Below, piece by piece: positions 1 through 64,000 of a stretch of DNA of 64,000 nt. The notes under the pieces were generated by a model, which was not told the DNA's origin, searched no databases, and saw only the letters and a list, made by a program, of their open reading frames with translations. The number at the start of each line of letters is the position of its first letter. The stretch's first letter is position 1. The DNA comes from Kiloniella majae (GTDB lineage Bacteria > Pseudomonadota > Alphaproteobacteria > Kiloniellales > Kiloniellaceae). Made by a program: the position numbers and the translations under genes. Location of the stretch: assembly GCF_002118315.1 (NCBI RefSeq), contig NZ_MTSZ01000011.1:1-64000 (forward strand). Reading direction: 5' to 3'.

Positions 1-296
1 AGCTAGCTCGTTGCCACTAACAACAAACCGCCGTCCACGCATCCCTTCCAATTCATATCAACAATGTCAAACAACAATTCACAAAATGGAGCCAAGAAAA
101 CCCGGCCCCGAAAAGCTAGACGATATATATAGTCTTTTTCCCTATCGTCAAGGAACATCTGAAACATTTCTGTAAAAACTTTTTCAAGGATCAAATCCTA
201 TCCAAATTCTCAAATCAGCTTCCGTAAAACTTCCGCTAACTATCTGTTTTTACTCTGTCTTTCCGATGTACCGTCGAAGCGTCTGCCCCGTCGGTG
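1..296 (-). other. 5' leader of a leftward stable-RNA (probably rRNA) operon, partial
   Basis: The stretch lies directly downstream, on the minus strand, of a near-consensus promoter with an A/T-rich upstream element, and has no convincing coding frame. Read on the minus strand it contains a boxA-like TTTGACATTG segment near 55-70 followed by GGAAGGGATGCGTGGACGGC, which resembles text in alphaproteobacterial rRNA operon leaders. The mature 16S 5' end is not reached, so the rRNA itself would lie beyond the left edge. A tRNA operon is the alternative. The operon type is inferred from recall of such leaders, not from alignment. Confidence 0.5.
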
Positions 297-302
297 AGCG
301 GT

Positions 303-331
303 GTTATAGGCCCCTACACCAACACTGTCAA
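303..331 (-). promoter_or_regulatory. Strong sigma-70 promoter of stable-RNA type
   Basis: On the minus strand TTGACA (331-326) is followed after exactly 17 bases by TATAAC (308-303). The 30 bases upstream of the -35 box (about 332-362) are A/T-rich like an UP element, and the bases after the -10 box are GC-rich like a stringent discriminator. Transcription would start near 296 and run off the left edge. Confidence 0.7.
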
Positions 332-557
332 AGACCTTTTTGCATTTTATTTACTTTTTTCCATCATCTTGCCCTTTGTTTGCGACAATTGTGCCGTAAA
401 CCCCGCAGAAAAGGGGGACTTTCTTAAAAAACAGAATCGAGTAAACATTGACAGGAATCCATAAATACATCACCTTGTCCGAGCAGAGTATTGAGATTCT
501 ATATAACAACAACATCGAATACGGCCGTATGTCGTCACGGATTCCGGAGCACTACGT
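332..557. other. Intergenic region upstream of the M23 peptidase gene
   Basis: It contains the UP-like A/T tract of the leftward promoter and the 5' region of the rightward peptidase gene. A TTGACA occurs on the plus strand at 448-453 but no -10 hexamer stands at the correct distance, so the peptidase promoter is not assigned. The GGAG ribosome-binding site is at 546-549. Nothing else was seen. Confidence 0.4.
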
Positions 558-2045
558 GTGAAGAATAGATTCCACACACCTACTTTTATGGTTAATGCAG
601 CACTTGGAGGCAGCTTATCGATTCTAGCCCTTGGCGGAGTCTATTTCTGGCTTTCCAGTAGTAGCCCTATAGAAGAGCAGGTTACAAACAAGACAAAAGC
701 AACCTCTGTTGAAATGGCCGAAGATGGATCCATCTCCGCCAATAGCAACACGCAGGAAATTACCGTTGCATCACCAGAAGTTGTCGCGACCTTAAAGACG
801 GACTTACTTACAAGTGAGTATATAGCCGTTGGGGCCGTTCCTACAGAAACCGCCGCCGATATACTGGAACCCAGTGATATCGAGAAGATGGTGACCGTTT
901 CTCATGGTGACACACTTATGAGTCTGCTTGTTGCCGCAGGCGCAACAAGATCAGAAGCCCATGGTGCGATTACTGCCCTTACAGATGTATATTCACCGCG
1001 TAAGATAAAGCCTGGACTGGATATTGCCCTTACCTTTGCGCACCCATCAGACCCGACTGTAAAAAAACCAGTTGTAGATGAAAAAGAGCGCGATGTCGGC
1101 CCTCTAAGAGCAATGCAGTTTCAGCCAAGCGTTGAACGCATCGTAAAGGTCAGCACGACAGAGGGCGAGGACAGAAAATATATAGCAGAAGAAATCCAAC
1201 GCCCACTGACCATGAAAATGGCACGCAGCGCAAACGAGATTACAAGCAGTCTCTATCTTGCCGCGACGAACGTTGATGTTCCCAACGATATTATGATCAA
1301 GATGATCAGAGCCTATAGCTTTGATGTCGATTTCCAGCGCGAAATTCAAAAGGGTGATAGCTTCGAAGTTGTCTACGAAGCCTATTACGATGAAGATGGT
1401 AATCTCGCCCGAACAGGTGACATGCTTTACGGCAAATTGAACCTTTCTGGCGATGATCTACAACTTTACCGTTTCACGCCATCCAGTGGCTTTACCGACT
1501 ACTTTAATGAAAAAGGCCAGTCCGCGAAAAAAGCACTGATGAGAACACCTGTTGATGGTGCACGCCTTTCCAGCCGTTTTGGAAAGCGAAAGCATCCAGT
1601 CCTTGGATATACCAAGATGCATAAGGGCGTCGATTTTGCAGCACCGCGAGGCACACCAATTTATGCAGCGGGTGATGGCGTTATTCTACGGGCAAACCGC
1701 TTCAGCAGTTTTGGTAACTATGTGAAGATTCGTCACCACAGCGGTTATGAAACAGCCTACGCTCACATGAAAGGATTCGCGAAAGGGATTCGCAAATCCA
1801 AGCGTGTACGTCAGGGACAGGTCATCGGTTATGTCGGGACAACAGGACGTTCTACTGGCCCGCACCTTCACTACGAAGTGCTATTCAATGGACGTCAGGT
1901 AAATCCGCTAGGCGTAAAACTGCCCGCAGGTGAAAAGCTTAAAAAAGCTGACCTGAAAAAGTTCAAGACGGAACAAGCTAAGATCAACAAAATGATTGAA
2001 GATCTGAAACAGCCGGCAGCGATTGCAAAGCTCGAAACGAACTGA
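558..2045 (+). CDS. M23 family peptidoglycan endopeptidase, membrane anchored
   Basis: Probable cell-wall hydrolase or hydrolase activator acting on peptidoglycan in the periplasm. A hydrophobic segment at residues 12-33 is an uncleaved anchor or signal. An OapA/LysM-like region (about 110-160) is followed by a beta-rich middle part and a LytM/M23 domain (about 330-450). The zinc motif is visible as H355-x3-D359 and the HLH triplet at 436-438, so the site is intact. The start is a GTG eight bases after GGAG. The tail (455-495) is Lys-rich and helical. The gene stands alone and converges on clpB. Whether it cuts DD-crosslinks itself or serves as an EnvC/NlpD-like activator cannot be told, although the intact metal ligands favour catalysis. 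Confidence 0.9.
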   Translation: MKNRFHTPTFMVNAALGGSLSILALGGVYFWLSSSSPIEEQVTNKTKATSVEMAEDGSISANSNTQEITVASPEVVATLKTDLLTSEYIAVGAVPTETAADILEPSDIEKMVTVSHGDTLMSLLVAAGATRSEAHGAITALTDVYSPRKIKPGLDIALTFAHPSDPTVKKPVVDEKERDVGPLRAMQFQPSVERIVKVSTTEGEDRKYIAEEIQRPLTMKMARSANEITSSLYLAATNVDVPNDIMIKMIRAYSFDVDFQREIQKGDSFEVVYEAYYDEDGNLARTGDMLYGKLNLSGDDLQLYRFTPSSGFTDYFNEKGQSAKKALMRTPVDGARLSSRFGKRKHPVLGYTKMHKGVDFAAPRGTPIYAAGDGVILRANRFSSFGNYVKIRHHSGYETAYAHMKGFAKGIRKSKRVRQGQVIGYVGTTGRSTGPHLHYEVLFNGRQVNPLGVKLPAGEKLKKADLKKFKTEQAKINKMIEDLKQPAAIAKLETN

Positions 2046-2063
2046 TCAAGACTTCACATCTCA

Positions 2064-2109
2064 AAACACAAAAGGACCGCTTGTTAGATCAAGCGGTCCT
2101 TTTGTGTTT
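2064..2109. terminator. Bidirectional rho-independent terminator between the M23 gene and clpB
   Basis: A perfect 20-bp inverted repeat (2064-2083 with 2090-2109, six-base loop) has a GGACCGC core and A/T-rich outer arms, so a U-rich 3' end forms on either strand. It lies between two convergent genes. Confidence 0.9.
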
Positions 2110-2150
2110 CATCCCATTAAGATCAAAGCAATCAGAGAAACAACAAACGA

Positions 2151-4742
2151 TTACGTAACAGCGAGCTTTCTGCCATTGATTGTCAGAACGTCATCTTCTG
2201 TAGAAACGTTTAACTGTTCGCCATCATGAATCGTGCCCTCAAGAAGCAATGAAGCCAACGGGTTTTGTAGCTCTCGTTGGATCACGCGTTTAAGTGGGCG
2301 CGCACCATAGATGGGGTCATAGCCTTTTTCCGCAAGCCATTCTATCGCGTCATTGTCGAGTTTTGCCTTGATATCCCGATCAGCGAGAAGTTTTTGTAAT
2401 CGACTAAACTGAATATCGACGATTGAACTCATATGACGCCGTTCCAACCGATGGAACAGAAGAACTTCATCCAAGCGGTTCAGGAATTCAGGCCTGAAAG
2501 AGGCACGAACAACTTCCATTACCTGCTCACGCACGACAGAACTGTCTTCGCCATCCGGTTGGTTTGCCAGAACTTCGGATCCAAGATTGGATGTCATGAT
2601 GATCAGCGTATTGCTAAAATCAACCGTCCGCCCCTGTCCATCTGTCAATCGCCCGTCATCGAGAACCTGCAACAGCACATTGAATACATCCGGATGCGCC
2701 TTCTCAACTTCATCAAAAAGGACCACTTGATAAGGACGCCTGCGCACCGCTTCGGTTAAGGCCCCACCTTCTTCATAACCAACGTATCCCGGTGGCGCAC
2801 CAATCATACGTGAGACAGCGTGCTTTTCCATGTATTCTGACATATCCAGACGTACCATCGCGGTTTCGTCATCGAACAGGAATGACGCCAAGGTTTTCGT
2901 CAACTCTGTCTTCCCAACACCTGTTGGTCCTAAAAAGAGGAAAGAACCGATAGGACGATTAGGATCCTGAAGACCAGATCTGGAGCGACGCACGGCATTA
3001 GAAATCGCAACAATAGCTTCATCCTGCCCAATCACGCGTTTTCTGAGCAGATCTTCCATCTGAAGGAGTTTTTCTCTTTCGCCTTCCAGCATCTTATCCA
3101 CCGGAATGCCTGTCCAACGGGAGACAACCCCGGCAATCGCATCTTCACGCACCTCTTCGTTTAGCATGTGACTGTCGCCAGCTTCTTCGGCCTGGACCAA
3201 AGCCCTTTCAAGCTCGGGAAGGCGTCCGTATTTCAGTTCACCAGCTTTTTCCAGGCGACCATCTCGCTCTGCCTGTTCAAGCTCAATACGCGCCTGTTCA
3301 AGCTCTTCTTTGATCTTCTGCGCACTAGCAAGTTTGTCCTTTTCTGATTTCCATTGGCTGGTAAGCGTGTTGCTCTTCTCTTCCAACTCTGCGATTTCAA
3401 ACTTAAGCTTGTCGAGACGGTCTTTCGCGCCCTTATCACTTTCTTTTTGAAGGGCGGATTGCTCGATCTTCAACTGTATAAGTTTACGATCCATCTCGTC
3501 GATTTCTTCCGGCTTTGAATCCACCTCCATCCGAAGTCGGCTGGCAGCCTCATCGACAAGATCGATAGCCTTATCCGGCAAGAAGCGATCAGTGATGTAG
3601 CGATTCGAAAGGGATGCTGCTGCAACAAGAGCCGAGTCTGTAATCCGAACACCGTGGTGCAGTTCATACTTCTCTTTTAGCCCTCGAAGGATCGACACCG
3701 TATCTTCGACATTAGGCTCTTCAACTACGACAGACTGGAATCGCCGTGCCAGTGCTGCGTCCTTTTCGATGTACTTACGATATTCATCAAGTGTTGTTGC
3801 TCCGACACAATGGAGATCACCACGCGCCAAAGCGGGCTTCAGCATATTGGACGCATCCATTGCACCATCTGTTTTCCCCGCACCGACCAAGGTGTGAAGC
3901 TCATCGATAAAGACAATGATTTCTCCGCTCGCGTCGGTTACTTCTTGCAAAACAGCTTTCAATCGTTCTTCAAATTCACCCCGGTACTTGGCACCCGCCA
4001 CCATTGAACCAAGGTCAAGTGACATGAGCTGCTTATTCCTGAGACTTTCAGGCACATCGCCGTTCACAATCCGAAGGGCAAGCCCTTCAATGATTGCCGT
4101 TTTACCGACGCCGGGCTCCCCAATCAGAACAGGGTTATTCTTTGTGCGCCTTGAAAGCACCTGAATAGTGCGACGAATCTCTTCCTCTCGCCCGATCACG
4201 GGATCAAGTTTCCCTTCCCGTGCCATACTGGTCAGGTCCTGGGCATATTTTTTCAGAGCCTCATAGCTATCTTCTGCAGATGCAGATTGAGCCGTCCGAC
4301 CTTTACGCAGGTCATTTATTGCCGCATTAAGGTTTTGCGCTGTTAGTCCTGCATTTTTGAGAATTTTGCCGGATTCAGCCTCTTTTGATAGCGCAAGTGC
4401 AATCAAAAGGCGTTCGACCGTGACATAGTTATCACCCGCTTTTTTTGCGATCTGTTCTGCCTGTTCGAAAACGCGTGCCGTTTCAGGGGCGAGGTAAACC
4501 TGACCTACATCCTGACCGCTGACCTTTGGTAACTTTGCCAATGCGCGGTCAATATCTTCCCGTGCCTTGGACGGGTTTCCACCTGCTGCTGTAATTAAGT
4601 TTGTAGCAAGTCCCTCAGAATCATCCAACATCACCTTCAGCATATGCTCAGGGGTCAGTCTTTGATGATCACTACGATGCGCAAGTCCCTGCGCGGCTTG
4701 AATAAACCCCTGGGTTCTTTCAGTATAACTATTCAAATTCAT
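2151..4742 (-). CDS. clpB: ATP-dependent disaggregase ClpB
   Basis: Hsp100 chaperone that threads aggregated proteins through a hexameric pore, working with DnaK. The 863 residues match the usual ClpB length. The N domain carries two Clp repeats (1-145). The first AAA+ module has Walker A GEPGVGKT at 208-215, the coiled-coil middle domain spans about 400-530, and the second AAA+ module has Walker A GPTGVGKT near 607. The ATG at 4742 was chosen because [10 protein letters not shown] matches the family N terminus and GGAGAGGG precedes it; the in-frame extension upstream is unrelated to ClpB. Heat-shock control is expected, but no convincing sigma-32 promoter was identified. ClpB follows prfA-prmC-DUF4167, but a terminator and the MOSC gene separate it. 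Confidence 0.97.
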
Positions 4743-5000
4743 ATTTTTAAAGCCCTCTCCGTCATGCCTGCCTCTGCAGCACACAATCGTTGATGCCAAT
4801 ACCACCCATCACCCACAATAGTAGCATGATGGAACTCTGACGTTGATCAATATCACCCGTCACTCAACATATGTGTATCAGATTAATCCTATACAAGGAT
4901 TTAGTATTCAGATTCTTGAGGGATACACCACTGAAATGGAACGATTTTTAAACCTGCGCCCAACAAATAGATTCGATTATCTTTGGTAAATAATTTTGGC

Positions 5001-5028
5001 AAAAAAAACCCTGCCCGAAGGCAGGGTT
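5001..5028 (-). terminator. Rho-independent terminator of the minus-strand small RNA
   Basis: On the minus strand a 9-bp stem (5028-5020 with 5015-5007) is closed by a UUCG tetraloop on a C-G pair and followed by eight T residues. The T run exists only for leftward transcription, so it ends a minus-strand transcript that begins between here and the MOSC gene. Confidence 0.85.
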
Positions 5029-5165
5029 GGGAAATCCCATAGTTACGTCAGGAGAGATGAGTACATACCCAGAAGGAGCACAAACCACGAAGTATTGGCG
5101 ATATTCGCCGAAGAGCCTGTGTTGTCTTCCTCGGTAGGAACTACAAGAAGGAAGCTAGCCTATGA
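5001..5165 (-). ncRNA. Putative Fur-repressed small RNA, about 165 nt
   Basis: The interval between a promoter-like -10 box overlapped upstream by a Fur box and a strong rho-independent terminator contains no minus-strand ORF of credible length. Local hairpins can be drawn, such as GGCGA/TCGCC near 5098-5110 and GTAG/CTAC near 5135-5145. Two CTCCT-type segments, near 5047-5054 and 5074-5078, could pair with Shine-Dalgarno sequences of target mRNAs. The architecture matches RyhB/PrrF-type iron-responsive sRNAs, but no sequence family is recognised. A 5' leader of clpB is unlikely because the terminator intervenes. No expression evidence is available. Confidence 0.6.
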
Positions 5166-5171
5166 AAAAAC

Positions 5172-5196
5172 ATTATGCAACTGAAAATCATTCTCA
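5172..5196 (-). promoter_or_regulatory. sRNA promoter with overlapping Fur box
   Basis: On the minus strand the 7-1-7 element TGAGAATGATTTTCA (5196-5182) differs from TGATAATnATTATCA at only two positions. CATAAT (5177-5172) is a good -10 hexamer just downstream, which places the Fur box between -10 and -35. The -35 box is weak. The element shares GAATGATTTTCAGT with the box at the hemP promoter (58486-58500). Confidence 0.65.
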
Positions 5197-5364
5197 TTTA
5201 GAAATTTTTTTATTTATTTTCAGTTAGTAAATCTACAGTCAAATTTCCAAACACGCCTATAACGAGTAATAATTGGCTCAAAATCTAGGGATTTTCCTAT
5301 AAATTTATTAAAGGCTTGAAAAATAATTCGCAGCCAACACAATAGAAAAAAATTGGGGAAAGAA

Positions 5365-6120
5365 ATGTCTGCGTTCATAGAATCTATCTATCGTTATCCT
5401 GTTAAAGGTCTAAGTGCTGAAAAACTGGATCAAGTAAGTGTCGAAAAGGACGCTATTTTTCCCTACGACAGACGATTCGCCATTGCACATGGGTCCACTG
5501 AGTTTCCGAATGGTCCTACTTGGCTTTCAAAAAAGCACTTTGTAATGCTGGCAAAGAATCCTAAACTCGCTCAGCTGACATCAGAGTTTGACGAAGATAC
5601 AGAAACACTCACTCTTTTGCGCAATGATAAAAGAGTATCCAGAGGAAAATTAACCGATTTAACCGGACGGATGCTGTTAGAGCAGTTTTTGGCAAGCTTC
5701 CTTGAAGCAGATGTTCGTGGCGCCCCGAAGATCGTGGAAAACAATGCCACAGCCTTCACAGATATTCCTGATTTACAGATCTCTCTTATTAACACCGAAA
5801 GCGTTAAAGACCTTGAACGTGTTGTGAGAAATCCTGTGGACCCCATGCGGTTTAGAGGAAATCTATACCTTGAAGGACTTAAAGCATGGGAAGAAAATAA
5901 CTGGATTGGAAAAGAGATTAAAGTCGGAGACATCACGCTAGAGATCAAATCTCCAATCGGACGCTGTTCGGCCACGAACGTAAATCTGGATACTGCAGAT
6001 GTTGATCTTAACATTCCCAAAAGCCTGCAATCCGGATTTGGCCACAGAAATATGGGTGTCTACGCCAGCGTGAAAACTGATGGTCTTATCCAAAAAAATG
6101 CACCAGTGACGATTGACTAA
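5365..6120 (+). CDS. MOSC domain-containing protein
   Basis: Molybdenum-cofactor sulfurase C-terminal family protein. The N-terminal beta-barrel (1-95, opening SAFIESIYRYPVKGLS) is followed by a MOSC domain (about 110-251) with the conserved cysteine C201 in IGRCSATNVN, the residue thought to carry persulfide sulfur. Such proteins act in sulfur transfer to molybdoenzymes or in reduction of N-hydroxylated compounds (mARC-like YcbX/YiiM); the substrate cannot be told here. The ATG at 5365 follows GGGGAAAG and matches the family N terminus; a TTG twelve bases earlier overlaps that ribosome-binding site. The gene is isolated. A molybdopterin oxidoreductase lies at 35 kb in this window, with no direct link. 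Confidence 0.85.
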   Translation: MSAFIESIYRYPVKGLSAEKLDQVSVEKDAIFPYDRRFAIAHGSTEFPNGPTWLSKKHFVMLAKNPKLAQLTSEFDEDTETLTLLRNDKRVSRGKLTDLTGRMLLEQFLASFLEADVRGAPKIVENNATAFTDIPDLQISLINTESVKDLERVVRNPVDPMRFRGNLYLEGLKAWEENNWIGKEIKVGDITLEIKSPIGRCSATNVNLDTADVDLNIPKSLQSGFGHRNMGVYASVKTDGLIQKNAPVTID

Positions 6121-6190
6121 ATAAAATCAAATCAACTGGTGCATATTATACGAAACGAATTGTAAAACAGCGAGAAAGTTAAGCGAAAAC

Positions 6191-6946
6191 CTAAGCTGTC
6201 TCAGTCGTATCTTTCACAATCGGATTCTTACGCGGTCTGCCTCTTGGGCGAGGTGTTTTCACTTCGCCTGTGTCTGTCTCAGCAGTTTTCCGTGTACGTG
6301 TTCTTCGCTTTGGCTTTTCTGCTGGTGCTTCTTCAGTACCCAAAGGTAATTCAACAACAGCAGGCGCCGCTTCAACGGGATTATCATCTGTTTTAATCTC
6401 TAGCGTAACCTTCTCAGAAGGCTTGGCCTCAGATTTTGTCTCGTCAGAAGCTTCATATCGAGGACGACGAGTTCGTACCCGGCCTCTTGGTGCTGGCTTG
6501 GGGCTATCATCGTCAGCGGCTGGACTTTCATCATTCAAGACAATTGCCGGCGGAACATCAACTTCGTTTTCAGAAGCAACATTTCCATCAACAGCCTTCG
6601 CATCACTATCTGAGGTGTTACGAGAATTTCTGTTACGGTAATTATTATCAGGTTGATTGTTCCGGCCTGAATTTGGATCAGTAGAATCATTAATGACACG
6701 GAAATAATGTTCAGCAAACTGATAGAAAGATTCAGCGGCAACGCGATCTCCCCCAACAGCAGCATCTCGTGCCATCTGTAGATATTTTTCCTTTAGCTGT
6801 GAGGCATTCCCACGGATACGCCCCCCAGGCCCGTTACTATCGAAGACACCATTACGCGATTGCTGTGGTTTCCGATTATTATTATTTGACCGGCCACGCG
6901 GGCGACGGTTCGAATTGTTTGAATTTTGCTGTCTCATCATTCGCAA
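6191..6946 (-). CDS. DUF4167 domain protein, Arg/Asn-rich
   Basis: Alphaproteobacterial protein of unknown function usually encoded after prfA-prmC, as here. Residues 1-31 are a low-complexity run of Asn, Arg and Gln; the DUF4167 helix follows at about 40-85 (GNASQLKEKYLQMARDAA...AESFYQFAEHYFRVIND). The rest is disordered, Pro/Glu-rich, with Arg/Lys-rich AT-hook-like patches such as RPRGRPRKNP near the C terminus. Charge and disorder suggest nucleic-acid binding, perhaps at the ribosome given the neighbours; this is inference. The start could equally be the ATG at 6937, because no clear ribosome-binding site separates the two. Confidence 0.85.
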   Translation of the reverse strand: MRMMRQQNSNNSNRRPRGRSNNNNRKPQQSRNGVFDSNGPGGRIRGNASQLKEKYLQMARDAAVGGDRVAAESFYQFAEHYFRVINDSTDPNSGRNNQPDNNYRNRNSRNTSDSDAKAVDGNVASENEVDVPPAIVLNDESPAADDDSPKPAPRGRVRTRRPRYEASDETKSEAKPSEKVTLEIKTDDNPVEAAPAVVELPLGTEEAPAEKPKRRTRTRKTAETDTGEVKTPRPRGRPRKNPIVKDTTETA

Positions 6947-7124
6947 GCTAAATTAAATGCTAAATCGTGGGTATCGACAGACGTCACGAGTCTCAAACTC
7001 TGACGACGTATTTATCTAGTTGTCGGTAAATACCCCCGGGGCACCCCAAGCCCCTACTTATCGTTACACCGTAAAGCTATATTCCAAGCTTTCCAAGCCC
7101 TAAATGTTAATTTTATATTATTTA

Positions 7125-7997
7125 TTAAATGCTTTTACGTCCAATACAGGCCCTGTGAATGCCACCAAGGTCTTTTTTGGGAGTAGAAATAACAAGACCG
7201 GCATCCGTCATTAGCGCATTGATACCATCCGCTTGCCCTTGCCCAGCCTCAATAACAAGCATACCACCTTCATTTAGAATTACCGCTGCCTGGGGAATGA
7301 GCATCTGATAATCTCTCATTCCATTATTTTCAGCAAAAAGAGCTAAGTTCGGATCATAATTCAAAACCTCAGGCGCCAGAGCTTTTTTCTCATCAAGCCC
7401 AATATAGGGAGGGTTGGATATAATAATATCCCATCCGCTCTCTAGCCCTTCACACCAATTGCCAGCTTGAAAAGAAACGCGGCTGGATAATCCCAAAGAG
7501 GTTGCATTTCCCTTAGCGACGGCAAGAGCTTTGTCACTGATATCAATCCCTAGTCCCTGAGCGGCGTCAAACTCACTCAAAAGGGCAAGCAAGAGGCATC
7601 CCGTTCCTGTTCCGAGATCAAGAATTTTAATTGGTTGTGTGGTATCCGACACGCCTTCGAGGACGGCTTCTATAAGCGTTTCACTATCCGGGCGCGGGTC
7701 CAACGTGTCACGAGAAACCTTAAAATTCAGGCTCCAAAATTCCTTGCGCCCAATGATTTTTGATACGGGTTCACGCTTTAATCGTTTATTGATCATCACC
7801 TGAAAACGATCAATTTCTTCGTTACTCAGGACTTTTTCAGGATACCCAAAAAGATAAGACGTTTCTTTGGAAATAGCTTCTGCGAGCAATAAGCGAACAT
7901 CCAGGCGAGGATCATCAATTCCTGCTGCTGTTAACTTCTCATTTCCAGACAACAAACAATCCGCAATCGTCTTTGGGTTTTGCTCTATGGAAACCAT
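7125..7997 (-). CDS. prmC: Peptide chain release factor N5-glutamine methyltransferase PrmC
   Basis: Methylates the glutamine of the GGQ motif in release factors PrfA and PrfB, using S-adenosylmethionine. The N-terminal helical release-factor-binding domain (1-90) precedes a Rossmann methyltransferase with motif I LDLGTGTG at 126-133 and the catalytic NPPY at 195-198. The ATG at 7997 was chosen since MVSIEQNPKTIAD resembles family N termini; a TTG at 8012 would add five residues and has GAGAG three bases upstream, so the start is not settled. The gene lies 36 bases after prfA, which encodes its substrate, in the same operon. Confidence 0.93.
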   Translation of the reverse strand: MVSIEQNPKTIADCLLSGNEKLTAAGIDDPRLDVRLLLAEAISKETSYLFGYPEKVLSNEEIDRFQVMINKRLKREPVSKIIGRKEFWSLNFKVSRDTLDPRPDSETLIEAVLEGVSDTTQPIKILDLGTGTGCLLLALLSEFDAAQGLGIDISDKALAVAKGNATSLGLSSRVSFQAGNWCEGLESGWDIIISNPPYIGLDEKKALAPEVLNYDPNLALFAENNGMRDYQMLIPQAAVILNEGGMLVIEAGQGQADGINALMTDAGLVISTPKKDLGGIHRACIGRKSI

Positions 7998-8033
7998 CCT
8001 CAAACCGATCAATCTCTCAAGTATGAACTTAGG

Positions 8034-9110
8034 TTATTGTATTTCGGCAAGACGCTCAGCCTGATCTTCGGCAATAAGCGCATTAATCACTTCATCAAGC
8101 GCTTCACCAGCAATTACCTTATCCAACTTATAAAGTGTCAGATTGATTCGATGATCAGTCACGCGTCCTTGCGGAAAGTTGTAAGTTCGAATTCTCTCAG
8201 AACGATCCCCGCTTCCAACCTGAGATTTACGATTTGCGGCCTGCTCTTGTTCTTGTTCTTGACGCTGATTGTCATAAATCTGAGTCAGCAACATTTTCAT
8301 CGCCTGCTCTTTATTCTTGTGTTGAGAGCGGCCATCCTGACATTGAACAACAACACCCGTTGGAACGTGTGTAATACGTACAGCAGAATCCGTGGTGTTA
8401 ACGTGCTGTCCCCCAGCCCCTTGGGCACGATAGGTATCAATACGCAAATCCGCCGGGTTAATCTCAACATCAACTTCTTGCGCTTCAGGCATCACAGCAA
8501 CTGTTGCCGCCGAGGTGTGAATACGTCCGCCAGATTCAGTAACGGGCACACGTTGAACACGATGTACACCAGATTCAAATTTCAAATTAGAGAACACGCC
8601 AGTTCCAGTAATCAAGGCCGTTGCCTCCTTGACACCACCAATCCCGTTTTCAGAATAATCCAGCGCTTCAAATCGCCATCCGGCTGCTTCTGCATAACGT
8701 TGATACATTCTGAATAATTCTGATGCGAAAAGGCCAGCTTCATCGCCACCGGTTCCTGCCCGTACTTCGAGAATCGCATTACGCTCGCCGTCCACATCTT
8801 TAGGCAGCAGCATAATCTGCACCTGCTGTTCCATTTCTGGCAGCTTTTGCTTCAGCTCCAAGAATTCTTCCTGTGCTAGTTCACGCATTTCAGCATCCCC
8901 ATCGGGATCACTTAGCATCTCAGCTAGATCAGCCATCTCGGTTTGAAGGGCACGCAGCTCTTGAACGGTCTCAACAACAGGGGTTAACTCAGATAATTCC
9001 CGCAGTAGTTTGGTATATTCATTAGATCCAGGGTCTTGATGAGTAGAAATGACTGCATTCAGTTCGTCATAACGGGCAACAACAGCATCTAGCTTTTCAT
9101 CGAACTTCAC
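8034..9110 (-). CDS. prfA: Peptide chain release factor 1
   Basis: Recognises UAA and UAG stop codons and triggers peptidyl-tRNA hydrolysis. It has the full 358-residue length, with the PVT tripeptide (188-190) for stop-codon reading and GGQ at 232-234 in [15 protein letters not shown]; the glutamine is the PrmC target. The start follows the hemA stop by two bases, so prfA is probably translationally coupled to hemA. The order hemA-prfA-prmC is the one known from enterobacteria. Confidence 0.97.
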
Positions 9111-9112
9111 GT

Positions 9113-10483
9113 TTAGTCCTCTTTTCCATCATTTTCTTGGAGTTCACAACGTTCTGTGGACCCCTTATCCTCTCTACCACTATCAAGTAAAGCGGTCTCT
9201 ATACCAAAAACCCGATACAGTAATTGTTCTAACTGCACATGTCCCTCGGGATCTTCTCTGGCAATCTCTTTTAAGACCACCTGAGGATTATGCAATAGTC
9301 TATTAATCAACAACCGCGTTGCAGTATCAGCATTTTCACCGGTTTCCAGTAAAGCCTGCGATCGCAACGCCTCAAAGTGTTTTCGAATAACAGCAATAGC
9401 CGGAACAGCCTGTCTCTCTGCCTTTGCACGAATGAAAGCCTGCATTTCATCGCCAAGGACTTTCCATGCAGCCATCATAGCAGCTTCGCGGTGGACTTTA
9501 CCTTGTTTTGCAACACTTTCAAGGTCTTCCAAATTATAGGAATAAGCGCCATCCAGATTGTTCACATCAAGGGCGATATCCCGAGCTGCCGTCGTATCAA
9601 TAAAGAAAACGGGTTTTCGCTTTCTTTTACGAAGCGCAGCACCAACATTTAGTGTTGTTAGTACAGGGTCACCACCGCCATGGGCTGATAAAACAATGTC
9701 ACTTCTGGAAATAAGATCATCTAGCTGATCCCAAGGACAAACCTCTCCACCCAAGCGAAAACTTGCTGTTTGACTACGTCCAATTTTAGGGTGCGTTATA
9801 GCAAGATTGCCAATACCAACACTCTTAAATTCCTGACAAAGAAGTTCCCCGACTTCACCACTGCCGATTAATGCAACCGTGCAACGTGCTAAATCACCAT
9901 GGATGCCGCGAGCGACCTGCAAAGCCGAAGAAGCAAGCGAAATTGGCTGTTGCGCGATTGTGGTTTCCGTACGCACACGCTTCGCAGAAACAAGGCTGGC
10001 ATCGAACACACTATCAAGGAAGCTATCTGTTAATCCCAAGCTTTTTGAAACACGATGGCACTCTTTTACCTGCCCTAAAATTTGCGGCTCACCAACAATG
10101 AGGCTATCCAATGATGCCCCAACCGCAAAGAGGTGGCGTAAAGCATCAAACCCGGTGTGCTGATAGCTTTGTTTTTGAAGAGTCTCCAGATCAACGTTGG
10201 CTTCTTGCGATATTATATTCTGGTAAAAATCTATATCGTCGTTTTCAATCCGGCCTAAAACGAAGTCAAACCTTTCACAGGTCGCAATTAAAACAACGCT
10301 TTGTTTGCCATTGATTTTTAGCTTGCTGAGAATTGATGAATAATCTGGTTCTTCAACAAAAAGAGTGTCTCGCAGCCGTCTCCCCGCCGTCCGGGCACTG
10401 ACACCAATAATTGCAAGCTGATCAAACTGATCAGAGCGTTCAATCAAAGGGTGTTCAGGTATAAAGGGCGGAACTGAATTCAT
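9113..10483 (-). CDS. hemA: Glutamyl-tRNA reductase (C5 heme pathway)
   Basis: Reduces glutamyl-tRNA(Glu) to glutamate-1-semialdehyde with NADPH, the committed step of the C5 route to 5-aminolevulinate. The nucleophile is C69 in LIATCERFD (most relatives read TCNR, so Asn is Glu here). H117 and the block [10 protein letters not shown] at 131-140 are intact. The NADPH domain has GSGEVGE near 207-213 and the dimerisation helix ends the protein. It is 456 residues, slightly longer than usual through a charged C-terminal tail. It sits between hisS and prfA. Most alphaproteobacteria make aminolevulinate from glycine and succinyl-CoA instead. HemL is not in the window. Confidence 0.93.
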
Positions 10484-10501
10484 ACGATATCACGATTGTA
10501 A

Positions 10502-10531
10502 GCAAGAGAGGCCATTTTAGGCCTCTTTTGC
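10502..10531 (-). terminator. Hairpin between hisS and hemA
   Basis: A 12-bp stem (10502-10513 with 10520-10531; one G-T pair on the plus strand, A-C on the minus) with a six-base loop lies between the hisS stop and the hemA start. The following T run is interrupted, so it may attenuate rather than fully stop hisS transcription. Confidence 0.5.
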
Positions 10532-10545
10532 CGGATCTGTACAGT

Positions 10546-11790
10546 TCAGCGATAAACGGCAAGCTTATCAACCAAAGCATCCAGCTTAACAAGTTCTTGC
10601 TCGCCACTGGAAAGATCGCGAAGCGTCGCAGAATTTGCAGCCAATTCATCATCTCCCATAATAATGGCAGCACGAGCATTTTGTTTATTGGCCCGATTCA
10701 ATCGCTTTTTAAGATTACCACTAAATCCAACTTCGACACGATAAGCCGCATACCTTAATTCATCAGCCAAAACTTGTGCCCGTGCCTCGGCTGCTTCACC
10801 CATTGGAATAATAACAACAGGTTGAGGTTCCGCAACTTGCCGTGTCATCAACATCGCCAAACGCTCAATGCCAGAGGCCCAGCCAACACCTGGTGTTGCC
10901 GGTCCACCCATGGTTTTGATCAATCCATCATAGCGACCACCAGCCAAAACCGTCCCCTGTGCACCCAGCGCCGTAGTGGTAAACTCAAAAGCGGTATGAC
11001 AGTAATAATCCAGACCACGTACAAGGCGAGGATTTATTTCATAAGAAATACCCAAAGCATCCAGACCACTTTTGACTTGCGCAAAAAAATCTTTACTCAA
11101 ATCATTGAGATAATCAGAGAAAACAGGAGCATCAACAACAAGCTTTCTATCTCCCTCATCCTTTGAGTCCAAAATCCGCAGGGGATTTTTCTCTAGTCGG
11201 CTCAAGCTATCTTCTGAAAGTTGATCTTTGAACCCAGAAAAGTATTCAATCAAGGCTGTTCGATAAGCCTGACGGCTTTCGAGATCCCCTAGCGTATTGA
11301 GCTCCAGCGTTGTATTTTCATAAACACCAAGTTCTTTGAGAAAATGCACCCCCAAAGAAATAATTTCGACATCCCCCTGGGGTTTATCAACGCCAAGAAG
11401 CTCGACACCAGCTTGGTGGAATTGTCTCTGTCTACCTTTTTGCGGGCGCTCATGACGAAACATTGGGCCGCCATAAAAGAACTTAACCGGCAATTGTTGA
11501 CTTAGACCATTGGACATAAAGGCTCGGGCAACACCCGCGGTATTTTCCGGACGTAGCGTAATTTCATCCCCGCCCTTGGTTGGGAAGGTATACATCTCTT
11601 TGGTGACAACATCAGAAGTATCACCCAAGGTACGCTTGAAGACTTCTGTTTTTTCAAAAATAGGCGTAATGATTTCGTCGTACCCAAAACGATTGGCAAT
11701 CTCGCGTCCAATGTTCAACACTTCGCGATGTCGACGCATATCGTCGCCAAAAAGATCATGCGTGCCGCGAACTGGTTGCAGAGAAGACAT
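10546..11790 (-). CDS. hisS: Histidine-tRNA ligase
   Basis: Class II aminoacyl-tRNA synthetase charging tRNA-His. Residues 1-330 are catalytic, with motif 2 around MFRHERPQKGRQRQFHQAG and the histidine-specific block LVRGLDYYCHTAFEF; the C-terminal anticodon-binding domain occupies about 330-414 (VVIIPMGEAAEARAQ). The length of 414 is normal. AGGAG stands ten bases before the ATG. It follows ispG by about 140 bases, where an A/T-rich inverted repeat (AAAAGTA...TACTTTT, 11868-11904) may terminate ispG messages. Confidence 0.96.
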   Translation of the reverse strand: MSSLQPVRGTHDLFGDDMRRHREVLNIGREIANRFGYDEIITPIFEKTEVFKRTLGDTSDVVTKEMYTFPTKGGDEITLRPENTAGVARAFMSNGLSQQLPVKFFYGGPMFRHERPQKGRQRQFHQAGVELLGVDKPQGDVEIISLGVHFLKELGVYENTTLELNTLGDLESRQAYRTALIEYFSGFKDQLSEDSLSRLEKNPLRILDSKDEGDRKLVVDAPVFSDYLNDLSKDFFAQVKSGLDALGISYEINPRLVRGLDYYCHTAFEFTTTALGAQGTVLAGGRYDGLIKTMGGPATPGVGWASGIERLAMLMTRQVAEPQPVVIIPMGEAAEARAQVLADELRYAAYRVEVGFSGNLKKRLNRANKQNARAAIIMGDDELAANSATLRDLSSGEQELVKLDALVDKLAVYR

Positions 11791-11928
11791 CGTTAGGGTT
11801 CTCCTGAAAGAAACAAATAAGAATATGGGTTAAGAATAACCGGAATGGTTATAGGGAATAGCCTTTTAAAAGTACATAGCCACGATAGCGAGCCACATAC
11901 TTTTATAGAGGCTTTGCAGAGAAAATGA

Positions 11929-13062
11929 CTAGTGACCCATCTGCTGTGGTGTTTCGCCCCGGGCAATTGCGTCTTCAATTTCCGCAGCTTTGGTTTCGAT
12001 CATGCCCACCAAGTGGTCCACAATACTTTGATCTTTGAGACGATGATCGGGCATACCAGCAACATACACCTGATGCGTTCCCTTGCCACCACCAGTCAAA
12101 CCAATATCAGTCATGGTCGCTTCACCGGGACCATTCACCACACAGCCAATAACAGAAACAGTCATCGGTGTGGTAATATGGCTTAATCTTTCTTCCAAGA
12201 CGGAAACAGTACTAATCACATCAAATTGTTGGCGGGCGCAAGACGGGCAGGAAATGACATTTACGCCCCTGTGTCTCAGTCCAAGGGATTTCAGAATATC
12301 AAATCCGACCTTAATTTCTTCAACGGGGTCAGCGGAAAGTGATACGCGCAATGTATCCCCGATACCCGACCATAGAAGATTTCCCATCCCAATAGATGAT
12401 TTAATCGTCCCCGTACGCAGACCACCAGCTTCTGTAACGCCAATGTGCAGCGGATAGTCACACACCTCACCCAATTGCATATAGGCAGCAACGGCCATGA
12501 AGACATCTGATGCTTTACAAGAAATTTTAAATTCTCTGAAATCAAGATCTTCCAGAATCCTGATATGACCAAGAGCAGATTCCACCATTGCATCCGGACA
12601 GGGTTCACCGAAACGATCCAGCAAATGTTTTTCCAAAGATCCGGCATTCACCCCGATGCGCATGGAACAGCCGTGATCTTTTGCGGCATTGACCACTTCC
12701 AGCACTTTCTCGCGCTTACCAATGTTTCCCGGATTAATCCGTAGACAGGCTGCACCGGATTCAGCGGCTTCAATGGCACGCTTGTAATGGAAGTGAATGT
12801 CCGCAACGATGGGTACAGAGACTTCTTTGACGATTTCTTTCAAGGCGCGGGACGATTCTTCATCTGGACAAGACACACGAACGATATCCGCCCCGGCTTC
12901 TTCCATCGCATGAATCTGTTCGACAGTCGCTTTCACGTCTGTCGTCAAGGTGTTCGTCATTGATTGAACAGTAATGGGGGCATCTCCACCAACGGGAACA
13001 TTACCAACCATTACCTGTCGTGATTTTCGGCGAACAATGTCTCGCCAAGGACGTATACTCAT
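11929..13062 (-). CDS. ispG: 4-hydroxy-3-methylbut-2-enyl diphosphate synthase IspG
   Basis: [4Fe-4S] enzyme of the MEP isoprenoid pathway converting MEcPP to HMBPP. An N-terminal TIM barrel (1-250) is followed by the cluster domain with C272 and C275 (SCPSCARQ), C307 (GCVVNGPGE) and the ligand-position E314. The 377-residue length fits the bacterial type without the plant-like insert. The start at 13062 ([14 protein letters not shown]) matches the family; the in-frame extension to 13113 does not. It lies between the rodZ-like gene and hisS, a conserved alphaproteobacterial order. Confidence 0.96.
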
Positions 13063-13171
13063 CAAACTCTCTCTGTGCCCTAAAAAAGCAAAGGAAACAT
13101 GCGCTTTCTTCAATGATAATTCAAGCTGAAACCCCTAATGTGATGCTACCCATTCAAACCTGCAATAGTGA

Positions 13172-13210
13172 CAGAAAAAAGAAAAGGCGCAGCTTTATGG
13201 CTACGCCTTT
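13172..13210 (-). terminator. Rho-independent terminator after the RodZ-like gene
   Basis: On the minus strand an 11-bp stem (13210-13200 with 13193-13183, one G-U pair, six-base loop) is followed by TTTTCTTTTTT. It stands between the RodZ-like stop and the ispG start, so ispG probably has its own promoter as well. Confidence 0.8.
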
Positions 13211-13245
13211 AATTCAAATATGATTAACCTTATGAAACAGAAGGT

Positions 13246-14481
13246 TTATTCTGCAGTAATTGACTCCAGAAGCCCTTCTTCCGAGAGAATAATATCTCTT
13301 CGAACAGCCCCAAGAGCCCCAAGTTTTGGCAAATCATTACCATTCAATTTAATTGTAATGCCGCCGGCATTACCCGTGGCCATAACCAAATCATCACGGT
13401 TAGGCACGTTATAAACAGATCCAGCCCTGAGAACCCGGCTAAAAATTGCTTCACCAGATCCATTCACAATATGCATCCATGTATCCCGCTCAGCATGGAT
13501 AGAGATCGGCGAAGCCTCGACTTCATCGCCAAAAACTTCCGGTTCTGGCGGTGGTGGAGGCGTTACCGCTGCAACAGATGTTTCAGTCAGAGCATTATCC
13601 GTTTCGGATACAGCCTCCGTCGGTGAGTCTTCAGCTGTTAAATCCCCATTCGCGATCTCAGAAACGGCAGCATCACCCTGCTCAGCATTCCCTGTCAGAG
13701 AAACTTCCGGAACCTCGGGGACCTCTTGCGATTGTGTCTCTGCAGTGACAACCTCAGGAATTATAGCCGTCGATATTGTTTCAGTAGTTTCTTGTGCACC
13801 CTGACTTTGTACATCAGAAACTACATTCGTAACCGCCTCTTCAGTATTCGAAATCTCAGCTTCCTGTGAGTTATCGGTTGTTGCACTGTCAACAGAAGTT
13901 ACACTGTTTTCAACAGCCGCATCCGTTTCTGCAACATTCTCTAAAGGCGCCGGGACAACAGCATCCCCACCTGTTGCTGATACTTCTTCAACTGTCGTAT
14001 CTACTTTCTTTTCAGACAGAAAAGGAACCCATTCAGAAATATCCACATCGAAACGGGATATCGCGGTCCATCCGCCATAAGCGACACCAAGCAGAACAAT
14101 AGATGTCAAAAGAATAGCCAACCCAGGAGTCTTGCTTTCTGGGACCGGCGTTGGAAAAACCAACTGCTTCCGATCACCATAATTTTGAACTTCCTGTTTG
14201 AACTGTCGAACAATTTCGTCTTTATCAAGGTTCAGATAACCCGCATAGGTTCGCACAAAACCATATGCATAGGTATCTCCCGGTAAGCTGGCGAAATCGC
14301 CACGCTCAATCGCTTCGAGAAACACATATCTGATACGAAGAATATTCGCGACAGAACGTAAATCCTGTCCACGTTTTTCCCGGCCGGTACGAAGGATTTC
14401 CGCAACGGTTATAGTGGGTTCATTATGTCCCGAGGTGTCTTCCCCGGATGTATTTTCCCGTGATTCCGGCATCGCTTCCAC
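13246..14481 (-). CDS. RodZ-like helix-turn-helix / DUF4115 membrane protein
   Basis: Resembles the cytoskeletal adaptor RodZ, which links MreB to the elongation machinery. An N-terminal Xre-type HTH (about 20-95, ILRTGREKRGQDLRSVANIL... with the family signature GDTYAYGFVRTYA) faces the cytoplasm. One TM segment (about 120-142, LAILLTSIVLLGVAYGG) follows, then about 170 residues of acidic Ser/Thr/Glu/Val linker and a C-terminal DUF4115 domain (about 330-410) in the periplasm. Start choice: the GTG at 14481 has GGAGG five bases upstream; the ATG at 14472 lacks good spacing. It lies upstream of ispG, the usual alphaproteobacterial place. The linker is longer than in E. coli RodZ. Confidence 0.85.
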   Translation of the reverse strand: MEAMPESRENTSGEDTSGHNEPTITVAEILRTGREKRGQDLRSVANILRIRYVFLEAIERGDFASLPGDTYAYGFVRTYAGYLNLDKDEIVRQFKQEVQNYGDRKQLVFPTPVPESKTPGLAILLTSIVLLGVAYGGWTAISRFDVDISEWVPFLSEKKVDTTVEEVSATGGDAVVPAPLENVAETDAAVENSVTSVDSATTDNSQEAEISNTEEAVTNVVSDVQSQGAQETTETISTAIIPEVVTAETQSQEVPEVPEVSLTGNAEQGDAAVSEIANGDLTAEDSPTEAVSETDNALTETSVAAVTPPPPPEPEVFGDEVEASPISIHAERDTWMHIVNGSGEAIFSRVLRAGSVYNVPNRDDLVMATGNAGGITIKLNGNDLPKLGALGAVRRDIILSEEGLLESITAE

Positions 14482-14591
14482 AATCCCCTCCCTGCAAGCT
14501 GTGACCATCACTTAGTATTAAGCACTGATCACCTGTGGCGCGTAGGGGAAAGTTGTAACAAATTCAGTAACAAACAACAAATAAATCTATT

Positions 14592-16874
14592 TTAAATCAC
14601 AACGTTTGCTGTTTTTGCATAGTTCTCTAATTCACTACGTACACTATGGTCAGGCTTCTCTAACAAACCTGTTACAAACTGTTTAATGCTGTTCACATCC
14701 AGCGACCGCACCATCTTTTTAGCACCCGGAACCTGTTGCGCAGGCATGGACAGCGATTTAAAGCCACACCCAATCAGTGCCATGGCTTCTAGTGGTTGCC
14801 CCGCCATATCGCCGCACAAAGAAAGGTCCACTCCAGCCTGATGTGTCGTTTCCGCAATATTCTGCATCATCTTTAAAACACCAGGATTTAATGCATCATA
14901 TCGACGTGCCAATCGCGTATTGCCCCTGTCTGTTGCAAAAACAAACTGCAATAAATCGTTACTGCCAACGGAGAGGAAATCGACCTCTTGGCATAAGGGA
15001 ACCAGCTGCCAAATCAACGCCGGCACCTCTAACATAGCGCCGACTCTTATTTTTTCCGGCAAGACGCCGCCAATAGTTTTTTCGCGTTCCAGTTCACGAT
15101 CCAGCAAAGCGCGCGCAGCTTTGAACTCTGCGGTTTCAGATATCATCGGGAACATCACGTCAAGCTGGCGTCCTGCGCAGGCACGAATAAGCGCGCGCAA
15201 CTGCTGACGCAGCAAAGCTGGACGATCCAGGCCGATACGAATAGCACGCCACCCCATCGCCGGATTTTCTTCAGCCACGCTCGACCAATAGGGAAGAACT
15301 TTATCACCGCCAACATCAAGTGTTCGAAATACAACTGACTTGCCTTCAGCCCGATCCATCGCCTTTCGATATAATTCAGCCTGCTCAGCAACATCGGGGA
15401 AGGACTTGCGCACCATAAAGGGAACTTCAGTTCGATATAACCCAACGCCATCCGCTCCGGCTGCATGCATATGCGGCAAGTCCATCAACAGCCCAACATT
15501 AACATTCAGAGATATACGCTGGTTATCCAGACTAACCGGGGCGAGATCCTGTGCATCAGAAACCTCTGCCCATCGAAGTTTCTTGTCCTTTACACTCGTC
15601 CGTAACGTCCTGAGCACATCGTCTTTCGGGCGGACAAAAACCTGATCATGCGATGCGTCTAGAACAACCATGTCCCCTTCGCGGATGCGGGTCAATACAT
15701 CGCGGCAACGCCCAATAATGGGAAGTTCAAGGGCCTGTGCAACCAATGCAACATGGGCTGTTGGCGAACCCTCTTCCAGAACAACACCCTTCAGGCGATC
15801 CCAGTCATAATCCAAGAGTTCCGCTGGTCCAAGCGTGCGCGCCAAAAGGATAAACTCGTCGGGCAGTTCTGGTTTGTCTTCATCCAGATCAAGCAGATGA
15901 TGCAAAAGTCGATTGGCAAGGTCATCCAAATCAGCCAGGCGCTCTCTGAGATAGGGATCGCTGATCTTACTCATCCGAGAGCGGGTTTCATTTTGAATTT
16001 TTTGTACCGCGGCTTCCGCTGTCATCCCACCGACACGAATTGCCTCGGTAATTTTACCGACCCATCCCCGGTCTTCAGCAAACATGCGATAGGTTTCAAG
16101 AACTTCGCGTTGTTCCCCCATCGCTGCAATATCAGTTCTAGTCAACATCTCATCTATTGATGAGCGCATTTCCTTGACGGTCTTCTCCAGACGCTCGACT
16201 TCTTCGTCTATATCATCAGCAATGATACGATTGATGACGATTCCCCGGTTATGGAAAACCGCCTGACCAATACCCATACCTTCGTTAAGGCAAAGACCTT
16301 TGATCCGGTCTGGTTTCTCAAGTTCCTCTTTGGAACTCTTCGCTTCTAGCGCAGAGACAGAAAGCGCACCGCCTGCAATAAGCTCAGCCAGAACCATCGC
16401 GATGGTTTCGAGGGCTTCAACTTCTTCTTCATCGTAGTGGCGGTGGGTAACATTCTGGACAGCAATAACCCCCAGAACACGCCCACTTCGCAGGATTGGC
16501 ACCCCCAACATGGATTGGTAAGGTTCTTCACCCGTTTCAGGACGATAGGCAAAATTAGGATGGCGGGGGGCGTCTGAAACAGCCATGGGCAGAGCCAAGG
16601 CAGCACACTGACCGACAATACCTTCCCCCTTGTGCAAACGCGTTTGATAAACGGCTTCAGGCTTTAGCCCCATGGTCGCCGCAAGCTCGAGATATTCACC
16701 CCGGCGCATAACATAGATAGAACACACTTCTGCACTCATGTCCCGCGCAATAAGGTTGACCGTTTGCGCCAAGCGCTCCTGATTGGTGGACTTGCCCTTC
16801 ATCTGATCGCGCAAGAGCTTCAACAAACGACGAGACCCACCCCAAGCCGATGTTTTGTCATTCTTGCCAGTCAT
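14592..16874 (-). CDS. ptsP: Phosphoenolpyruvate-protein phosphotransferase PtsP (enzyme I-Ntr)
   Basis: First enzyme of the nitrogen phosphotransferase relay, passing phosphate from PEP to NPr. An N-terminal GAF domain (about 25-170), thought to sense glutamine, precedes the phosphohistidine domain with H374 in GSPTAHVALVAQ and the PEP-binding TIM barrel with the active-site cysteine in LSLCGDMAGQP near residue 690. The GAF marks it as PtsP rather than sugar enzyme I. It follows lysC by about 165 bases, as is common in alphaproteobacteria. That gap holds the repeat GAGCCAATA twice inside a TTGGGTTA/TAACCCAA hairpin. No ptsO or ptsN lies in the window. Confidence 0.95.
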   Translation of the reverse strand: MTGKNDKTSAWGGSRRLLKLLRDQMKGKSTNQERLAQTVNLIARDMSAEVCSIYVMRRGEYLELAATMGLKPEAVYQTRLHKGEGIVGQCAALALPMAVSDAPRHPNFAYRPETGEEPYQSMLGVPILRSGRVLGVIAVQNVTHRHYDEEEVEALETIAMVLAELIAGGALSVSALEAKSSKEELEKPDRIKGLCLNEGMGIGQAVFHNRGIVINRIIADDIDEEVERLEKTVKEMRSSIDEMLTRTDIAAMGEQREVLETYRMFAEDRGWVGKITEAIRVGGMTAEAAVQKIQNETRSRMSKISDPYLRERLADLDDLANRLLHHLLDLDEDKPELPDEFILLARTLGPAELLDYDWDRLKGVVLEEGSPTAHVALVAQALELPIIGRCRDVLTRIREGDMVVLDASHDQVFVRPKDDVLRTLRTSVKDKKLRWAEVSDAQDLAPVSLDNQRISLNVNVGLLMDLPHMHAAGADGVGLYRTEVPFMVRKSFPDVAEQAELYRKAMDRAEGKSVVFRTLDVGGDKVLPYWSSVAEENPAMGWRAIRIGLDRPALLRQQLRALIRACAGRQLDVMFPMISETAEFKAARALLDRELEREKTIGGVLPEKIRVGAMLEVPALIWQLVPLCQEVDFLSVGSNDLLQFVFATDRGNTRLARRYDALNPGVLKMMQNIAETTHQAGVDLSLCGDMAGQPLEAMALIGCGFKSLSMPAQQVPGAKKMVRSLDVNSIKQFVTGLLEKPDHSVRSELENYAKTANVVI

Positions 16875-17039
16875 CAGATTCAGCGTCCTCGCAACCAGTG
16901 AAAAATCAGGTTCTTATAAATATTGGGTTACTAGCCCAGAGCCAATAGTCCGGAGCCAATAACCCAACAAAATAAATCCCATGTCGGTTTTAAGTACTGC
17001 TTATCTACGAAAACCGATTACAGAATTAATACTATAATA

Positions 17040-18263
17040 TTAATCTTCTGAATCAAGGCCGTATGCAGTGTGCAGGCTACGCAACGCCAACTCTGTATAT
17101 TCTTCGGCAACCAAAACAGAGATTTTAATTTCAGACGTAGAGATCACTTCGATGTTGATTCCCTTCTCAGCCAGTGCCGAGAACATTTTCTGAGCAACCC
17201 CTGCATGAGAGCGCATACCAACACCAATAACAGAGATTTTTGCCACCGCAGGATCTGAATCCAGGCTGTCATATTTCAATCCATTGCTGCTGTCTTCCAG
17301 AACTTTAATCGCTCTGTCCAGTTCAGCCTTGGCAACAGTGAAAGTCATATCCGTGGTTTTTTTATCGGCGGAAATATTTTGAACAATCATGTCCACATTA
17401 ATCGCATTATCAGTCAAAGGACCAAAGATGCTTGCCGCAACACCCGGTGTGTCTCTTACGCTACGGAGTGTAATTTTTGCTTCATCACGATTATAGGCGA
17501 TGCCACTTACGATTGCCTGTTCCACGATTTCTTCCTCGTCTACAACTAAAGTTCCGGGCTTGTCTTCAAAGCTGGAAAGAACTTGAACGCGCACCCCGTG
17601 CTTCATGGCCATTTCGACCGAGCGGGTTTGCAAAACCTTTGCGCCTTGCGAAGCAAGCTCTAACATTTCCTCATAGGTGATCTTTTCCATCTTGCGGGCT
17701 TTGGTCACGATACGAGGATCAGTCGTATAGATGCCATCAACATCCGTGTAGATGTCGCAACGGTCAGCTTTTAAGGCCGCCGCAATCGCCACTGCAGAAG
17801 TATCCGATCCGCCCCGGCCCAGTGTCGAAATTCGACCATCAGGTCCAACACCTTGGAAACCAGCAAAAACAGCAACCTGACCTTCACCAAAGCGGCGAAT
17901 AATATCATCGACTTCAATGCGTTCAATTCGGGCACTTCCATGTGCAGCATTGGTCACAATCGGACTTTGCCAGCCAAGCCAGGATCGGGCATTGATCCCC
18001 ATATCCTGTAGCACGATAGAAAGTAAACCTGATGTCACCTGCTCACCAGATGATACAACCGTATCATACTCGCGCAGATCATAGAGCGAACCAGCATCTT
18101 GAACATAACTGACTAACTGGTTGGTCACACCAGCCATTGCGGATACAACTACCGCAACCTCGTTTCCCGCCTCGACCTCTCCCTTAACACGCTTTGCAGC
18201 GTTGCGGATTCGGTCAAGATCAGCAACCGAGGTGCCACCGAATTTCATAACGACTCGGGCCAT
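17040..18263 (-). CDS. lysC: Aspartate kinase
   Basis: Phosphorylates aspartate, the entry to lysine, threonine, methionine and diaminopimelate synthesis. The kinase domain (1-245) opens with [16 protein letters not shown]; two ACT domains follow (about 265-405) and should give feedback control by lysine and/or threonine. The 407-residue length is that of the alpha-subunit type, and an internal start for a beta subunit is common in such genes. It is divergent from ubiG across about 250 bases. A TCGGTTTT/AAAACCGA inverted repeat (16984-17020) follows the stop but has a long loop, so its role as terminator is uncertain. Confidence 0.96.
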
Positions 18264-18515
18264 CGGAACTCATCCTGTGAGGAAAATATATATTTAATCG
18301 CATTGCCCCGAATACTACCGTCAAAAACCACTTTCAAACGGTTGCTCTCCGGGCTCGACATATCCATACTCTGCACGGCACAGTGACGCAAGAAAATGCG
18401 TACGAAAAACGAATGCAATTACACATGTAAAATGTAAAATAGTGTTCATGCGATGATAAATTTCTCGCCTCCTTATTCAAAAGGACGGGGACAAAGAAAG
18501 TGGCAAGAAAATAAG

Positions 18516-19289
18516 ATGAATGCAGCTCAGGCCCCCGAAAAAGATGAAGCATCCGGCATTACCGTTGACCCGCAAGAAATATCAAAGTTCGCGGCCATGG
18601 CAGATGAATGGTGGGATCCTTTGGGAAAATTCAAGCCTCTTCATCAACTAAACCCTGTCCGCATTAGCTACATTCGAGATCACCTTGCGAAAAAGCATGA
18701 TCGGGATATCACGGGCCTCACACCACTCAAAGGCCTTACAATTCTTGATATCGGATGTGGTGGCGGCTTGCTATCAGAACCTCTTACAAGGCTCGGCGCA
18801 AAAGTAACCAGTATCGACGCATCACATCGAAACATCGAAATAGCACGTATCCACGCCGAAGAAAGCGTCCTTGAAATGGACTATCGGCATATGACGGCCG
18901 AAGAACTCGTTGAACAAGGCACACAATTCGACGCAGTCATCAATATGGAAGTCATTGAGCACGTCGCCGACGTCGAAGCCTACAGCCGAGATTGCGCTGC
19001 CTTAGTGAAACCTGGTGGCACGATGTTTGGATCGACGTTAAACCGCACGAAGAAATCCTATCTTCTCGCCATCGTCGGCGCTGAGTACCTCTTACGTTGG
19101 GTGCCACGAGGGACTCATGAGTGGAACAAGTTCTTGCGCCCGTCAGAATTTGTCGACCTGCTCCGTCGCAATGGGCTAGAGACTGAAGATTTGATGGGTA
19201 TTGTCTATAACCCGCTACAGGATAAATGGCATCAAGATGCTAAAGACCTGGATGTGAACTACATGCTGATTGCAGAGAAGCCACAGTAA
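18516..19289 (+). CDS. ubiG: Ubiquinone biosynthesis O-methyltransferase UbiG
   Basis: Catalyses the two O-methylations of the quinone ring in ubiquinone synthesis using SAM. The SAM site is LDIGCGGGLLSEP (77-89); the family block FAAMADEWWDPLGKFKPLHQ is at 25-44, and the NRTKKSYLLAI and WNKFLRPSE segments follow. The ATG at 18516 gives the family N terminus; an upstream in-frame ATG at 18453 would add 21 unlike residues. The 257 residues are normal. It is divergent from lysC and alone on its strand. Confidence 0.95.
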   Translation: MNAAQAPEKDEASGITVDPQEISKFAAMADEWWDPLGKFKPLHQLNPVRISYIRDHLAKKHDRDITGLTPLKGLTILDIGCGGGLLSEPLTRLGAKVTSIDASHRNIEIARIHAEESVLEMDYRHMTAEELVEQGTQFDAVINMEVIEHVADVEAYSRDCAALVKPGGTMFGSTLNRTKKSYLLAIVGAEYLLRWVPRGTHEWNKFLRPSEFVDLLRRNGLETEDLMGIVYNPLQDKWHQDAKDLDVNYMLIAEKPQ

Positions 19290-19376
19290 ACGCAATAAAA
19301 GCTTACTTACGAAAAAGCTGTCATCGTAGAAAAATGTCAGATTGAGCTAAAAAGTAGATGCTTATATCCCACACGG

Positions 19377-19796
19377 TTAAGCGTCTGCTTTTTGCTTCCA
19401 TGGAATTGATGAAAAAGCTACGCCTTCTTCTTTAAGGCTTTTGGCATCTGTTTCACTGGCTTCGCCATAAATATTTTTCTTGTCTGATTCGCCGTAGTGA
19501 ATTTTACGGGCTTCTTTGGCAAAATCTTTGCCGACGTAATCAAAATTACTCTCAACCGCCTTTTGAGCTTCAGATAAAAATTTCTGCGCTTTAGCTAGCT
19601 CGGTTGTTGAAACTTGCTTCTTTTCACTATTAGCAAGACTGACATTCGGTGCCATCAAGGCCTTTTTGACGTCCTTGGAAGAACAGTTAGGGCACAGGAC
19701 AATCCCCTTTTCAGATTGATCCTTAAAGGCGGCATTATCCTTAAACCAAGCTTCAAAAACGTGATCGTTTTCGCATTTCAAATCGAAAAGAATCAT
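19377..19796 (-). CDS. DUF1178 family protein
   Basis: Small alphaproteobacterial protein of unknown function. The N terminus (MILFDLKCENDHVFEAWFKD) is a rubredoxin-like knuckle with C8 and the later pair CPNC near 35-38, probably a zinc ribbon. The C-terminal half is helical with the motif KIHYGESDKKNIYGEAS, a DUF1178 hallmark. AGGA precedes the ATG. It is commonly encoded near the nitrilase-fold hydrolase, grxC and comF, as seen here. Confidence 0.88.
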   Translation of the reverse strand: MILFDLKCENDHVFEAWFKDNAAFKDQSEKGIVLCPNCSSKDVKKALMAPNVSLANSEKKQVSTTELAKAQKFLSEAQKAVESNFDYVGKDFAKEARKIHYGESDKKNIYGEASETDAKSLKEEGVAFSSIPWKQKADA

Positions 19797-19979
19797 TCTA
19801 ATCCTGCTTTATTAATACTGTCACTCATGCACGGGATATGGTTATGACTGATGAGATCTGCAATGGTCAAGCCTTTGAGACCATAAGTTATTGCCTATAA
19901 AAGCATGAACCAGTACTCAATATAATATAACACTCTTTAACAGATTGTTTCACTGTATTGAATCAAAGGGGTAAAGGTT

Positions 19980-20492
19980 ATGAGCGAACCATCTTCGTGG
20001 GTACTTAAACATGCAGGATACATCCCCGAAGGCAGTGATATATTGGATCTTGCCTGTGGTGCCGGTCGACATGCACGCCTGTTCTTAATGTCAGGACACT
20101 ACGTGACTGCCGTCGATAAGAACATCGATGCTCTTGATGATCTGGAAAATTATCCCGGGGCTGAGATTATTCAGGCAGACCTGGAAGACGGAAGTCCTTT
20201 CCCTCTATCAGAGAGGAAGTTTGGCGGTATCATTGTTACCAACTATCTCTTCCGCCCCCTTTTGCCTTTACTCCCGGCGCTATTCATACCCGGTGGCGTC
20301 TTGATCTATGAGACATTTATGATTGGAAATGAAAAATTCGGGCGCCCCAAAAACCCAGATTTTTTGTTAAAACCCCAAGAACTCCTGGATAATTACCATC
20401 CGCACCTCAGAGTGCAGAATTACGAAGAAGTAACAATCACAGAACCCAACCCCGCCGTTGTTCAGCGTATCTGCGCTGTGAATTCAAAATAA
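19980..20492 (+). CDS. Class I SAM-dependent methyltransferase
   Basis: Short 170-residue methyltransferase with motif I ILDLACGAGRHARLF at about 21-35 and the acidic ribose-binding residue in VTAVDKN. The remainder has TehB-like features (GGIIVTNYLFRPLLPLLPALFIPGGVLIYETF). The substrate cannot be inferred. The start is an ATG after GGGTAAAGG. It converges on the nitrilase-family gene with only nine bases between the stops, so the two messages overlap at their 3' ends. Confidence 0.85.
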   Translation: MSEPSSWVLKHAGYIPEGSDILDLACGAGRHARLFLMSGHYVTAVDKNIDALDDLENYPGAEIIQADLEDGSPFPLSERKFGGIIVTNYLFRPLLPLLPALFIPGGVLIYETFMIGNEKFGRPKNPDFLLKPQELLDNYHPHLRVQNYEEVTITEPNPAVVQRICAVNSK

Positions 20493-20501
20493 TTAGCGGG
20501 A

Positions 20502-21323
20502 TTAACCTAGGGTGAATTCTCTGTCATGGTGTATTGAGGGCACCATATCCCGGGCTTGCTTCACGCGATCAAGATCAATATCAGCAACGATTACCCCCGG
20601 TTGATCCCCCCCATCAGCGAGTACTTCACCCCAAGGTGCAATAATAAGGGAATGACCGTATGTCTCCCGGCCTTCAGCATGAACACCACATTGTCCGGCA
20701 GCAATGACAAAACAGCCGTTTTCAATTGCACGTGCTTTCAAAAGCGTATGCCAGTGTGCCTCCCCAGTGAACTTGGTAAAGGCAGCCGGAGCAGTTAGAA
20801 TCATTGCGCCTTTTTTAGCCTGCGCCCGAAACAGATAAGGGAAGCGAACATCATAACAGATCGCCATACCTAATTCGCCCCAGGGAAGCTTGGCAACAAC
20901 AGCCTGCTCGCCGGGTCTGAAAGTTGCTGATTCACGATAGGACTGCCCATCCGGAATGACCACATCAAACATATGAATTTTGTCATACCGGGCCGCAATT
21001 TCCCCCTGTGGAGAAAACAGAAACGCACGATTTACCGCTCGGGCTTCTTCGGTGCCAACAATCAAAGAACCAATGTGCAACCAGACCCCAAGCTCAGCAG
21101 CGAGTGCAGAAAAAGCCTTAACCGATGGATGTTCACTTTCGGGTAATGCTTTTTCAAGCGTAAGCTTTTTATTGGGCTCCATCATCGTAGTACATTCAGG
21201 TGTCTGAATATACTCGGCGCCTTGGGCATGCGCCTGACGAATAAGATCACAGGCCGGCCCTAAAGTAATATCGTCGTTCCGGTCAGCCGTTAGTTGCACA
21301 CAAGCTGCTTTGAATTTATTCAA
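20502..21323 (-). CDS. Carbon-nitrogen hydrolase (nitrilase superfamily, Nit1-like)
   Basis: Probable amidase, perhaps deaminated-glutathione amidase-like, with the complete Glu-Lys-Cys triad: E43 in TPECTTMM, K115 in YDKIHMFD and C156 in MAICYDVRFP. The 273-residue length is typical. The start appears to be a TTG that overlaps the grxC stop as TTGA, with AGGA about seven bases upstream, so translation is probably coupled to grxC. The pairing with a glutaredoxin gene is compatible with a glutathione-repair role; this is inference. Confidence 0.9.
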   Translation of the reverse strand: MNKFKAACVQLTADRNDDITLGPACDLIRQAHAQGAEYIQTPECTTMMEPNKKLTLEKALPESEHPSVKAFSALAAELGVWLHIGSLIVGTEEARAVNRAFLFSPQGEIAARYDKIHMFDVVIPDGQSYRESATFRPGEQAVVAKLPWGELGMAICYDVRFPYLFRAQAKKGAMILTAPAAFTKFTGEAHWHTLLKARAIENGCFVIAAGQCGVHAEGRETYGHSLIIAPWGEVLADGGDQPGVIVADIDLDRVKQARDMVPSIHHDREFTLG

Positions 21324-21589
21324 GAGGCAATCCTGCTTTCCAGTTTGGTATCCAGTTTCCCCGCACTTTCCAGTGCCATGAGTTCATCACAGCCGCCAAT
21401 ATGCTCACCATCAATAAAAATCTGCGGGACAGACGTACGTCCACCAGCCTTCTCAACCATCTCTGGCTTACGGCGGGGTTCCATCATTACGTCGATCTCG
21501 TTAAAGGCAACACCTTTGCTTTTCAGCAACTTTTTTGCACGTATGCAATAAGGGCAAAGCATACTGGAATAAACAACAACTTCAGCCAT
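21320..21589 (-). CDS. grxC: Glutaredoxin 3
   Basis: Glutathione-dependent disulfide reductase of 89 residues with the dithiol active site C12-P-Y-C15 (MLCPYCIRAKKLL), the cis-proline in TSVPQIFIDG and the glutathione-binding GGCDEL segment. The ATG at 21589 after a GGA ribosome-binding site gives the canonical start; an upstream in-frame Met would add 30 unlike residues. It is co-transcribed with the nitrilase-fold gene, which it overlaps by four bases. Confidence 0.95.
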   Translation of the reverse strand: MAEVVVYSSMLCPYCIRAKKLLKSKGVAFNEIDVMMEPRRKPEMVEKAGGRTSVPQIFIDGEHIGGCDELMALESAGKLDTKLESRIAS

Positions 21590-21720
21590 AAAGAACATTC
21601 CTAATTTCGCTGTGTTTACATAAGCAGGCATCTCATTACAAAACCTGCGAGTAACTCTATTTAGGGCACTTACTAACAAATTACAGTATCTGGCAATAAA
21701 ATTTTATATCCATGATGCCA

Positions 21721-22464
21721 TCACTCTTTTGTTACTCGCGCTAAAACAATACCACTAACAGAGGCTGCACCGCTCTTTTTAAGCGTCCGAGCACAGGCAT
21801 CCAGGGTTGCACCTGTAGTATAGACGTCATCAATCAAGACGACATGTTTCCCTTCAACTGCTGTTTTATACTTATTGTTTAAAACAAATGCATTCCGCAC
21901 ATTTCGCCAACGCCCTGTCATGGAGAACTGTCCCTGGGAAAATGTGTTTTTGGTTCGAAGAAGTAAGCTCGGGATATATTTTTTGTGATGTAAGCGTGCC
22001 AAGCGATGAGCCAATAAAGCCGATTGATTGTATCGACGACTCAACAAACGTCTTCGATGAAGTGGAACGGGAACGATAACATCTGCCTTCTCTAAAATTC
22101 CCTGTCCACAGGATGACAACCACCTTGTAAAGAGGACAGACAGGTACGTTTTATCGGCGTGTTTAAAGCCTATAATCATATCTTTGCTGTGTGCATCATA
22201 AACCAGCGTAGCCCGGCATTGATCGAAGGCTTTAGGAGAATGAAGGCACTCACCACAAAGTACTTCATTCCCGCGGGATAGCTCAAAAGGATAACCGCAT
22301 GAGTAACAGCAAGCACCGGAAATGAACGTCAGATCCTTCCAGCAATCCGCGCAGATCCCTGTATTGTCCCATATCGCACCATCACAGTTCCCGCAAACAG
22401 GCGGGAACAAATAATTTACACCTTTGTTTAAAAAATTCGGCAGCAATTCCTTCATCATACGCAT
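21721..22464 (-). CDS. ComF family protein (phosphoribosyltransferase fold)
   Basis: An N-terminal four-cysteine zinc module (C24-x2-C27 and C38-x2-C41, then C52/C53/C56) precedes a type I phosphoribosyltransferase domain whose PRPP loop VVLIDDVYTTGATLD is intact near 212-226. Homologs are needed for DNA uptake in naturally transformable bacteria, but alphaproteobacterial copies are universal and often annotated as amidophosphoribosyltransferase. No other competence gene is in the window. It is divergent from the NDUFAF5-like gene and upstream of grxC. Confidence 0.9.
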   Translation of the reverse strand: MRMMKELLPNFLNKGVNYLFPPVCGNCDGAIWDNTGICADCWKDLTFISGACCYSCGYPFELSRGNEVLCGECLHSPKAFDQCRATLVYDAHSKDMIIGFKHADKTYLSVLFTRWLSSCGQGILEKADVIVPVPLHRRRLLSRRYNQSALLAHRLARLHHKKYIPSLLLRTKNTFSQGQFSMTGRWRNVRNAFVLNNKYKTAVEGKHVVLIDDVYTTGATLDACARTLKKSGAASVSGIVLARVTKE

Positions 22465-22561
22465 AGCACCATGCTAATTGATCTGGTCATCAAGAAGCAA
22501 TCTGGTATAACCGGAAAATTATCTCCGTGCTTAATTATCTATGTGCCTATTGGGTCCAATC

Positions 22562-23467
22562 ATGACTGATATCTATATTTTTGACCGTAAATCTGTAAAT
22601 CAGCACCATAGCCGCGCCCGAGAACTCGTCGATAATCATGATTTCCTTTTCAGAGAAATTGCAGATCGGCTTGGTGACAGGCTTATGGATATCGCGCGCG
22701 ACTTCCCAAAAGCACTTGATCTCGGATCTAACCACACCATCCTGAAAGAAACGCTCGGGACCAGAGGTGGAATACAAGATTTTACAGTCGCTAAATTTCT
22801 ATCAGGAGAACATCCCAAGCTTCCAAAGAAAGATACCCCACCATCAAATGACGTAGAGATTGTATCAGAGATCATGCCTTCTGTTCCGCAATCTTATGAC
22901 CTCATTATCAGTAATCTTTGTCTTCATTGGATCAACGATCTACCGGGAATTCTCTTACAAGCTCACCAAAGCCTGAAAGCAGACGGGCTATTTTTAGCTT
23001 CCATGATTGGGGGAGAAAGTCTGAAAGAGCTACGGGCGTGTTTTATGGAAGCGGAAATGGAGATTGAAGGCGGTGTGAGCCCCAGAGTATCACCGCTTAT
23101 TGATGTCAAAGATGCTGGCGCCTTACTACAGAGAGCTGGCTTTGCCTTACCTGTATCAGACTTTGACCGTATTGAAGTTAGCTATGTCAACGCATTTGAT
23201 TTAATGAAAGAGCTACGGGGTATGGGGGAAACCAATGCCATTCATAACAGAAGAAAATCTTTTACTCGTAGAGAAACCCTTCTAAAGGCTGCGGAGCTTT
23301 ATCAGGAAAAATTTTCTGATTCAGAGGGCAGAATTAATGCGACGTTTGACGTCGTTTATCTTGCAGGCTGGGCACCTCACACATCTCAACAGAAACCATT
23401 GAGACCGGGAAGTGCCGTAGAACGACTTTCTGATTTTTTGAATACTGAAGAGACCAAGCTGACTTAA
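22562..23467 (+). CDS. NDUFAF5-like SAM-dependent methyltransferase
   Basis: Alphaproteobacterial homolog of mitochondrial NDUFAF5, a complex I assembly factor that modifies an arginine of NDUFS7. Family signatures are IFDRKSVNQHHSRA (6-19), NLCLHWINDLPG (118-129), GGESLKELRACF, GGVSPRVSPL and LMKELRGMGETNA. Motif I reads LDLGSNHTIL instead of the usual LDLGCxxG, a departure at the SAM-binding turn. The start at 22562 (MTDIYIFDRK) fits the family; no good ribosome-binding site is visible. It is divergent from comF, a conserved neighbour. Whether it hydroxylates or methylates is unknown. Confidence 0.85.
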   Translation: MTDIYIFDRKSVNQHHSRARELVDNHDFLFREIADRLGDRLMDIARDFPKALDLGSNHTILKETLGTRGGIQDFTVAKFLSGEHPKLPKKDTPPSNDVEIVSEIMPSVPQSYDLIISNLCLHWINDLPGILLQAHQSLKADGLFLASMIGGESLKELRACFMEAEMEIEGGVSPRVSPLIDVKDAGALLQRAGFALPVSDFDRIEVSYVNAFDLMKELRGMGETNAIHNRRKSFTRRETLLKAAELYQEKFSDSEGRINATFDVVYLAGWAPHTSQQKPLRPGSAVERLSDFLNTEETKLT

Positions 23468-23485
23468 AGCGAATTATGCGATTAA

Positions 23486-23749
23486 TCAGATCGCCTCACC
23501 AAGAAATGTTTCAACATCCCTTAGTCGGTCTGATGCAGCTGCGTTTCTGAAATAAATAAGAATATAAACGCGAATCGCTGCGGTCAAAGAAGACTCTTCT
23601 TTTGCTTCGTCAATCTGTGTACAAAGCTCACCAATCGGACAGTTCTCACGCACACAAATTTCAAAAAGCGCTTCCCACATATCCGGTTCCAGACGCAAAG
23701 AGGTTCTTCGCCCTTTCAACGTGATATTACGGTTTACTAGTGTCGACAT
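23486..23749 (-). CDS. Ribbon-helix-helix domain protein (RHH paralog 1)
   Basis: 87-residue probable DNA-binding protein of the alphaproteobacterial RHH_4 type. The strand-helix-helix part NITLKGRRTSLRLEPDMWEAL is followed by a helix and the shared C-terminal block SSLTAAIRVYILIYFRNAA. A second copy lies at 53903-54262 with the same blocks. The ATG at 23749 after GGGG is chosen because similarity to the paralog starts there; the upstream extension to 23848 is unlike it. The target is unknown. It converges on the NDUFAF5-like gene. Confidence 0.85.
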   Translation of the reverse strand: MSTLVNRNITLKGRRTSLRLEPDMWEALFEICVRENCPIGELCTQIDEAKEESSLTAAIRVYILIYFRNAAASDRLRDVETFLGEAI

Positions 23750-23882
23750 TAACCCCAATTGCGTCAGTGTTTTGCACCCGGACGCACCCCTCAAAAAGAT
23801 GCCTGTTATTCCCCTCGCAATCCAGAGATCAGACTTATTAATCAGCAAGCAAGACTCGTCACTGGAACTACTGTCTTAAAGT

Positions 23883-24341
23883 CTATAGCAAATCTCGCAA
23901 CAATGCCACCAAAGGCTCATCTGCCGGAGGCATCGGATAGTCCCGTAATCGCACGGGGCGGACCCAAGCAAACTCCTGCCCCTCAAGTGCTGTAATATTG
24001 CCTTCCCAAATGCGGCAGACAAATAACGGCATCAGCAAGTGAAAGTCATCATAGCTATGTGACGCAAAAGCAATGGGTGCAAGACAGGACGAGCGTGTAT
24101 CTATGCCAAGCTCCTCTTTCAGCTCACGCACCAACGCCTGTTCCGGTGTCTCGCCCGGATCGACTTTCCCCCCGGGGAATTCCCACAAACCAGCCATGGA
24201 TTTGCCTTCGGGGCGCTGTGCAAGCAATATCCGTCCGTCACTATCAACCAAGGCCGCAGCGGCAACGAGCACGATAGGTTTCGCTGTTTCATGCCTTTTT
24301 TCAGCGGCCCAACAGCCTTGTTCTTCTTCAGAAGAGCTCAT
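23883..24341 (-). CDS. mutT: 8-oxo-dGTP diphosphatase MutT-like Nudix hydrolase
   Basis: Probably removes oxidised nucleoside triphosphates. The Nudix box is complete at residues 58-80 (G58-x5-E64-x7-R72-E73-x2-E76-E77-x-G79-I80). The preceding GLWEFPGGK and the C-terminal EFAWVRPVRLRDYPMPPADEPL block are the alphaproteobacterial MutT form. The first 20 residues are an extra charged tail. It is downstream of argJ, as in related genomes, and probably co-transcribed. Confidence 0.9.
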   Translation of the reverse strand: MSSSEEEQGCWAAEKRHETAKPIVLVAAAALVDSDGRILLAQRPEGKSMAGLWEFPGGKVDPGETPEQALVRELKEELGIDTRSSCLAPIAFASHSYDDFHLLMPLFVCRIWEGNITALEGQEFAWVRPVRLRDYPMPPADEPLVALLRDLL

Positions 24342-24393
24342 AAATATATCCTGGAATTTTATCTGATCATCAAGTCACGGATTAGAATCGTGA

Positions 24394-25626
24394 TTAACTG
24401 CGATAGTCAGCGTTGATTTCTATATAACCATGGGTCAAATCACAGGTCCAGACTGTTGCTTGCCCATCAGCAATGCCGATATCAACAGCAATAGAAATCT
24501 CCTGCCCCTTCATATGCTGAGCAACGGGTCCCTCGTCAAAGCCATCAACCCGCTGACCATCTTTAGCAATCGTAACGCCGCCCATGGCAATGGAAAGCTT
24601 GTCCCGGTCTGCCCGTTCACCTGACTTCCCAACAGCCATAACAACGCGTCCCCAATTGGCATCTTCACCAGCAACAGCCGTTTTCACCAGGGGAGAATTC
24701 GCAATCGCCAGCCCAACACGGCGTGCAGCCTGATCTGTTTCCGCCCCCGTGACATCAATAGAAACAAACTTGCTTGCGCCTTCACCGTCCCGCACAACCT
24801 GATGCGCCAGATCTTTCAGCACACTATTCAAAGCCTGTATAAAATCGACAAGTTCTGGTGCGTTGATGTCATTGTATAGCGAGTTTCCTGCTTTCCCCGT
24901 AGCACAGAGAAGTACTGTATCACTTGTAGAGGTATCACTATCAACTGTAATAGAGTTAAAAGATAAGTCCGCGCCGCTTGAGATTAAATTCTGTACCATT
25001 GCCGGAGACAAAGCCGCATCGGTTGCAACGAAACTAAGCATCGTTGCCATATCAGGAGCAATCATTCCTGATCCTTTGGCGATACCATTAATGGTTACAA
25101 CTTTACCATCAATCTGCGTTGTGATTGTTGCCCCTTTGGCAAAGGTATCAGTTGTCATAATGGCTTCAGCAGCATCCTGCCAGCTATCAGACCTTAGATC
25201 AGATTTCAGATCTCCCAGAGCCGATGTTATTTTTTCATCGGGCAGAGGCTCACCAATAACCCCGGTTGAAGCAACAAAAACGGCATTTTCAGAACAATTC
25301 AATTCTTTAGCCGTTGCCTCCACAGTTCGGGTAACAGACACTTTTCCCAAGCGTCCGGTAAAGGCATTTGCATTACCAGAGTTCACAACAATCGCTCTGG
25401 CTTCCCCAAATTTCAGATGATCACGACAGCATTCAACAGGCGCTGAACAGGTAAGTGAACGTGTCAAAACGCCACCGATCGTTGTTCCTTCATCAAAACT
25501 CATCAGCAGAACATCTTTACGGCCCTGATATTTCACACCGCAAGCTTTCGTCGAAAGTCTAACGCCCTCTATTTCAGGCATTTCCGGAAAACTCGCGGGT
25601 GCGAGCGGAGATTTTTGAAGTTCCAT
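24394..25626 (-). CDS. argJ: Bifunctional ornithine acetyltransferase / N-acetylglutamate synthase
   Basis: Transfers acetyl from N-acetylornithine to glutamate and may also use acetyl-CoA, closing the cyclic arginine pathway. The 410-residue precursor is self-cleaved before T195 in KGSGMIAPDMATML into alpha and beta chains. The oxyanion threonines in VFVASTGVIG (117-126) are present. A terminator separates it from the upstream ppiC gene, so it has its own promoter. mutT follows by about 50 bases. Confidence 0.96.
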   Translation of the reverse strand: MELQKSPLAPASFPEMPEIEGVRLSTKACGVKYQGRKDVLLMSFDEGTTIGGVLTRSLTCSAPVECCRDHLKFGEARAIVVNSGNANAFTGRLGKVSVTRTVEATAKELNCSENAVFVASTGVIGEPLPDEKITSALGDLKSDLRSDSWQDAAEAIMTTDTFAKGATITTQIDGKVVTINGIAKGSGMIAPDMATMLSFVATDAALSPAMVQNLISSGADLSFNSITVDSDTSTSDTVLLCATGKAGNSLYNDINAPELVDFIQALNSVLKDLAHQVVRDGEGASKFVSIDVTGAETDQAARRVGLAIANSPLVKTAVAGEDANWGRVVMAVGKSGERADRDKLSIAMGGVTIAKDGQRVDGFDEGPVAQHMKGQEISIAVDIGIADGQATVWTCDLTHGYIEINADYRS

Positions 25627-25666
25627 TACACAAATCCTACCTATTCACAGCCTCAACAGCAGCCAC

Positions 25667-25694
25667 AAAAAAGCCCGGTTAAACCGGGCTTTTC
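25667..25694 (-). terminator. Rho-independent terminator after the first parvulin gene
   Basis: An AAAAGCCCGG/CCGGGCTTTT stem with a five-base loop is followed on the minus strand by a T run. It lies just after the PPIase stop and before argJ. Confidence 0.88.
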
Positions 25695-25698
25695 TATA

Positions 25699-26631
25699 TT
25701 ATTCGCTGGCAGGTTTTTCTTCATTTTCTGCCGGCGCGGCCTCTTCGGCCTCAGCACCAATTATTTCAATCTCTACCCCATTTTTGAGGTTATCGACAAT
25801 ACCTTCATATGCACTTCTTGAAAGTTCTGAGCGAAGCTGGCCATCCAGCTGTTCTTTTGTCGGTTGTTCAGAATCACGTTCGGCGTCAACTTTAATAACG
25901 TGCCAGCCAAATCTGGTTTGAACAGGAGCCGAAGAATGCTCACCAACTTTCATACCGAAAGCAGCGTCTGAGAAAGGTTTAACCATCTGCTCAGCTTGGA
26001 AGAAACCCAGATCTCCACCACCTGGACCACTTGGGCCAGTAGAGTGCTCTTTCGCTAAAGTCGCAAAGTCAGCACCTTCATCTAGCTGCTTGATCAAATC
26101 TTTTCCGGTTTCTTCTTCTTCCACAAGAATGTGTCGGGCAGAAACTTCACGAACTGCCGGGTTTTCAGTCAGATAGTCTTGATAGGCTTTTTCAACTGCT
26201 TCGTCCGTAACTTCTTTTTCAAGAGCTCTGTTCAAGAAGATCTCAACCAAAATTCTCTCTTTAACATCGCGTACGCGTTTTTGAACTTCAGGATCATTTC
26301 CCAAGCCGCTTGTCTTTGCTTCTTTTGTGATCAACTTCAAGTCCACAACCTGACCAACAAGTTCTGGTAGAATAAGCTCGATCTGTTCCTGAGGAATATT
26401 TGGAATGCTTTCAGCAAACTTCACAACCTCTGAGCGGCGAATTTCAATATCACCAACCTTGGCCATCACCGGATCATCCCCAGCCGGAGCATCTGATGCT
26501 ACCTCAGCAGCCTGATCACCACCAAGGAAAGGTAGTGTTCCTCCTTTTACTCCATAGGAATAACCAGCATACGCTGCACCAGCTAGAGCAACGATACCGA
26601 CAAGAGGAAAGATAATCTGTTTTGCAGACAT
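25699..26631 (-). CDS. Peptidylprolyl isomerase, parvulin type, membrane anchored
   Basis: Periplasmic foldase candidate. Residues 5-27 form a membrane anchor or signal peptide, a SurA/PrsA-type N-terminal helical part follows (about 50-150), and the parvulin domain spans about 160-255 (ARHILVEEEETGKDLI, GGDLGFF, FGWHVIKV). The acidic Glu/Ala-rich tail is disordered. AAGGAG precedes the start. It stands next to another PPIase gene and secA, so the trio plausibly serves export and outer-membrane protein maturation; that link is inferred from position. Confidence 0.9.
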   Translation of the reverse strand: MSAKQIIFPLVGIVALAGAAYAGYSYGVKGGTLPFLGGDQAAEVASDAPAGDDPVMAKVGDIEIRRSEVVKFAESIPNIPQEQIELILPELVGQVVDLKLITKEAKTSGLGNDPEVQKRVRDVKERILVEIFLNRALEKEVTDEAVEKAYQDYLTENPAVREVSARHILVEEEETGKDLIKQLDEGADFATLAKEHSTGPSGPGGGDLGFFQAEQMVKPFSDAAFGMKVGEHSSAPVQTRFGWHVIKVDAERDSEQPTKEQLDGQLRSELSRSAYEGIVDNLKNGVEIEIIGAEAEEAAPAENEEKPASE

Positions 26632-26782
26632 ATAAAGATAACTCCTTATTAATTACATTTGGGGGGCAGTTTTTTACTGCCATTCCCTTTTAATCGATCA
26701 GCACCAAATCCCATGACTGTGTCAAGAGAAAGGCGATATGTATATTTTTAATTCGTTCGCCAATGAATCAGTTAACCCACAA

Positions 26783-28102
26783 TCAGTTAGCAGGGAAAAC
26801 CGATATATCCGCGTCTTTTCTTAAGTCTCGAACCATGCGTGTCACCAACTCTCGGCTAACCTGGTCTTTGATTTCTGCACGCATAGATTCGAATGTCGGC
26901 TGTTTCACATCACGTTTATCTTCCAGCTTAATAACATGCCAACCAAAATCGGTGGCAACAGGTGCTTTCGTATAAGTCCCTGGCGCCAAAGAGAACGCAG
27001 CTGACGCAAATTCAGGATCCATATCTTTTTGTTTGAACCACCCCAAATCCCCACCTTTTTCAGCAGAGGGTCCTTTCGAAAACTTCTTCGCTAGCAAATG
27101 GAATTCAGCACCATTATCCAAAGCAATAACCAGTGCCAGAGCTTCATTTCTGGTTTCAACCAAAATGTGGCGCGCGCGAACTTCGGCATTTACAACATTT
27201 TCTCTAAGCAAGGCGAAATATCTATCTTTTAACATGCTTTCGGTGATCATCTCGTCCAACTGCTGTTCAAGATAAGCGTCACGGATAATTTTCTCTTCAG
27301 CCAGAGCCAGTTTTCTTTTTACCTCAGCCTTTTCGTCCATATCAGCATCGGCACCAGCATGGGCCAGAAGTTTCAAATCAATGGCACGATCAAGAAGGAT
27401 AGGGAACATGGTCTCAAGTTGCCCTTGATACTGTTCAGGTAATTTTTTTGCAGCCTGCGTTATATCCTGCCAATAGATCTCATCCCCTTCAACGACAGCA
27501 ACAACCGGGTTCTCTCGCGCCAAGCGATCTAACTCGCCTTCGGTTTTAGTGAGAGATAATTTATTTCCTTCATCCGAAGCTGCAGGGGTGTCCTCTTGAG
27601 TTTTGACATCCGATGATGAAGTATTTTGAGAAGCCGGTTCTGTTGATAAATCTTCAACTACGATACTATTCTCAGGCTTCTGTTGAACTTCCTCGCTAAA
27701 TCCAGGTGGTGGAGCAAGTCCGTCTCTTTCCTGTCCGGGAATAACTTCGACAACCGGTGCTTCTTCAGGAGAACTTACCGCAGGCTCAACAGGTGTTGCC
27801 TGAGTTATATCATCATTAGCTTCCGGCGTGTTTTCCTCAGAAGAGGGGATAATAACAACATCATCTTGTGTTGTTTCGGTTGGTGTTTTGGTTGTTGTTA
27901 CAGTGGATTTTTCTTTTTGAACATCATCCGTCTCGGGAGTTTCTTCTTCATCATCTCCGAAAAGAAACTTCAAAAGCTTCCCACCACTTTCGCGCTGCTC
28001 TTTTTTCCATTCATCATCTATACTCTGTTGTGCCTTAACTTCTTGCGCAAAACCAGCCGCAATCAGGAGACTAAAAAGGATAATGACATTACGAAAATTC
28101 AT
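26783..28102 (-). CDS. Peptidylprolyl isomerase with long acidic linker, secreted
   Basis: Second parvulin-type PPIase. A signal peptide (1-24, ending VKAQQ) is followed by about 160 residues of Pro/Glu/Ser/Thr-rich disorder, a helical SurA-like segment (about 185-300) and a parvulin domain (about 305-400; ARHILVETRNEALAL, GGDLGWFKQKDMDPE, FGWHVIKLED). It shares domain order with its neighbour at 25699, suggesting tandem duplication followed by linker expansion. It is divergent from secA across 250 bases. Confidence 0.9.
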   Translation of the reverse strand: MNFRNVIILFSLLIAAGFAQEVKAQQSIDDEWKKEQRESGGKLLKFLFGDDEEETPETDDVQKEKSTVTTTKTPTETTQDDVVIIPSSEENTPEANDDITQATPVEPAVSSPEEAPVVEVIPGQERDGLAPPPGFSEEVQQKPENSIVVEDLSTEPASQNTSSSDVKTQEDTPAASDEGNKLSLTKTEGELDRLARENPVVAVVEGDEIYWQDITQAAKKLPEQYQGQLETMFPILLDRAIDLKLLAHAGADADMDEKAEVKRKLALAEEKIIRDAYLEQQLDEMITESMLKDRYFALLRENVVNAEVRARHILVETRNEALALVIALDNGAEFHLLAKKFSKGPSAEKGGDLGWFKQKDMDPEFASAAFSLAPGTYTKAPVATDFGWHVIKLEDKRDVKQPTFESMRAEIKDQVSRELVTRMVRDLRKDADISVFPAN

Positions 28103-28352
28103 TTAAGTTCTGGCTCCGGCTCAGAAGAAATAGAAAAGTTTATCCTTACTACAACAAAGTCACTACAACCTAAAGCGAGTATCAATGAAATACTTATAAT
28201 CAACGCTCACAAGCCACGAAATCACCGCCTCTGCGTTATTTTCCATCAATTGAATCCAGCTTCACATTGACATCCGCCAGCCTGCGCCCTATGTCTCACA
28301 TTGACTTTTTATAACCAAATCTAGAACTGCGTTTTCACGCAAGGGGTACTCA

Positions 28353-31028
28353 ATGCTCGGTGCGCTTGTGAAGCGGATGTTTGGCTCTGCCAATGACCGT
28401 TATCTTAAAGGCCTTAACTCTATTGTCCTTTCTATCAACAGCTTTGAATCAGAGCTGGAAAAACTATCTGACGACGATATCAAAGGACAAACAGAGAAGT
28501 TTCGCAACCGACTGAAGCAGGGAGAAACTCTCGACGATATCCTTCCAGAAGCTTTTGCAACCGTTCGTGAAGCATCTCGTAGAACTCTTGGGTTGAGACA
28601 CTTTGATGTTCAGATGATGGGCGGTATCGTCCTCCACCGTGGCATGATCAGTGAAATGGCAACAGGTGAAGGTAAAACACTTGTTGCAACATTACCTGTT
28701 TATTTGAATGCGATTGAAGGCAAGGGTGTTCATGTCGTAACCGTCAACGACTACCTTGCCAAGCGTGATGCCGAATGGATGGGGCAAATTTATCGCTTCC
28801 TGGGTATGACCGTTGGATGTGTTTTCCCAGGTCAGGGCGAAGAAGAGCGTACCTTTGCCTACAGCTGTGACATCACCTATGCCACAAACAATGAACTCGG
28901 GTTCGATTACCTTCGTGACAACATGAAGTTTGAAATCGACCAGATGGTTCAAAGAGAATTCAACTATGCAATCGTCGATGAAGTAGATTCGATCCTCATT
29001 GATGAAGCCAGAACCCCGCTTATTATCTCTGGTCCTGCGGAAAGCTCATCAGAGAGCTATATTACCATTAATAAATACGTGCCTTTGCTAACAGAAGAGC
29101 ACTATGAGCTTGATGAAAAGACACGTTCTGTAACGTTGACTGACGAAGGTGTTGACTTTATAGAACAAAAACTCATCAGCGACGGTGTAATGGAAGGTTC
29201 TCTCTACGAGATCGAGAACGTCAGCACACTGCATCACATCAATCAGGCACTAAAAGCGCATAAATTATTCCAGCGTGATAAAGATTACATCGTCAAAGAC
29301 AATAAAGTTGTGATCATTGACGAGTTCACGGGCCGTATGATGGAAGGGCGTCGTTTCTCTGAGGGACTGCACCAAGCACTTGAAGCGAAAGAAAATGCTG
29401 ATATCCAGCAGGAAAATCAGACTTTAGCATCAATCACCTTCCAGAATTATTTCCGACTTTACCCCAAATTGGCTGGGATGACGGGTACAGCGATGACAGA
29501 AGCTGAAGAATTTTCAGCAATCTATGCGCTAGACGTTATTTCCATGACAACCAACTTACCCTGTATTCGTATTGACCACGATGACGAGGTATATCGTACA
29601 GGCCAAGAGCGTGATGCTGCTATTATCAAGCAGATCAAAGAGTGTCACGAACGTCAGCAACCTGTCCTTGTTGGTACGGTAACGATTGAGAAATCAGAAT
29701 ATCTTGCGGCTCTACTCAAAAAAGAGAAGATTGAGCACAAGGTTCTAAACGCGCGCTACCATGAACAAGAAGCGATGATTGTTGCCCAGGCGGGTGCACC
29801 CGGTGCGGTAACCATTGCAACAAACATGGCCGGTCGCGGAACAGACATCAAACTGGGCGGTAACGAAGAAATGCGCATAGAGCACGAAACGCTCGGCATG
29901 TCTGACGAAGCTCAGAAGCAAGCTAAAGCTGCAGAAATTGTTGCAGAAGTTGCTGCGAACAAAGAGATCGTAACTAAAGCTGGTGGCCTGTTTATGATCG
30001 GTAGCGAACGTCATGAAAGTCGTCGTATCGACAATCAGCTTCGTGGACGTTCTGGCCGACAATCAGACCCCGGTGCATCCAAGTTCTTCCTCAGCCTCGA
30101 AGATGATTTGATGCGTATCTTTGGATCTGAGCGCATGGATTCAATGCTCCAAAAGCTTGGCCTTGAAGACGGCGAAGCTATTATTCACCCATGGGTGAAC
30201 AAAGCATTGGAAAAAGCACAGAAAAAAGTCGAAGCCAGAAACTTTGAAATTCGTAAAAACATCCTCAAGTTTGATGATGTGATGAATGACCAGCGTAAGG
30301 TTATTTACGAACAGCGCAAAGAAGTCATGTCAGCAGAAGAAGTCAAAGACACTGTGGCTTCCATGCGACATGAAGTTCTCGAAGATCTCGTAACGCGAAC
30401 AATTCCGGCCAATGCCTATGCAGAGCAATGGGAATTGGACAGCCTTCACGAAGAATGCATGCGCCTTGTTGCAATGGACCTGCCCGTTAAAGACTGGGCC
30501 GAAGAAGAAGGTATAGCCGATCAGGAAATTCTGGATCGTATTCTTCAGGCCAGTAACGAAAAAATGGCTGCTAAAACAGCTAATTATGGCCCGGAAGTTA
30601 TGCGTTCTCTGGAAAAACAGCTACTTCTTATGGTGCTGGACAAGCAGTGGAAAGAACACTTGCTATCACTTGATCACCTTAAACAAGCTGTTGGCCTGCG
30701 GGCTTACGGACAAAAAAATCCGCTTGATGAATACAAACGTGAGGCGTTTGAAATGTTTGAAAGCATGCTCAATTCAGTACGTGATGAATTGACAATGCTG
30801 ATGCATCGTTTCGAACTACAGACACCTGAAAACGCAACGGTTCCGCGTCAACAGCAAGAAATGCACGAGTCCAGACAGGACCCGGCACAAGAAAGTGGGG
30901 CAACAACTGTTCAAGCCAAAGAGTTTGACCAAAACGATCCCTCGACTTGGGGCAAAACCAGCCGCAATGCAGCATGCCCTTGTGGATCAGGCAAGAAATA
31001 CAAACATTGCCACGGTAAGCTTAGCTAA
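28353..31028 (+). CDS. secA: Protein translocase subunit SecA
   Basis: ATPase motor that drives preproteins through SecYEG. It has all regions of the 891-residue protein: NBD1 with Walker A ATGEGKT (103-109) and the DEVDS motif, the preprotein cross-linking domain, NBD2 with [12 protein letters not shown], the helical scaffold, and a C-terminal zinc knuckle C-x-C-x8-C-H ([14 protein letters not shown]) that binds SecB. AAGGGG precedes the ATG. It is monocistronic and ends at a strong terminator. Confidence 0.98.
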
Positions 31029-31060
31029 AAAAACGGTTAGTTGATTTCCAAAATCAACCC

Positions 31061-31094
31061 ACAATAAAGGCGGCTTTTCAGCCGCCTTTATTGT
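31061..31094. terminator. Bidirectional terminator between secA and the ThDP enzyme gene
   Basis: A perfect 15-bp stem (31061-31075 with 31080-31094) has an AAAGGCGGCT core and a TTTC loop. It lies between the stops of two convergent genes. Confidence 0.92.
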
Positions 31095-31136
31095 TTCTGC
31101 GAAATGCACCCATCGAATGCTTGTTGTATCCGAGAG

Positions 31137-32750
31137 TTAAAATTTTCCGTCATAAGATTCACGCTCAATGTGAGCTGCAATCAAAGTAAATTTCTCGCCT
31201 TCAAATGCCGAACTCAGAGCTGTTTGTAACTCATTACGGTTTCGGGCATTGATACCAATTCCGCCCATGGCATCAGCCAAGGCAGCAAAGTCAGTTCCCC
31301 CAAAATCGACAGCAAGGTTTTCCCTTCCACTTCCGCGTTGTTTTAACTCAATCAAGGCAAGTGATGCATCAACAAAGACGACAACGACAACAGGTAATTT
31401 CAAATCTCTGAGTGTCGACAATTCACCAAGAATCATCTCTAGCCCTGCGTCACCTGTAAAGGCAACAACGGGTAAATCTGGTGATGCGACTTTCGCACCC
31501 ATCGCCAAAGGTAACGCACAGCCCATCGTGCACAACCCACTGGATTGAATAAGCGTATGGGGTTCTCTACAAACCCACTGTTGGCTTTGTAAAATCCTAT
31601 GTGCCCCGGAATCTACCGATGCCAATCCATGATCAGGCAAAGCCTTTCGCACTTCATCAACAATCGCAGATGGCCCCCATTCTTCATCACACGGGAATGC
31701 GGCACAGATCTCTTGTTTAGCTTTTGCAAAACCACCGTCGTCCCAAACGGCGCCAAGCTCCAACCCACGATCCAAGACCTGCAATGCAGGAGCCAAAGAA
31801 CCAACAAAGGTACCGCTCGCCCGATGCATGCCATGTAAATTCGGCTCAATCGTAAATTCAGCAACAAACTGTTTTTCTGGTTGCCAGACATCCTGCCAAC
31901 CGTGTCGCATCTCAATCGGATCGTAACCGATCAGTAGAATACAATCACTTTCCTCGATCAGAGGTAAGACCGTTTTATCTGCTTTCGGGGAAAGCCCCGC
32001 GCCACCAAGAGAAAGAGGGTGATCATCAGGCACAATTCCTTTGGCCTTATAAGTAGCAACGGATGGAATACCATGTTTAAGAAGGAAGTCTTTTACTTCT
32101 GCCTCACAGCCCTCGCTAAGAATTTCAAGTCCTAAAACAGCCAAAGGTCTTTCTGCCTTGGATAAGCGCTCTCTCAGATCCGCAAAGTCAACATTATCTG
32201 CAGGTGCAGTTGGTAAATAGTTAGGTTGCCATTGCTTAGGCACTGCGCTCTGAACCTGCGCAGCTAAAGAGATCGGCACATCAATATGCACAGGTCCTGG
32301 ACGACCTGATTGTGCCAAGGACAAGGCTTTATCAACAACACGGTCAACAGCACCATCAACAAGGGTAAAACTACCTTTTACAACTGGTTCCAGTGCCTTG
32401 CAGTGATCAAAAACCTGATGTGTATAACTCGCCATATCATAATCATCGACCCGGCCTGTTAGAAAGATCAATGGCACTCGATCCTGGTGCGCATTAGCAA
32501 TGACATTAAAAGCATTGGCCATGCCTGGGCCCAGCGTCGCAAAAAGAACACCCGGTGCGCCCGTACGATGATAGGTACCCTCTGCCATAAAGCCTGCGCC
32601 GTTTTCATGTTTGGTCAATACAATCTCAAGGCCGGCACGATCCAGTGCGTGCATCACACTTAGAACTTCACCGCCCGGGATACCGAATGCATGGCGGCAC
32701 CCTGCCTCAAAAAGGCGTTGGGCAAGAATGTCGGCGGTCGTCAAGCTCAT
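31137..32750 (-). CDS. Thiamine-diphosphate-dependent enzyme, acetolactate synthase-like
   Basis: Three-domain ThDP enzyme of 537 residues. The cofactor-activating glutamate is in LTKHENGAGFMAEG near residue 50. The central domain is DHS-like, and the C-terminal PP domain has FTGDAGLEMILGELSTL, where the canonical GDG is GDA and the Asn pair is replaced by VDASLAL. The substrate is unknown: acetolactate synthase, oxalyl-CoA decarboxylase and aldehyde lyases share this fold, and no small regulatory subunit gene is adjacent. The start at 32750 was preferred to a TTG at 32765. It follows the desulfinase-like gene by about 100 bases on the same strand, so both may degrade one compound. Confidence 0.8.
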   Translation of the reverse strand: MSLTTADILAQRLFEAGCRHAFGIPGGEVLSVMHALDRAGLEIVLTKHENGAGFMAEGTYHRTGAPGVLFATLGPGMANAFNVIANAHQDRVPLIFLTGRVDDYDMASYTHQVFDHCKALEPVVKGSFTLVDGAVDRVVDKALSLAQSGRPGPVHIDVPISLAAQVQSAVPKQWQPNYLPTAPADNVDFADLRERLSKAERPLAVLGLEILSEGCEAEVKDFLLKHGIPSVATYKAKGIVPDDHPLSLGGAGLSPKADKTVLPLIEESDCILLIGYDPIEMRHGWQDVWQPEKQFVAEFTIEPNLHGMHRASGTFVGSLAPALQVLDRGLELGAVWDDGGFAKAKQEICAAFPCDEEWGPSAIVDEVRKALPDHGLASVDSGAHRILQSQQWVCREPHTLIQSSGLCTMGCALPLAMGAKVASPDLPVVAFTGDAGLEMILGELSTLRDLKLPVVVVVFVDASLALIELKQRGSGRENLAVDFGGTDFAALADAMGGIGINARNRNELQTALSSAFEGEKFTLIAAHIERESYDGKF

Positions 32751-32853
32751 CGTGGCTTCTTTCAAATTTAATCATTACACACAACACTAGTAACTCGCCG
32801 CTAAGAGCAAGTTACTTAAATCAGATGCTTAGCAGTATCTTATTGCTCTATAT

Positions 32854-34149
32854 TTAACAATTAGAGCTATACTGAACAACTGATCGCAAATCATCCATAG
32901 AAGATTTATCTTCAGAACGAGTCAAATAGCCATCTCTTGTCTGCGGAAATTTGCGATTTAGCAAATCAGAAGCGATCACATTTCTGAGAACCTGTGCCGT
33001 TCCACCGCCAATGGTAAACATGCGTGCATCCCGGACCATACGCTCAACAGGGTTACGTCTGGAATAGCCAGCCGCGCCATGCATCTGTAGTGCGTTATTG
33101 GTCACTGTAACGGCCATTTCAGATGTAAAGAGCTTTGCCTGCGCAGCCTTGGTCTTATCCGGAAACCCTTCCCCTGAAACGGCTTCATTTATCAAGGCCC
33201 TTGCCGCACTAATTTGAACAGACATATCAGCAAGCATCCACTGTAGCCCCTGAAATTCACAAATCGGGCGACCAAACTGCTCGCGCTCTTGAATAAAGGT
33301 TTCTGCCTGTTCATAAGCCCCGGCTGCAATCCCAAGTGCAACAGCAGCAGCCCCCACACGCTGCCCGTTATAGGCCGTCATAAGATCGCCAAAGCCCTTT
33401 CGAAGACCAGAAGGAGGTTGCAACATCATATCAGAAGGTACGTGCAAATCTTTCAAATGAACCTCTGTTTCCGGAATTCCCCGCAGCCCCATCGTTGGTT
33501 CCCGCCGTCCAATGGACAACCCTTCTGCACCTAGCTCACCTCGAACAACAAGAAAGCCAGTAATTCCCTGCGGTTCATCATTCTCATAAACCCGTGCAAA
33601 GATAAGGTGTAGCCGTGAAACACCCCCACCAGTAATCCAGTGTTTTGTACCGTTTAGGACATAACCATTCCCGACTTTATCGGCACGCGTCGTCATTTCC
33701 GTAGCTGCTGAACCGCTTTCTGGTTCCGTAATGCAAATGGCAGGCTTATCACCATCAAGAACCAATTCAGCAGCAAGTTTTTTTTGCTTTTCTGAACCAT
33801 AGGCCATAATGGCACCAATAGCCCCCATGTTTGCTTCAACAGCGATACGTCCGGTCACACCACAAGCCTTAGCAACTTCTTCGACCAACACAACAGCTTC
33901 CCTATACCCAACTCCGGCACCACCGTAAGCCTTGGGGATTGTCATCCCCATAAAGCCAGCATCCCGTAAAGCAAAGCAATTTTCCCAAGGATACATCTCT
34001 GCAGAATCAATCGACGCAGCCCGAGGCGCAAAAACGTCCTGCGCAAGGCTTCTGGCGCGCTGTCGGATGTCTTCAATGGCGAACAGACGCGATTTTTCTG
34101 TTTTATCAGAAGCTTCAGAAGCATCTAGTCGATCAAGATCTGCCAACAT
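32854..34149 (-). CDS. acd: Acyl-CoA dehydrogenase-fold protein, candidate 3-sulfinopropionyl-CoA desulfinase
   Basis: FAD-binding acyl-CoA dehydrogenase fold of 431 residues. Both possible catalytic carboxylates of dehydrogenases are absent: the helix-G position is Q263 (TAYNGQRVGAAAV) and the position before GT near the C terminus is G382 (TIGGGTAQVL). In the Advenella 3-sulfinopropionyl-CoA desulfinase these are Gln246 and Gly366, with Arg84 as key catalytic residue; a constant shift of 17 puts R101 (GVTGRIAVEA) there. This suggests release of sulfite from 3SP-CoA rather than dehydrogenation. The start at 34149 has GGAGAG five bases upstream. It is divergent from a LysR gene. An ordinary dehydrogenase with a relocated base remains possible. 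Confidence 0.7.
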   Translation of the reverse strand: MLADLDRLDASEASDKTEKSRLFAIEDIRQRARSLAQDVFAPRAASIDSAEMYPWENCFALRDAGFMGMTIPKAYGGAGVGYREAVVLVEEVAKACGVTGRIAVEANMGAIGAIMAYGSEKQKKLAAELVLDGDKPAICITEPESGSAATEMTTRADKVGNGYVLNGTKHWITGGGVSRLHLIFARVYENDEPQGITGFLVVRGELGAEGLSIGRREPTMGLRGIPETEVHLKDLHVPSDMMLQPPSGLRKGFGDLMTAYNGQRVGAAAVALGIAAGAYEQAETFIQEREQFGRPICEFQGLQWMLADMSVQISAARALINEAVSGEGFPDKTKAAQAKLFTSEMAVTVTNNALQMHGAAGYSRRNPVERMVRDARMFTIGGGTAQVLRNVIASDLLNRKFPQTRDGYLTRSEDKSSMDDLRSVVQYSSNC

Positions 34150-34279
34150 TTGGTCTCTCCATCCGGTCTCTAGGGGCAAAAGTCATGGGTTGTTCATTGA
34201 TTTTATTATCTCGCGCTTGCTTTCTTCAAATCAAACGAATTAAAATAACTTCTTACTTCAATTATTTTGACATTATCTC

Positions 34280-35167
34280 ATGGGCATACGCCAACTTCGA
34301 ACTTTAATAGAAATTGCCGAAACCGGCAGCTTTCAGGCTGCGGCAGAAAAGCTGGGCTTAACCCATTCAGCCATCAGCATGCAGATCAAATCGTTGGAGG
34401 ACGAATTACAAACTGAACTTTTTGATCGAACTCGTCGCCCACCTGATCTCAATCCAACAGGTATCCGATTACTGGGAAAAGCACAGGAAATTATCAACCT
34501 CTATGATTCCCTGTCTGAGGCTGGGTCAAAAGCAGGAGATCTATCCGGTCTCTTGAGGTTAGGTGCCATCCCCAGCGCAACATCATCTTTTTTACCAGAA
34601 GTCCTTGCCCGACTTGGCCAAGAGCATCCACGCCTTAATGTACGGCTCGAAAGTGGATTGAGCACAGAACTAACCCGTGAACTGATACAGGGAAAGCTGG
34701 ATTGCGTCATCATCACGGAAGCCCAGCGTCTCGACGAAGCATTAAAATCAACAAAACTCAGGAAAGAACGCCTTGTCGTCATCGCCCAGAAAAATGTTGA
34801 AAATGAAAAAATAGCCAAATCCAAAGATGGTGATATCGCACTTTTAAGCCAACTTCCCTTTGTCCGTTTCAACCATCTGACAGGTGTGGGGCGCGTTATC
34901 GAACAAAGCCTTAAAATCCGAGGTGCAAACATAAGAGAAGCCATGGAGCTTGATTCCCTGGAAGCAATCCAGCGCATGGTCGCCAAAGGCCTAGGGGCTG
35001 CAATTGTGCCCGAAAACAGTTTAGAAGATAGAGAAAACCTGCTGGTTCGTCCCTTTGGCAAACCGAGTTCAACACGAACAGTTTCTCTTGTTGAAAAACA
35101 TCGCGGACAACGCCCGGATTTGACAGGTATTCTTGCTAAAACGCTGAGAGACGTTTTGACCAGCTAA
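34280..35167 (+). CDS. LysR-type transcriptional regulator
   Basis: Winged-HTH activator/repressor of 295 residues. The DNA-binding domain is at 1-60 (IRQLRTLIEIAETGSFQAAA, AISMQIKSLEDELQTELFDR), with a PBP2-type effector domain from about 90. It is divergent from the desulfinase-like gene across about 130 bases, the classic arrangement for a LysR protein controlling its neighbour and itself. The effector may be an intermediate of the pathway next door; this is inference. It reads toward the molybdopterin oxidoreductase gene, about 150 bases downstream. Confidence 0.92.
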   Translation: MGIRQLRTLIEIAETGSFQAAAEKLGLTHSAISMQIKSLEDELQTELFDRTRRPPDLNPTGIRLLGKAQEIINLYDSLSEAGSKAGDLSGLLRLGAIPSATSSFLPEVLARLGQEHPRLNVRLESGLSTELTRELIQGKLDCVIITEAQRLDEALKSTKLRKERLVVIAQKNVENEKIAKSKDGDIALLSQLPFVRFNHLTGVGRVIEQSLKIRGANIREAMELDSLEAIQRMVAKGLGAAIVPENSLEDRENLLVRPFGKPSSTRTVSLVEKHRGQRPDLTGILAKTLRDVLTS

Positions 35168-35315
35168 TTCAGGAGAAGCGGTACTAAACCATTCTAATAA
35201 ATGGATCTACTAGAACAATAAATTGGCTCTATCCTGCCATAAGTAATCATCAGAAAAAAGATTACATCAGGAAAGATGAAATAAAGCGCGACTTACGCGT
35301 ATGGAGCCAAAGAAA

Positions 35316-37379
35316 ATGTCCCTGGATACAACATCCACTGCAACAGACCTGCAGACCAAACCCAGCGTTTGCCCTCTAGATTGCCCAGATACCTGTAGCC
35401 TGTCTGTCGTCACAGACGGAAAACATATCATTCAGGTACGAGGATCAAATGCCAATCCTTATACTGCCGGCGCCATATGCAAGAAGGTATCAGACTATTA
35501 CCCTGACTTCATTCATGGGGAACGACGCTTAACGCAACCTCTTTTACGAACGGGCCCCAGAGGATCATTGGAATACAAAACTATCAGCTGGGAAGAGGCC
35601 TTTGACCGTGTATATGACGGTTTGACCTCTGCTATTCAAAAACATGGGCCTCAGTCCGTGCTTCCCCTCAACTACGCAGGACCTCATGGGCAACTCGCTG
35701 GTGGTTCTATGGATTTTCGCTTTTTCCATAAATTAGGCGCAACCCAACTCGACAGAGGCCCCCTCTGTGGGGCTGTGCGAGGAACTGCCTATACAAGTCT
35801 GTTCGGGAATGCCCCCGGCATGGAACCAGAACAGGCGGCCAAATCTGACCTGATTGTAGTGGCAAGCAATAACGTTACAGTTTCCAACCTCCATTTAGCG
35901 AGGATCATTAAAGCCGCTAAAAAGAATGGCGCAAAGCTGATCGTCATCGATCCCAAGAAAGTAAAGATTGCAGAACAGGCTGACCTCTATATTCAGATCA
36001 AACCCGGCACAGATATCGTTCTCTTCTTGGCACTGGCTGCTGAACTGGAAAAGCGTTCTGCGCTCGACACCGAATTTATTGAACGTTGGGTCCATGGTAT
36101 CGAAGAATATCTAACCGCCGCAAAAAAATACTCATTGGAAGATGCTGCGAAGATATGTGAAATCCCCCTAGAACAGATTCAAGAGTTCCTGAGCATTTAT
36201 ACCGAAGCAAAAAATGTTTCCATGTCGGTTGGGAATGGCGCAGAGCGCGGACACTCAGGTGGATCTTCTATCCGCGCCGCTATGGCACTTCAGGCGATTA
36301 CAGGGAACATGGGACGGACAGGAGCTGGTGTCATCGCCAAACAAGGTCTCGCATTTCCCGCGACGACAGGTAAACTGAGACGCCCGGATCTGATACCAGA
36401 GGGGACCAGAATGCTCAATATCGTTGATGTTGCCAAGCACATTCTCGACGATAGTCTGGCCCCACCGATCAAAGCCGTCTTCATCTACAACCATAATCCG
36501 GTTTGTACCCATCCGGACCAAAACAGAATGCGTCGCGCACTCAGCCGGGAAGATGTCTTTATCGTTGGTTGTGATGTCGAGATGAACGACAGCATGGCCT
36601 ATGCTGACGTTATTCTACCAGCATCAAGCCATTTCGAGTTCCCTGATATCTATGCCGCCTATGGTCAGGCCCATCTGCAAAGGGCAGAACCTGTTATTCC
36701 CACTGTGGGGAACTCTCTTCCCAACACCGAAATTTTCCGTCGATTGGCTGCCCGGTTTGGATTTAACGACGATCTCTTTAAAGCGGACGATTACCAACTG
36801 ATGGATGAAGCCTACGATCTCAAGTCCCCACAGATGAAGGGCCTTCGCCCCAGTGAAGTGCCTCTCGATCGCTCTTTGCCTATGTTGGCAGAAAATGATC
36901 AGGAACTGATCATGTGCGCAACGGTCTTTCCTGCAACAAAATCTGGAAAAATAGAGCTTTATTCTGAAGATATGGAACAACAGTTCGGTTATGGCCTTCC
37001 CCGTTACGAAGAAGTCACACAGGACCTTCCTTTTGCTTTGATTTCCCCTTCATCGAGCAAGCGCACAAATGCGACCTTTGGTGGACACGCAGAATCAATC
37101 GCCATAGAACAACTGGAAATTCATCCACAGGATGCTCAAGCAAAGGGTATTACTGATAATTCAAAGGTCAAAATCTGGAATGCTTTAGGGGAAGTTATTC
37201 TCTTAGCCAAAGTTACAGACAAGGTCAAACCCGGCGTTTTCTATTCGCCAAAAGGTACGTGGTTAAAATCAAGTGATTCAAATCAGACTGTAAATGCCTT
37301 GATCAACTCGGAAACCAGAACAGATATCATGTCCGGGGCCTGTTACAACGACACGTTTGTCGATATTGCGCCGGCTTGA
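35316..37379 (+). CDS. Molybdopterin-dependent oxidoreductase, DMSO reductase family, cytoplasmic
   Basis: A 687-residue catalytic subunit. The N terminus binds a [4Fe-4S] cluster through C19-x3-C23-x3-C27-x27-C55, and C151 (RGPLCGAVRG) sits where the molybdenum ligand is expected. The molydopterin-binding C-terminal domain is at about 570-687. There is no Tat signal before the first cysteine, so it should be cytoplasmic, and no electron-transfer or membrane subunit gene is adjacent. The start at 35316 has GGAG ten bases upstream; an ATG at 35301 has none. Substrate is not recognised. It may belong to the LysR cluster. Confidence 0.85.
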   Translation: MSLDTTSTATDLQTKPSVCPLDCPDTCSLSVVTDGKHIIQVRGSNANPYTAGAICKKVSDYYPDFIHGERRLTQPLLRTGPRGSLEYKTISWEEAFDRVYDGLTSAIQKHGPQSVLPLNYAGPHGQLAGGSMDFRFFHKLGATQLDRGPLCGAVRGTAYTSLFGNAPGMEPEQAAKSDLIVVASNNVTVSNLHLARIIKAAKKNGAKLIVIDPKKVKIAEQADLYIQIKPGTDIVLFLALAAELEKRSALDTEFIERWVHGIEEYLTAAKKYSLEDAAKICEIPLEQIQEFLSIYTEAKNVSMSVGNGAERGHSGGSSIRAAMALQAITGNMGRTGAGVIAKQGLAFPATTGKLRRPDLIPEGTRMLNIVDVAKHILDDSLAPPIKAVFIYNHNPVCTHPDQNRMRRALSREDVFIVGCDVEMNDSMAYADVILPASSHFEFPDIYAAYGQAHLQRAEPVIPTVGNSLPNTEIFRRLAARFGFNDDLFKADDYQLMDEAYDLKSPQMKGLRPSEVPLDRSLPMLAENDQELIMCATVFPATKSGKIELYSEDMEQQFGYGLPRYEEVTQDLPFALISPSSSKRTNATFGGHAESIAIEQLEIHPQDAQAKGITDNSKVKIWNALGEVILLAKVTDKVKPGVFYSPKGTWLKSSDSNQTVNALINSETRTDIMSGACYNDTFVDIAPA

Positions 37380-37413
37380 GAACTCTCAGACAATGGGCAT
37401 CTTCCGCACATAA

Positions 37414-37439
37414 AAAAGGCCGCTGAGAAGCGGCCTTTT
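37414..37439. terminator. Bidirectional terminator between the Mo-oxidoreductase gene and accA
   Basis: AAAAGGCCGCT (37414-37424) pairs perfectly with 37429-37439 around a GAGA loop, between two convergent stops. Confidence 0.92.
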
Positions 37440-37458
37440 ACATAACTTCTAACAAGAA

Positions 37459-38415
37459 CTAGAGACCCTTTTGGCCCATGTCCAGGAACTTGTCTCGACG
37501 CTTCTGACGAAGCTCGGCGCCCCCAAATTGGGATAGCTCTTGCAAGTGCTTTTCGATGCTATCACCCAAAGCCGTCATACATACATCTTTTGCACGATGC
37601 GCGCCGCCCATTGGCTCTGCAATAATTTCATCTATCACGCCAAGTGTTGCCAAATCCTGCGCTGTCAGCTTAAGAGCTTCAGCAGCTTCTTTGGCCTGAT
37701 CACCGGAACGCCAAAGAATAGAGGCACAGCCTTCAGGCGAAATCACAGAATAGATTGAGTGTTCAAGCATCAACACGGTATTTGCAGCAGCTAGCGCAAT
37801 TGCCCCACCAGATCCACCTTCGCCAATAACAGCAGAGACAAGCGGAACTTTGATTGCAAGGCACTTTTCGATGCTCCGCGCAATCGCTTCGGATTGACCG
37901 CGTTCTTCTGCACCAACACCAGGGTAGGCACCAGCCGTATCAACCAACGTGATAACAGGTAGGTCAAAGCGCTCTGCCATGTCCATCAAACGCTGTGCTT
38001 TACGATAGCCTTCAGGGCGCGCCATGCCAAAATTGTGCTTTACACGACTATGCATGTCAGCGCCTTTTTCCTGACCAATCACAACAACGGATTGACCACG
38101 AAAACGCCCTAAACCACCCAGAATGGCGAAATCTTCGGCAAACGCCCGATCCCCGGCCAAGGGTGTATAGTCTTCGATCAGCGCCTCGATGTAGTCCTTA
38201 CAATGAGGACGATCAGGATGGCGCGCAACAAGTGTTTTTTGCCAAGGGCTTAGCTTTGCGTATGTTTGGCGCAACAGCTTGTCAGCCTTAGCTTCCAGCT
38301 TGGAAACTTCTTCAGCAATGTTCACATCACTGCTGCTGTCAGACAGATGCCGCAGGCCTTCAATCTTACCAGCAAGCTCAGCAATCGGTTTTTCGAAATC
38401 TAGGAAATTTTGCAT
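37459..38415 (-). CDS. accA: Acetyl-CoA carboxylase carboxyltransferase subunit alpha
   Basis: Alpha half of the carboxyltransferase making malonyl-CoA for fatty acid synthesis. The 318 residues match the family. The coiled N terminus ([21 protein letters not shown]) precedes the crotonase-fold core with [20 protein letters not shown] and the oxyanion block [14 protein letters not shown]. Its partner accD is not in the window. It follows xerD and the malyl-CoA lyase on the same strand but is separated by a terminator and about 200 bases, so it has its own promoter. Confidence 0.97.
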
Positions 38416-38559
38416 AAGGCGTTGTCTATCACATCGTGAAAATCAGTCAACAAATATAGTCGTCGCATAGTACCTTTCAAGCGCACAATTTCAAGTTTTA
38501 GCTTTATTATGATGACCTAAAGTGTTCTTTGCCCAACATAGCAAAGAGCCATAAAGAAC

Positions 38560-38589
38560 AAAGGCCGGCTCTACCAAGAACCGACCTTT
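38560..38589 (-). terminator. Rho-independent terminator after the malyl-CoA lyase gene
   Basis: A 13-bp stem (38560-38572 with 38577-38589) that is continuous on the minus strand through two G-U pairs, with a four-base loop. It follows the lyase stop by about 30 bases. A second small stem (TCTTTGC/GCAAAGA, 38526-38547) lies further downstream. Confidence 0.75.
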
Positions 38590-38619
38590 GTCGAAAAAAT
38601 AATACGCTGTTGTCAGGCA

Positions 38620-39615
38620 TTAACCTTCAGAAGCTACATCAGCTAGCTCGATTTCCTTTGCTTTTTCGACCATTACGCTCGCCTGACGAATAGAAGCGAT
38701 ATCAATAAGTCGTCCATCCAAAGACACTGCACCTTTGCCTTCGCGTTGCGCCTGTTCCATAGCTTCGAGAATGCGATTGGCTTTGTTTACTTCGGCTTCC
38801 GATGGGCTGTTGACTTCGTTCGCGACCCCAATCTGATTGGGGTGGATCGCCCACTTCCCTTCACAGCCGAGAATTGTCGCCCTGTTTGCTTGGGCACGAT
38901 ATCCTTCTGGATCAGAAAAATCACCAAAAGGGCCATCAATGGCGCGAAGGCCGTTCGCACGTGCAGCAACGACCATGCGTGCAATGGCGTAATGCCACAT
39001 ATCTCCCCAGTGAAAGTCTCTCGGCGTATCACCGTCGATATCTGTTAAAACGCCGTACATCGGATTTGGCCCACCGATACCTGTCGTTCGGGCTTTAGTT
39101 GATGCCGCATAGTCCGCGACACCAAAATGCAAGCTCTCATTGCGTTTCGAAGCCGCTGCGATTTCATTGATATTTTGCATGCCTAAAGCCGTTTCAATAA
39201 TCATTTCAAAGCCAATGGCTTTTTTACGATTTTTTGCGGCTTCAACCTGCGTACACAGCATATCCAGTGCATAAATGTCTGACGCAGTCCCCACCTTGGG
39301 AATCATGAACAGATCCAGCCTGTCCCCTGCCTGTTCCAGAACATCAATTACATCCCGATACATATAGGGCGTATCCAGACCATTAACACGAACCGACAGG
39401 GTTTTACTCCCCCAGTCGATATCGTTTATTGCCTCAATAACATTTTTCCGCGCCTGCTCCTTATCGTCAGGGGCAACCGCATCTTCCAAATCCAAAAAAA
39501 TCACATCGGCTTTGGATGCTGCCGCTTTTTCAAACAATACAGGGTTACTGCCTGGTACCGCGAGTTCACTACGATTTAGGCGCGAAGTAGTTTCTTCTGG
39601 AATTGTAAAGCTCAT
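38620..39615 (-). CDS. mcl: L-malyl-CoA / beta-methylmalyl-CoA lyase
   Basis: CitE-like TIM-barrel lyase of the alphaproteobacterial Mcl1 type, 331 residues. It cleaves malyl-CoA to acetyl-CoA and glyoxylate and methylmalyl-CoA to propionyl-CoA and glyoxylate, as in the ethylmalonyl-CoA pathway. The substrate and Mg blocks visible are FLDLEDAVAPDDK, the catalytic-region IGFEMIIETALGMQNI, HFGVADYAAS and GCEGKWAIHPNQI. GGGAG precedes the start. No other ethylmalonyl-CoA pathway gene is in the window, so the exact role is unproven. Confidence 0.9.
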   Translation of the reverse strand: MSFTIPEETTSRLNRSELAVPGSNPVLFEKAAASKADVIFLDLEDAVAPDDKEQARKNVIEAINDIDWGSKTLSVRVNGLDTPYMYRDVIDVLEQAGDRLDLFMIPKVGTASDIYALDMLCTQVEAAKNRKKAIGFEMIIETALGMQNINEIAAASKRNESLHFGVADYAASTKARTTGIGGPNPMYGVLTDIDGDTPRDFHWGDMWHYAIARMVVAARANGLRAIDGPFGDFSDPEGYRAQANRATILGCEGKWAIHPNQIGVANEVNSPSEAEVNKANRILEAMEQAQREGKGAVSLDGRLIDIASIRQASVMVEKAKEIELADVASEG

Positions 39616-39847
39616 GTTTTACTCCCTAGGGTTCCGGTCAGCTTTTTAGACAGCCAACTCTTATTGTGCATCGCAACATAAACTGTGGCCTGACAAATTA
39701 ATTATGTCAACCTCCTGAAACTTTGAGGTGGAAAATTTGAGAGAAAAGAATCATGCGCTTACCAGAAATAAGCACGCGAACAGGATGATCCGCCTGAGTC
39801 AGAAGATAGCTCTAACAAGTTATGAGAATTTAATACGGCACAAGAGA

Positions 39848-40771
39848 TCAGGATTTTGAAGACAAGGGGTGCTTTTCAAACACAAGCTTCTGCAGACGTT
39901 CTTGTAAAACATGTGTATAGATCTGTGTTGTCGAAATATCAGAATGCCCCAGCATTTTCTGAACAGATCTCAAGTCAGCACCGTTTTCCAACAAATGGGT
40001 CGCAAAAGCGTGACGCAAGACATGTGGAGATACCTTCGACGGCATGACTCCGCTCTCTATAGCCAACTCTTTGAGAAGCTGACCGACGCGATGGCGTGTC
40101 AGATAGCCATTCTTCCCCCGGGAAGGAAAAACCCATCCCGTGTCTTTGACCTTATCCTGCTCGGAATTTGGTAAAAAGTTATCACGGACCAGAAGATAAC
40201 GATCCAGTGCTTCACGTGCTCGGGGGCTAAGAGGCACTAACCGCTCTTTATTTCCTTTGCCCATCACGGTCAAAATACGCGGATCACGCTGTGTTTGGGA
40301 TATCTTCAAAGATACGAGTTCACTAACCCGCATCCCTGTTGCGTATAGTAGCTCGATCAACGCACAAAGGCGCAAGCCTTCATCTGTTTGGTTTTCCTGC
40401 GCGGCTTTAAGAAGAGCATCCGTATCTTCAATAGAAAGGAACTTCGGTAAAGATTGCGCCATACGTGGCGTGCCAATTTCCGCGACAGGATTATCTTGCC
40501 TTATGCCTTCTTCCATAAGGAAGAGATAAAACTGCTTTAAAGAAGACAAGTGACGCGCCTGCGTCCGGGCACTTAACCCCTCAGCAGTCAAATCAGCCAA
40601 ATAGGTACGGATATCGGATGCTTCAACAACGGTCAGATCTTTCCGTGCGCTCGATAGAAAGTCTTCAAATCGTTCCAGATCACGCTCGTAAGCTTCCAGC
40701 GTATTCTGACTGGCTCCACGTTCAGCAGACATCATCTCCAAAAAAATAGAGATTCTGGACGATCTGCTCAT
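39848..40771 (-). CDS. xerD: Site-specific tyrosine recombinase XerD
   Basis: Resolves chromosome dimers at dif with XerC and FtsK. A SAM-like N-terminal core-binding domain (5-95) is followed by the catalytic domain with R148 (ATGMRVSEL), K172 (MGKGNKER), H250-x2-R253 (HVLRHAFATHLL), H276 (LGHSDI) and nucleophile Y285 (TQIYTHV); all are present. It is a housekeeping recombinase, not an integrase, as shown by its length (307) and accA-proximal position. The ATG at 40771 lies 17 bases after the stop of the secreted-protein gene, so the two form an operon. Confidence 0.95.
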   Translation of the reverse strand: MSRSSRISIFLEMMSAERGASQNTLEAYERDLERFEDFLSSARKDLTVVEASDIRTYLADLTAEGLSARTQARHLSSLKQFYLFLMEEGIRQDNPVAEIGTPRMAQSLPKFLSIEDTDALLKAAQENQTDEGLRLCALIELLYATGMRVSELVSLKISQTQRDPRILTVMGKGNKERLVPLSPRAREALDRYLLVRDNFLPNSEQDKVKDTGWVFPSRGKNGYLTRHRVGQLLKELAIESGVMPSKVSPHVLRHAFATHLLENGADLRSVQKMLGHSDISTTQIYTHVLQERLQKLVFEKHPLSSKS

Positions 40772-40788
40772 CAATCACCAGCCATAAA

Positions 40789-42591
40789 TCAAATGCCGCT
40801 AAGAACCGTAGCTTCAATTGCCAGTGAACGTGCTTCATTTTGCAGGCCAACGGAATAGAGTGCTTCCACAACACTTCCCAGAGCAAGGCTATGGGTATTC
40901 CCTGGCCCCTGTTCTCCCAAGATGATCAAACTAAGCAAAACAACTTCGGCAAGCCGTCCACCATTCTGCGCATCCTTCAAGGCGTAGAGCAAAGCCGCTG
41001 ATGGAGCCAGACCTGGTGAAGCGATTTCCATAGAGGCAAGCTCGCCCCAACTCAGACGAGTATCCTCGCCTAATGCCTGCATACAGGACCGTAACATTAC
41101 CAACTGCTGGTTCAGAACTTCAGGTCCTAAACCACTTTGAGCAGACGCCCATCCCTTCAAGGTTCCATATCTTTCGCCACCTTCCATGCCGGAAAGTCTG
41201 GCGTAGGGCCAAAGCGCCGTTAAATTGGCTGCGGCGGTTTCTTCGCTCAGCATATACTGACGTGCCAACAGCAACCATGCATTAGCCCGTTCATACTGAC
41301 CCGCCAGATAAAGTATTCGCCCGGCAGGCAGTGCAAACCAAGTTAGATCAGCAGAGTGCGGAATCTCAGCCACCAGATCAGCAACGGCGCGTGACATCAG
41401 AATACCCATTCCATCTGTCTCAGCTTGATCAAGGGCAGCTTTCACAATCTCGGCTCTCGCGGCAGGTACAGTCTGCAACTGTGCAGCCTGAAGGAATAAA
41501 GCACGTAATTCAGGGCCTTCGTGGCTTATCTGACCGCCGACAACACCATCAAGCTCAGCTGGTTCAAAAGCATAACGACTATAAAGATCAACAAGTGCAT
41601 TAGGGGACAGAGCTCCACTTCTGACAGCAACTTCAGCAGCATAAACCCGTCGATCCAAAGGATATTCTTCTGCTTGTATCAAAGCACTACGAACCCCCGG
41701 ATCGAGAAAATCATCCAGCTCATCAGGAAGTCGCGCTTCTGAAAGTGCAGCCAGTGCCCAATGAATGGGCTCAACACGTCCGGCACTTTTACCGGATAGT
41801 TTGATATTTGCACCCGAAGCAGCAAGAGCCAGCTCTTCAAAAAGCGGGTCTGTTGCGTCACCTGTCTCTCTCAAGAGATCCAACCCTAAAAGAGCCTGAT
41901 CAACTTGTTTCTGCAGGAAGTGACAATAGACCATGCCCCGTATCCAGTAACTGTCCTTACCTGTTGCGGACATTCCCTGAATAACCTGACAAGCATCACC
42001 ATTTTTCCCAGTCATCAAAAGACTATCACTTCGATAACGCGCCTGTTGCTCATTGTCCGAGCGTGTTGGTATGCGTTGGAAGAGATTATCAAGCTGAGTG
42101 TAGGCACCCAACTCAGCCAATTTCACCAAACGAAGTGACAAAAGGCTCTGCTCACTCTGCAAAGGTTTATCATCCAGCGGGCGGCCAGCACTCGATAATA
42201 ACAATCTCTTTGCCAGATCATTTCCAACCGTAGAATAATAGCTCACTGGCATCTGCTCGATCAATGCAAAGACATCCTGTAGCGAACTTTGCCGCCACAT
42301 ATCATAGCCTAGACCACCTTGCCCAGGGCTAAGGGTGCCGATGCTGTCCAAATCAAGTCCGCCAAGGCTATCAACTTGTATGCCGCCAGAGCTAATAGGT
42401 GTGCTCTCGATACCAGGCGATACAGGAGCTTCTGTTAAAGGCTCTCCTGTTACAGGTTGGTTAGCTGTCGGTTGCTGCGGGATCAATTGCGTCTGGGCAT
42501 AAGCGGATGTGCCAATGCCAAAAGAAAAAGCCCCAATGGAAAGCCTCAAGGCAGTTCCCACGAGCACAGATTTAGATAATATAAAGGGCAT
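40789..42591 (-). CDS. Secreted alpha-helical protein of unknown function
   Basis: No known family is recognised. From the ATG at 42591 it has 600 residues with a signal peptide ending near GTSAYAQ, then a Pro/Gly/Thr linker (about 25-95). The rest is Leu/Ala-rich helices resembling tetratricopeptide or Sel1-like solenoids, with recurring ALAALSEARLP- and AVRSGALSPNAL-type segments. The start was chosen because TAAGATG places it one base after the stop of a 46-codon gene, implying translational coupling; ATGs at 42612 and 42633 lie inside that gene. It is upstream of xerD by 17 bases. A periplasmic scaffold is a plausible guess only. Confidence 0.75.
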   Translation of the reverse strand: MPFILSKSVLVGTALRLSIGAFSFGIGTSAYAQTQLIPQQPTANQPVTGEPLTEAPVSPGIESTPISSGGIQVDSLGGLDLDSIGTLSPGQGGLGYDMWRQSSLQDVFALIEQMPVSYYSTVGNDLAKRLLLSSAGRPLDDKPLQSEQSLLSLRLVKLAELGAYTQLDNLFQRIPTRSDNEQQARYRSDSLLMTGKNGDACQVIQGMSATGKDSYWIRGMVYCHFLQKQVDQALLGLDLLRETGDATDPLFEELALAASGANIKLSGKSAGRVEPIHWALAALSEARLPDELDDFLDPGVRSALIQAEEYPLDRRVYAAEVAVRSGALSPNALVDLYSRYAFEPAELDGVVGGQISHEGPELRALFLQAAQLQTVPAARAEIVKAALDQAETDGMGILMSRAVADLVAEIPHSADLTWFALPAGRILYLAGQYERANAWLLLARQYMLSEETAAANLTALWPYARLSGMEGGERYGTLKGWASAQSGLGPEVLNQQLVMLRSCMQALGEDTRLSWGELASMEIASPGLAPSAALLYALKDAQNGGRLAEVVLLSLIILGEQGPGNTHSLALGSVVEALYSVGLQNEARSLAIEATVLSGI

Positions 42592-42592
42592 C

Positions 42593-42733
42593 TTATTTGG
42601 TGAGACGATCATTCGGAATGACCTTTTCCACATTTGCAGAGGGCGCGGGTATATCCCACGTCAAAAGGAAAACTCCCCCTGCGAGCAAAGCACCGATCAG
42701 GATAACAAAGACAAAAAGGCCGAATTTCTTCAT
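42593..42733 (-). CDS. 46-residue single-pass membrane peptide
   Basis: A short ORF opening MKKFGLFVFVILIGALLAGG, one transmembrane helix, then TWDIPAPSANVEKVIPNDRL as a polar tail. Its stop is one base from the start of the following secreted-protein gene. The Lys-Lys start, clean helix and the WDIPAP/VEKVIP tail resemble a small protein seen upstream of this locus in related alphaproteobacteria, though that rests on recall. No strong ribosome-binding site is visible. The tail probably faces the periplasm. Function is unknown; tethering or stabilising the downstream secreted protein is possible. Confidence 0.7.
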   Translation of the reverse strand: MKKFGLFVFVILIGALLAGGVFLLTWDIPAPSANVEKVIPNDRLTK

Positions 42734-42885
42734 GGAGCGTAAGCTTCACTCTATCTGTTTGGGTCAATAAACTATTCATAACACCATATATCTATCACTA
42801 GAGTATGGCGAGATTGGGACAGTCTAAAACCCGATTTTGTATCTGTAAACAACCTGTTGCGGTTCGGCTCTTTTTATTAGGCGCT

Positions 42886-43683
42886 TCAGTTAACAGACAA
42901 CCCTTCTGTATGCCCGTCCACCGTCAAAACCTGCCCTGAAATTTTGCTTCCCTTTGGCGAAGATGCAAAGAGAATCATGTTTGCAATATTTTCAGGCGAG
43001 ACAAAGGTTCTCATGGATGTTTGCTTTTCAAACTGTCCACGCACCACATCGGGGGCAATATTTTGCGCTTGTGCAGATGCTTCAATTACACGCTCCATCC
43101 GTGGACCAGACACAGAGCCCGGCGCAACCGCATTAACCCGAATACCATAAGGCCCAAGTTCCATCGCCATCGTCTTGGTTATACCAACGACAGCCCATTT
43201 AGCCGCAGCATAAGGGGCCCGATAGGGAAACCCAAACAATCCCCCAGTAGAAGAAAGATTAAAAATTGCGCCACTCTTTTGCTTTTTCATCAATGGGATG
43301 GCTTCGCGAGAGAAAAGAAACTGCGAATCAATATTCACTGAGATACATTTTTGCCATGCACTATAATCCAGTGTTTCCAGCTCCCCTGCAGGGCCAGCAG
43401 TACCTGCATTGTTGACCAACACATCCAGGCCAGTGAAATTTGCATTCAAATCAGAAAATAACGCCTGCACGCCTTTTTCATCCGTAACATCAAGATGGCT
43501 TTTCGTTAGCTTCCCGGCACTCTCTCTATCATTCTTAAAAGAAAATTCATCCAAAGTTTTCTGGTCAATATCACAAACATGCACATTAGCCCCTTCACGA
43601 AGAAAAGCTTCTGCAGTTGCCCGACCAAGTCCAGCCGCCCCAGCCGTAATAAGGACGCGATATCCCTGAAGATTTAAGTTCAT
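42886..43683 (-). CDS. SDR family NAD(P)-dependent oxidoreductase
   Basis: Classical short-chain dehydrogenase of 265 residues. The cofactor loop is TAGAAGLG (13-20), D38 in VHVCDID favours NAD, and the catalytic set is N91-N92-A93-G94, S144/S145, Y158 and K162. It is the last gene of the sugar-uptake operon, so it probably oxidises or reduces the imported sugar or a derivative, by analogy with glucose/galactitol-type SDRs; the substrate is unknown. GAAGG stands next to the start. Confidence 0.88.
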   Translation of the reverse strand: MNLNLQGYRVLITAGAAGLGRATAEAFLREGANVHVCDIDQKTLDEFSFKNDRESAGKLTKSHLDVTDEKGVQALFSDLNANFTGLDVLVNNAGTAGPAGELETLDYSAWQKCISVNIDSQFLFSREAIPLMKKQKSGAIFNLSSTGGLFGFPYRAPYAAAKWAVVGITKTMAMELGPYGIRVNAVAPGSVSGPRMERVIEASAQAQNIAPDVVRGQFEKQTSMRTFVSPENIANMILFASSPKGSKISGQVLTVDGHTEGLSVN

Positions 43684-43830
43684 CCTTCAAGTCCTTCCAA
43701 GCTCTGTTTCCTAGAATAACCTTAGAGAGCCAGAAGAAACGCACCATACATATTTTCAGAATTTAAGTGCAAAAAACGTCAGACAGATGCTGATCTTAAT
43801 CACAACATCTGTCACATTTGAGAACAACGC

Positions 43831-45480
43831 CTAATCCGTACTGCCGATTTTTGCCCTTATAATAAACCTGGCCATTGCCCGCGCCGAACAAGCGCGGCTT
43901 GAATAAGAAGCCACATAGGTACTTAGGTCAGGACAAGATCTTAGTTCATAGTCGCTTCGGAGCGCACAAACCACCATCTTACCTTCGGTCATTTGAACAA
44001 GTTTTTCTAAGCGTTCTTTTTGAAAATCAACATCATAGTCCATACCAGGCAGCGGATAATCTTCGGTAACACCAATCACAACATCACCCTCACCAAAGCA
44101 TCGCCTGCCAGCAAGGTACTCCTGCAGATCTTCCTCGGATAAAATTTCGATATCTGATGAAGAGTTTTTGAACTCTTGGCAAAGGACATCAAAAGCCGCC
44201 TGAGGGTCATTAGGCCCAATACCACGCGTGTTAATGACCATTTGATGAGCATCAGATCCACTAAGGCCAATCAGTTTTACTTTCCCATTAAGAGGAAGAA
44301 GGTTGCTACGGTCTCGAACAATGCGGATAGCTTTTTCCGCAGCAAGATCGGCAAGCTCTCTATGCTTTTGACCTGAAATATCATTCCTGTCCGTTTTGCA
44401 AAGTTCCGTATTCATTGCCAACTGAATCCGCAGACAAAAAATTCTCTCCAAAGCATCTTCAACGATGTCGAGGTTCAGATCACCTTCTTCAACAGCCTTA
44501 ACCACACCATCAATGGTTGCCATCTGCTTCGCGACATAGTTCGCTTCATCATGTTCATAATGTTCTTCAGACAACATAATAATGTCGCAGCCAGCTTTCA
44601 GGGCAAGAATAGCAGATTCAGCTGGATCATAATTTTTCCGCATCCCCCACATGTTCATACTGTCCGTCACAATAACGCCTTGGAATCCCATTTTATCGCG
44701 CAATAAATCATGCATGATCTTCGGTGAAAGCGTTGCCGGAAAATCCGGATCAATTTGTGGGAAATTAATGTGAGAGGTCATGATCATAGGCAATCCAGCA
44801 TCAATTGCCGCTTGAAAAGGAACCAGATCCTGATCCAGCAAATACGCCAGACTTCTATCCACAGTTGGCAATAAGCGATGGCTATCTTCACTGGTATCGC
44901 CATGACCGGGAAAGTGCTTACCACAACACACAATATGGTTCTGCAACGCGCCATCTACAGCCGCCTTCACATGTCGAGCAACCCTATCACGATCCTCGCC
45001 GAACGATCGCGGTCCAATAATCGGATTATCGGGATTGCTGTTGATATCCGCACAGGGAGACAAAATAACATTGTAACCACACGCCATCATTTCGCGTGCA
45101 TAAATGCCATAAATTTCGTGCGTTAAAGACACATCATCTGCAGCCCCCAAAGCAAGATTTCCCGGTCCCGTGGTGGTTTCTGAAACGGCAACGCCCCATG
45201 CCCCTTCTTGGTCCACACCAAAGATCAGCGGCAGATCCAGTATTGTCGAGCTTGTCTCATCTTGAAGAGTTTGTGTCAGGTTTCTAGCTTCAGATACAGT
45301 CTCGGCATTATCCTGGGAAATATAGAACCCGGATATATAACGCTCCCGAACAAGTTTTCTGGCATAGGTGAGATCTTTGCCCCCAAAAGCCAACATAAAG
45401 AGCTGGCCAACCTTTTGTTCTAACGTAAGCTTCGCTATTAACCCGCGCGCATCCGCACGTGCATTATCCAATACACCCAT
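43831..45480 (-). CDS. Glycoside hydrolase family 3, beta-N-acetylhexosaminidase-like
   Basis: The 549-residue protein has the NagZ-type loop KHFPGHGDTSEDSH (188-201), whose Asp-His pair acts as general acid/base and separates N-acetylhexosaminidases from beta-glucosidases; the nucleophile is D273 in VIVTDSMNMWGM. About 200 extra C-terminal residues beyond the TIM barrel form the second GH3 domain, absent from the short NagZ of cell-wall recycling. No signal peptide is seen, so the substrate must be imported or intracellular. The ATG at 45480 has GAAGG nine bases upstream. It lies in the ABC-importer operon, suggesting an N-acetylamino-sugar glycoside. Confidence 0.87.
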   Translation of the reverse strand: MGVLDNARADARGLIAKLTLEQKVGQLFMLAFGGKDLTYARKLVRERYISGFYISQDNAETVSEARNLTQTLQDETSSTILDLPLIFGVDQEGAWGVAVSETTTGPGNLALGAADDVSLTHEIYGIYAREMMACGYNVILSPCADINSNPDNPIIGPRSFGEDRDRVARHVKAAVDGALQNHIVCCGKHFPGHGDTSEDSHRLLPTVDRSLAYLLDQDLVPFQAAIDAGLPMIMTSHINFPQIDPDFPATLSPKIMHDLLRDKMGFQGVIVTDSMNMWGMRKNYDPAESAILALKAGCDIIMLSEEHYEHDEANYVAKQMATIDGVVKAVEEGDLNLDIVEDALERIFCLRIQLAMNTELCKTDRNDISGQKHRELADLAAEKAIRIVRDRSNLLPLNGKVKLIGLSGSDAHQMVINTRGIGPNDPQAAFDVLCQEFKNSSSDIEILSEEDLQEYLAGRRCFGEGDVVIGVTEDYPLPGMDYDVDFQKERLEKLVQMTEGKMVVCALRSDYELRSCPDLSTYVASYSSRACSARAMARFIIRAKIGSTD

Positions 45481-45577
45481 CGTTTTTTGCCTTCTCGTTT
45501 TACGGCCTGAATAAGTTAAGTGCGCAATATGATCTGCCAATAAGACATGCAGAACTTTGCCTTAGCTACTCTCCTGA

Positions 45578-46354
45578 TCAAGCAGCCCGTTTTGCGCCGG
45601 TGATAAGCCCCACAAGATCATCCGGCGTTATATCTTCGATCAACACATTTGCCGCAGCACGCCCGTGACGCAAAACTACGGCACGGTGGCAGACCTCCAT
45701 AACATGTTGAATATTATGGCTGATCAGAAGCACCGAGATACCTTGTGAACTAATCAACTTGATTAGGTTATTCACCTGTGCCGCCTGCTCCACACCCAGC
45801 GCAGCTGTGGGTTCATCCATAATCACAATGTCTGCCCCCCAATTCACCGCACGGGCAATGGACACCGCCTGACGCTGCCCCCCTGACAGATTTTTAATTT
45901 CTTCCCTAAAGGACGGAATACGGGAATTAAGCCGTTTCAGAGCAATTTCACTTTGTCGACTCATTTCCTTATGATCCAACCATCCAAAGAACCTGAGAAT
46001 AGGATTGGACGAAAGAATCTCACGATTCAAAAACAAATTCTTTGAAACATCAAAGTTCGGGATAACAGCCAAATCCTGAAATACAGTCTCAATCCCTTGA
46101 TCCCGGGCATCCTGCGGAGACTTAATCTCCACTTCCTGTCCATTAATCAGAATCTCACCGTCATCCTGTGGATGCACACCAGAAATGCAGCGAACCAACG
46201 TTGATTTACCGGCCCCGTTATCTCCCAAAAGCCCGACGACTTCGCCTTTCAGAATTGAGAAGCTAACGCCCTTTAGCGCTTGTACACCACCAAAAGACTT
46301 ATGAATTTCTCGCACCTCCAGTGCGGTATCCGGCACATGATATTCAGCGGTCAT
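45578..46354 (-). CDS. Sugar ABC transporter ATP-binding protein (CUT2, FrcA-like)
   Basis: Single-nucleotide-binding-domain ATPase of 258 residues with Walker A GDNGAGKST (44-52), signature LSGGQRQ (156-162) and Walker B VIMDEPTAALG (177-187). Most CUT2 importers use a tandem double ATPase of about 500 residues; a single domain is typical of the FrcA branch. It overlaps the permease stop as ATGA with AAGGAGG seven bases upstream, so the two are translationally coupled. Confidence 0.93.
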   Translation of the reverse strand: MTAEYHVPDTALEVREIHKSFGGVQALKGVSFSILKGEVVGLLGDNGAGKSTLVRCISGVHPQDDGEILINGQEVEIKSPQDARDQGIETVFQDLAVIPNFDVSKNLFLNREILSSNPILRFFGWLDHKEMSRQSEIALKRLNSRIPSFREEIKNLSGGQRQAVSIARAVNWGADIVIMDEPTAALGVEQAAQVNNLIKLISSQGISVLLISHNIQHVMEVCHRAVVLRHGRAAANVLIEDITPDDLVGLITGAKRAA

Positions 46355-47316
46355 CTTCTGTCCTCCTTAACACCAATGGCAACAGCAACGATGAGAATAA
46401 GGCCCCTTGCAATGATCTGTTCGTTTGTCGAGAACCCCCACAGGATAAGACCATTGTTAATAACCCCCATGAGCCAGGAACCAACGACGGCCCCGGCAAC
46501 AGAGGCACGTCCGCCAAAAAGGCTTGTGCCGCCAATCGCCACGGCAGCAATAACTGTCAAAAGATCAGCTTCCCCAAGACTATATCTTGCCCCATGTAAT
46601 CGCCCGGCATAAAGCATTCCCGCCATTGCAGCAGCCCCACCAGCAATCACCATTGCTGTGATTTTTACCTTCACAACATTAATACCTAGGGCACGGGATG
46701 CCGTTGGGTTACCGCCTACAGCCAGCAAGTGGCTGCCAAATCTGGTTTTAGAGAGAAACACCCACCCCAGAATCAATGCCAGCAAGGTCCAAATGAACAT
46801 TACGGACACGGACCCAAAGCTTCCTGAGCCAAAGATATATGTAAAGCTATCGTTCGTGATCGGAATGGATTCAAGGTTAGTGATCACCCGGGCAATACCT
46901 GAAATCACCCCCATTGACCCGAGAGTAATAAGCAACGAGGACACTTTGAGCCATTCGGTCAGGACACCGTTAATTAACCCTACAAGCAAACCTGAGCTCA
47001 AACCTGCAAGAACCGCCACTGGCCAGGGAACAATATCCACCAGCAAGCCACAGACAAGCGCAGACAAGGCGACCACAGATCCAACGGAAAGATCAATATG
47101 ACCCACCGCCAAAGCAAATGTCATCCCCACGGCCATAACTGTGATCGGGGTTGTCTGACGAATGATGTTCATAAAGTTTGGCGTTGATAAAAATGCCGTT
47201 TCAGACAGAACGACCGCAAAAAAAGCAATCACAAGTATCAACGCGTAATAAACAAAATACTCACGATTAAGAATTTTATGAAACACCTGAGATCGCGTTT
47301 CAGACAAGAAAGTCAT
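46351..47316 (-). CDS. Sugar ABC transporter permease (CUT2, RbsC-like)
   Basis: Inner-membrane permease of 321 residues with eight to ten hydrophobic helices, beginning at about 22-45 (YALILVIAFFAVVLS). The RbsC-family blocks are ALAVGHIDLSVGSVVALSAL, GNPTASRALGINV, and AVAIGGTSLFGGRASVAGAVVG. It sits between the binding-protein and ATPase genes and overlaps the latter by four bases. An intraoperonic stem-loop separates it from the binding-protein gene. Confidence 0.94.
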   Translation of the reverse strand: MTFLSETRSQVFHKILNREYFVYYALILVIAFFAVVLSETAFLSTPNFMNIIRQTTPITVMAVGMTFALAVGHIDLSVGSVVALSALVCGLLVDIVPWPVAVLAGLSSGLLVGLINGVLTEWLKVSSLLITLGSMGVISGIARVITNLESIPITNDSFTYIFGSGSFGSVSVMFIWTLLALILGWVFLSKTRFGSHLLAVGGNPTASRALGINVVKVKITAMVIAGGAAAMAGMLYAGRLHGARYSLGEADLLTVIAAVAIGGTSLFGGRASVAGAVVGSWLMGVINNGLILWGFSTNEQIIARGLILIVAVAIGVKEDRR

Positions 47317-47432
47317 ATCAATACCTTAGTTAAGGCCTCGTGTATCAGAGGAGTAAAGAGAAAGCCTTAAAGGGCAATTCTTTGTAACCTGATTTTTGTC
47401 TTCCAATGAATTATATCGAAAAGACCAGAAAG

Positions 47433-47473
47433 ACAAAAAGAGAGGAATGGATGACAATAGCATCACCCATTCC
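47433..47473 (-). terminator. Intraoperonic stem-loop between binding-protein and permease genes
   Basis: On the minus strand an 11-bp stem (47473-47463 with 47454-47444, one G-U pair, eight-base loop) is followed by TCTCTTTTTGTCTTT. It should stop part of the transcription and protect the upstream message, giving more binding protein than permease. Confidence 0.7.
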
Positions 47474-47514
47474 CCAGAGGATAAGTGATATTTTGGAGAG
47501 AAGTGGTTCTGCAG

Positions 47515-48621
47515 CTACTGCAGAGCTTCACTCAGCTTTTTCGGGATAGGCCTGCGTAAAGATTTCTCCCAGGTCACAGCCACATTATCTTTGGTAACCT
47601 TATCATAACCAACCACAGAGAATGCCGGAGATTCTTTATCCAAGAGCCCATAGACACCAAGCATTGCCATGGCTTGACCGATTTCATAAGGTCTGTCGGC
47701 AACCGTTCCGTACATGTTACCCTGCTTGATCATATCCAGTGCATTGTTTTGCCCGAGATCATGCGTGATAACCTTCACATTACGACGCCCCTGTGCACGC
47801 AATGCTTCAATTACGCCTTCGGCGGCGACATCCCAGGCAACATAAATCCCTTTGAGGTCCGGGTTCTGCAGAACCATTGCAGAAGCAAGTTCAAAAGTCT
47901 GCCCTTCTTCCGTAAAGCCTTTTTCTGAAGAAATTTCTATATCAGCATGGTTTTCTTGAATGGCCGTGCGAAAGGCATTATCGCGATTATTAGTGATGAA
48001 ATAGCTAGCGTCATGATAGATGAAGCCAATCTTGCCTGTCCCGCCAACTGCATCGCTCATCATTTCTGCAGCTGCAACACCCATACCGTACATATCATCG
48101 GTCACAATGCCCGTATACTCGCTATTAGGTTTATAACCTGCAATGGGATTGGATAGCAGAACAAGCTCAGTCCCTTTATCAACAGCAGGCTTGAACGCTG
48201 CCCCGCCACTGACCGGATCAACAACCAGCGTCAGAATAATATCAGGGTTCAGTGCCAAAACATTTTCCACATCACTGGCCTGTCGTGCCGAATCAAACTG
48301 TGCATCCGTTGTTGCAACAACTTCAATGCCCAGCTCCTCAAACTTTGTCTTGGCCCCTTCTGTCACCGCATTAACCCAATCACCCGAGGCATGCCAAACA
48401 AGTGCGGCTTTGTAGTTTTTGCTTTTGACCGCAGCGGCCTCATCCGAATTAAGGGTGATATTACCAGCAGGTTGAGCCGCATTACCATTTGGGCCTTCAG
48501 GTGATTTGCTTAAATCAATTCTTTCAAGCGGTCCGGCCTGTGCCACTGAAATACCAACGGCAATCCCAGCCGCAAGCAACGAAATTCTGGATAGAGTTTT
48601 TAGTTTTTTCACACCAAGCAC
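47515..48621 (-). CDS. Sugar ABC transporter substrate-binding protein
   Basis: Periplasmic-binding protein of type I (LacI/RbsB fold), 368 residues. The signal peptide (1-29) ends at AQAGPLE. The fold blocks are KAALVWHASGDWVNAVTEGAK, NPDIILTLVVDPVSG, GIVTDDMYGMGVAAAEMM and GIYVAWDVAAEGVIEALRAQG. The start is a GTG with GGGAG eight bases upstream; another GTG three codons on is possible. It is the first gene of the operon and divergent from the ROK regulator. The ligand is unknown; the operon points to an amino sugar or related monosaccharide. Confidence 0.93.
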   Translation of the reverse strand: MLGVKKLKTLSRISLLAAGIAVGISVAQAGPLERIDLSKSPEGPNGNAAQPAGNITLNSDEAAAVKSKNYKAALVWHASGDWVNAVTEGAKTKFEELGIEVVATTDAQFDSARQASDVENVLALNPDIILTLVVDPVSGGAAFKPAVDKGTELVLLSNPIAGYKPNSEYTGIVTDDMYGMGVAAAEMMSDAVGGTGKIGFIYHDASYFITNNRDNAFRTAIQENHADIEISSEKGFTEEGQTFELASAMVLQNPDLKGIYVAWDVAAEGVIEALRAQGRRNVKVITHDLGQNNALDMIKQGNMYGTVADRPYEIGQAMAMLGVYGLLDKESPAFSVVGYDKVTKDNVAVTWEKSLRRPIPKKLSEALQ

Positions 48622-48677
48622 GTTCAGTCTCCCATTTGTTATTTATTTGTTTCATTTAAGAGTATTAAAAATTTTAT

Positions 48678-48700
48678 ATTTGTCAAATATTTTGACAAAT
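48678..48700. promoter_or_regulatory. Probable ROK repressor operator
   Basis: ATTTGTCAAA and its exact reverse complement are separated by TAT (48678-48687, 48691-48700). It lies in the 196-base divergent region between the binding-protein gene and the ROK gene, about 57 bases from the former start. Perfect 10-3-10 symmetry and A/T richness fit NagC/XylR-type sites. Confidence 0.75.
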
Positions 48701-48708
48701 CATTTTTA

Positions 48709-48740
48709 TTTAAATAATTTCAATTAGTTAATTATTTAAA
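48709..48740. promoter_or_regulatory. Second A/T-rich inverted repeat in the ROK divergent promoter
   Basis: TTTAAATAATT (48709-48719) is repeated inverted at 48730-48740 around a ten-base spacer. Half-site centres are 21 bases apart, two helical turns. It may be a second operator, an UP-like element, or chance in A/T-rich DNA. Confidence 0.4.
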
Positions 48741-48817
48741 TTTGCTATTTTCGTTTTACCAAGTAGATTAAAACAAACAAATTACAAATCCAAATTACAA
48801 CTAAGGCATTTAGCTTC

Positions 48818-50059
48818 ATGCCCCCAAAAGGGACCAATTTAGAGCAAACAAAAGCGCACAATCTGCGTCTGGTTTTAAGTGAGATACTTTCCGGCGATGA
48901 AATATCACGTGCAGATATTGCCAAGCGCACAGGCCTGACGCGCCAAACAATCTCTAACTTGGTAGAAAAACTCCTAGAAGCAAATTTTGTTACCGAGGGT
49001 AACTACAAGAAGGGTGGCGCCGGAAAACCCTCGCGCATACTCCAGATATCATCCACCGCAGCCTTTAGTATTGGCATTCGGATTGAGATAAACAAAATTG
49101 CCATAAGCCTCGTCGATCTATCCGGAAATCTGATTCATTCAGAACATATCAACGCAACATACTCCACAGATGAAGATGTTATTCGCCTGATTGAACCGCT
49201 GTGTCTTGATGTCCTCAGAGAAACAAACACAGATATCAGACGCGTGTTAGGCATCGGGATTATCATGGCTGAAAACGATGACAGGAATCATCGCCATGCC
49301 GTTGGTGATATCGTGACAGATCCGAAAAACATAGCGGAACTTCTCTACCAAGAACTAGACATACCTACCTTTCTTGAAACCGCCGCAGCAGCTGCTGCTT
49401 TGGCAGAATTTCTACAAGGAAGTGCCCGAAGTTTCAGAAATTTCATCTACCTCTTCATCGGTCCCGATTTATCTGCAGGTTTGATGGTCGATGGTAAAAT
49501 CTATGGCGGTAGATCAGCCCGCGCAGGATCTATAGGACACCTGGTTGTAAATATAAACGGCCCCATTTGCAGCTGTGGGAATCCCGGATGCCTAAATGGG
49601 TACATATCATTGGAATCATTAACGAATTACCTACAGAAGCAAGACAAAATACCACGTGTCCCCTATGATGTCTTCGCTAATATCCCCTCAAACGACCCGA
49701 AGATCATATCTTGGCTTGAACAACAAGCCGAATATTTCAGGGTCGGCATAAACTCACTCGAAAATCTATATGATCCCGAAACCATTATTCTGGGCGGCGA
49801 CTGCCCTGATTGGTTCCTCGAAGCGGTTATACGACTATCCAGACCTTTTATGCGCTCAATCAGTGAGAGAGGTGAGCGCGATCTGCCGCGTGTGATCAAA
49901 TCACCCCATGCAGATCAGATGGTTCAAAAAGGAGCTGCAACCCTGCCAATACATGCCGCACTTGGCGAAGAAAATGCAGCCTACAAATCTCAAGCACAGT
50001 TTGGCGTTTCCTATCAACGGCTTTCAGAATTGTTAGGACATTACATCAACGAAAAGTAA
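48818..50059 (+). CDS. ROK family transcriptional repressor
   Basis: Sugar-responsive regulator of 413 residues. The winged HTH (12-75) has ISRADIAKRTGLTRQTISNL as its recognition unit, and the ROK domain (about 80-400) has the zinc site H241, C251, C253, C258 (CSCGNPGCLNGY). The ATP-binding and catalytic DG motifs of ROK kinases are not conserved, so it should bind but not phosphorylate sugar. It is divergent from the ABC operon, which it probably represses through the palindrome at 48678-48700. Confidence 0.92.
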   Translation: MPPKGTNLEQTKAHNLRLVLSEILSGDEISRADIAKRTGLTRQTISNLVEKLLEANFVTEGNYKKGGAGKPSRILQISSTAAFSIGIRIEINKIAISLVDLSGNLIHSEHINATYSTDEDVIRLIEPLCLDVLRETNTDIRRVLGIGIIMAENDDRNHRHAVGDIVTDPKNIAELLYQELDIPTFLETAAAAAALAEFLQGSARSFRNFIYLFIGPDLSAGLMVDGKIYGGRSARAGSIGHLVVNINGPICSCGNPGCLNGYISLESLTNYLQKQDKIPRVPYDVFANIPSNDPKIISWLEQQAEYFRVGINSLENLYDPETIILGGDCPDWFLEAVIRLSRPFMRSISERGERDLPRVIKSPHADQMVQKGAATLPIHAALGEENAAYKSQAQFGVSYQRLSELLGHYINEK

Positions 50060-50216
50060 TCTCTAAGCGTCTTTTCTACCAAAATGCGCCCCAGAAACTG
50101 AGAAAGATCAGAATTCACACTTAATTCTGTCTCTCGGTATTCTTTTCCTTTTGTTTCAGCGAAATCCTTTCTATAGGCTAGGTTTAAGTGATTAATGTGA
50201 ATCGGTAAAAGGTACG

Positions 50217-50762
50217 ATGTCATCAAACGGGAACTTTACTCCCCCCAAAACTGTTGTTCTCGTTGGTTTAATGGGCGCAGGAAAAACATGTATAGGTAAA
50301 AAGCTGGCGCAAGCTTTGAGATTACCTTTTGTAGATGCTGATGTCGAAATAGAAAAGGCCGCTGGCTGTACAATTTCAGAAATCTTCGAAGAACACGGTG
50401 AAGTTTATTTCCGTGACAGAGAACGTTTGGTTATTCAACGCCTGCTGGAAGGACCTGTTCAGATCCTGTCAACGGGTGGTGGTGCCTTCATGGACGAACT
50501 TACTCGGAATACTATAACGGAAAAGGGTATCTCACTCTGGCTCAGAGCAGATCTTGATATTCTTGTCGAGCGGACATCCCGCCGCAACCACCGACCTCTT
50601 CTTCGAAATGGTAATCATCGCGAGATACTGTCCCGACTAATCGAAGAACGGTATCCCATTTATGAACAAGCAGATATCATTACCGAATCAGAAGAAGGTT
50701 CCGCAGATCTGACGACACGTAATGCACTGCAAGGACTTCACGATTTTTGCCAAGCTTCATAA
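50217..50762 (+). CDS. aroK: Shikimate kinase
   Basis: Phosphorylates shikimate in aromatic amino acid synthesis. Walker A is GLMGAGKT (17-24), and the shikimate-binding segment FVDADVEIEKAAG, the FRDRERLVI arginine and the lid sequence RRNHRPLL are present. The 181-residue length is normal. AAAAGG precedes the start. It is followed by aroB 51 bases on, the common aroK-aroB operon. Confidence 0.96.
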   Translation: MSSNGNFTPPKTVVLVGLMGAGKTCIGKKLAQALRLPFVDADVEIEKAAGCTISEIFEEHGEVYFRDRERLVIQRLLEGPVQILSTGGGAFMDELTRNTITEKGISLWLRADLDILVERTSRRNHRPLLRNGNHREILSRLIEERYPIYEQADIITESEEGSADLTTRNALQGLHDFCQAS

Positions 50763-50813
50763 CTGTAAATACACGATATGCCAGCAACAAAACCTATACG
50801 AAGATAGAAGAGA

Positions 50814-51947
50814 ATGACAAAAGAAACCTATGAACGGCTGACACTTGACTTAGAAGAACGCAGTTACGACATCCTCGTCGGCGAAAATTTAGTCTCCAAT
50901 GCTGGCTCACATGTGCGCCCATTCATAAAGCAAAAACGAACTTTCATCATTACAGATGAAAACGTGGCCCGACACCATCTCCCTACTCTGGAACAAGCCC
51001 TTAAAGCAGAAGGCATAGAAAACCACACTCTGGTTTTACCTTTTGGTGAACAAACCAAAAGCTTTGCTCAACTGGACCGCGTGATCGACTTTCTGCTTGA
51101 ACACAATATTGATCGAAAATCCACGCTCATAGCCTTTGGCGGCGGTGTCATCGGTGACTTGGCTGGCTTTGCTGCTGCTGTCGTAATGCGCGGTATTGAT
51201 TTTATACAGATCCCGACTACCCTTTTATCTCAGGTTGATAGTTCTGTCGGCGGTAAGACAGGCATCAATACCGCCCGTGGTAAAAATCTGGTCGGAAGTT
51301 TTCATCAACCCAAACTCGTTCTTGCTGACACAGGCCTGTTAGAAACCTTACCGAACAGAGAGCTTCTTGCTGGTTATGCAGAAGTTGTAAAGTACGGACT
51401 GATCAACGATCCCGAGTTTTATGAATGGTTAGAAGACAAGGCACAGAAGGTTATTGCCGGGGACATATCCGCCCGCACACATGCCGTATTGGTTTCCTGT
51501 GCTGCAAAAGCCAAAATTGTTGCCCAGGATGAAAAAGAGTCCGGAGCACGAGGTCTCCTCAATTTGGGGCATACTTTTGGTCACGCTCTTGAAGCGGAAG
51601 CAGGCTATAATGGGTCCCTGCTTCACGGAGAAGCCATCTCTATTGGAATGGTTATGGCACACGACTTATCAGCCGAACTAGGCTTGTGTTCAGAACAGGA
51701 TGCCAAAACCGTTCGCGCACATTTTGAAAATATCGGCCTTCCAACATCGACAGATTATGTGTCCTCTAATGCCTTGGGCGGAAAAAAGCTTGAAGTTTCC
51801 CGCCTGATGGATCACATGAGCAGAGATAAAAAAGTAAGTAACGGACGCCTGACCTTTGTTATGACAAAAGGTATTGGTCAGGCTTATCTGGATAACGCGG
51901 TAGACATGGCAGTGGTTTCTGACTTTATGAAACGCTTCATTGCCTAG
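50814..51947 (+). CDS. aroB: 3-dehydroquinate synthase
   Basis: Converts DAHP to 3-dehydroquinate, using NAD and a divalent metal. The NAD loop GGGVIGDLAGFAAAVVMRGI, the PTTLLSQVDSSVGGKTGIN block, and metal ligands in AGYAEVVKYGL (Glu), LNLGHTFGHALE (His) and LLHGEAISIGM (His) are visible. The 377 residues are usual. It is co-transcribed with aroK and about 40 bases before the CNNM/CorC gene. Confidence 0.97.
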   Translation: MTKETYERLTLDLEERSYDILVGENLVSNAGSHVRPFIKQKRTFIITDENVARHHLPTLEQALKAEGIENHTLVLPFGEQTKSFAQLDRVIDFLLEHNIDRKSTLIAFGGGVIGDLAGFAAAVVMRGIDFIQIPTTLLSQVDSSVGGKTGINTARGKNLVGSFHQPKLVLADTGLLETLPNRELLAGYAEVVKYGLINDPEFYEWLEDKAQKVIAGDISARTHAVLVSCAAKAKIVAQDEKESGARGLLNLGHTFGHALEAEAGYNGSLLHGEAISIGMVMAHDLSAELGLCSEQDAKTVRAHFENIGLPTSTDYVSSNALGGKKLEVSRLMDHMSRDKKVSNGRLTFVMTKGIGQAYLDNAVDMAVVSDFMKRFIA

Positions 51948-51985
51948 GTGATCGTACCGACTTATTCACAACCCCTGAAAGGGCC

Positions 51986-53254
51986 ATGGAAACAGAGTTA
52001 ATTCTCGCTATTAGTGCCATTGTGGTACTACTCGCCATCTCCGCCTTCTTTTCCGGCGCAGAGACCTCAATGACCGCGTCTTCAAAGCCACGCATGCATA
52101 CACTTGAGCAAAGCGGAGATAAAAAAGCACAGATTGTAAACAAGCTTTGGTCCGCAAAAGAGCATCTAATCGGCTCTATCTTGCTAGGTAACAATCTGGT
52201 CAACATCTTGGCTTCGGCGCTAGCAACATCAGTCTTCCTTAAGCTGTTCGGAGAGACCGGCGTTATCTATGCGACCTTGACCATGACAGCGCTTGTCCTT
52301 GTTTTTGCCGAGGTTCTTCCCAAAACCTACGCCCTGAGACATTCTGACAAAGCTGCATTGGCATCTGCACCAATCCTGCGCCCAATCGTCTTTATATTTG
52401 GTCCAATTGCACTGACAGTTGAAAGTATCGTTAAAGTTATCTTGGCAATTTTCACGCGCTCAGATACCGCAAATGAAATGACCGAATTTGCCGAAGAAGA
52501 GTTGCGTGGAGCTATTGACCTTCACGAAGGTGAAGGCGAAGAGGTTCGTCATGAACGCGAGATGCTCAAATCCATTCTGGATCTTGATGACGTTGAAGTC
52601 GATGAAATCATGACCCATAGACAGGATGTGAATTCCAGCGACATTGATCAATCACCTGCCCAGGTTATTGAAGACGTCCTGTCCAGCTCATATACCAGAA
52701 TTCCCTTGTGGCAAGATAAACCCGATAACATCGTTGGCGTTTTACATGCAAAAGCACTTCTACGGGCCATTCGTGCCCACGATGGAGAGCTTGATCGGGA
52801 AACATTGATTTCCATAGCAAGTAAACCCTGGTTTATCCCTGAATCAACAAGCCTTCTGGCACAGCTTCACGCTTTTCGTGATCGTCATGCTCACTTTGCC
52901 ATCGTGGTTGATGAGTATGGCGAGATGCAAGGGATTGTAACGCTCGAAGACATTTTGGAAGAAATTGTTGGCGATATTACTGACGAACACGACATTGATA
53001 TCGAAGGTGTTCAGACCGTTACAGAGAATGAATTTATCATCAATGGAACGGTCACTATCAGGGATTTAAATCGACAGTTTGAATGGCGACTTCCCGATGA
53101 TGAAGCTGCAACACTGGCTGGACTTATTTTACACGAAGCCCGTCAAATCCCGAAAGTAGGGCAGGCCTTTGTTTTCCACGGCATGAGGTTCGAAATTCTG
53201 GAACGCAAGCGTCATCAAATTACATCAATACGGGTGTCCCCAATACCGGAATAA
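51986..53254 (+). CDS. CNNM/CorC-family hemolysin-like membrane protein
   Basis: DUF21 membrane domain (1-185; helices at about 4-25, 60-80, 90-120 and 130-155), two CBS domains (about 200-325; MTHRQDVNSSDID and VVDEYGEMQGIVTLEDILEEIVGDI) and a C-terminal CorC_HlyC domain (about 335-418). Homologs are Mg2+ or Co2+ efflux or uptake modulators. CBS pairs usually bind adenine nucleotides. It follows aroK-aroB as in many alphaproteobacteria. Transport function is inferred. Confidence 0.92.
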   Translation: METELILAISAIVVLLAISAFFSGAETSMTASSKPRMHTLEQSGDKKAQIVNKLWSAKEHLIGSILLGNNLVNILASALATSVFLKLFGETGVIYATLTMTALVLVFAEVLPKTYALRHSDKAALASAPILRPIVFIFGPIALTVESIVKVILAIFTRSDTANEMTEFAEEELRGAIDLHEGEGEEVRHEREMLKSILDLDDVEVDEIMTHRQDVNSSDIDQSPAQVIEDVLSSSYTRIPLWQDKPDNIVGVLHAKALLRAIRAHDGELDRETLISIASKPWFIPESTSLLAQLHAFRDRHAHFAIVVDEYGEMQGIVTLEDILEEIVGDITDEHDIDIEGVQTVTENEFIINGTVTIRDLNRQFEWRLPDDEAATLAGLILHEARQIPKVGQAFVFHGMRFEILERKRHQITSIRVSPIPE

Positions 53255-53290
53255 ACAAATAAAACTCCATAGCAAAAGAGGTCTGTACAC

Positions 53291-53866
53291 ATGCCCCTAT
53301 CCCTGGCAGCAAAACGAAAGCATCTGCATCAGCGACGTTATGACTTTCAGGGGTTTGAGCGTGAAGATAACCTATGGGATATCGAAGGGCGCATCACAGA
53401 TGTAAAATCCTATCCCTTCGACAATCAATTCAGAGGAACGATTGAAGCTGGCGAAGCCTTGCATGATATGTGGATCCGCCTGACAGTTGATATCAACTTT
53501 ATTGTCCAGGACATAGAGGCCTCTATTGATGACAGTCCCTATGCAATCTGTCCGTCAATAACTCCAAACTTCAAAAAAATCATTGGATTAAAAGTCGGTC
53601 CGGGATGGCGGGCTGCCATTCGCCGGGCTGTTGGTGGAACCGAGGGTTGCACACATCTTGTCGAAATGCTGGGGGCAATGGCAACAGTTACCTTTCAAAC
53701 GCTTTATCCCGCAATGATTAAGCATCAGGCAAAAATAAAAGAAAAAACTATGGACGAAGGACAACCGAAAAAGCGCCCAGGTATTATTGATACTTGTCAC
53801 GCCTATAGCTCTGACGGAGAGATCGTGCGCCACGAATGGCCCGATTTCTATACCGGTACCCCCTAG
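53291..53866 (+). CDS. DUF2889 family protein
   Basis: 191-residue cytoplasmic protein of unknown function. It has the family hallmarks HQRRYDFQGFEREDNLWDIE near the start, ALHDMWIRLTVD, and GGTEGCTHLVEMLGAMATV, a Gly-Cys-Thr-His cluster that could bind metal or be catalytic. Members are often encoded near CoA-ester or aromatic catabolism genes; here it lies after the CNNM gene. Four conserved-looking cysteines/histidines suggest chemistry rather than structure, which is inference. Confidence 0.85.
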   Translation: MPLSLAAKRKHLHQRRYDFQGFEREDNLWDIEGRITDVKSYPFDNQFRGTIEAGEALHDMWIRLTVDINFIVQDIEASIDDSPYAICPSITPNFKKIIGLKVGPGWRAAIRRAVGGTEGCTHLVEMLGAMATVTFQTLYPAMIKHQAKIKEKTMDEGQPKKRPGIIDTCHAYSSDGEIVRHEWPDFYTGTP

Positions 53867-53902
53867 ATCACCGCAAGGAAACCAAGATTAAGGAAACCAA
53901 AT

Positions 53903-54262
53903 TTATTTATTTTTCGATATTGTAGGATATTGTGATGCTGGTATTGGTTTCCAGCCTCTTTTTTCCTGAGCCGCAGTTCTGAAATAAGAGAGCGTAAAAA
54001 CTCTGATCGCAGCGGTTAAACTAGACTGAACCCGCCGCCCCTCAACAAGATTACAAACTTCGTTCAACGCAAGCCCCTCGCGTTCACAAATCTCGTTGAG
54101 CCCTCGCCACATCATAGGTTCCAGTCGTAAAGATGTACGTCGCCCGCGCACCGTTACATTCTTCAAAACTAATCCATTTTCTCCGGCCAGTCGTTTCATC
54201 TCCTTTTGGAGATCTCGTCGACTTTGCGAAAGAAATGACACATTATCATTTTCTTTCACCAT
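53903..54262 (-). CDS. Ribbon-helix-helix domain protein (RHH paralog 2)
   Basis: A 119-residue relative of the protein at 23486. Residues 1-35 form an extra basic helix (SRRDLQKEMKRLAGENG), then the RHH core VTVRGRRTSLRLEPMMWRGL, then SSLTAAIRVFTLSYFRTAA. Its ATG directly abuts the bolA stop (TGAATG), so the two are translationally coupled. It is likely DNA-binding; the targets are unknown. Confidence 0.87.
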   Translation of the reverse strand: MVKENDNVSFLSQSRRDLQKEMKRLAGENGLVLKNVTVRGRRTSLRLEPMMWRGLNEICEREGLALNEVCNLVEGRRVQSSLTAAIRVFTLSYFRTAAQEKRGWKPIPASQYPTISKNK

Positions 54263-54556
54263 TCAGAAAACATCCTTACCCGCAGAACTTATTTCTGCAG
54301 AAGTGTTGGCCTTAATTTGTAAAGCGTGAATTGTCGATGCAAGCTCTTCTTTTAACAACTCATGAACCATTCGCTGTCTGTTAACCCGATTAACACCCGC
54401 AAACTTTTCAGAAACAACTTCAACCGAAAAGTGGCTTTCCCCGCCTTCGCGATATCCTGCATGGCCAATATGATGATGCGAATCATCTGTTACCACAAGA
54501 TGAGAAGGCGATAATCCTTCCCGCAATCGCGCGTCAATTGTTTCTGCCATTCCCAT
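54263..54556 (-). CDS. bolA: BolA family protein
   Basis: 97-residue BolA/IbaG-like protein. The core SHHHIGHAGYREGGESHFSVEVVS carries several histidines that can help coordinate a [2Fe-2S] cluster with a monothiol glutaredoxin; RVNRQRMVHELLKEEL is the conserved helix. Such pairs sense or traffic iron-sulfur clusters, and alphaproteobacterial BolA can influence iron regulation. A second ATG two codons later (54550) is an alternative start. It is encoded divergently from the J-domain and cobS genes, a conserved neighbourhood. Confidence 0.92.
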   Translation of the reverse strand: MGMAETIDARLREGLSPSHLVVTDDSHHHIGHAGYREGGESHFSVEVVSEKFAGVNRVNRQRMVHELLKEELASTIHALQIKANTSAEISSAGKDVF

Positions 54557-54633
54557 GGTACTGCACCCTATTACCCATAGATATCAACTTGATAATGACG
54601 GTATAGTACCTATCAATACACCACATTTTCAAT

Positions 54634-54650
54634 GTAATTTAGAAAATTAC
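54634..54650. repeat. Short perfect inverted repeat in the bolA / J-domain divergent region
   Basis: GTAATTT-AGA-AAATTAC is a 7-3-7 palindrome in the 273-base gap between two divergent genes. It could be an operator for either. Chance occurrence is possible in this A/T-rich stretch. Confidence 0.35.
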
Positions 54651-54829
54651 CCTTAAAATGACGTTAATTCACGGTAATTTCACGCCGATATTTTTCAGTA
54701 TCCACAAAAAACAAGATCATTCCTATCCATTAATCTGCCTACAGAATGTAAGCATACAAAGCCTTTGGCCTCAATTATTCCATTCGGCTGGTACTTGTAT
54801 CAGGACCTAATAAGCACCATAATTCGGGT

Positions 54830-55435
54830 ATGAAAAAATCAGTGCACGATGCTTCATTACAAACACCATGGGATCCGGCAGAAATGAAAAACTGCTGCGA
54901 TGCCGAAGGTTGTGAAAATGCCGGTGAGTATCGGGCGCCTAAATCAAGGGTAAAGTTAAACAGTTACTATTGGTTTTGTCTTGATCACGTTCGGGAATAC
55001 AACACAGCCTGGAACTATTGCAAAGATATGGATGTCACTGACGTAGATCGACTACGTCGTCAAGATGCCGTATGGGGAAAACCAACCTGGCCATTAAACG
55101 GGGCTGGAAAAGAAAACTACGCAAAAAAGCTGGATGACCTCGGCAAAGCCTGGCGATCGTTTGCCGGATATGATGACAAACAGTCCGAACAAACCCGAAA
55201 ATTTATGCCCGAAGAAGAGCGACAAGCTCTTCGTATATTGGGACTCGACACAATAGAATCCTTGAAACAGATCAAAAAACGCTATCTGGCACTGGCAAAA
55301 GAACTTCATCCAGACACCAATGGTGGCGCAAAAGGAGCAGAAGACCGGCTCAAAAAGGTCAATCAGGCCTATAGCCTTCTAAAAAACAGCATTTTTATAA
55401 AAGAAACACTTCAAGAAACCGATCTGACGTCCTAG
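54830..55435 (+). CDS. J-domain protein
   Basis: DnaJ-like co-chaperone of 201 residues with the J domain at the C terminus (about 128-195) instead of the N terminus; HPD is in KELHPDTNGG. The N-terminal half has a cysteine pair region (CCDAEGCENAGEYRAP, YYWFCLDHVREYN), probably a zinc-binding unit. This type is found directly before cobS in many alphaproteobacteria and may help fold or assemble the cobaltochelatase, an inference from position only. The cobS start is 37 bases downstream. Confidence 0.88.
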   Translation: MKKSVHDASLQTPWDPAEMKNCCDAEGCENAGEYRAPKSRVKLNSYYWFCLDHVREYNTAWNYCKDMDVTDVDRLRRQDAVWGKPTWPLNGAGKENYAKKLDDLGKAWRSFAGYDDKQSEQTRKFMPEEERQALRILGLDTIESLKQIKKRYLALAKELHPDTNGGAKGAEDRLKKVNQAYSLLKNSIFIKETLQETDLTS

Positions 55436-55472
55436 TGTAACGTCCGAGAAATAATAACACCCTAACAGCAGT

Positions 55473-56480
55473 ATGGATGCGACGATGTCCTCTAAAGTAA
55501 TTGGCCATGGCGAAATGATCATGGGCGGCCCAGATACAACAGTTTCAGCGCGCGAAGCTTTTGGTATAGATAGCGATATGCAGGTACCTGCATTCAGTAC
55601 ACGTAACGAATACGTTCCAGTAGAAGATCCAACTTATCAGTTTGATCATGACACGACACTGGCGTTGCTCGCCGGTTTTGCCTTTAATCGTCGCGTGATG
55701 ATTCAAGGCTATCACGGAACGGGTAAATCAACCCATATTGAACAGGTGGCATCCCGCCTGAACTGGCCTTGTATTCGCGTTAATCTGGATAGCCACATCA
55801 GTCGTATTGATCTTGTTGGTAAGGACGCCATCGTCCTGAAAGAAGGCAAACAGGTTACCGAATTCCGCGAAGGTTTAATGCCTTGGGCCTTACAACGTCC
55901 CGTTGCCTTGGTTTTTGATGAGTATGATGCAGGTCGTCCTGACGTTATGTTTGTCATTCAGCGTATTCTTGAGGTCGAGGGACGCCTGACCCTTCTTGAC
56001 CAAAATCGTGTAATCACGCCTCATTCATCCTTCAGACTGTTTTCAACAGCCAATACCGTTGGTTTGGGTGACACCACAGGCCTTTACCATGGAACGCAAC
56101 AGCTCAACCAGGGACAGATGGACAGATGGAACATTGTTTCCACACTGAACTATCTTCCGCATAAAGATGAAATGAATATCGTTCTGGCCAAACACCCTGA
56201 GTATGACACCGAAGAAGATCGCGATCTCATCGCAAATATGGTTTCTTTGGCTGATCTAACCCGGAGTGGATTTATTAACGGTGATATTTCAACGCTTATG
56301 AGCCCACGTACTGTTCTCTCATGGGCCGAGAATGCCAAAATCTTTGATAACATTGATTTTGCTTTCCGTCTCACCTTCTTGAACAAGTGTGATGAAATGG
56401 AACGACCACTCGTGGCTGAATACTTCCAAAGATGCTTTGGGCGCGAGTTAGTAGATGGCAGTGAAAAATCTTCGTCATAA
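55473..56480 (+). CDS. cobS: Cobaltochelatase subunit CobS
   Basis: AAA+ ATPase of the aerobic CobNST cobaltochelatase, which inserts Co2+ into hydrogenobyrinate diamide. Walker [10 protein letters not shown] is at 79-87, Walker B is in [17 protein letters not shown], and the family start motif [15 protein letters not shown] is at 27-41. The 335 residues are normal. An ATG four codons later is an alternative start. It is coupled to cobT 31 bases downstream. CobN is not in the window, and no cobalamin riboswitch was seen upstream. Confidence 0.96.
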
Positions 56481-56511
56481 GCGACGAAGACCAAGACGGT
56501 AAGTAGCAGGT

Positions 56512-58362
56512 ATGAGTAAAGCTGAAACGCCTTTAGAACAATTTAAACGCGCGACATCATCCACAGTCAAAGCTATGGCAAAGAAAAGCGAACTCAGTGT
56601 CGTTTTCTCGGCGAATGGTCGTGGCTTGAACGGTGATGAACTCAGGCTCCCCATACCTGCGAAAGATTTACCAGTGGAGGATGTGCAGCGTATTCGCGGG
56701 CGGGCAGATTCAACATCGCTTCGCCTGCGCTATCACGATACAAAAACACATCAGAAGTTAAAACCGTCTGACAGCCAAGCCGCTGCTATCTTTGATTCAG
56801 TTGAACAGGCAAGATGTGAAGCCCTTGGCATGTCCCGTATGGAAGGCGTTGCTCAAAACCTTGAAGCCCTTCACGAAGATACCCTCGATCAGTTGGGATA
56901 CGGAAATGCTGTTACCTCAGATGATATTCCGTTGAACGAGGCTATGGCTGTTTTAGCCCGCGAAGCCCTTACCGGACGACGCCTAGAGAAAACATCTGCC
57001 AAAATTGCTGAGATCTGGCGCCCCAACCTCAGTCAGGAAATTTTCGAGACTCTGGATGGCCTAGGCGAGCATATCACAGACCAGGCACAGTTTGCGCGTG
57101 CTTTACAGAATTTACTCGGCCAATTGGACTTTGATGTCGAGGACAGCGAAGAATCTGAAACAGAAGAACAGGAAGATCAAGATCAGTTGGATGATACATC
57201 CGAAGATCAGGATCAACAGCAGACTTCAGAACAATCTGCGCCAATGGAAGCTGAAAGCAGCGATCAGGGCGATGCCGAAGGGGCACCTGATGACGGCGGT
57301 GAAAGTGACGGGCAACAGATGGACGGCCAAGGTCAGGAATCTGCGGGTTCACCTGATCAGCAGCCAGAGTTCGATCCTAACCACAACTTTTCTGCTGTCC
57401 ACGGCTATACATCTTTCACAACCCAGTTTGACGAAATTATCGAAGCACAGGATCTGTGTGAAGATGAAGAATTGTCACGGTTAAGAGAACTTCTGGATAA
57501 ACAGCTCTCTCATTTGCAGGGCGTCATATCCAAACTGGCAAACCGTCTACAGCGACGTTTAATGGCTCAGCAAACGCGGAACTGGGAATTTAATCTGGAA
57601 GAAGGCTTGCTTGATACAGCGCGTCTGACCCGCGTTGTGACAAACCCCTTACACTCACTCAGCTTCAAACAGGAAAGCGATACCGAGTTCAAAGATACGG
57701 TTGTAACGCTCTTGATTGATAATTCCGGCTCTATGCGCGGACGTCCGATTACAATTGCAGCCATGAGCGCAGATATACTTGCCAGAACTCTGGAACGTTG
57801 CGGAGTTAAAGTCGAAATATTGGGCTTTACCACAAAAATGTGGAAAGGTGGACAGTCCCGTGAACGCTGGATTGAACAAGGAAAGCCTGGAAGTCCTGGG
57901 CGCTTGAACGATCTTCGACATATCATCTATAAGAAGGCTGATGCCCCGATGCGTCGAGCCAGAAAAAATCTTGGCTTGATGCTGCGTGAAGGTATTTTGA
58001 AAGAAAACATTGATGGGGAAGCCTTGCTGTGGGCCCATAATCGTTTGCTCGCCAGAACAGAACACAGACGTATTCTCATGGTCATTTCTGACGGTGCCCC
58101 CGTTGACGATTCAACGCTGTCCGTAAACAGCGGCAGTTATCTGGAAGATCATTTACGCGAAGCCATTGACCTCATCGAAAAACGCTCCCCTGTTGAACTC
58201 CTCGCCATTGGTATTGGCCACGATGTTACCCGTTACTACAAACGTGCTGTCACGATTAGTGACGCTGAACAACTCGGTGGTATCATGATGGAAAAACTGG
58301 CAGAATTGTTTGCTGAAAGTCCAAGAGGAAACGACAACCCTTTGGAAAACATGAAACGCTAA
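56512..58362 (+). CDS. cobT: Cobaltochelatase subunit CobT
   Basis: Partner of CobS in the cobaltochelatase complex. The N-terminal helical part (1-205) is followed by a strongly acidic Glu/Asp/Gln low-complexity stretch (about 210-300) and a C-terminal VWA domain with the MIDAS motif LLIDNSGSM near residue 400, which binds Mg2+ and contacts CobN. The 616 residues fit the family. It is co-transcribed with cobS and ends at a rho-independent terminator. Confidence 0.96.
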
Positions 58363-58394
58363 GCCTTTCATCACTCGCACAGATTAGTTTCTTT

Positions 58395-58434
58395 AACCCC
58401 GCAGCTTACATCAAGCTTGTGGGGTTATTTTTTT
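58395..58434 (+). terminator. Rho-independent terminator after cobT
   Basis: AACCCC (58395-58400) pairs with GGGGTT (58421-58426), with an inner AGCTT/AAGCT stem and a small internal loop, followed by seven T. Its T run touches the first Fur box of the heme operon. Confidence 0.85.
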
Positions 58435-58448
58435 AAGAATCATTCGCA
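58434..58448. promoter_or_regulatory. Fur box 1 of the heme-uptake promoter
   Basis: TAAGAATCATTCGCA is a 7-1-7 match to TGATAATnATTATCA, eight bases upstream of the -35 hexamer. It shares GCGAATGATT (inverted) with box 2. Confidence 0.7.
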
Positions 58449-58455
58449 AACACAC

Positions 58456-58484
58456 TTGACACTTATCAATCACAGAACTATTAG
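58456..58484 (+). promoter_or_regulatory. Sigma-70 promoter of the heme-uptake operon
   Basis: TTGACA (58456-58461), 17 bases, TATTAG (58479-58484). Transcription would begin near 58491, inside Fur box 2 and about 20 bases before the first hemP ATG. Confidence 0.8.
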
Positions 58485-58485
58485 T

Positions 58486-58500
58486 TGCGAATGATTTTCA
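58486..58500. promoter_or_regulatory. Fur box 2 of the heme-uptake promoter
   Basis: TGCGAATGATTTTCA overlaps the expected transcription start. Fourteen bases (GAATGATTTTCAGT, 58488 onward) recur in the Fur box upstream of the minus-strand small RNA at 5182-5196. Confidence 0.8.
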
Positions 58501-58512
58501 GTATCGGTTTTA

Positions 58513-58701
58513 ATGATAGTGCCTGACAACTTAAAAAATACGCAAGACTCCATGGATGATGCGAGCAATCGCTCTGGTCAAATGCCACGGGTTTCAGCAG
58601 AAACTTTGATGCAAAATACCAGAGAAATTGTCATTGAATACCAAGGTAGCGATTACCGTCTTCGCATTACCTCTAACAACAAACTGATACTTACAAAATA
58701 A
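58513..58701 (+). CDS. hemP: Hemin uptake protein HemP
   Basis: Small 62-residue protein of the HemP/HmuP family. The conserved end ETLMQNTREIVIEYQGSDYR followed by LRITSNNKLILTK matches the family, while the first 25 residues vary. HmuP in Bradyrhizobium and Burkholderia co-activates heme receptor transcription with Irr or Fur; others propose an accessory role in uptake. An ATG at 58552 is an alternative start, and neither has a strong ribosome-binding site. It is the first gene of the Fur-controlled operon. Confidence 0.88.
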   Translation: MIVPDNLKNTQDSMDDASNRSGQMPRVSAETLMQNTREIVIEYQGSDYRLRITSNNKLILTK

Positions 58702-58832
58702 TCTCGTCTCTCGGGTGCAAAGAGAGATCGCCAGCCAGCTCGCCACCTTGTCCAAATGACAAACAAAGCCAGCCAGCCAGCAATGTTACTTCAACATTCT
58801 CCGGTTTGGTTTTTTGATAAGGTGCATGATCC
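58702..58832 (+). other. hemP-receptor spacer with GCCA repeats
   Basis: The 131-base gap holds two clusters of the 4-base repeat AGCC (about 58730-58740 and 58766-58782). No terminator is obvious, so the operon probably continues. AAGG precedes the receptor GTG. Confidence 0.4.
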
Positions 58833-60884
58833 GTGCAATATATTTCTTACAAAGGGCTCTTGCTTGCAAGCGCGGCTCTGACTCTTCTATCTACGCCCCT
58901 AAAGGCTCAAGATAATATTCCTGCGAACAGTGACAATATGGAAACGACTGTCACGGATCAGCAGCCAGTATTTACCTTTGATACGATTTCTGTAACTGCT
59001 TCGCGGGATGAAAAACTTGCCATCGACAGCCCGGCCTCAATCTCAATTGTCACAGAAGAAGAGATTGAACGTCGCCAAGCTGAAACCGTGCACGACCTTC
59101 TTAAGGACTTGCCAAGTGTCGAATTAGAAGGCGGCACAAGAAATACCGTTATAAAACCATCGATACGTGGTCTAGGTGGGCAACGGGTTGTCACACGCAT
59201 CGATGGGGCTCGTCAAAATTTTAACTCTGGGCACAAAGGTGGTTTGTTTATTGATCCAGCTTTACTAAAACAGGTCGAAGTTCTTCGCGGACCAGCGTCA
59301 ACAATCCATGGAACAGGAGCCTTGGGGGGCGTTGTTGCCTTCAAAACAAAAAGTGCGGACGATTTTCTGGAAGCTGGCGAAAAATACGGCGCCCAAATTT
59401 CTACTGGCTTTAGTACAGTGGATAATGGCGTCCATGGCAACATAACAGGTTACGCTCGTCCACTAGAGAATATTGACCTCATGGCAAGCGTGACGCGGCG
59501 GAAAACCGACGACTATGATGCTGGCGATGGTAAAAAAAGAGCCTATACAGATGATGATTTGGTTTCGGGCCTTATCAAAGGTGGCATCGACATTGCGGAT
59601 TTCCATCGCTTAGGTCTTTCATACAGACTATATCGTGACGATCATAATCTTCCCGCCACACCAGATGGCTTAAGCACCTCTTCAATTGTCGAACGCGAAA
59701 GTAAAGAAGACAGCTTTGTTTTAGATTATAGCTACGACAATCCTGATAATCAGTGGTTTGATAGCTCTATTAAAGCTTATTACGACGTCACAGATATTGA
59801 TGAAGTTAGAATTTCAGATGGGCGCCACCAAGAACGAACCTTGGAAACATTGGGTTTAGAAGGTTTCAACACATCCCATCTAGACTTTCATGACAACGCT
59901 CAGTTAGCCGTAACTATTGGCGGAGAGATCTTCCACGACACGCAAGAGGGCGAAAGTAATGGCGCAGATATTGGCGGATATCCTGATGCTGAGCGAAACA
60001 TCTACGGTGTTTACCTAGATAATACGCTAACCCTTTTCGAAGATCTCGAACTAACGGCTGGTCTTAGGTATGACTCCTATTCTCTCGAAGCCGACGGACA
60101 ACAAGATTCAGAAGAGACATCAACCTCTCCCCGCTTTGCTGTCAGTTATCAAGTCTTGCCATTCTTGCAGCCATACGTGAGTTACGCAGAAGCTTTTAGA
60201 GCTCCCTCGTTAGGTGAAACCTACGCTTCAGGATTACACTTTCCTGGCGGCGGACCTATTCCAAATAACTTCTTTGTTGCAAACCCTAACTTAAAACCTG
60301 AAACGGCAAAAACATGGGAAGTTGGAGCGAACATTAAACATGACGGTCTTTTCCGTAGCGACGATGCACTACGGGCCAAAGTTTCATACTTTAGAAATAA
60401 CGTAGATGATTTTATCGAACTTGATGTTGATGTTGCTGGTGGAACCACAACAAGCAGCAATGTAACAAAAGCAAGAATACAAGGTTTCGAAGCCGAAATT
60501 CACTATGAAACACCAACCGTTTACGGGTCGCTTAGTGGCTCGAGAATTCGTGGTAAAAATTCGGATACTTCGGAACCGCTATCCGGTATTGCGGGAGATA
60601 AGGCAGCCTTAATGCTGGGATATCATTTCCAAGACATCGGCCTTGATCTTGGTGGCCGTGTTCTTGCTGTTCGCGACCAGGAGCGCGTGCCCAACGGAAG
60701 CGACGAGATAGACGGTTACGCCACGTTTGATGTCTTCAGTACCTGGGATGCCGATGATTATGTCCCCGGCCTAAAAATCAATGCCGGTATTGATAACATT
60801 CTCGATAAAAATTATCGACGCGGAGCCGCCGTTCTGGATGAACCCGGACGTAACTTCAAAGTTACAGCAAGCTTGAAATTCTAG
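58833..60884 (+). CDS. TonB-dependent heme/hemoglobin receptor
   Basis: Outer-membrane beta-barrel of 683 residues. A signal peptide (1-25, ending LKAQ) is followed by the TonB box DTISVTAS (50-57), a plug domain (about 60-170, EVLRGPASTIHGTGALGGVV) and the barrel. The heme-receptor signatures are the FRAP box (FRAPSLGETY, about 455) and NPNL box (NPNLKPETA, about 484), with a His between them in GLHFPGG. The start is a GTG. It ends in the expected aromatic Phe (KVTASLKF), the BAM signal. It belongs to the hemoglobin/transferrin receptor family (HmuR, BhuR). Confidence 0.93.
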   Translation: MQYISYKGLLLASAALTLLSTPLKAQDNIPANSDNMETTVTDQQPVFTFDTISVTASRDEKLAIDSPASISIVTEEEIERRQAETVHDLLKDLPSVELEGGTRNTVIKPSIRGLGGQRVVTRIDGARQNFNSGHKGGLFIDPALLKQVEVLRGPASTIHGTGALGGVVAFKTKSADDFLEAGEKYGAQISTGFSTVDNGVHGNITGYARPLENIDLMASVTRRKTDDYDAGDGKKRAYTDDDLVSGLIKGGIDIADFHRLGLSYRLYRDDHNLPATPDGLSTSSIVERESKEDSFVLDYSYDNPDNQWFDSSIKAYYDVTDIDEVRISDGRHQERTLETLGLEGFNTSHLDFHDNAQLAVTIGGEIFHDTQEGESNGADIGGYPDAERNIYGVYLDNTLTLFEDLELTAGLRYDSYSLEADGQQDSEETSTSPRFAVSYQVLPFLQPYVSYAEAFRAPSLGETYASGLHFPGGGPIPNNFFVANPNLKPETAKTWEVGANIKHDGLFRSDDALRAKVSYFRNNVDDFIELDVDVAGGTTTSSNVTKARIQGFEAEIHYETPTVYGSLSGSRIRGKNSDTSEPLSGIAGDKAALMLGYHFQDIGLDLGGRVLAVRDQERVPNGSDEIDGYATFDVFSTWDADDYVPGLKINAGIDNILDKNYRRGAAVLDEPGRNFKVTASLKF

Positions 60885-60892
60885 GGGGGGGG
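60884..60892 (+). repeat. Homopolymeric G9 tract serving as the tonB ribosome-binding site
   Basis: Nine G begin at the last base of the receptor stop codon and end four bases before the tonB ATG. The tract supplies the Shine-Dalgarno sequence. Such tracts are prone to slippage, which would alter spacing without changing either protein. Confidence 0.7.
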
Positions 60893-60896
60893 TGTC

Positions 60897-61964
60897 ATGC
60901 AGGGGATAGCAGTGATTAGGTGGACCATCAGTTGTACAGTTGCACTTGCCCTGCATCTGGGAGGACTGTTTTGGTCTGGACAGATCCTGCTCCCTGCTTC
61001 GGCAACGTCATCGAGGAATTTGGCGATAAACTCAAACGATCAACGCTCTGTTTCTTTGGCGACAGTTAGCTTTCAAAATCCTTCATCCTCTCCAATAGAA
61101 CAAAGAGCAACACTCCATCCCGCTATAGTTCCTGATACAAAGTTGGGCGTGCCAGTTACAAATAGCACTGAACAGCCACAACCGATTACAGAGATCGAAC
61201 GCCAACCCAAAACAATTTCCCCAGAAAAATCAGTTCTAACAGAACTTCTTCCGAAAACAGAGACACCTTCAGAAGAAAAGATTGCAGTGGACAACCCGCC
61301 CACACCGCCAAAAGTCGTACAGGTTAAAGCTGTTATTCCACCGAAACCAAAGCCCAAGCCCAAGGCTCCTTTGAAAGTTGCGGCACAGGGAACGCCCATA
61401 AAAACTTCTGGAAAACCGCATCTCCCGACAAAGCCTGATAACACACCCAAATCAAGTGTCCCGCCTGAAGTCACTAAAGCCCCTTTGCCAACGGCTCCTG
61501 TAATAACAAAACCAACGAAAAAACATACCAAGATACAACAGGCAAATATAGCAACAGCGGGTGAGGTGCAAAATAAGGCCAAGAGCCAATCCAGCTATTT
61601 GAACCGCCAAGGTCAAAACCAGGTAGGCCAGGGCCAAAAGCGATTGTCCAACAATCAAATCGCTTCGCTTACCTACAATGATTTGCCCCTGCTCACACAA
61701 CCGTCTTTTTCGCGCCCACCGCACCCGCCAGAGTATCCGCAACGGGCGAAGCGCAAGAAGTTGCAAGGCAACGTTGTGCTCAGAGCAAAAATAGATCGAA
61801 GCGGCATTGTTCAGGAAATTCATATTTGGCGCTCATCCGGACACCAATTACTTGATAAAGCAGCAAAAAAAGCCATGCGCGAATGGCGTTTCACCCCCGC
61901 GCGTCAAGGCGGCATTACGACCGCCTCATGGGTCGAGTTTCCCATTAATTTTTCTATCAGATAA
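60897..61964 (+). CDS. tonB: TonB family energy transducer
   Basis: Links the inner-membrane proton gradient to the receptor. A single N-terminal TM helix (about 9-30; its SxxxH-like histidine is in ALALHLGG) is followed by a Pro/Lys/Thr-rich periplasmic spacer (about 95-225; KPKPKPKAPLK) and a C-terminal TonB domain (about 265-355; YPQRAKRKKLQGNVVLRAKI, AMREWRFTPA). ExbB and ExbD are not in the window. It is dedicated to heme uptake by position, directly after the receptor stop. Confidence 0.92.
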   Translation: MQGIAVIRWTISCTVALALHLGGLFWSGQILLPASATSSRNLAINSNDQRSVSLATVSFQNPSSSPIEQRATLHPAIVPDTKLGVPVTNSTEQPQPITEIERQPKTISPEKSVLTELLPKTETPSEEKIAVDNPPTPPKVVQVKAVIPPKPKPKPKAPLKVAAQGTPIKTSGKPHLPTKPDNTPKSSVPPEVTKAPLPTAPVITKPTKKHTKIQQANIATAGEVQNKAKSQSSYLNRQGQNQVGQGQKRLSNNQIASLTYNDLPLLTQPSFSRPPHPPEYPQRAKRKKLQGNVVLRAKIDRSGIVQEIHIWRSSGHQLLDKAAKKAMREWRFTPARQGGITTASWVEFPINFSIR

Positions 61965-61990
61965 CAAATTACGAATTCAGGAGCATGATC

Positions 61991-63067
61991 ATGCACACCA
62001 CTCCATCCGTTAAATACAAAACACCATTAGAAGCATGGAAAGACCTAAACGCCGGAACAGCAAAAGGTTATGCCCGTGACATTGCCCGCGCGATGAATAT
62101 TACAGAGGGGCAACTTGTTGCTGCTGGTGTTGGTGATAACGTCATCCGTCTTGAAGCTAACTGGGGAGAGCTTATTCAAAAGCTCGGTTCCCTTGGCGAA
62201 GTAAAAATTATTACCCGTAATGAACATGCTGTTCATGAAAAGGTCGGTCTATTTGATAAAATCAGCGCAAAAGGTCCTATGGGCATTGTCCTTAACCGCG
62301 AGATTGACCTCAGATTGTTTTTAACAAAATGGGCGTTTGGCTTTGCGGTAACGACATCGACCAGCAGGGGAGAAAGAAAAAGCCTCCAATTCTTCGATCA
62401 TGAAGGTACAGCTATTCATAAAATTTATCTGACTGAGAGTTCGCATGACGATGCTTATGAAGCGCTTATTGATAGCTACACGGCAACAGAACAATCTTCA
62501 AAGCTTCAACTGGAAAACTACGACCTTCCCAGTATTCCCGCTGCAGATGACAGCATTGATCTTGAAGCTCTGAAAAGTGAATGGGCATCCCTCAAGGATG
62601 TGCACCAGTTCCATGGCCTTTTGAGAAAACATAATTGCGATCGTCACCAAAGCTTTAGGCTCATTGGCAAAGAGTTCGCAGAAAAACTTACTCCTGTTGC
62701 CTTAAAAGACGTGCTGGAACAATCCGTAGCCAACAACATTTCCATTATGGTTTTTGTTGGCAACAAGGGGTGCATACAAATCCACACCGGCCATATTGAG
62801 AAAGTTAAAGAGATGGGACCTTGGATCAATATTCTTGACCCCGGTTTTAATCTGCACCTTAGACAAGATCATATTGCAGAAATCTGGCTCGTCAGAAAAC
62901 CAACCAAGGACGGCATTATAACCACTCTCGAAATTTTCAATGACAAACAAGAAAGTTTCGCCCTGCTATGCGGAGAACGCGAAATGGGTCAGCCAGAAAA
63001 CACTGCCTGGCAAAATATGATCGAAAGTCTTGAACGCCACACAACAGTTTCAGCAGCAGCAGAATAG
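61991..63067 (+). CDS. hmuS: Hemin-degrading factor HmuS
   Basis: Cytoplasmic heme-binding or heme-degrading protein, 358 residues, made of two HemS-like repeats (about 10-170 and 180-345). ITRNEHAVHEKVG and GMGIVLNREIDLRLF-type blocks mark the first, and VFVGNKGCIQIHTGHIE with ILDPGFNLHLR the second. The ATG at 61991 has AGGAG at seven bases; an ATG two codons upstream is too close to it. Members (HemS, ChuS, PhuS) store heme, hand it to oxygenase, or open the ring themselves. Confidence 0.93.
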   Translation: MHTTPSVKYKTPLEAWKDLNAGTAKGYARDIARAMNITEGQLVAAGVGDNVIRLEANWGELIQKLGSLGEVKIITRNEHAVHEKVGLFDKISAKGPMGIVLNREIDLRLFLTKWAFGFAVTTSTSRGERKSLQFFDHEGTAIHKIYLTESSHDDAYEALIDSYTATEQSSKLQLENYDLPSIPAADDSIDLEALKSEWASLKDVHQFHGLLRKHNCDRHQSFRLIGKEFAEKLTPVALKDVLEQSVANNISIMVFVGNKGCIQIHTGHIEKVKEMGPWINILDPGFNLHLRQDHIAEIWLVRKPTKDGIITTLEIFNDKQESFALLCGEREMGQPENTAWQNMIESLERHTTVSAAAE

Positions 63068-63086
63068 TTGGTAGAAAATAGCAAAA

Positions 63087-63986
63087 ATGGATAAAGATAC
63101 CCCCATGTCCTTTAACCCTGCGTACCTACCAAGGTCTTATAAAACGATAGTGGCATTCCTGATTTGTCTCCTGATCGTTATGATCAGCACTCAGACAAAG
63201 GCAGATGCGAACCGGATTATTACACTTGGCGGTCCGGTAACCGAAATTGTCTATGCTCTCGAAGCGGGAGACAAAATTGTCGCAACAGATACAACAAGCA
63301 AGTATCCAGCCGAAGTTCTCACCCTGCCCAAAGTAGGGTATATGCGACAACTCTCAGCCGAAGGCCTTTTGAGCCTGAAGCCTGACTTGATCCTTGCTTT
63401 GGAAGGGTCCGGCCCTTCACATGTATTGGAAACCATTCAGGCCGCCGGCATCAAAGTTGTCGAAATACCGGAACTGATCAACACCGCATCGATTGTTACA
63501 GGCATTGATCTGATAGCTGCTCAAACCAATAAACAATTCCTTGGTAAATCACTCAGCACAACTATATCAACGCAACTTCAGAAACAATATACGCAGGTCA
63601 AAGATCTACCGGAAAAACCCTCTGTTCTTTTCCTCCTCAATACAGGACATGGTGGTCCCATGACTGCAGGGGGAAACACCGCCATTGATACAATCATCAC
63701 CTATGCCGGTGCAAAAAACATCGCTGCTGATCTACAGAGTTTCAAACCATTGGCCAGCGAGTACATTCTTGGCAACAACCCCGATTATATTCTAATGTCA
63801 AAGAGATCTCTCGACATTGGCGGTGGTGTTGAATCTCTCCTGAAAGATCCTCTTCTGGGAAAGCTGTCTGCAGTAAAGAATGGCCGCATCGTCACACTGG
63901 ATGGCACGCTTCTTTTTGGGCTGGGACCAAGAACCATAGATGCTGTAGAGGCCCTGTCTTCCCAGATCAACAAACAAAAGCTGTGA
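63087..63986 (+). CDS. hmuT: Hemin ABC transporter periplasmic binding protein HmuT
   Basis: Class III binding protein of 299 residues delivering heme to the HmuUV permease. The signal peptide is long (about 1-40, TIVAFLICLLIVMISTQTKA). Fold blocks are RIITLGGPVTEIVYALEAGD, VGYMRQLSAEGLLSLKPDLI, and FLLNTGHGGPMTAGGNTAID. The axial Tyr of ShuT-like proteins may be the one in VGYMRQL. A second Met at residue 7 (63105) would give a more usual signal length. The stop is directly followed by the next start codon. Confidence 0.93.
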   Translation: MDKDTPMSFNPAYLPRSYKTIVAFLICLLIVMISTQTKADANRIITLGGPVTEIVYALEAGDKIVATDTTSKYPAEVLTLPKVGYMRQLSAEGLLSLKPDLILALEGSGPSHVLETIQAAGIKVVEIPELINTASIVTGIDLIAAQTNKQFLGKSLSTTISTQLQKQYTQVKDLPEKPSVLFLLNTGHGGPMTAGGNTAIDTIITYAGAKNIAADLQSFKPLASEYILGNNPDYILMSKRSLDIGGGVESLLKDPLLGKLSAVKNGRIVTLDGTLLFGLGPRTIDAVEALSSQINKQKL

Positions 63987-64000
63987 ATGAACAATGGCCC
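63987..64000 (+). CDS. Start of the next gene, probably the hemin permease hmuU (cut by the window end)
   Basis: An ATG follows the hmuT stop without a gap and reads MNNG before the window ends. In hmuSTUV operons the permease gene hmuU comes next. Only four codons are visible, so identity rests on gene order alone. Confidence 0.45.

Follow-up and report, generated by a model that had tools for sequence, protein, structure and literature searches.

A candidate Fur-repressed, iron-sparing small RNA in an alphaproteobacterium, with a core conserved in three families

INTRODUCTION

Does the intergenic region between clpB and a MOSC-domain gene encode a small RNA that is repressed by Fur and spares iron, and would such an RNA have counterparts among known regulators? 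Fur-controlled iron-sparing RNAs are known in the gamma- and betaproteobacteria and in the Firmicutes. We found no established Fur-controlled iron-sparing small RNA (sRNA) of an alphaproteobacterium in the open-access literature. Indeed, in Caulobacter a Fur box was sought and was absent from every iron-induced sRNA (PMC6120978), some positive effects of Fur were ascribed to "an unidentified iron-responsive sRNA" (PMC3751524), and the lack of a Fur-controlled iron-sparing sRNA was termed intriguing (PMC11005374). An initial annotation of the stretch of DNA analyzed here, a 64-kb window, had proposed a Fur-repressed, RyhB-like RNA on the minus strand upstream of clpB. We examined this locus and its homologues by comparative sequence analysis.

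RESULTS

Architecture of the locus and position of the promoter. The features of the locus are collected in Table 1. Most of the elements described in the initial annotation were found again. The 15-mer TGAGAATGATTTTCA of the Fur box is present at positions 5182 to 5196 of the minus strand, the UUCG-capped terminator is a 9-pair hairpin followed by eight T, and CU-rich segments occur in the predicted transcript. No minus-strand open reading frame (ORF) of at least 50 amino acids lies in the interval, and no frame is kept between homologues. At the sequence level, the locus has the form of a short noncoding RNA with an intrinsic terminator of its own, and the predicted RNA carries a U-rich terminator tail.

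Table 1. Features of the candidate sRNA locus and related sites in the window
Feature	Position	Strand	Basis
Fur operator AAATGAGAATGATTTTCAGTTGCA	5176-5199	minus	Kept in the genus, with equivalent boxes upstream of 18/18 other-genus homologues
-35 element TTGCAT	5175-5180	minus	Overlaps the end of the Fur operator; TTGC-N17/18-TA in 27/27 homologues
-10 element TAGCTT (genus form TA[AG]nnT)	5152-5157	minus	Conserved promoter geometry
Predicted small RNA, about 140 nt	5001-5144	minus	Promoter geometry and covariance-model matches
5' hairpin UUCCU-ACCG-AGGAA	5127-5140	minus	Near-invariant within the genus
Variable middle, with indels	5081-5123	minus	42-56% identical in distant genus members
Core seed AUCUCUCCUGA, complementary to UCAGGAGAGAU	5048-5058	minus	Identical in 27/27 homologues, three families
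Small hairpin UGGG-AUUU-CCCA, ahead of terminator	5028-5039	minus	Alignment and fold
Intrinsic terminator, stem ACCCUGCC-UUCG-GGCAGGGU, then T8	5001-5028	minus	9-pair UUCG-capped hairpin
MOSC-domain gene, divergent neighbor	5365-6120	plus	Pfam MOSC, 7.2e-17
Two related Fur-type boxes (58431, 58483) before hemP/heme-uptake genes	58431-58506	plus	Weight matrix

The promoter had to be placed anew. The CATAAT initially taken as the -10 box is not conserved, since relatives read CATCAA or CACATT, and it was dropped as a promoter element. The conserved arrangement is TTGCAT, a spacer of 17 nt, and TAGCTT, and the exact N17 plus TAnnnT geometry occurred in 21 of 27 homologues versus about 0.5 (0.48) expected when the sequence following the box was shuffled. 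The start is therefore predicted near position 5144, about 7 nt past the -10 element, and not at 5165 as first proposed, giving an RNA of about 140 nt. The outer arm (CUUCC) of a longer 5' stem drifts without compensation because it lies upstream of this predicted start. Five of the nine genus members also have a AAAATAAATAAA-type A+T tract upstream of the Fur box, at a distance of about 10 bp (positions 5205 to 5224 in the window), which may be an UP element.

Constraint within the genus and the relationship to clpB. A blastn screen of 190 relatives recovered the locus in all nine genomes of the same genus; the window genome, G000, served as the reference for identities. Three segments hardly varied among the nine: the Fur box (operator identity, 96 to 100%), a 5' block, and a 3' block of about 72 nt. 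Both flanks and the middle had diverged. In the three species most distant from G000 (G008, G003, and G002), identity along the locus was 58 to 65% at the start of the MOSC gene, 35 to 42% in the 60 nt upstream, 96 to 100% across the Fur box and -35 element, 90 to 100% in the 5' hairpin, 42 to 51% in the middle, 93 to 95% in the 3' core, 97% in the terminator hairpins, 19 to 27% in the 100 nt downstream of the terminator, and 74 to 82% at the start of the clpB coding region. Constraint on the operator and on two RNA-like islands thus far exceeds that on either neighboring gene. The initial annotation had held that divergence of the interval between conserved flanks would speak against an RNA; the opposite was observed, since in the more distant species the adjoining noncoding flanks were 19 to 56% identical and the operator, core, terminator, and 5' hairpin 90 to 100%. 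The loop-closing U-A pair of the 5' hairpin is U-G in G002 and G003, and the hairpin is not kept outside the genus. Compensatory changes were few; one, U-A to C-G, was seen in the terminator stem of homologues from group f1g2 and family f4.

The transcript would run on the same strand as clpB and about 250 nt upstream of it, which would suit a leader or attenuator belonging to clpB instead of an independent RNA. Against this stand the strong terminator between the two, the poor conservation (19 to 56%) directly after that terminator, the conserved sigma32-like promoter and leader that clpB itself possesses (CTTGTAT...CCCATATAT in relatives), and several homologues in which no clpB was found within the locus of about 3 kb. 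We consider a clpB leader extremely improbable. The leader of clpB, at positions 4743 to 4899 of the minus strand, is itself strongly conserved (69 to 94%) and includes two stretches that hardly vary, GTGGGTGATGG and GCATCAACG.

Homologues in other genera and families. The covariance search proposed as a check in the initial annotation was run on the relatives with two models, R1 built from the whole RNA and R2 from its 3' part. Matches spanned positions 5001 to 5154 in all nine genus genomes. R1 matched weakly in four genomes, two from a second genus of the same family and two from a different family, and each of these loci has the core as well as a Fur-like box in the corresponding position. 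R2 brought the number of homologues outside the genus to 18 (8 in f1g2, 3 in f2g6, 3 in f4g8, 2 in f4g14, and 2 in f4g19), giving 27 in all from three families, f1 (two genera), f2, and f4. All 27 have the core AUCUCUCCUGA, a terminator, and an upstream Fur-type operator overlapping a TTGC-N17/18-TA promoter, and the order of Fur box, promoter, core, and terminator is the same in the three families. In the 18 other-genus homologues, the terminator adjoins the core and the box lies 92 to 152 nt upstream. A MOSC gene stands beside the sRNA in 26 of 27 cases, namely, 9/9 genus genomes and 17/18 other homologues, and clpB lies on the other side in several of the latter. The locus is therefore taken to be a single ancestral one.

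The RNA was not found by covariance search in families f3 and f6 to f8, and the single match in f5 was a chance terminator. Among the matches inspected from the sampled other orders of the class, a search of limited sensitivity, no further member was recognized; the R2 matches inspected outside the order were terminators without core or box, as were L124, L127, L179, L182, and L183. A DNA pattern for the genus-type core, searched at class level, returned matches from the genus itself and chance matches only. The MOSC-clpB pair also occurs in Bradyrhizobium, Microvirga, and Pseudolabrys (L025, L027, L031, L033, and L057), and the RNA core is absent there. These three genera belong to a group that is reported to use other regulators instead of Fur.

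The alignment of homologues also bears on a possible small-protein gene, or an RNA that additionally encodes a short peptide, under Fur. Many homologues outside the genus (L165 to L181) have an AUG, GUG, or UUG 4 to 8 nt after the -10 element, near the predicted 5' end, which opens about five codons of the MLFAA, MFGAA, or LFA.. kind and resembles a leaderless start; in addition, one frame of the core gives ...DLS-stop. Frame and length vary between homologues, however, with all three frames represented relative to the core, the genus itself has UUG UAG at the candidate start, and the core is fixed at third-codon positions too. A coding function appears very unlikely on this evidence.

The operator and the identity of the repressor. 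In all 19 homologues tested, a box with at least 13 of 18 matches to the consensus TGATAATGATTTGCAATT (13 to 17 in the 18 other-genus homologues) was present at the equivalent place; its score was equaled by 0 to 1 of 1,000 shuffles in 18 of them and by 7 of 1,000 in one. The footprint of Magnetospirillum gryphiswaldense Fur (MgFur) on feoAB1 is TTAATCGCAACTCATTCGCAATTGC (PMC4506495). This operator is matched by the boxes of the other genera in as many as 20 of 25 positions; a single box departs from the common register, and in most genomes few or no shuffles scored as high. Weak matches were obtained for the box of the genus itself (15/25, with 32 of 300 shuffles as good) and for that of f4g19.

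A weight matrix was built from the 18 other-genus sRNA boxes, with the genus itself left out, and used to scan both strands of the 64-kb window. The site at 5176 ranked first, at 30.2 bits, followed by the hemP promoter at 20.7 bits, and the second hemP box ranked fourth. This agrees with the earlier remark that 14 bases of the Fur site recur at a heme promoter: 14 of the 15 box bases are found at positions 58486 to 58500, before hemP, as the single-base variant TGCGAATGATTTTCA, and a weaker box lies at 58434 to 58448. The genes behind these boxes are hemP (Pfam, 1.6e-16), a TonB receptor, a TonB-like gene, HemS, and a periplasmic-binding-protein gene. The hemP boxes are about 50 bp apart, the first just downstream of a terminator-like hairpin that follows a VWA/CobT-like gene. 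The third-ranking site (13322 to 13345, minus strand, 14.2 bits) is about 200 nt upstream of ispG/gcpE, which encodes an Fe-S enzyme (11929 to 13113, minus strand).

The overlap of the box with the -35 element fits repression, and the operator-over-promoter arrangement of the Fur-repressed iron-sparing sRNA class is present in the sequence of this locus. Several homologue boxes, those with TTGCAATT, are not of the classical GATAAT type, and a real RNA repressed by another FUR-family or iron regulator, such as Irr or Mur, might account for them. The same type of box was footprinted with MgFur (PMC4506495) and also precedes hemP here, and Fur is reported to act as the global iron regulator of the Rhodospirillales and other basal alphaproteobacteria (PMC3751524), so that a repressor other than Fur seems very unlikely.

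The core and its candidate targets. Of the stretches that all 27 RNAs share without change, AUCUCUCCUGA is the longest. It is mostly unpaired in the predicted folds of the RNAs from G000, G003, G048, and G032 and less so in those from G008, G017, and G023. The bases preceding it are GUACUC in the window and GCAUCG or GCAUUG in most relatives. With the latter, the complement of the extended core in other genera reads AGGAGAGAUC(A/G)AUG, that is, a Shine-Dalgarno sequence, a spacer, and a start codon. Since the core is complementary to a Shine-Dalgarno sequence, genes with AGGAGAGA 2 to 8 nt before an ATG were listed in five genomes that carry the RNA (G000, G008, G003, G017, and G048). This pattern gave 22 to 31 matches per genome versus 2 to 9 for the reversed pattern and was thus 3 to 15 times commoner. 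The control words AAGGAGGA and AAGGAAAG, which share at most AGGAG with the complement of the core, were processed alike.

Iron proteins accounted for 20 of 85 ORFs with AGGAGAGA versus 1 of 47 with the two control words (Fisher p 0.0006), and for 14 of 74 versus 1 of 44 when counted by gene family (p 0.006), iron status having been assigned non-blind in both counts, from Pfam/NCBIfam with knowledge of each gene's set and by eye for some controls and orthologous duplicates. The one possible iron protein among the controls was a PAPS reductase. The candidates included NuoG, a 4Fe-4S electron-transfer subunit, GlcF, a cytochrome c, and GltD in G000; NuoG, a cytochrome c, GltD, GltB, and SdhB in G008; a cytochrome c, a 2Fe-2S molybdenum-hydroxylase subunit, GltB, and SdhB in G003; AcnA, CcoG, and a ferritin-like protein in G017; and an Fe-type superoxide dismutase, a diheme peroxidase, and a 2Fe-2S subunit in G048. 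Complex I NuoC (G048) and a flavin subunit of the CO-dehydrogenase type (G008) were left out of the iron count. The initial annotation had named target prediction against Fe-S and heme protein messages as a check, and its suggestion that CU-rich segments could mask ribosome-binding sites is supported by this enrichment.

Predicted duplexes in the start regions had energies of -19 to -30 kcal/mol; prediction over the whole RNA returned uninformative long duplexes. The usual target of such RNAs, sdhC, was dropped from consideration, its Shine-Dalgarno sequence having no complementarity to the RNA, and the Shine-Dalgarno sequence of sdhB in G000 is AGGAGAAA, one base off. The target lists differ between genera.

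About three quarters of the AGGAGAGA genes are not iron proteins, and no iron target is common to all genera tested. Perfect 10-nt seed matches beside start codons, tried first and abandoned as too strict, were few and mostly in non-iron genes. These observations would fit a Fur-repressed RNA that acts mainly on messages other than those of iron proteins, its core serving as a general anti-Shine-Dalgarno sequence on transporter or envelope messages in the manner of RusT in Caulobacter. The enrichment of iron proteins over the controls, which includes the classic Fe-SOD, AcnA, SdhB, and complex I, argues against this reading. We judge this reading, a real Fur-controlled RNA with other main targets, to be unlikely, and it is the live alternative.

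DISCUSSION

The best-supported reading of the locus, in line with the initial proposal of a Fur-repressed RyhB-like RNA, is a Fur-repressed, iron-sparing, trans-acting sRNA at positions 5144 to 5001 of the minus strand, analogous to RyhB and PrrF by function and not by descent. We hold this to be probable, given a conserved operator, core, and terminator and complementary Shine-Dalgarno sequences enriched in iron proteins. What the genome sequences show is how the gene is built and conserved, its synteny, the Fur-type operator, the complementarity of the core, and the enrichment among candidate targets; transcription, Fur binding, base pairing, repression, and help from Hfq are inferred.

When iron is plentiful, Fe-Fur bound at the operator would cover the -35 element and block transcription. 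When iron is low, a stand-alone RNA would be made that stops at its own terminator. The core AUCUCUCCUGA and the bases preceding it could then pair with the Shine-Dalgarno sequence and, in relatives, with the start codon, keeping ribosomes off the messages of dispensable iron-sulfur, heme, and iron enzymes and so sparing iron. The proposed targets are NuoG, GltD, GlcF, and cytochrome c in the window genome and GltB, SdhB, AcnA, CcoG, Fe-SOD, and diheme peroxidase in relatives. More tentatively, with slightly less than an even chance of being right, we suggest that this is an independently evolved RNA whose core complements an idealized translation start and has been frozen across three families, its targets being rewired as mRNAs gain or lose a AGGAGAGA Shine-Dalgarno sequence.

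Judged by its sequence, the candidate constitutes a new RNA family. Its presumed function is of a known kind, one that had been missing from this lineage. With operator, promoter, seed, and candidate targets all specified, the question is now testable; if the reading is correct, it would represent another independent origin of the same iron-sparing circuit.

The expectation that the RNA would match no recognized family was borne out. Neither the window nor any of 10 homologue loci matched an Rfam family at the gathering threshold, and membership in RyhB, PrrF, or NrrF is not indicated by sequence. Among weak matches at E values up to 5, none came from RyhB, PrrF, NrrF, or other iron-sRNA families; those to a betaproteobacterial toxic sRNA, anti-hemB, and the rnk leader were below the gathering threshold and were taken as terminator similarity.

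RyhB of Escherichia coli, PrrF of Pseudomonas, NrrF of Neisseria, HrrF of Haemophilus, and BrrF of Burkholderia are Fur-regulated iron sRNAs. The candidate resembles them in having a Fur box over the promoter, a short intergenic RNA with its own terminator, and predicted pairing with ribosome-binding sites, for example, those of Fe-SOD, aconitase, succinate dehydrogenase, and complex I; it differs in its core, in the lack of an Rfam match, and in its alphaproteobacterial host. FsrA of Bacillus and IsrR of Staphylococcus use C-rich seeds. Like them, the candidate would be a Fur-controlled RNA of independent origin in an iron-sparing response (PMC9410917 for IsrR), whereas those RNAs are Gram-positive and the core here is UCUCUCCU. 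Closer in taxonomy are the iron- or Fur-responsive RNAs of the alphaproteobacterium Caulobacter, R0117, R0088, and the CC0681-CC0682 region, of which R0117, unlike the candidate, is about 1 kb long (PMC6120978, PMC3751524). RusT of Caulobacter is likewise an alphaproteobacterial iron-starvation sRNA, controlled by NtrYX, without a recognizable Fur box, and directed at many outer-membrane transporters (PMC11005374). In contrast to the NtrX promoter of RusT, which lacks a Fur box, the promoter described here carries a Fur-type box.
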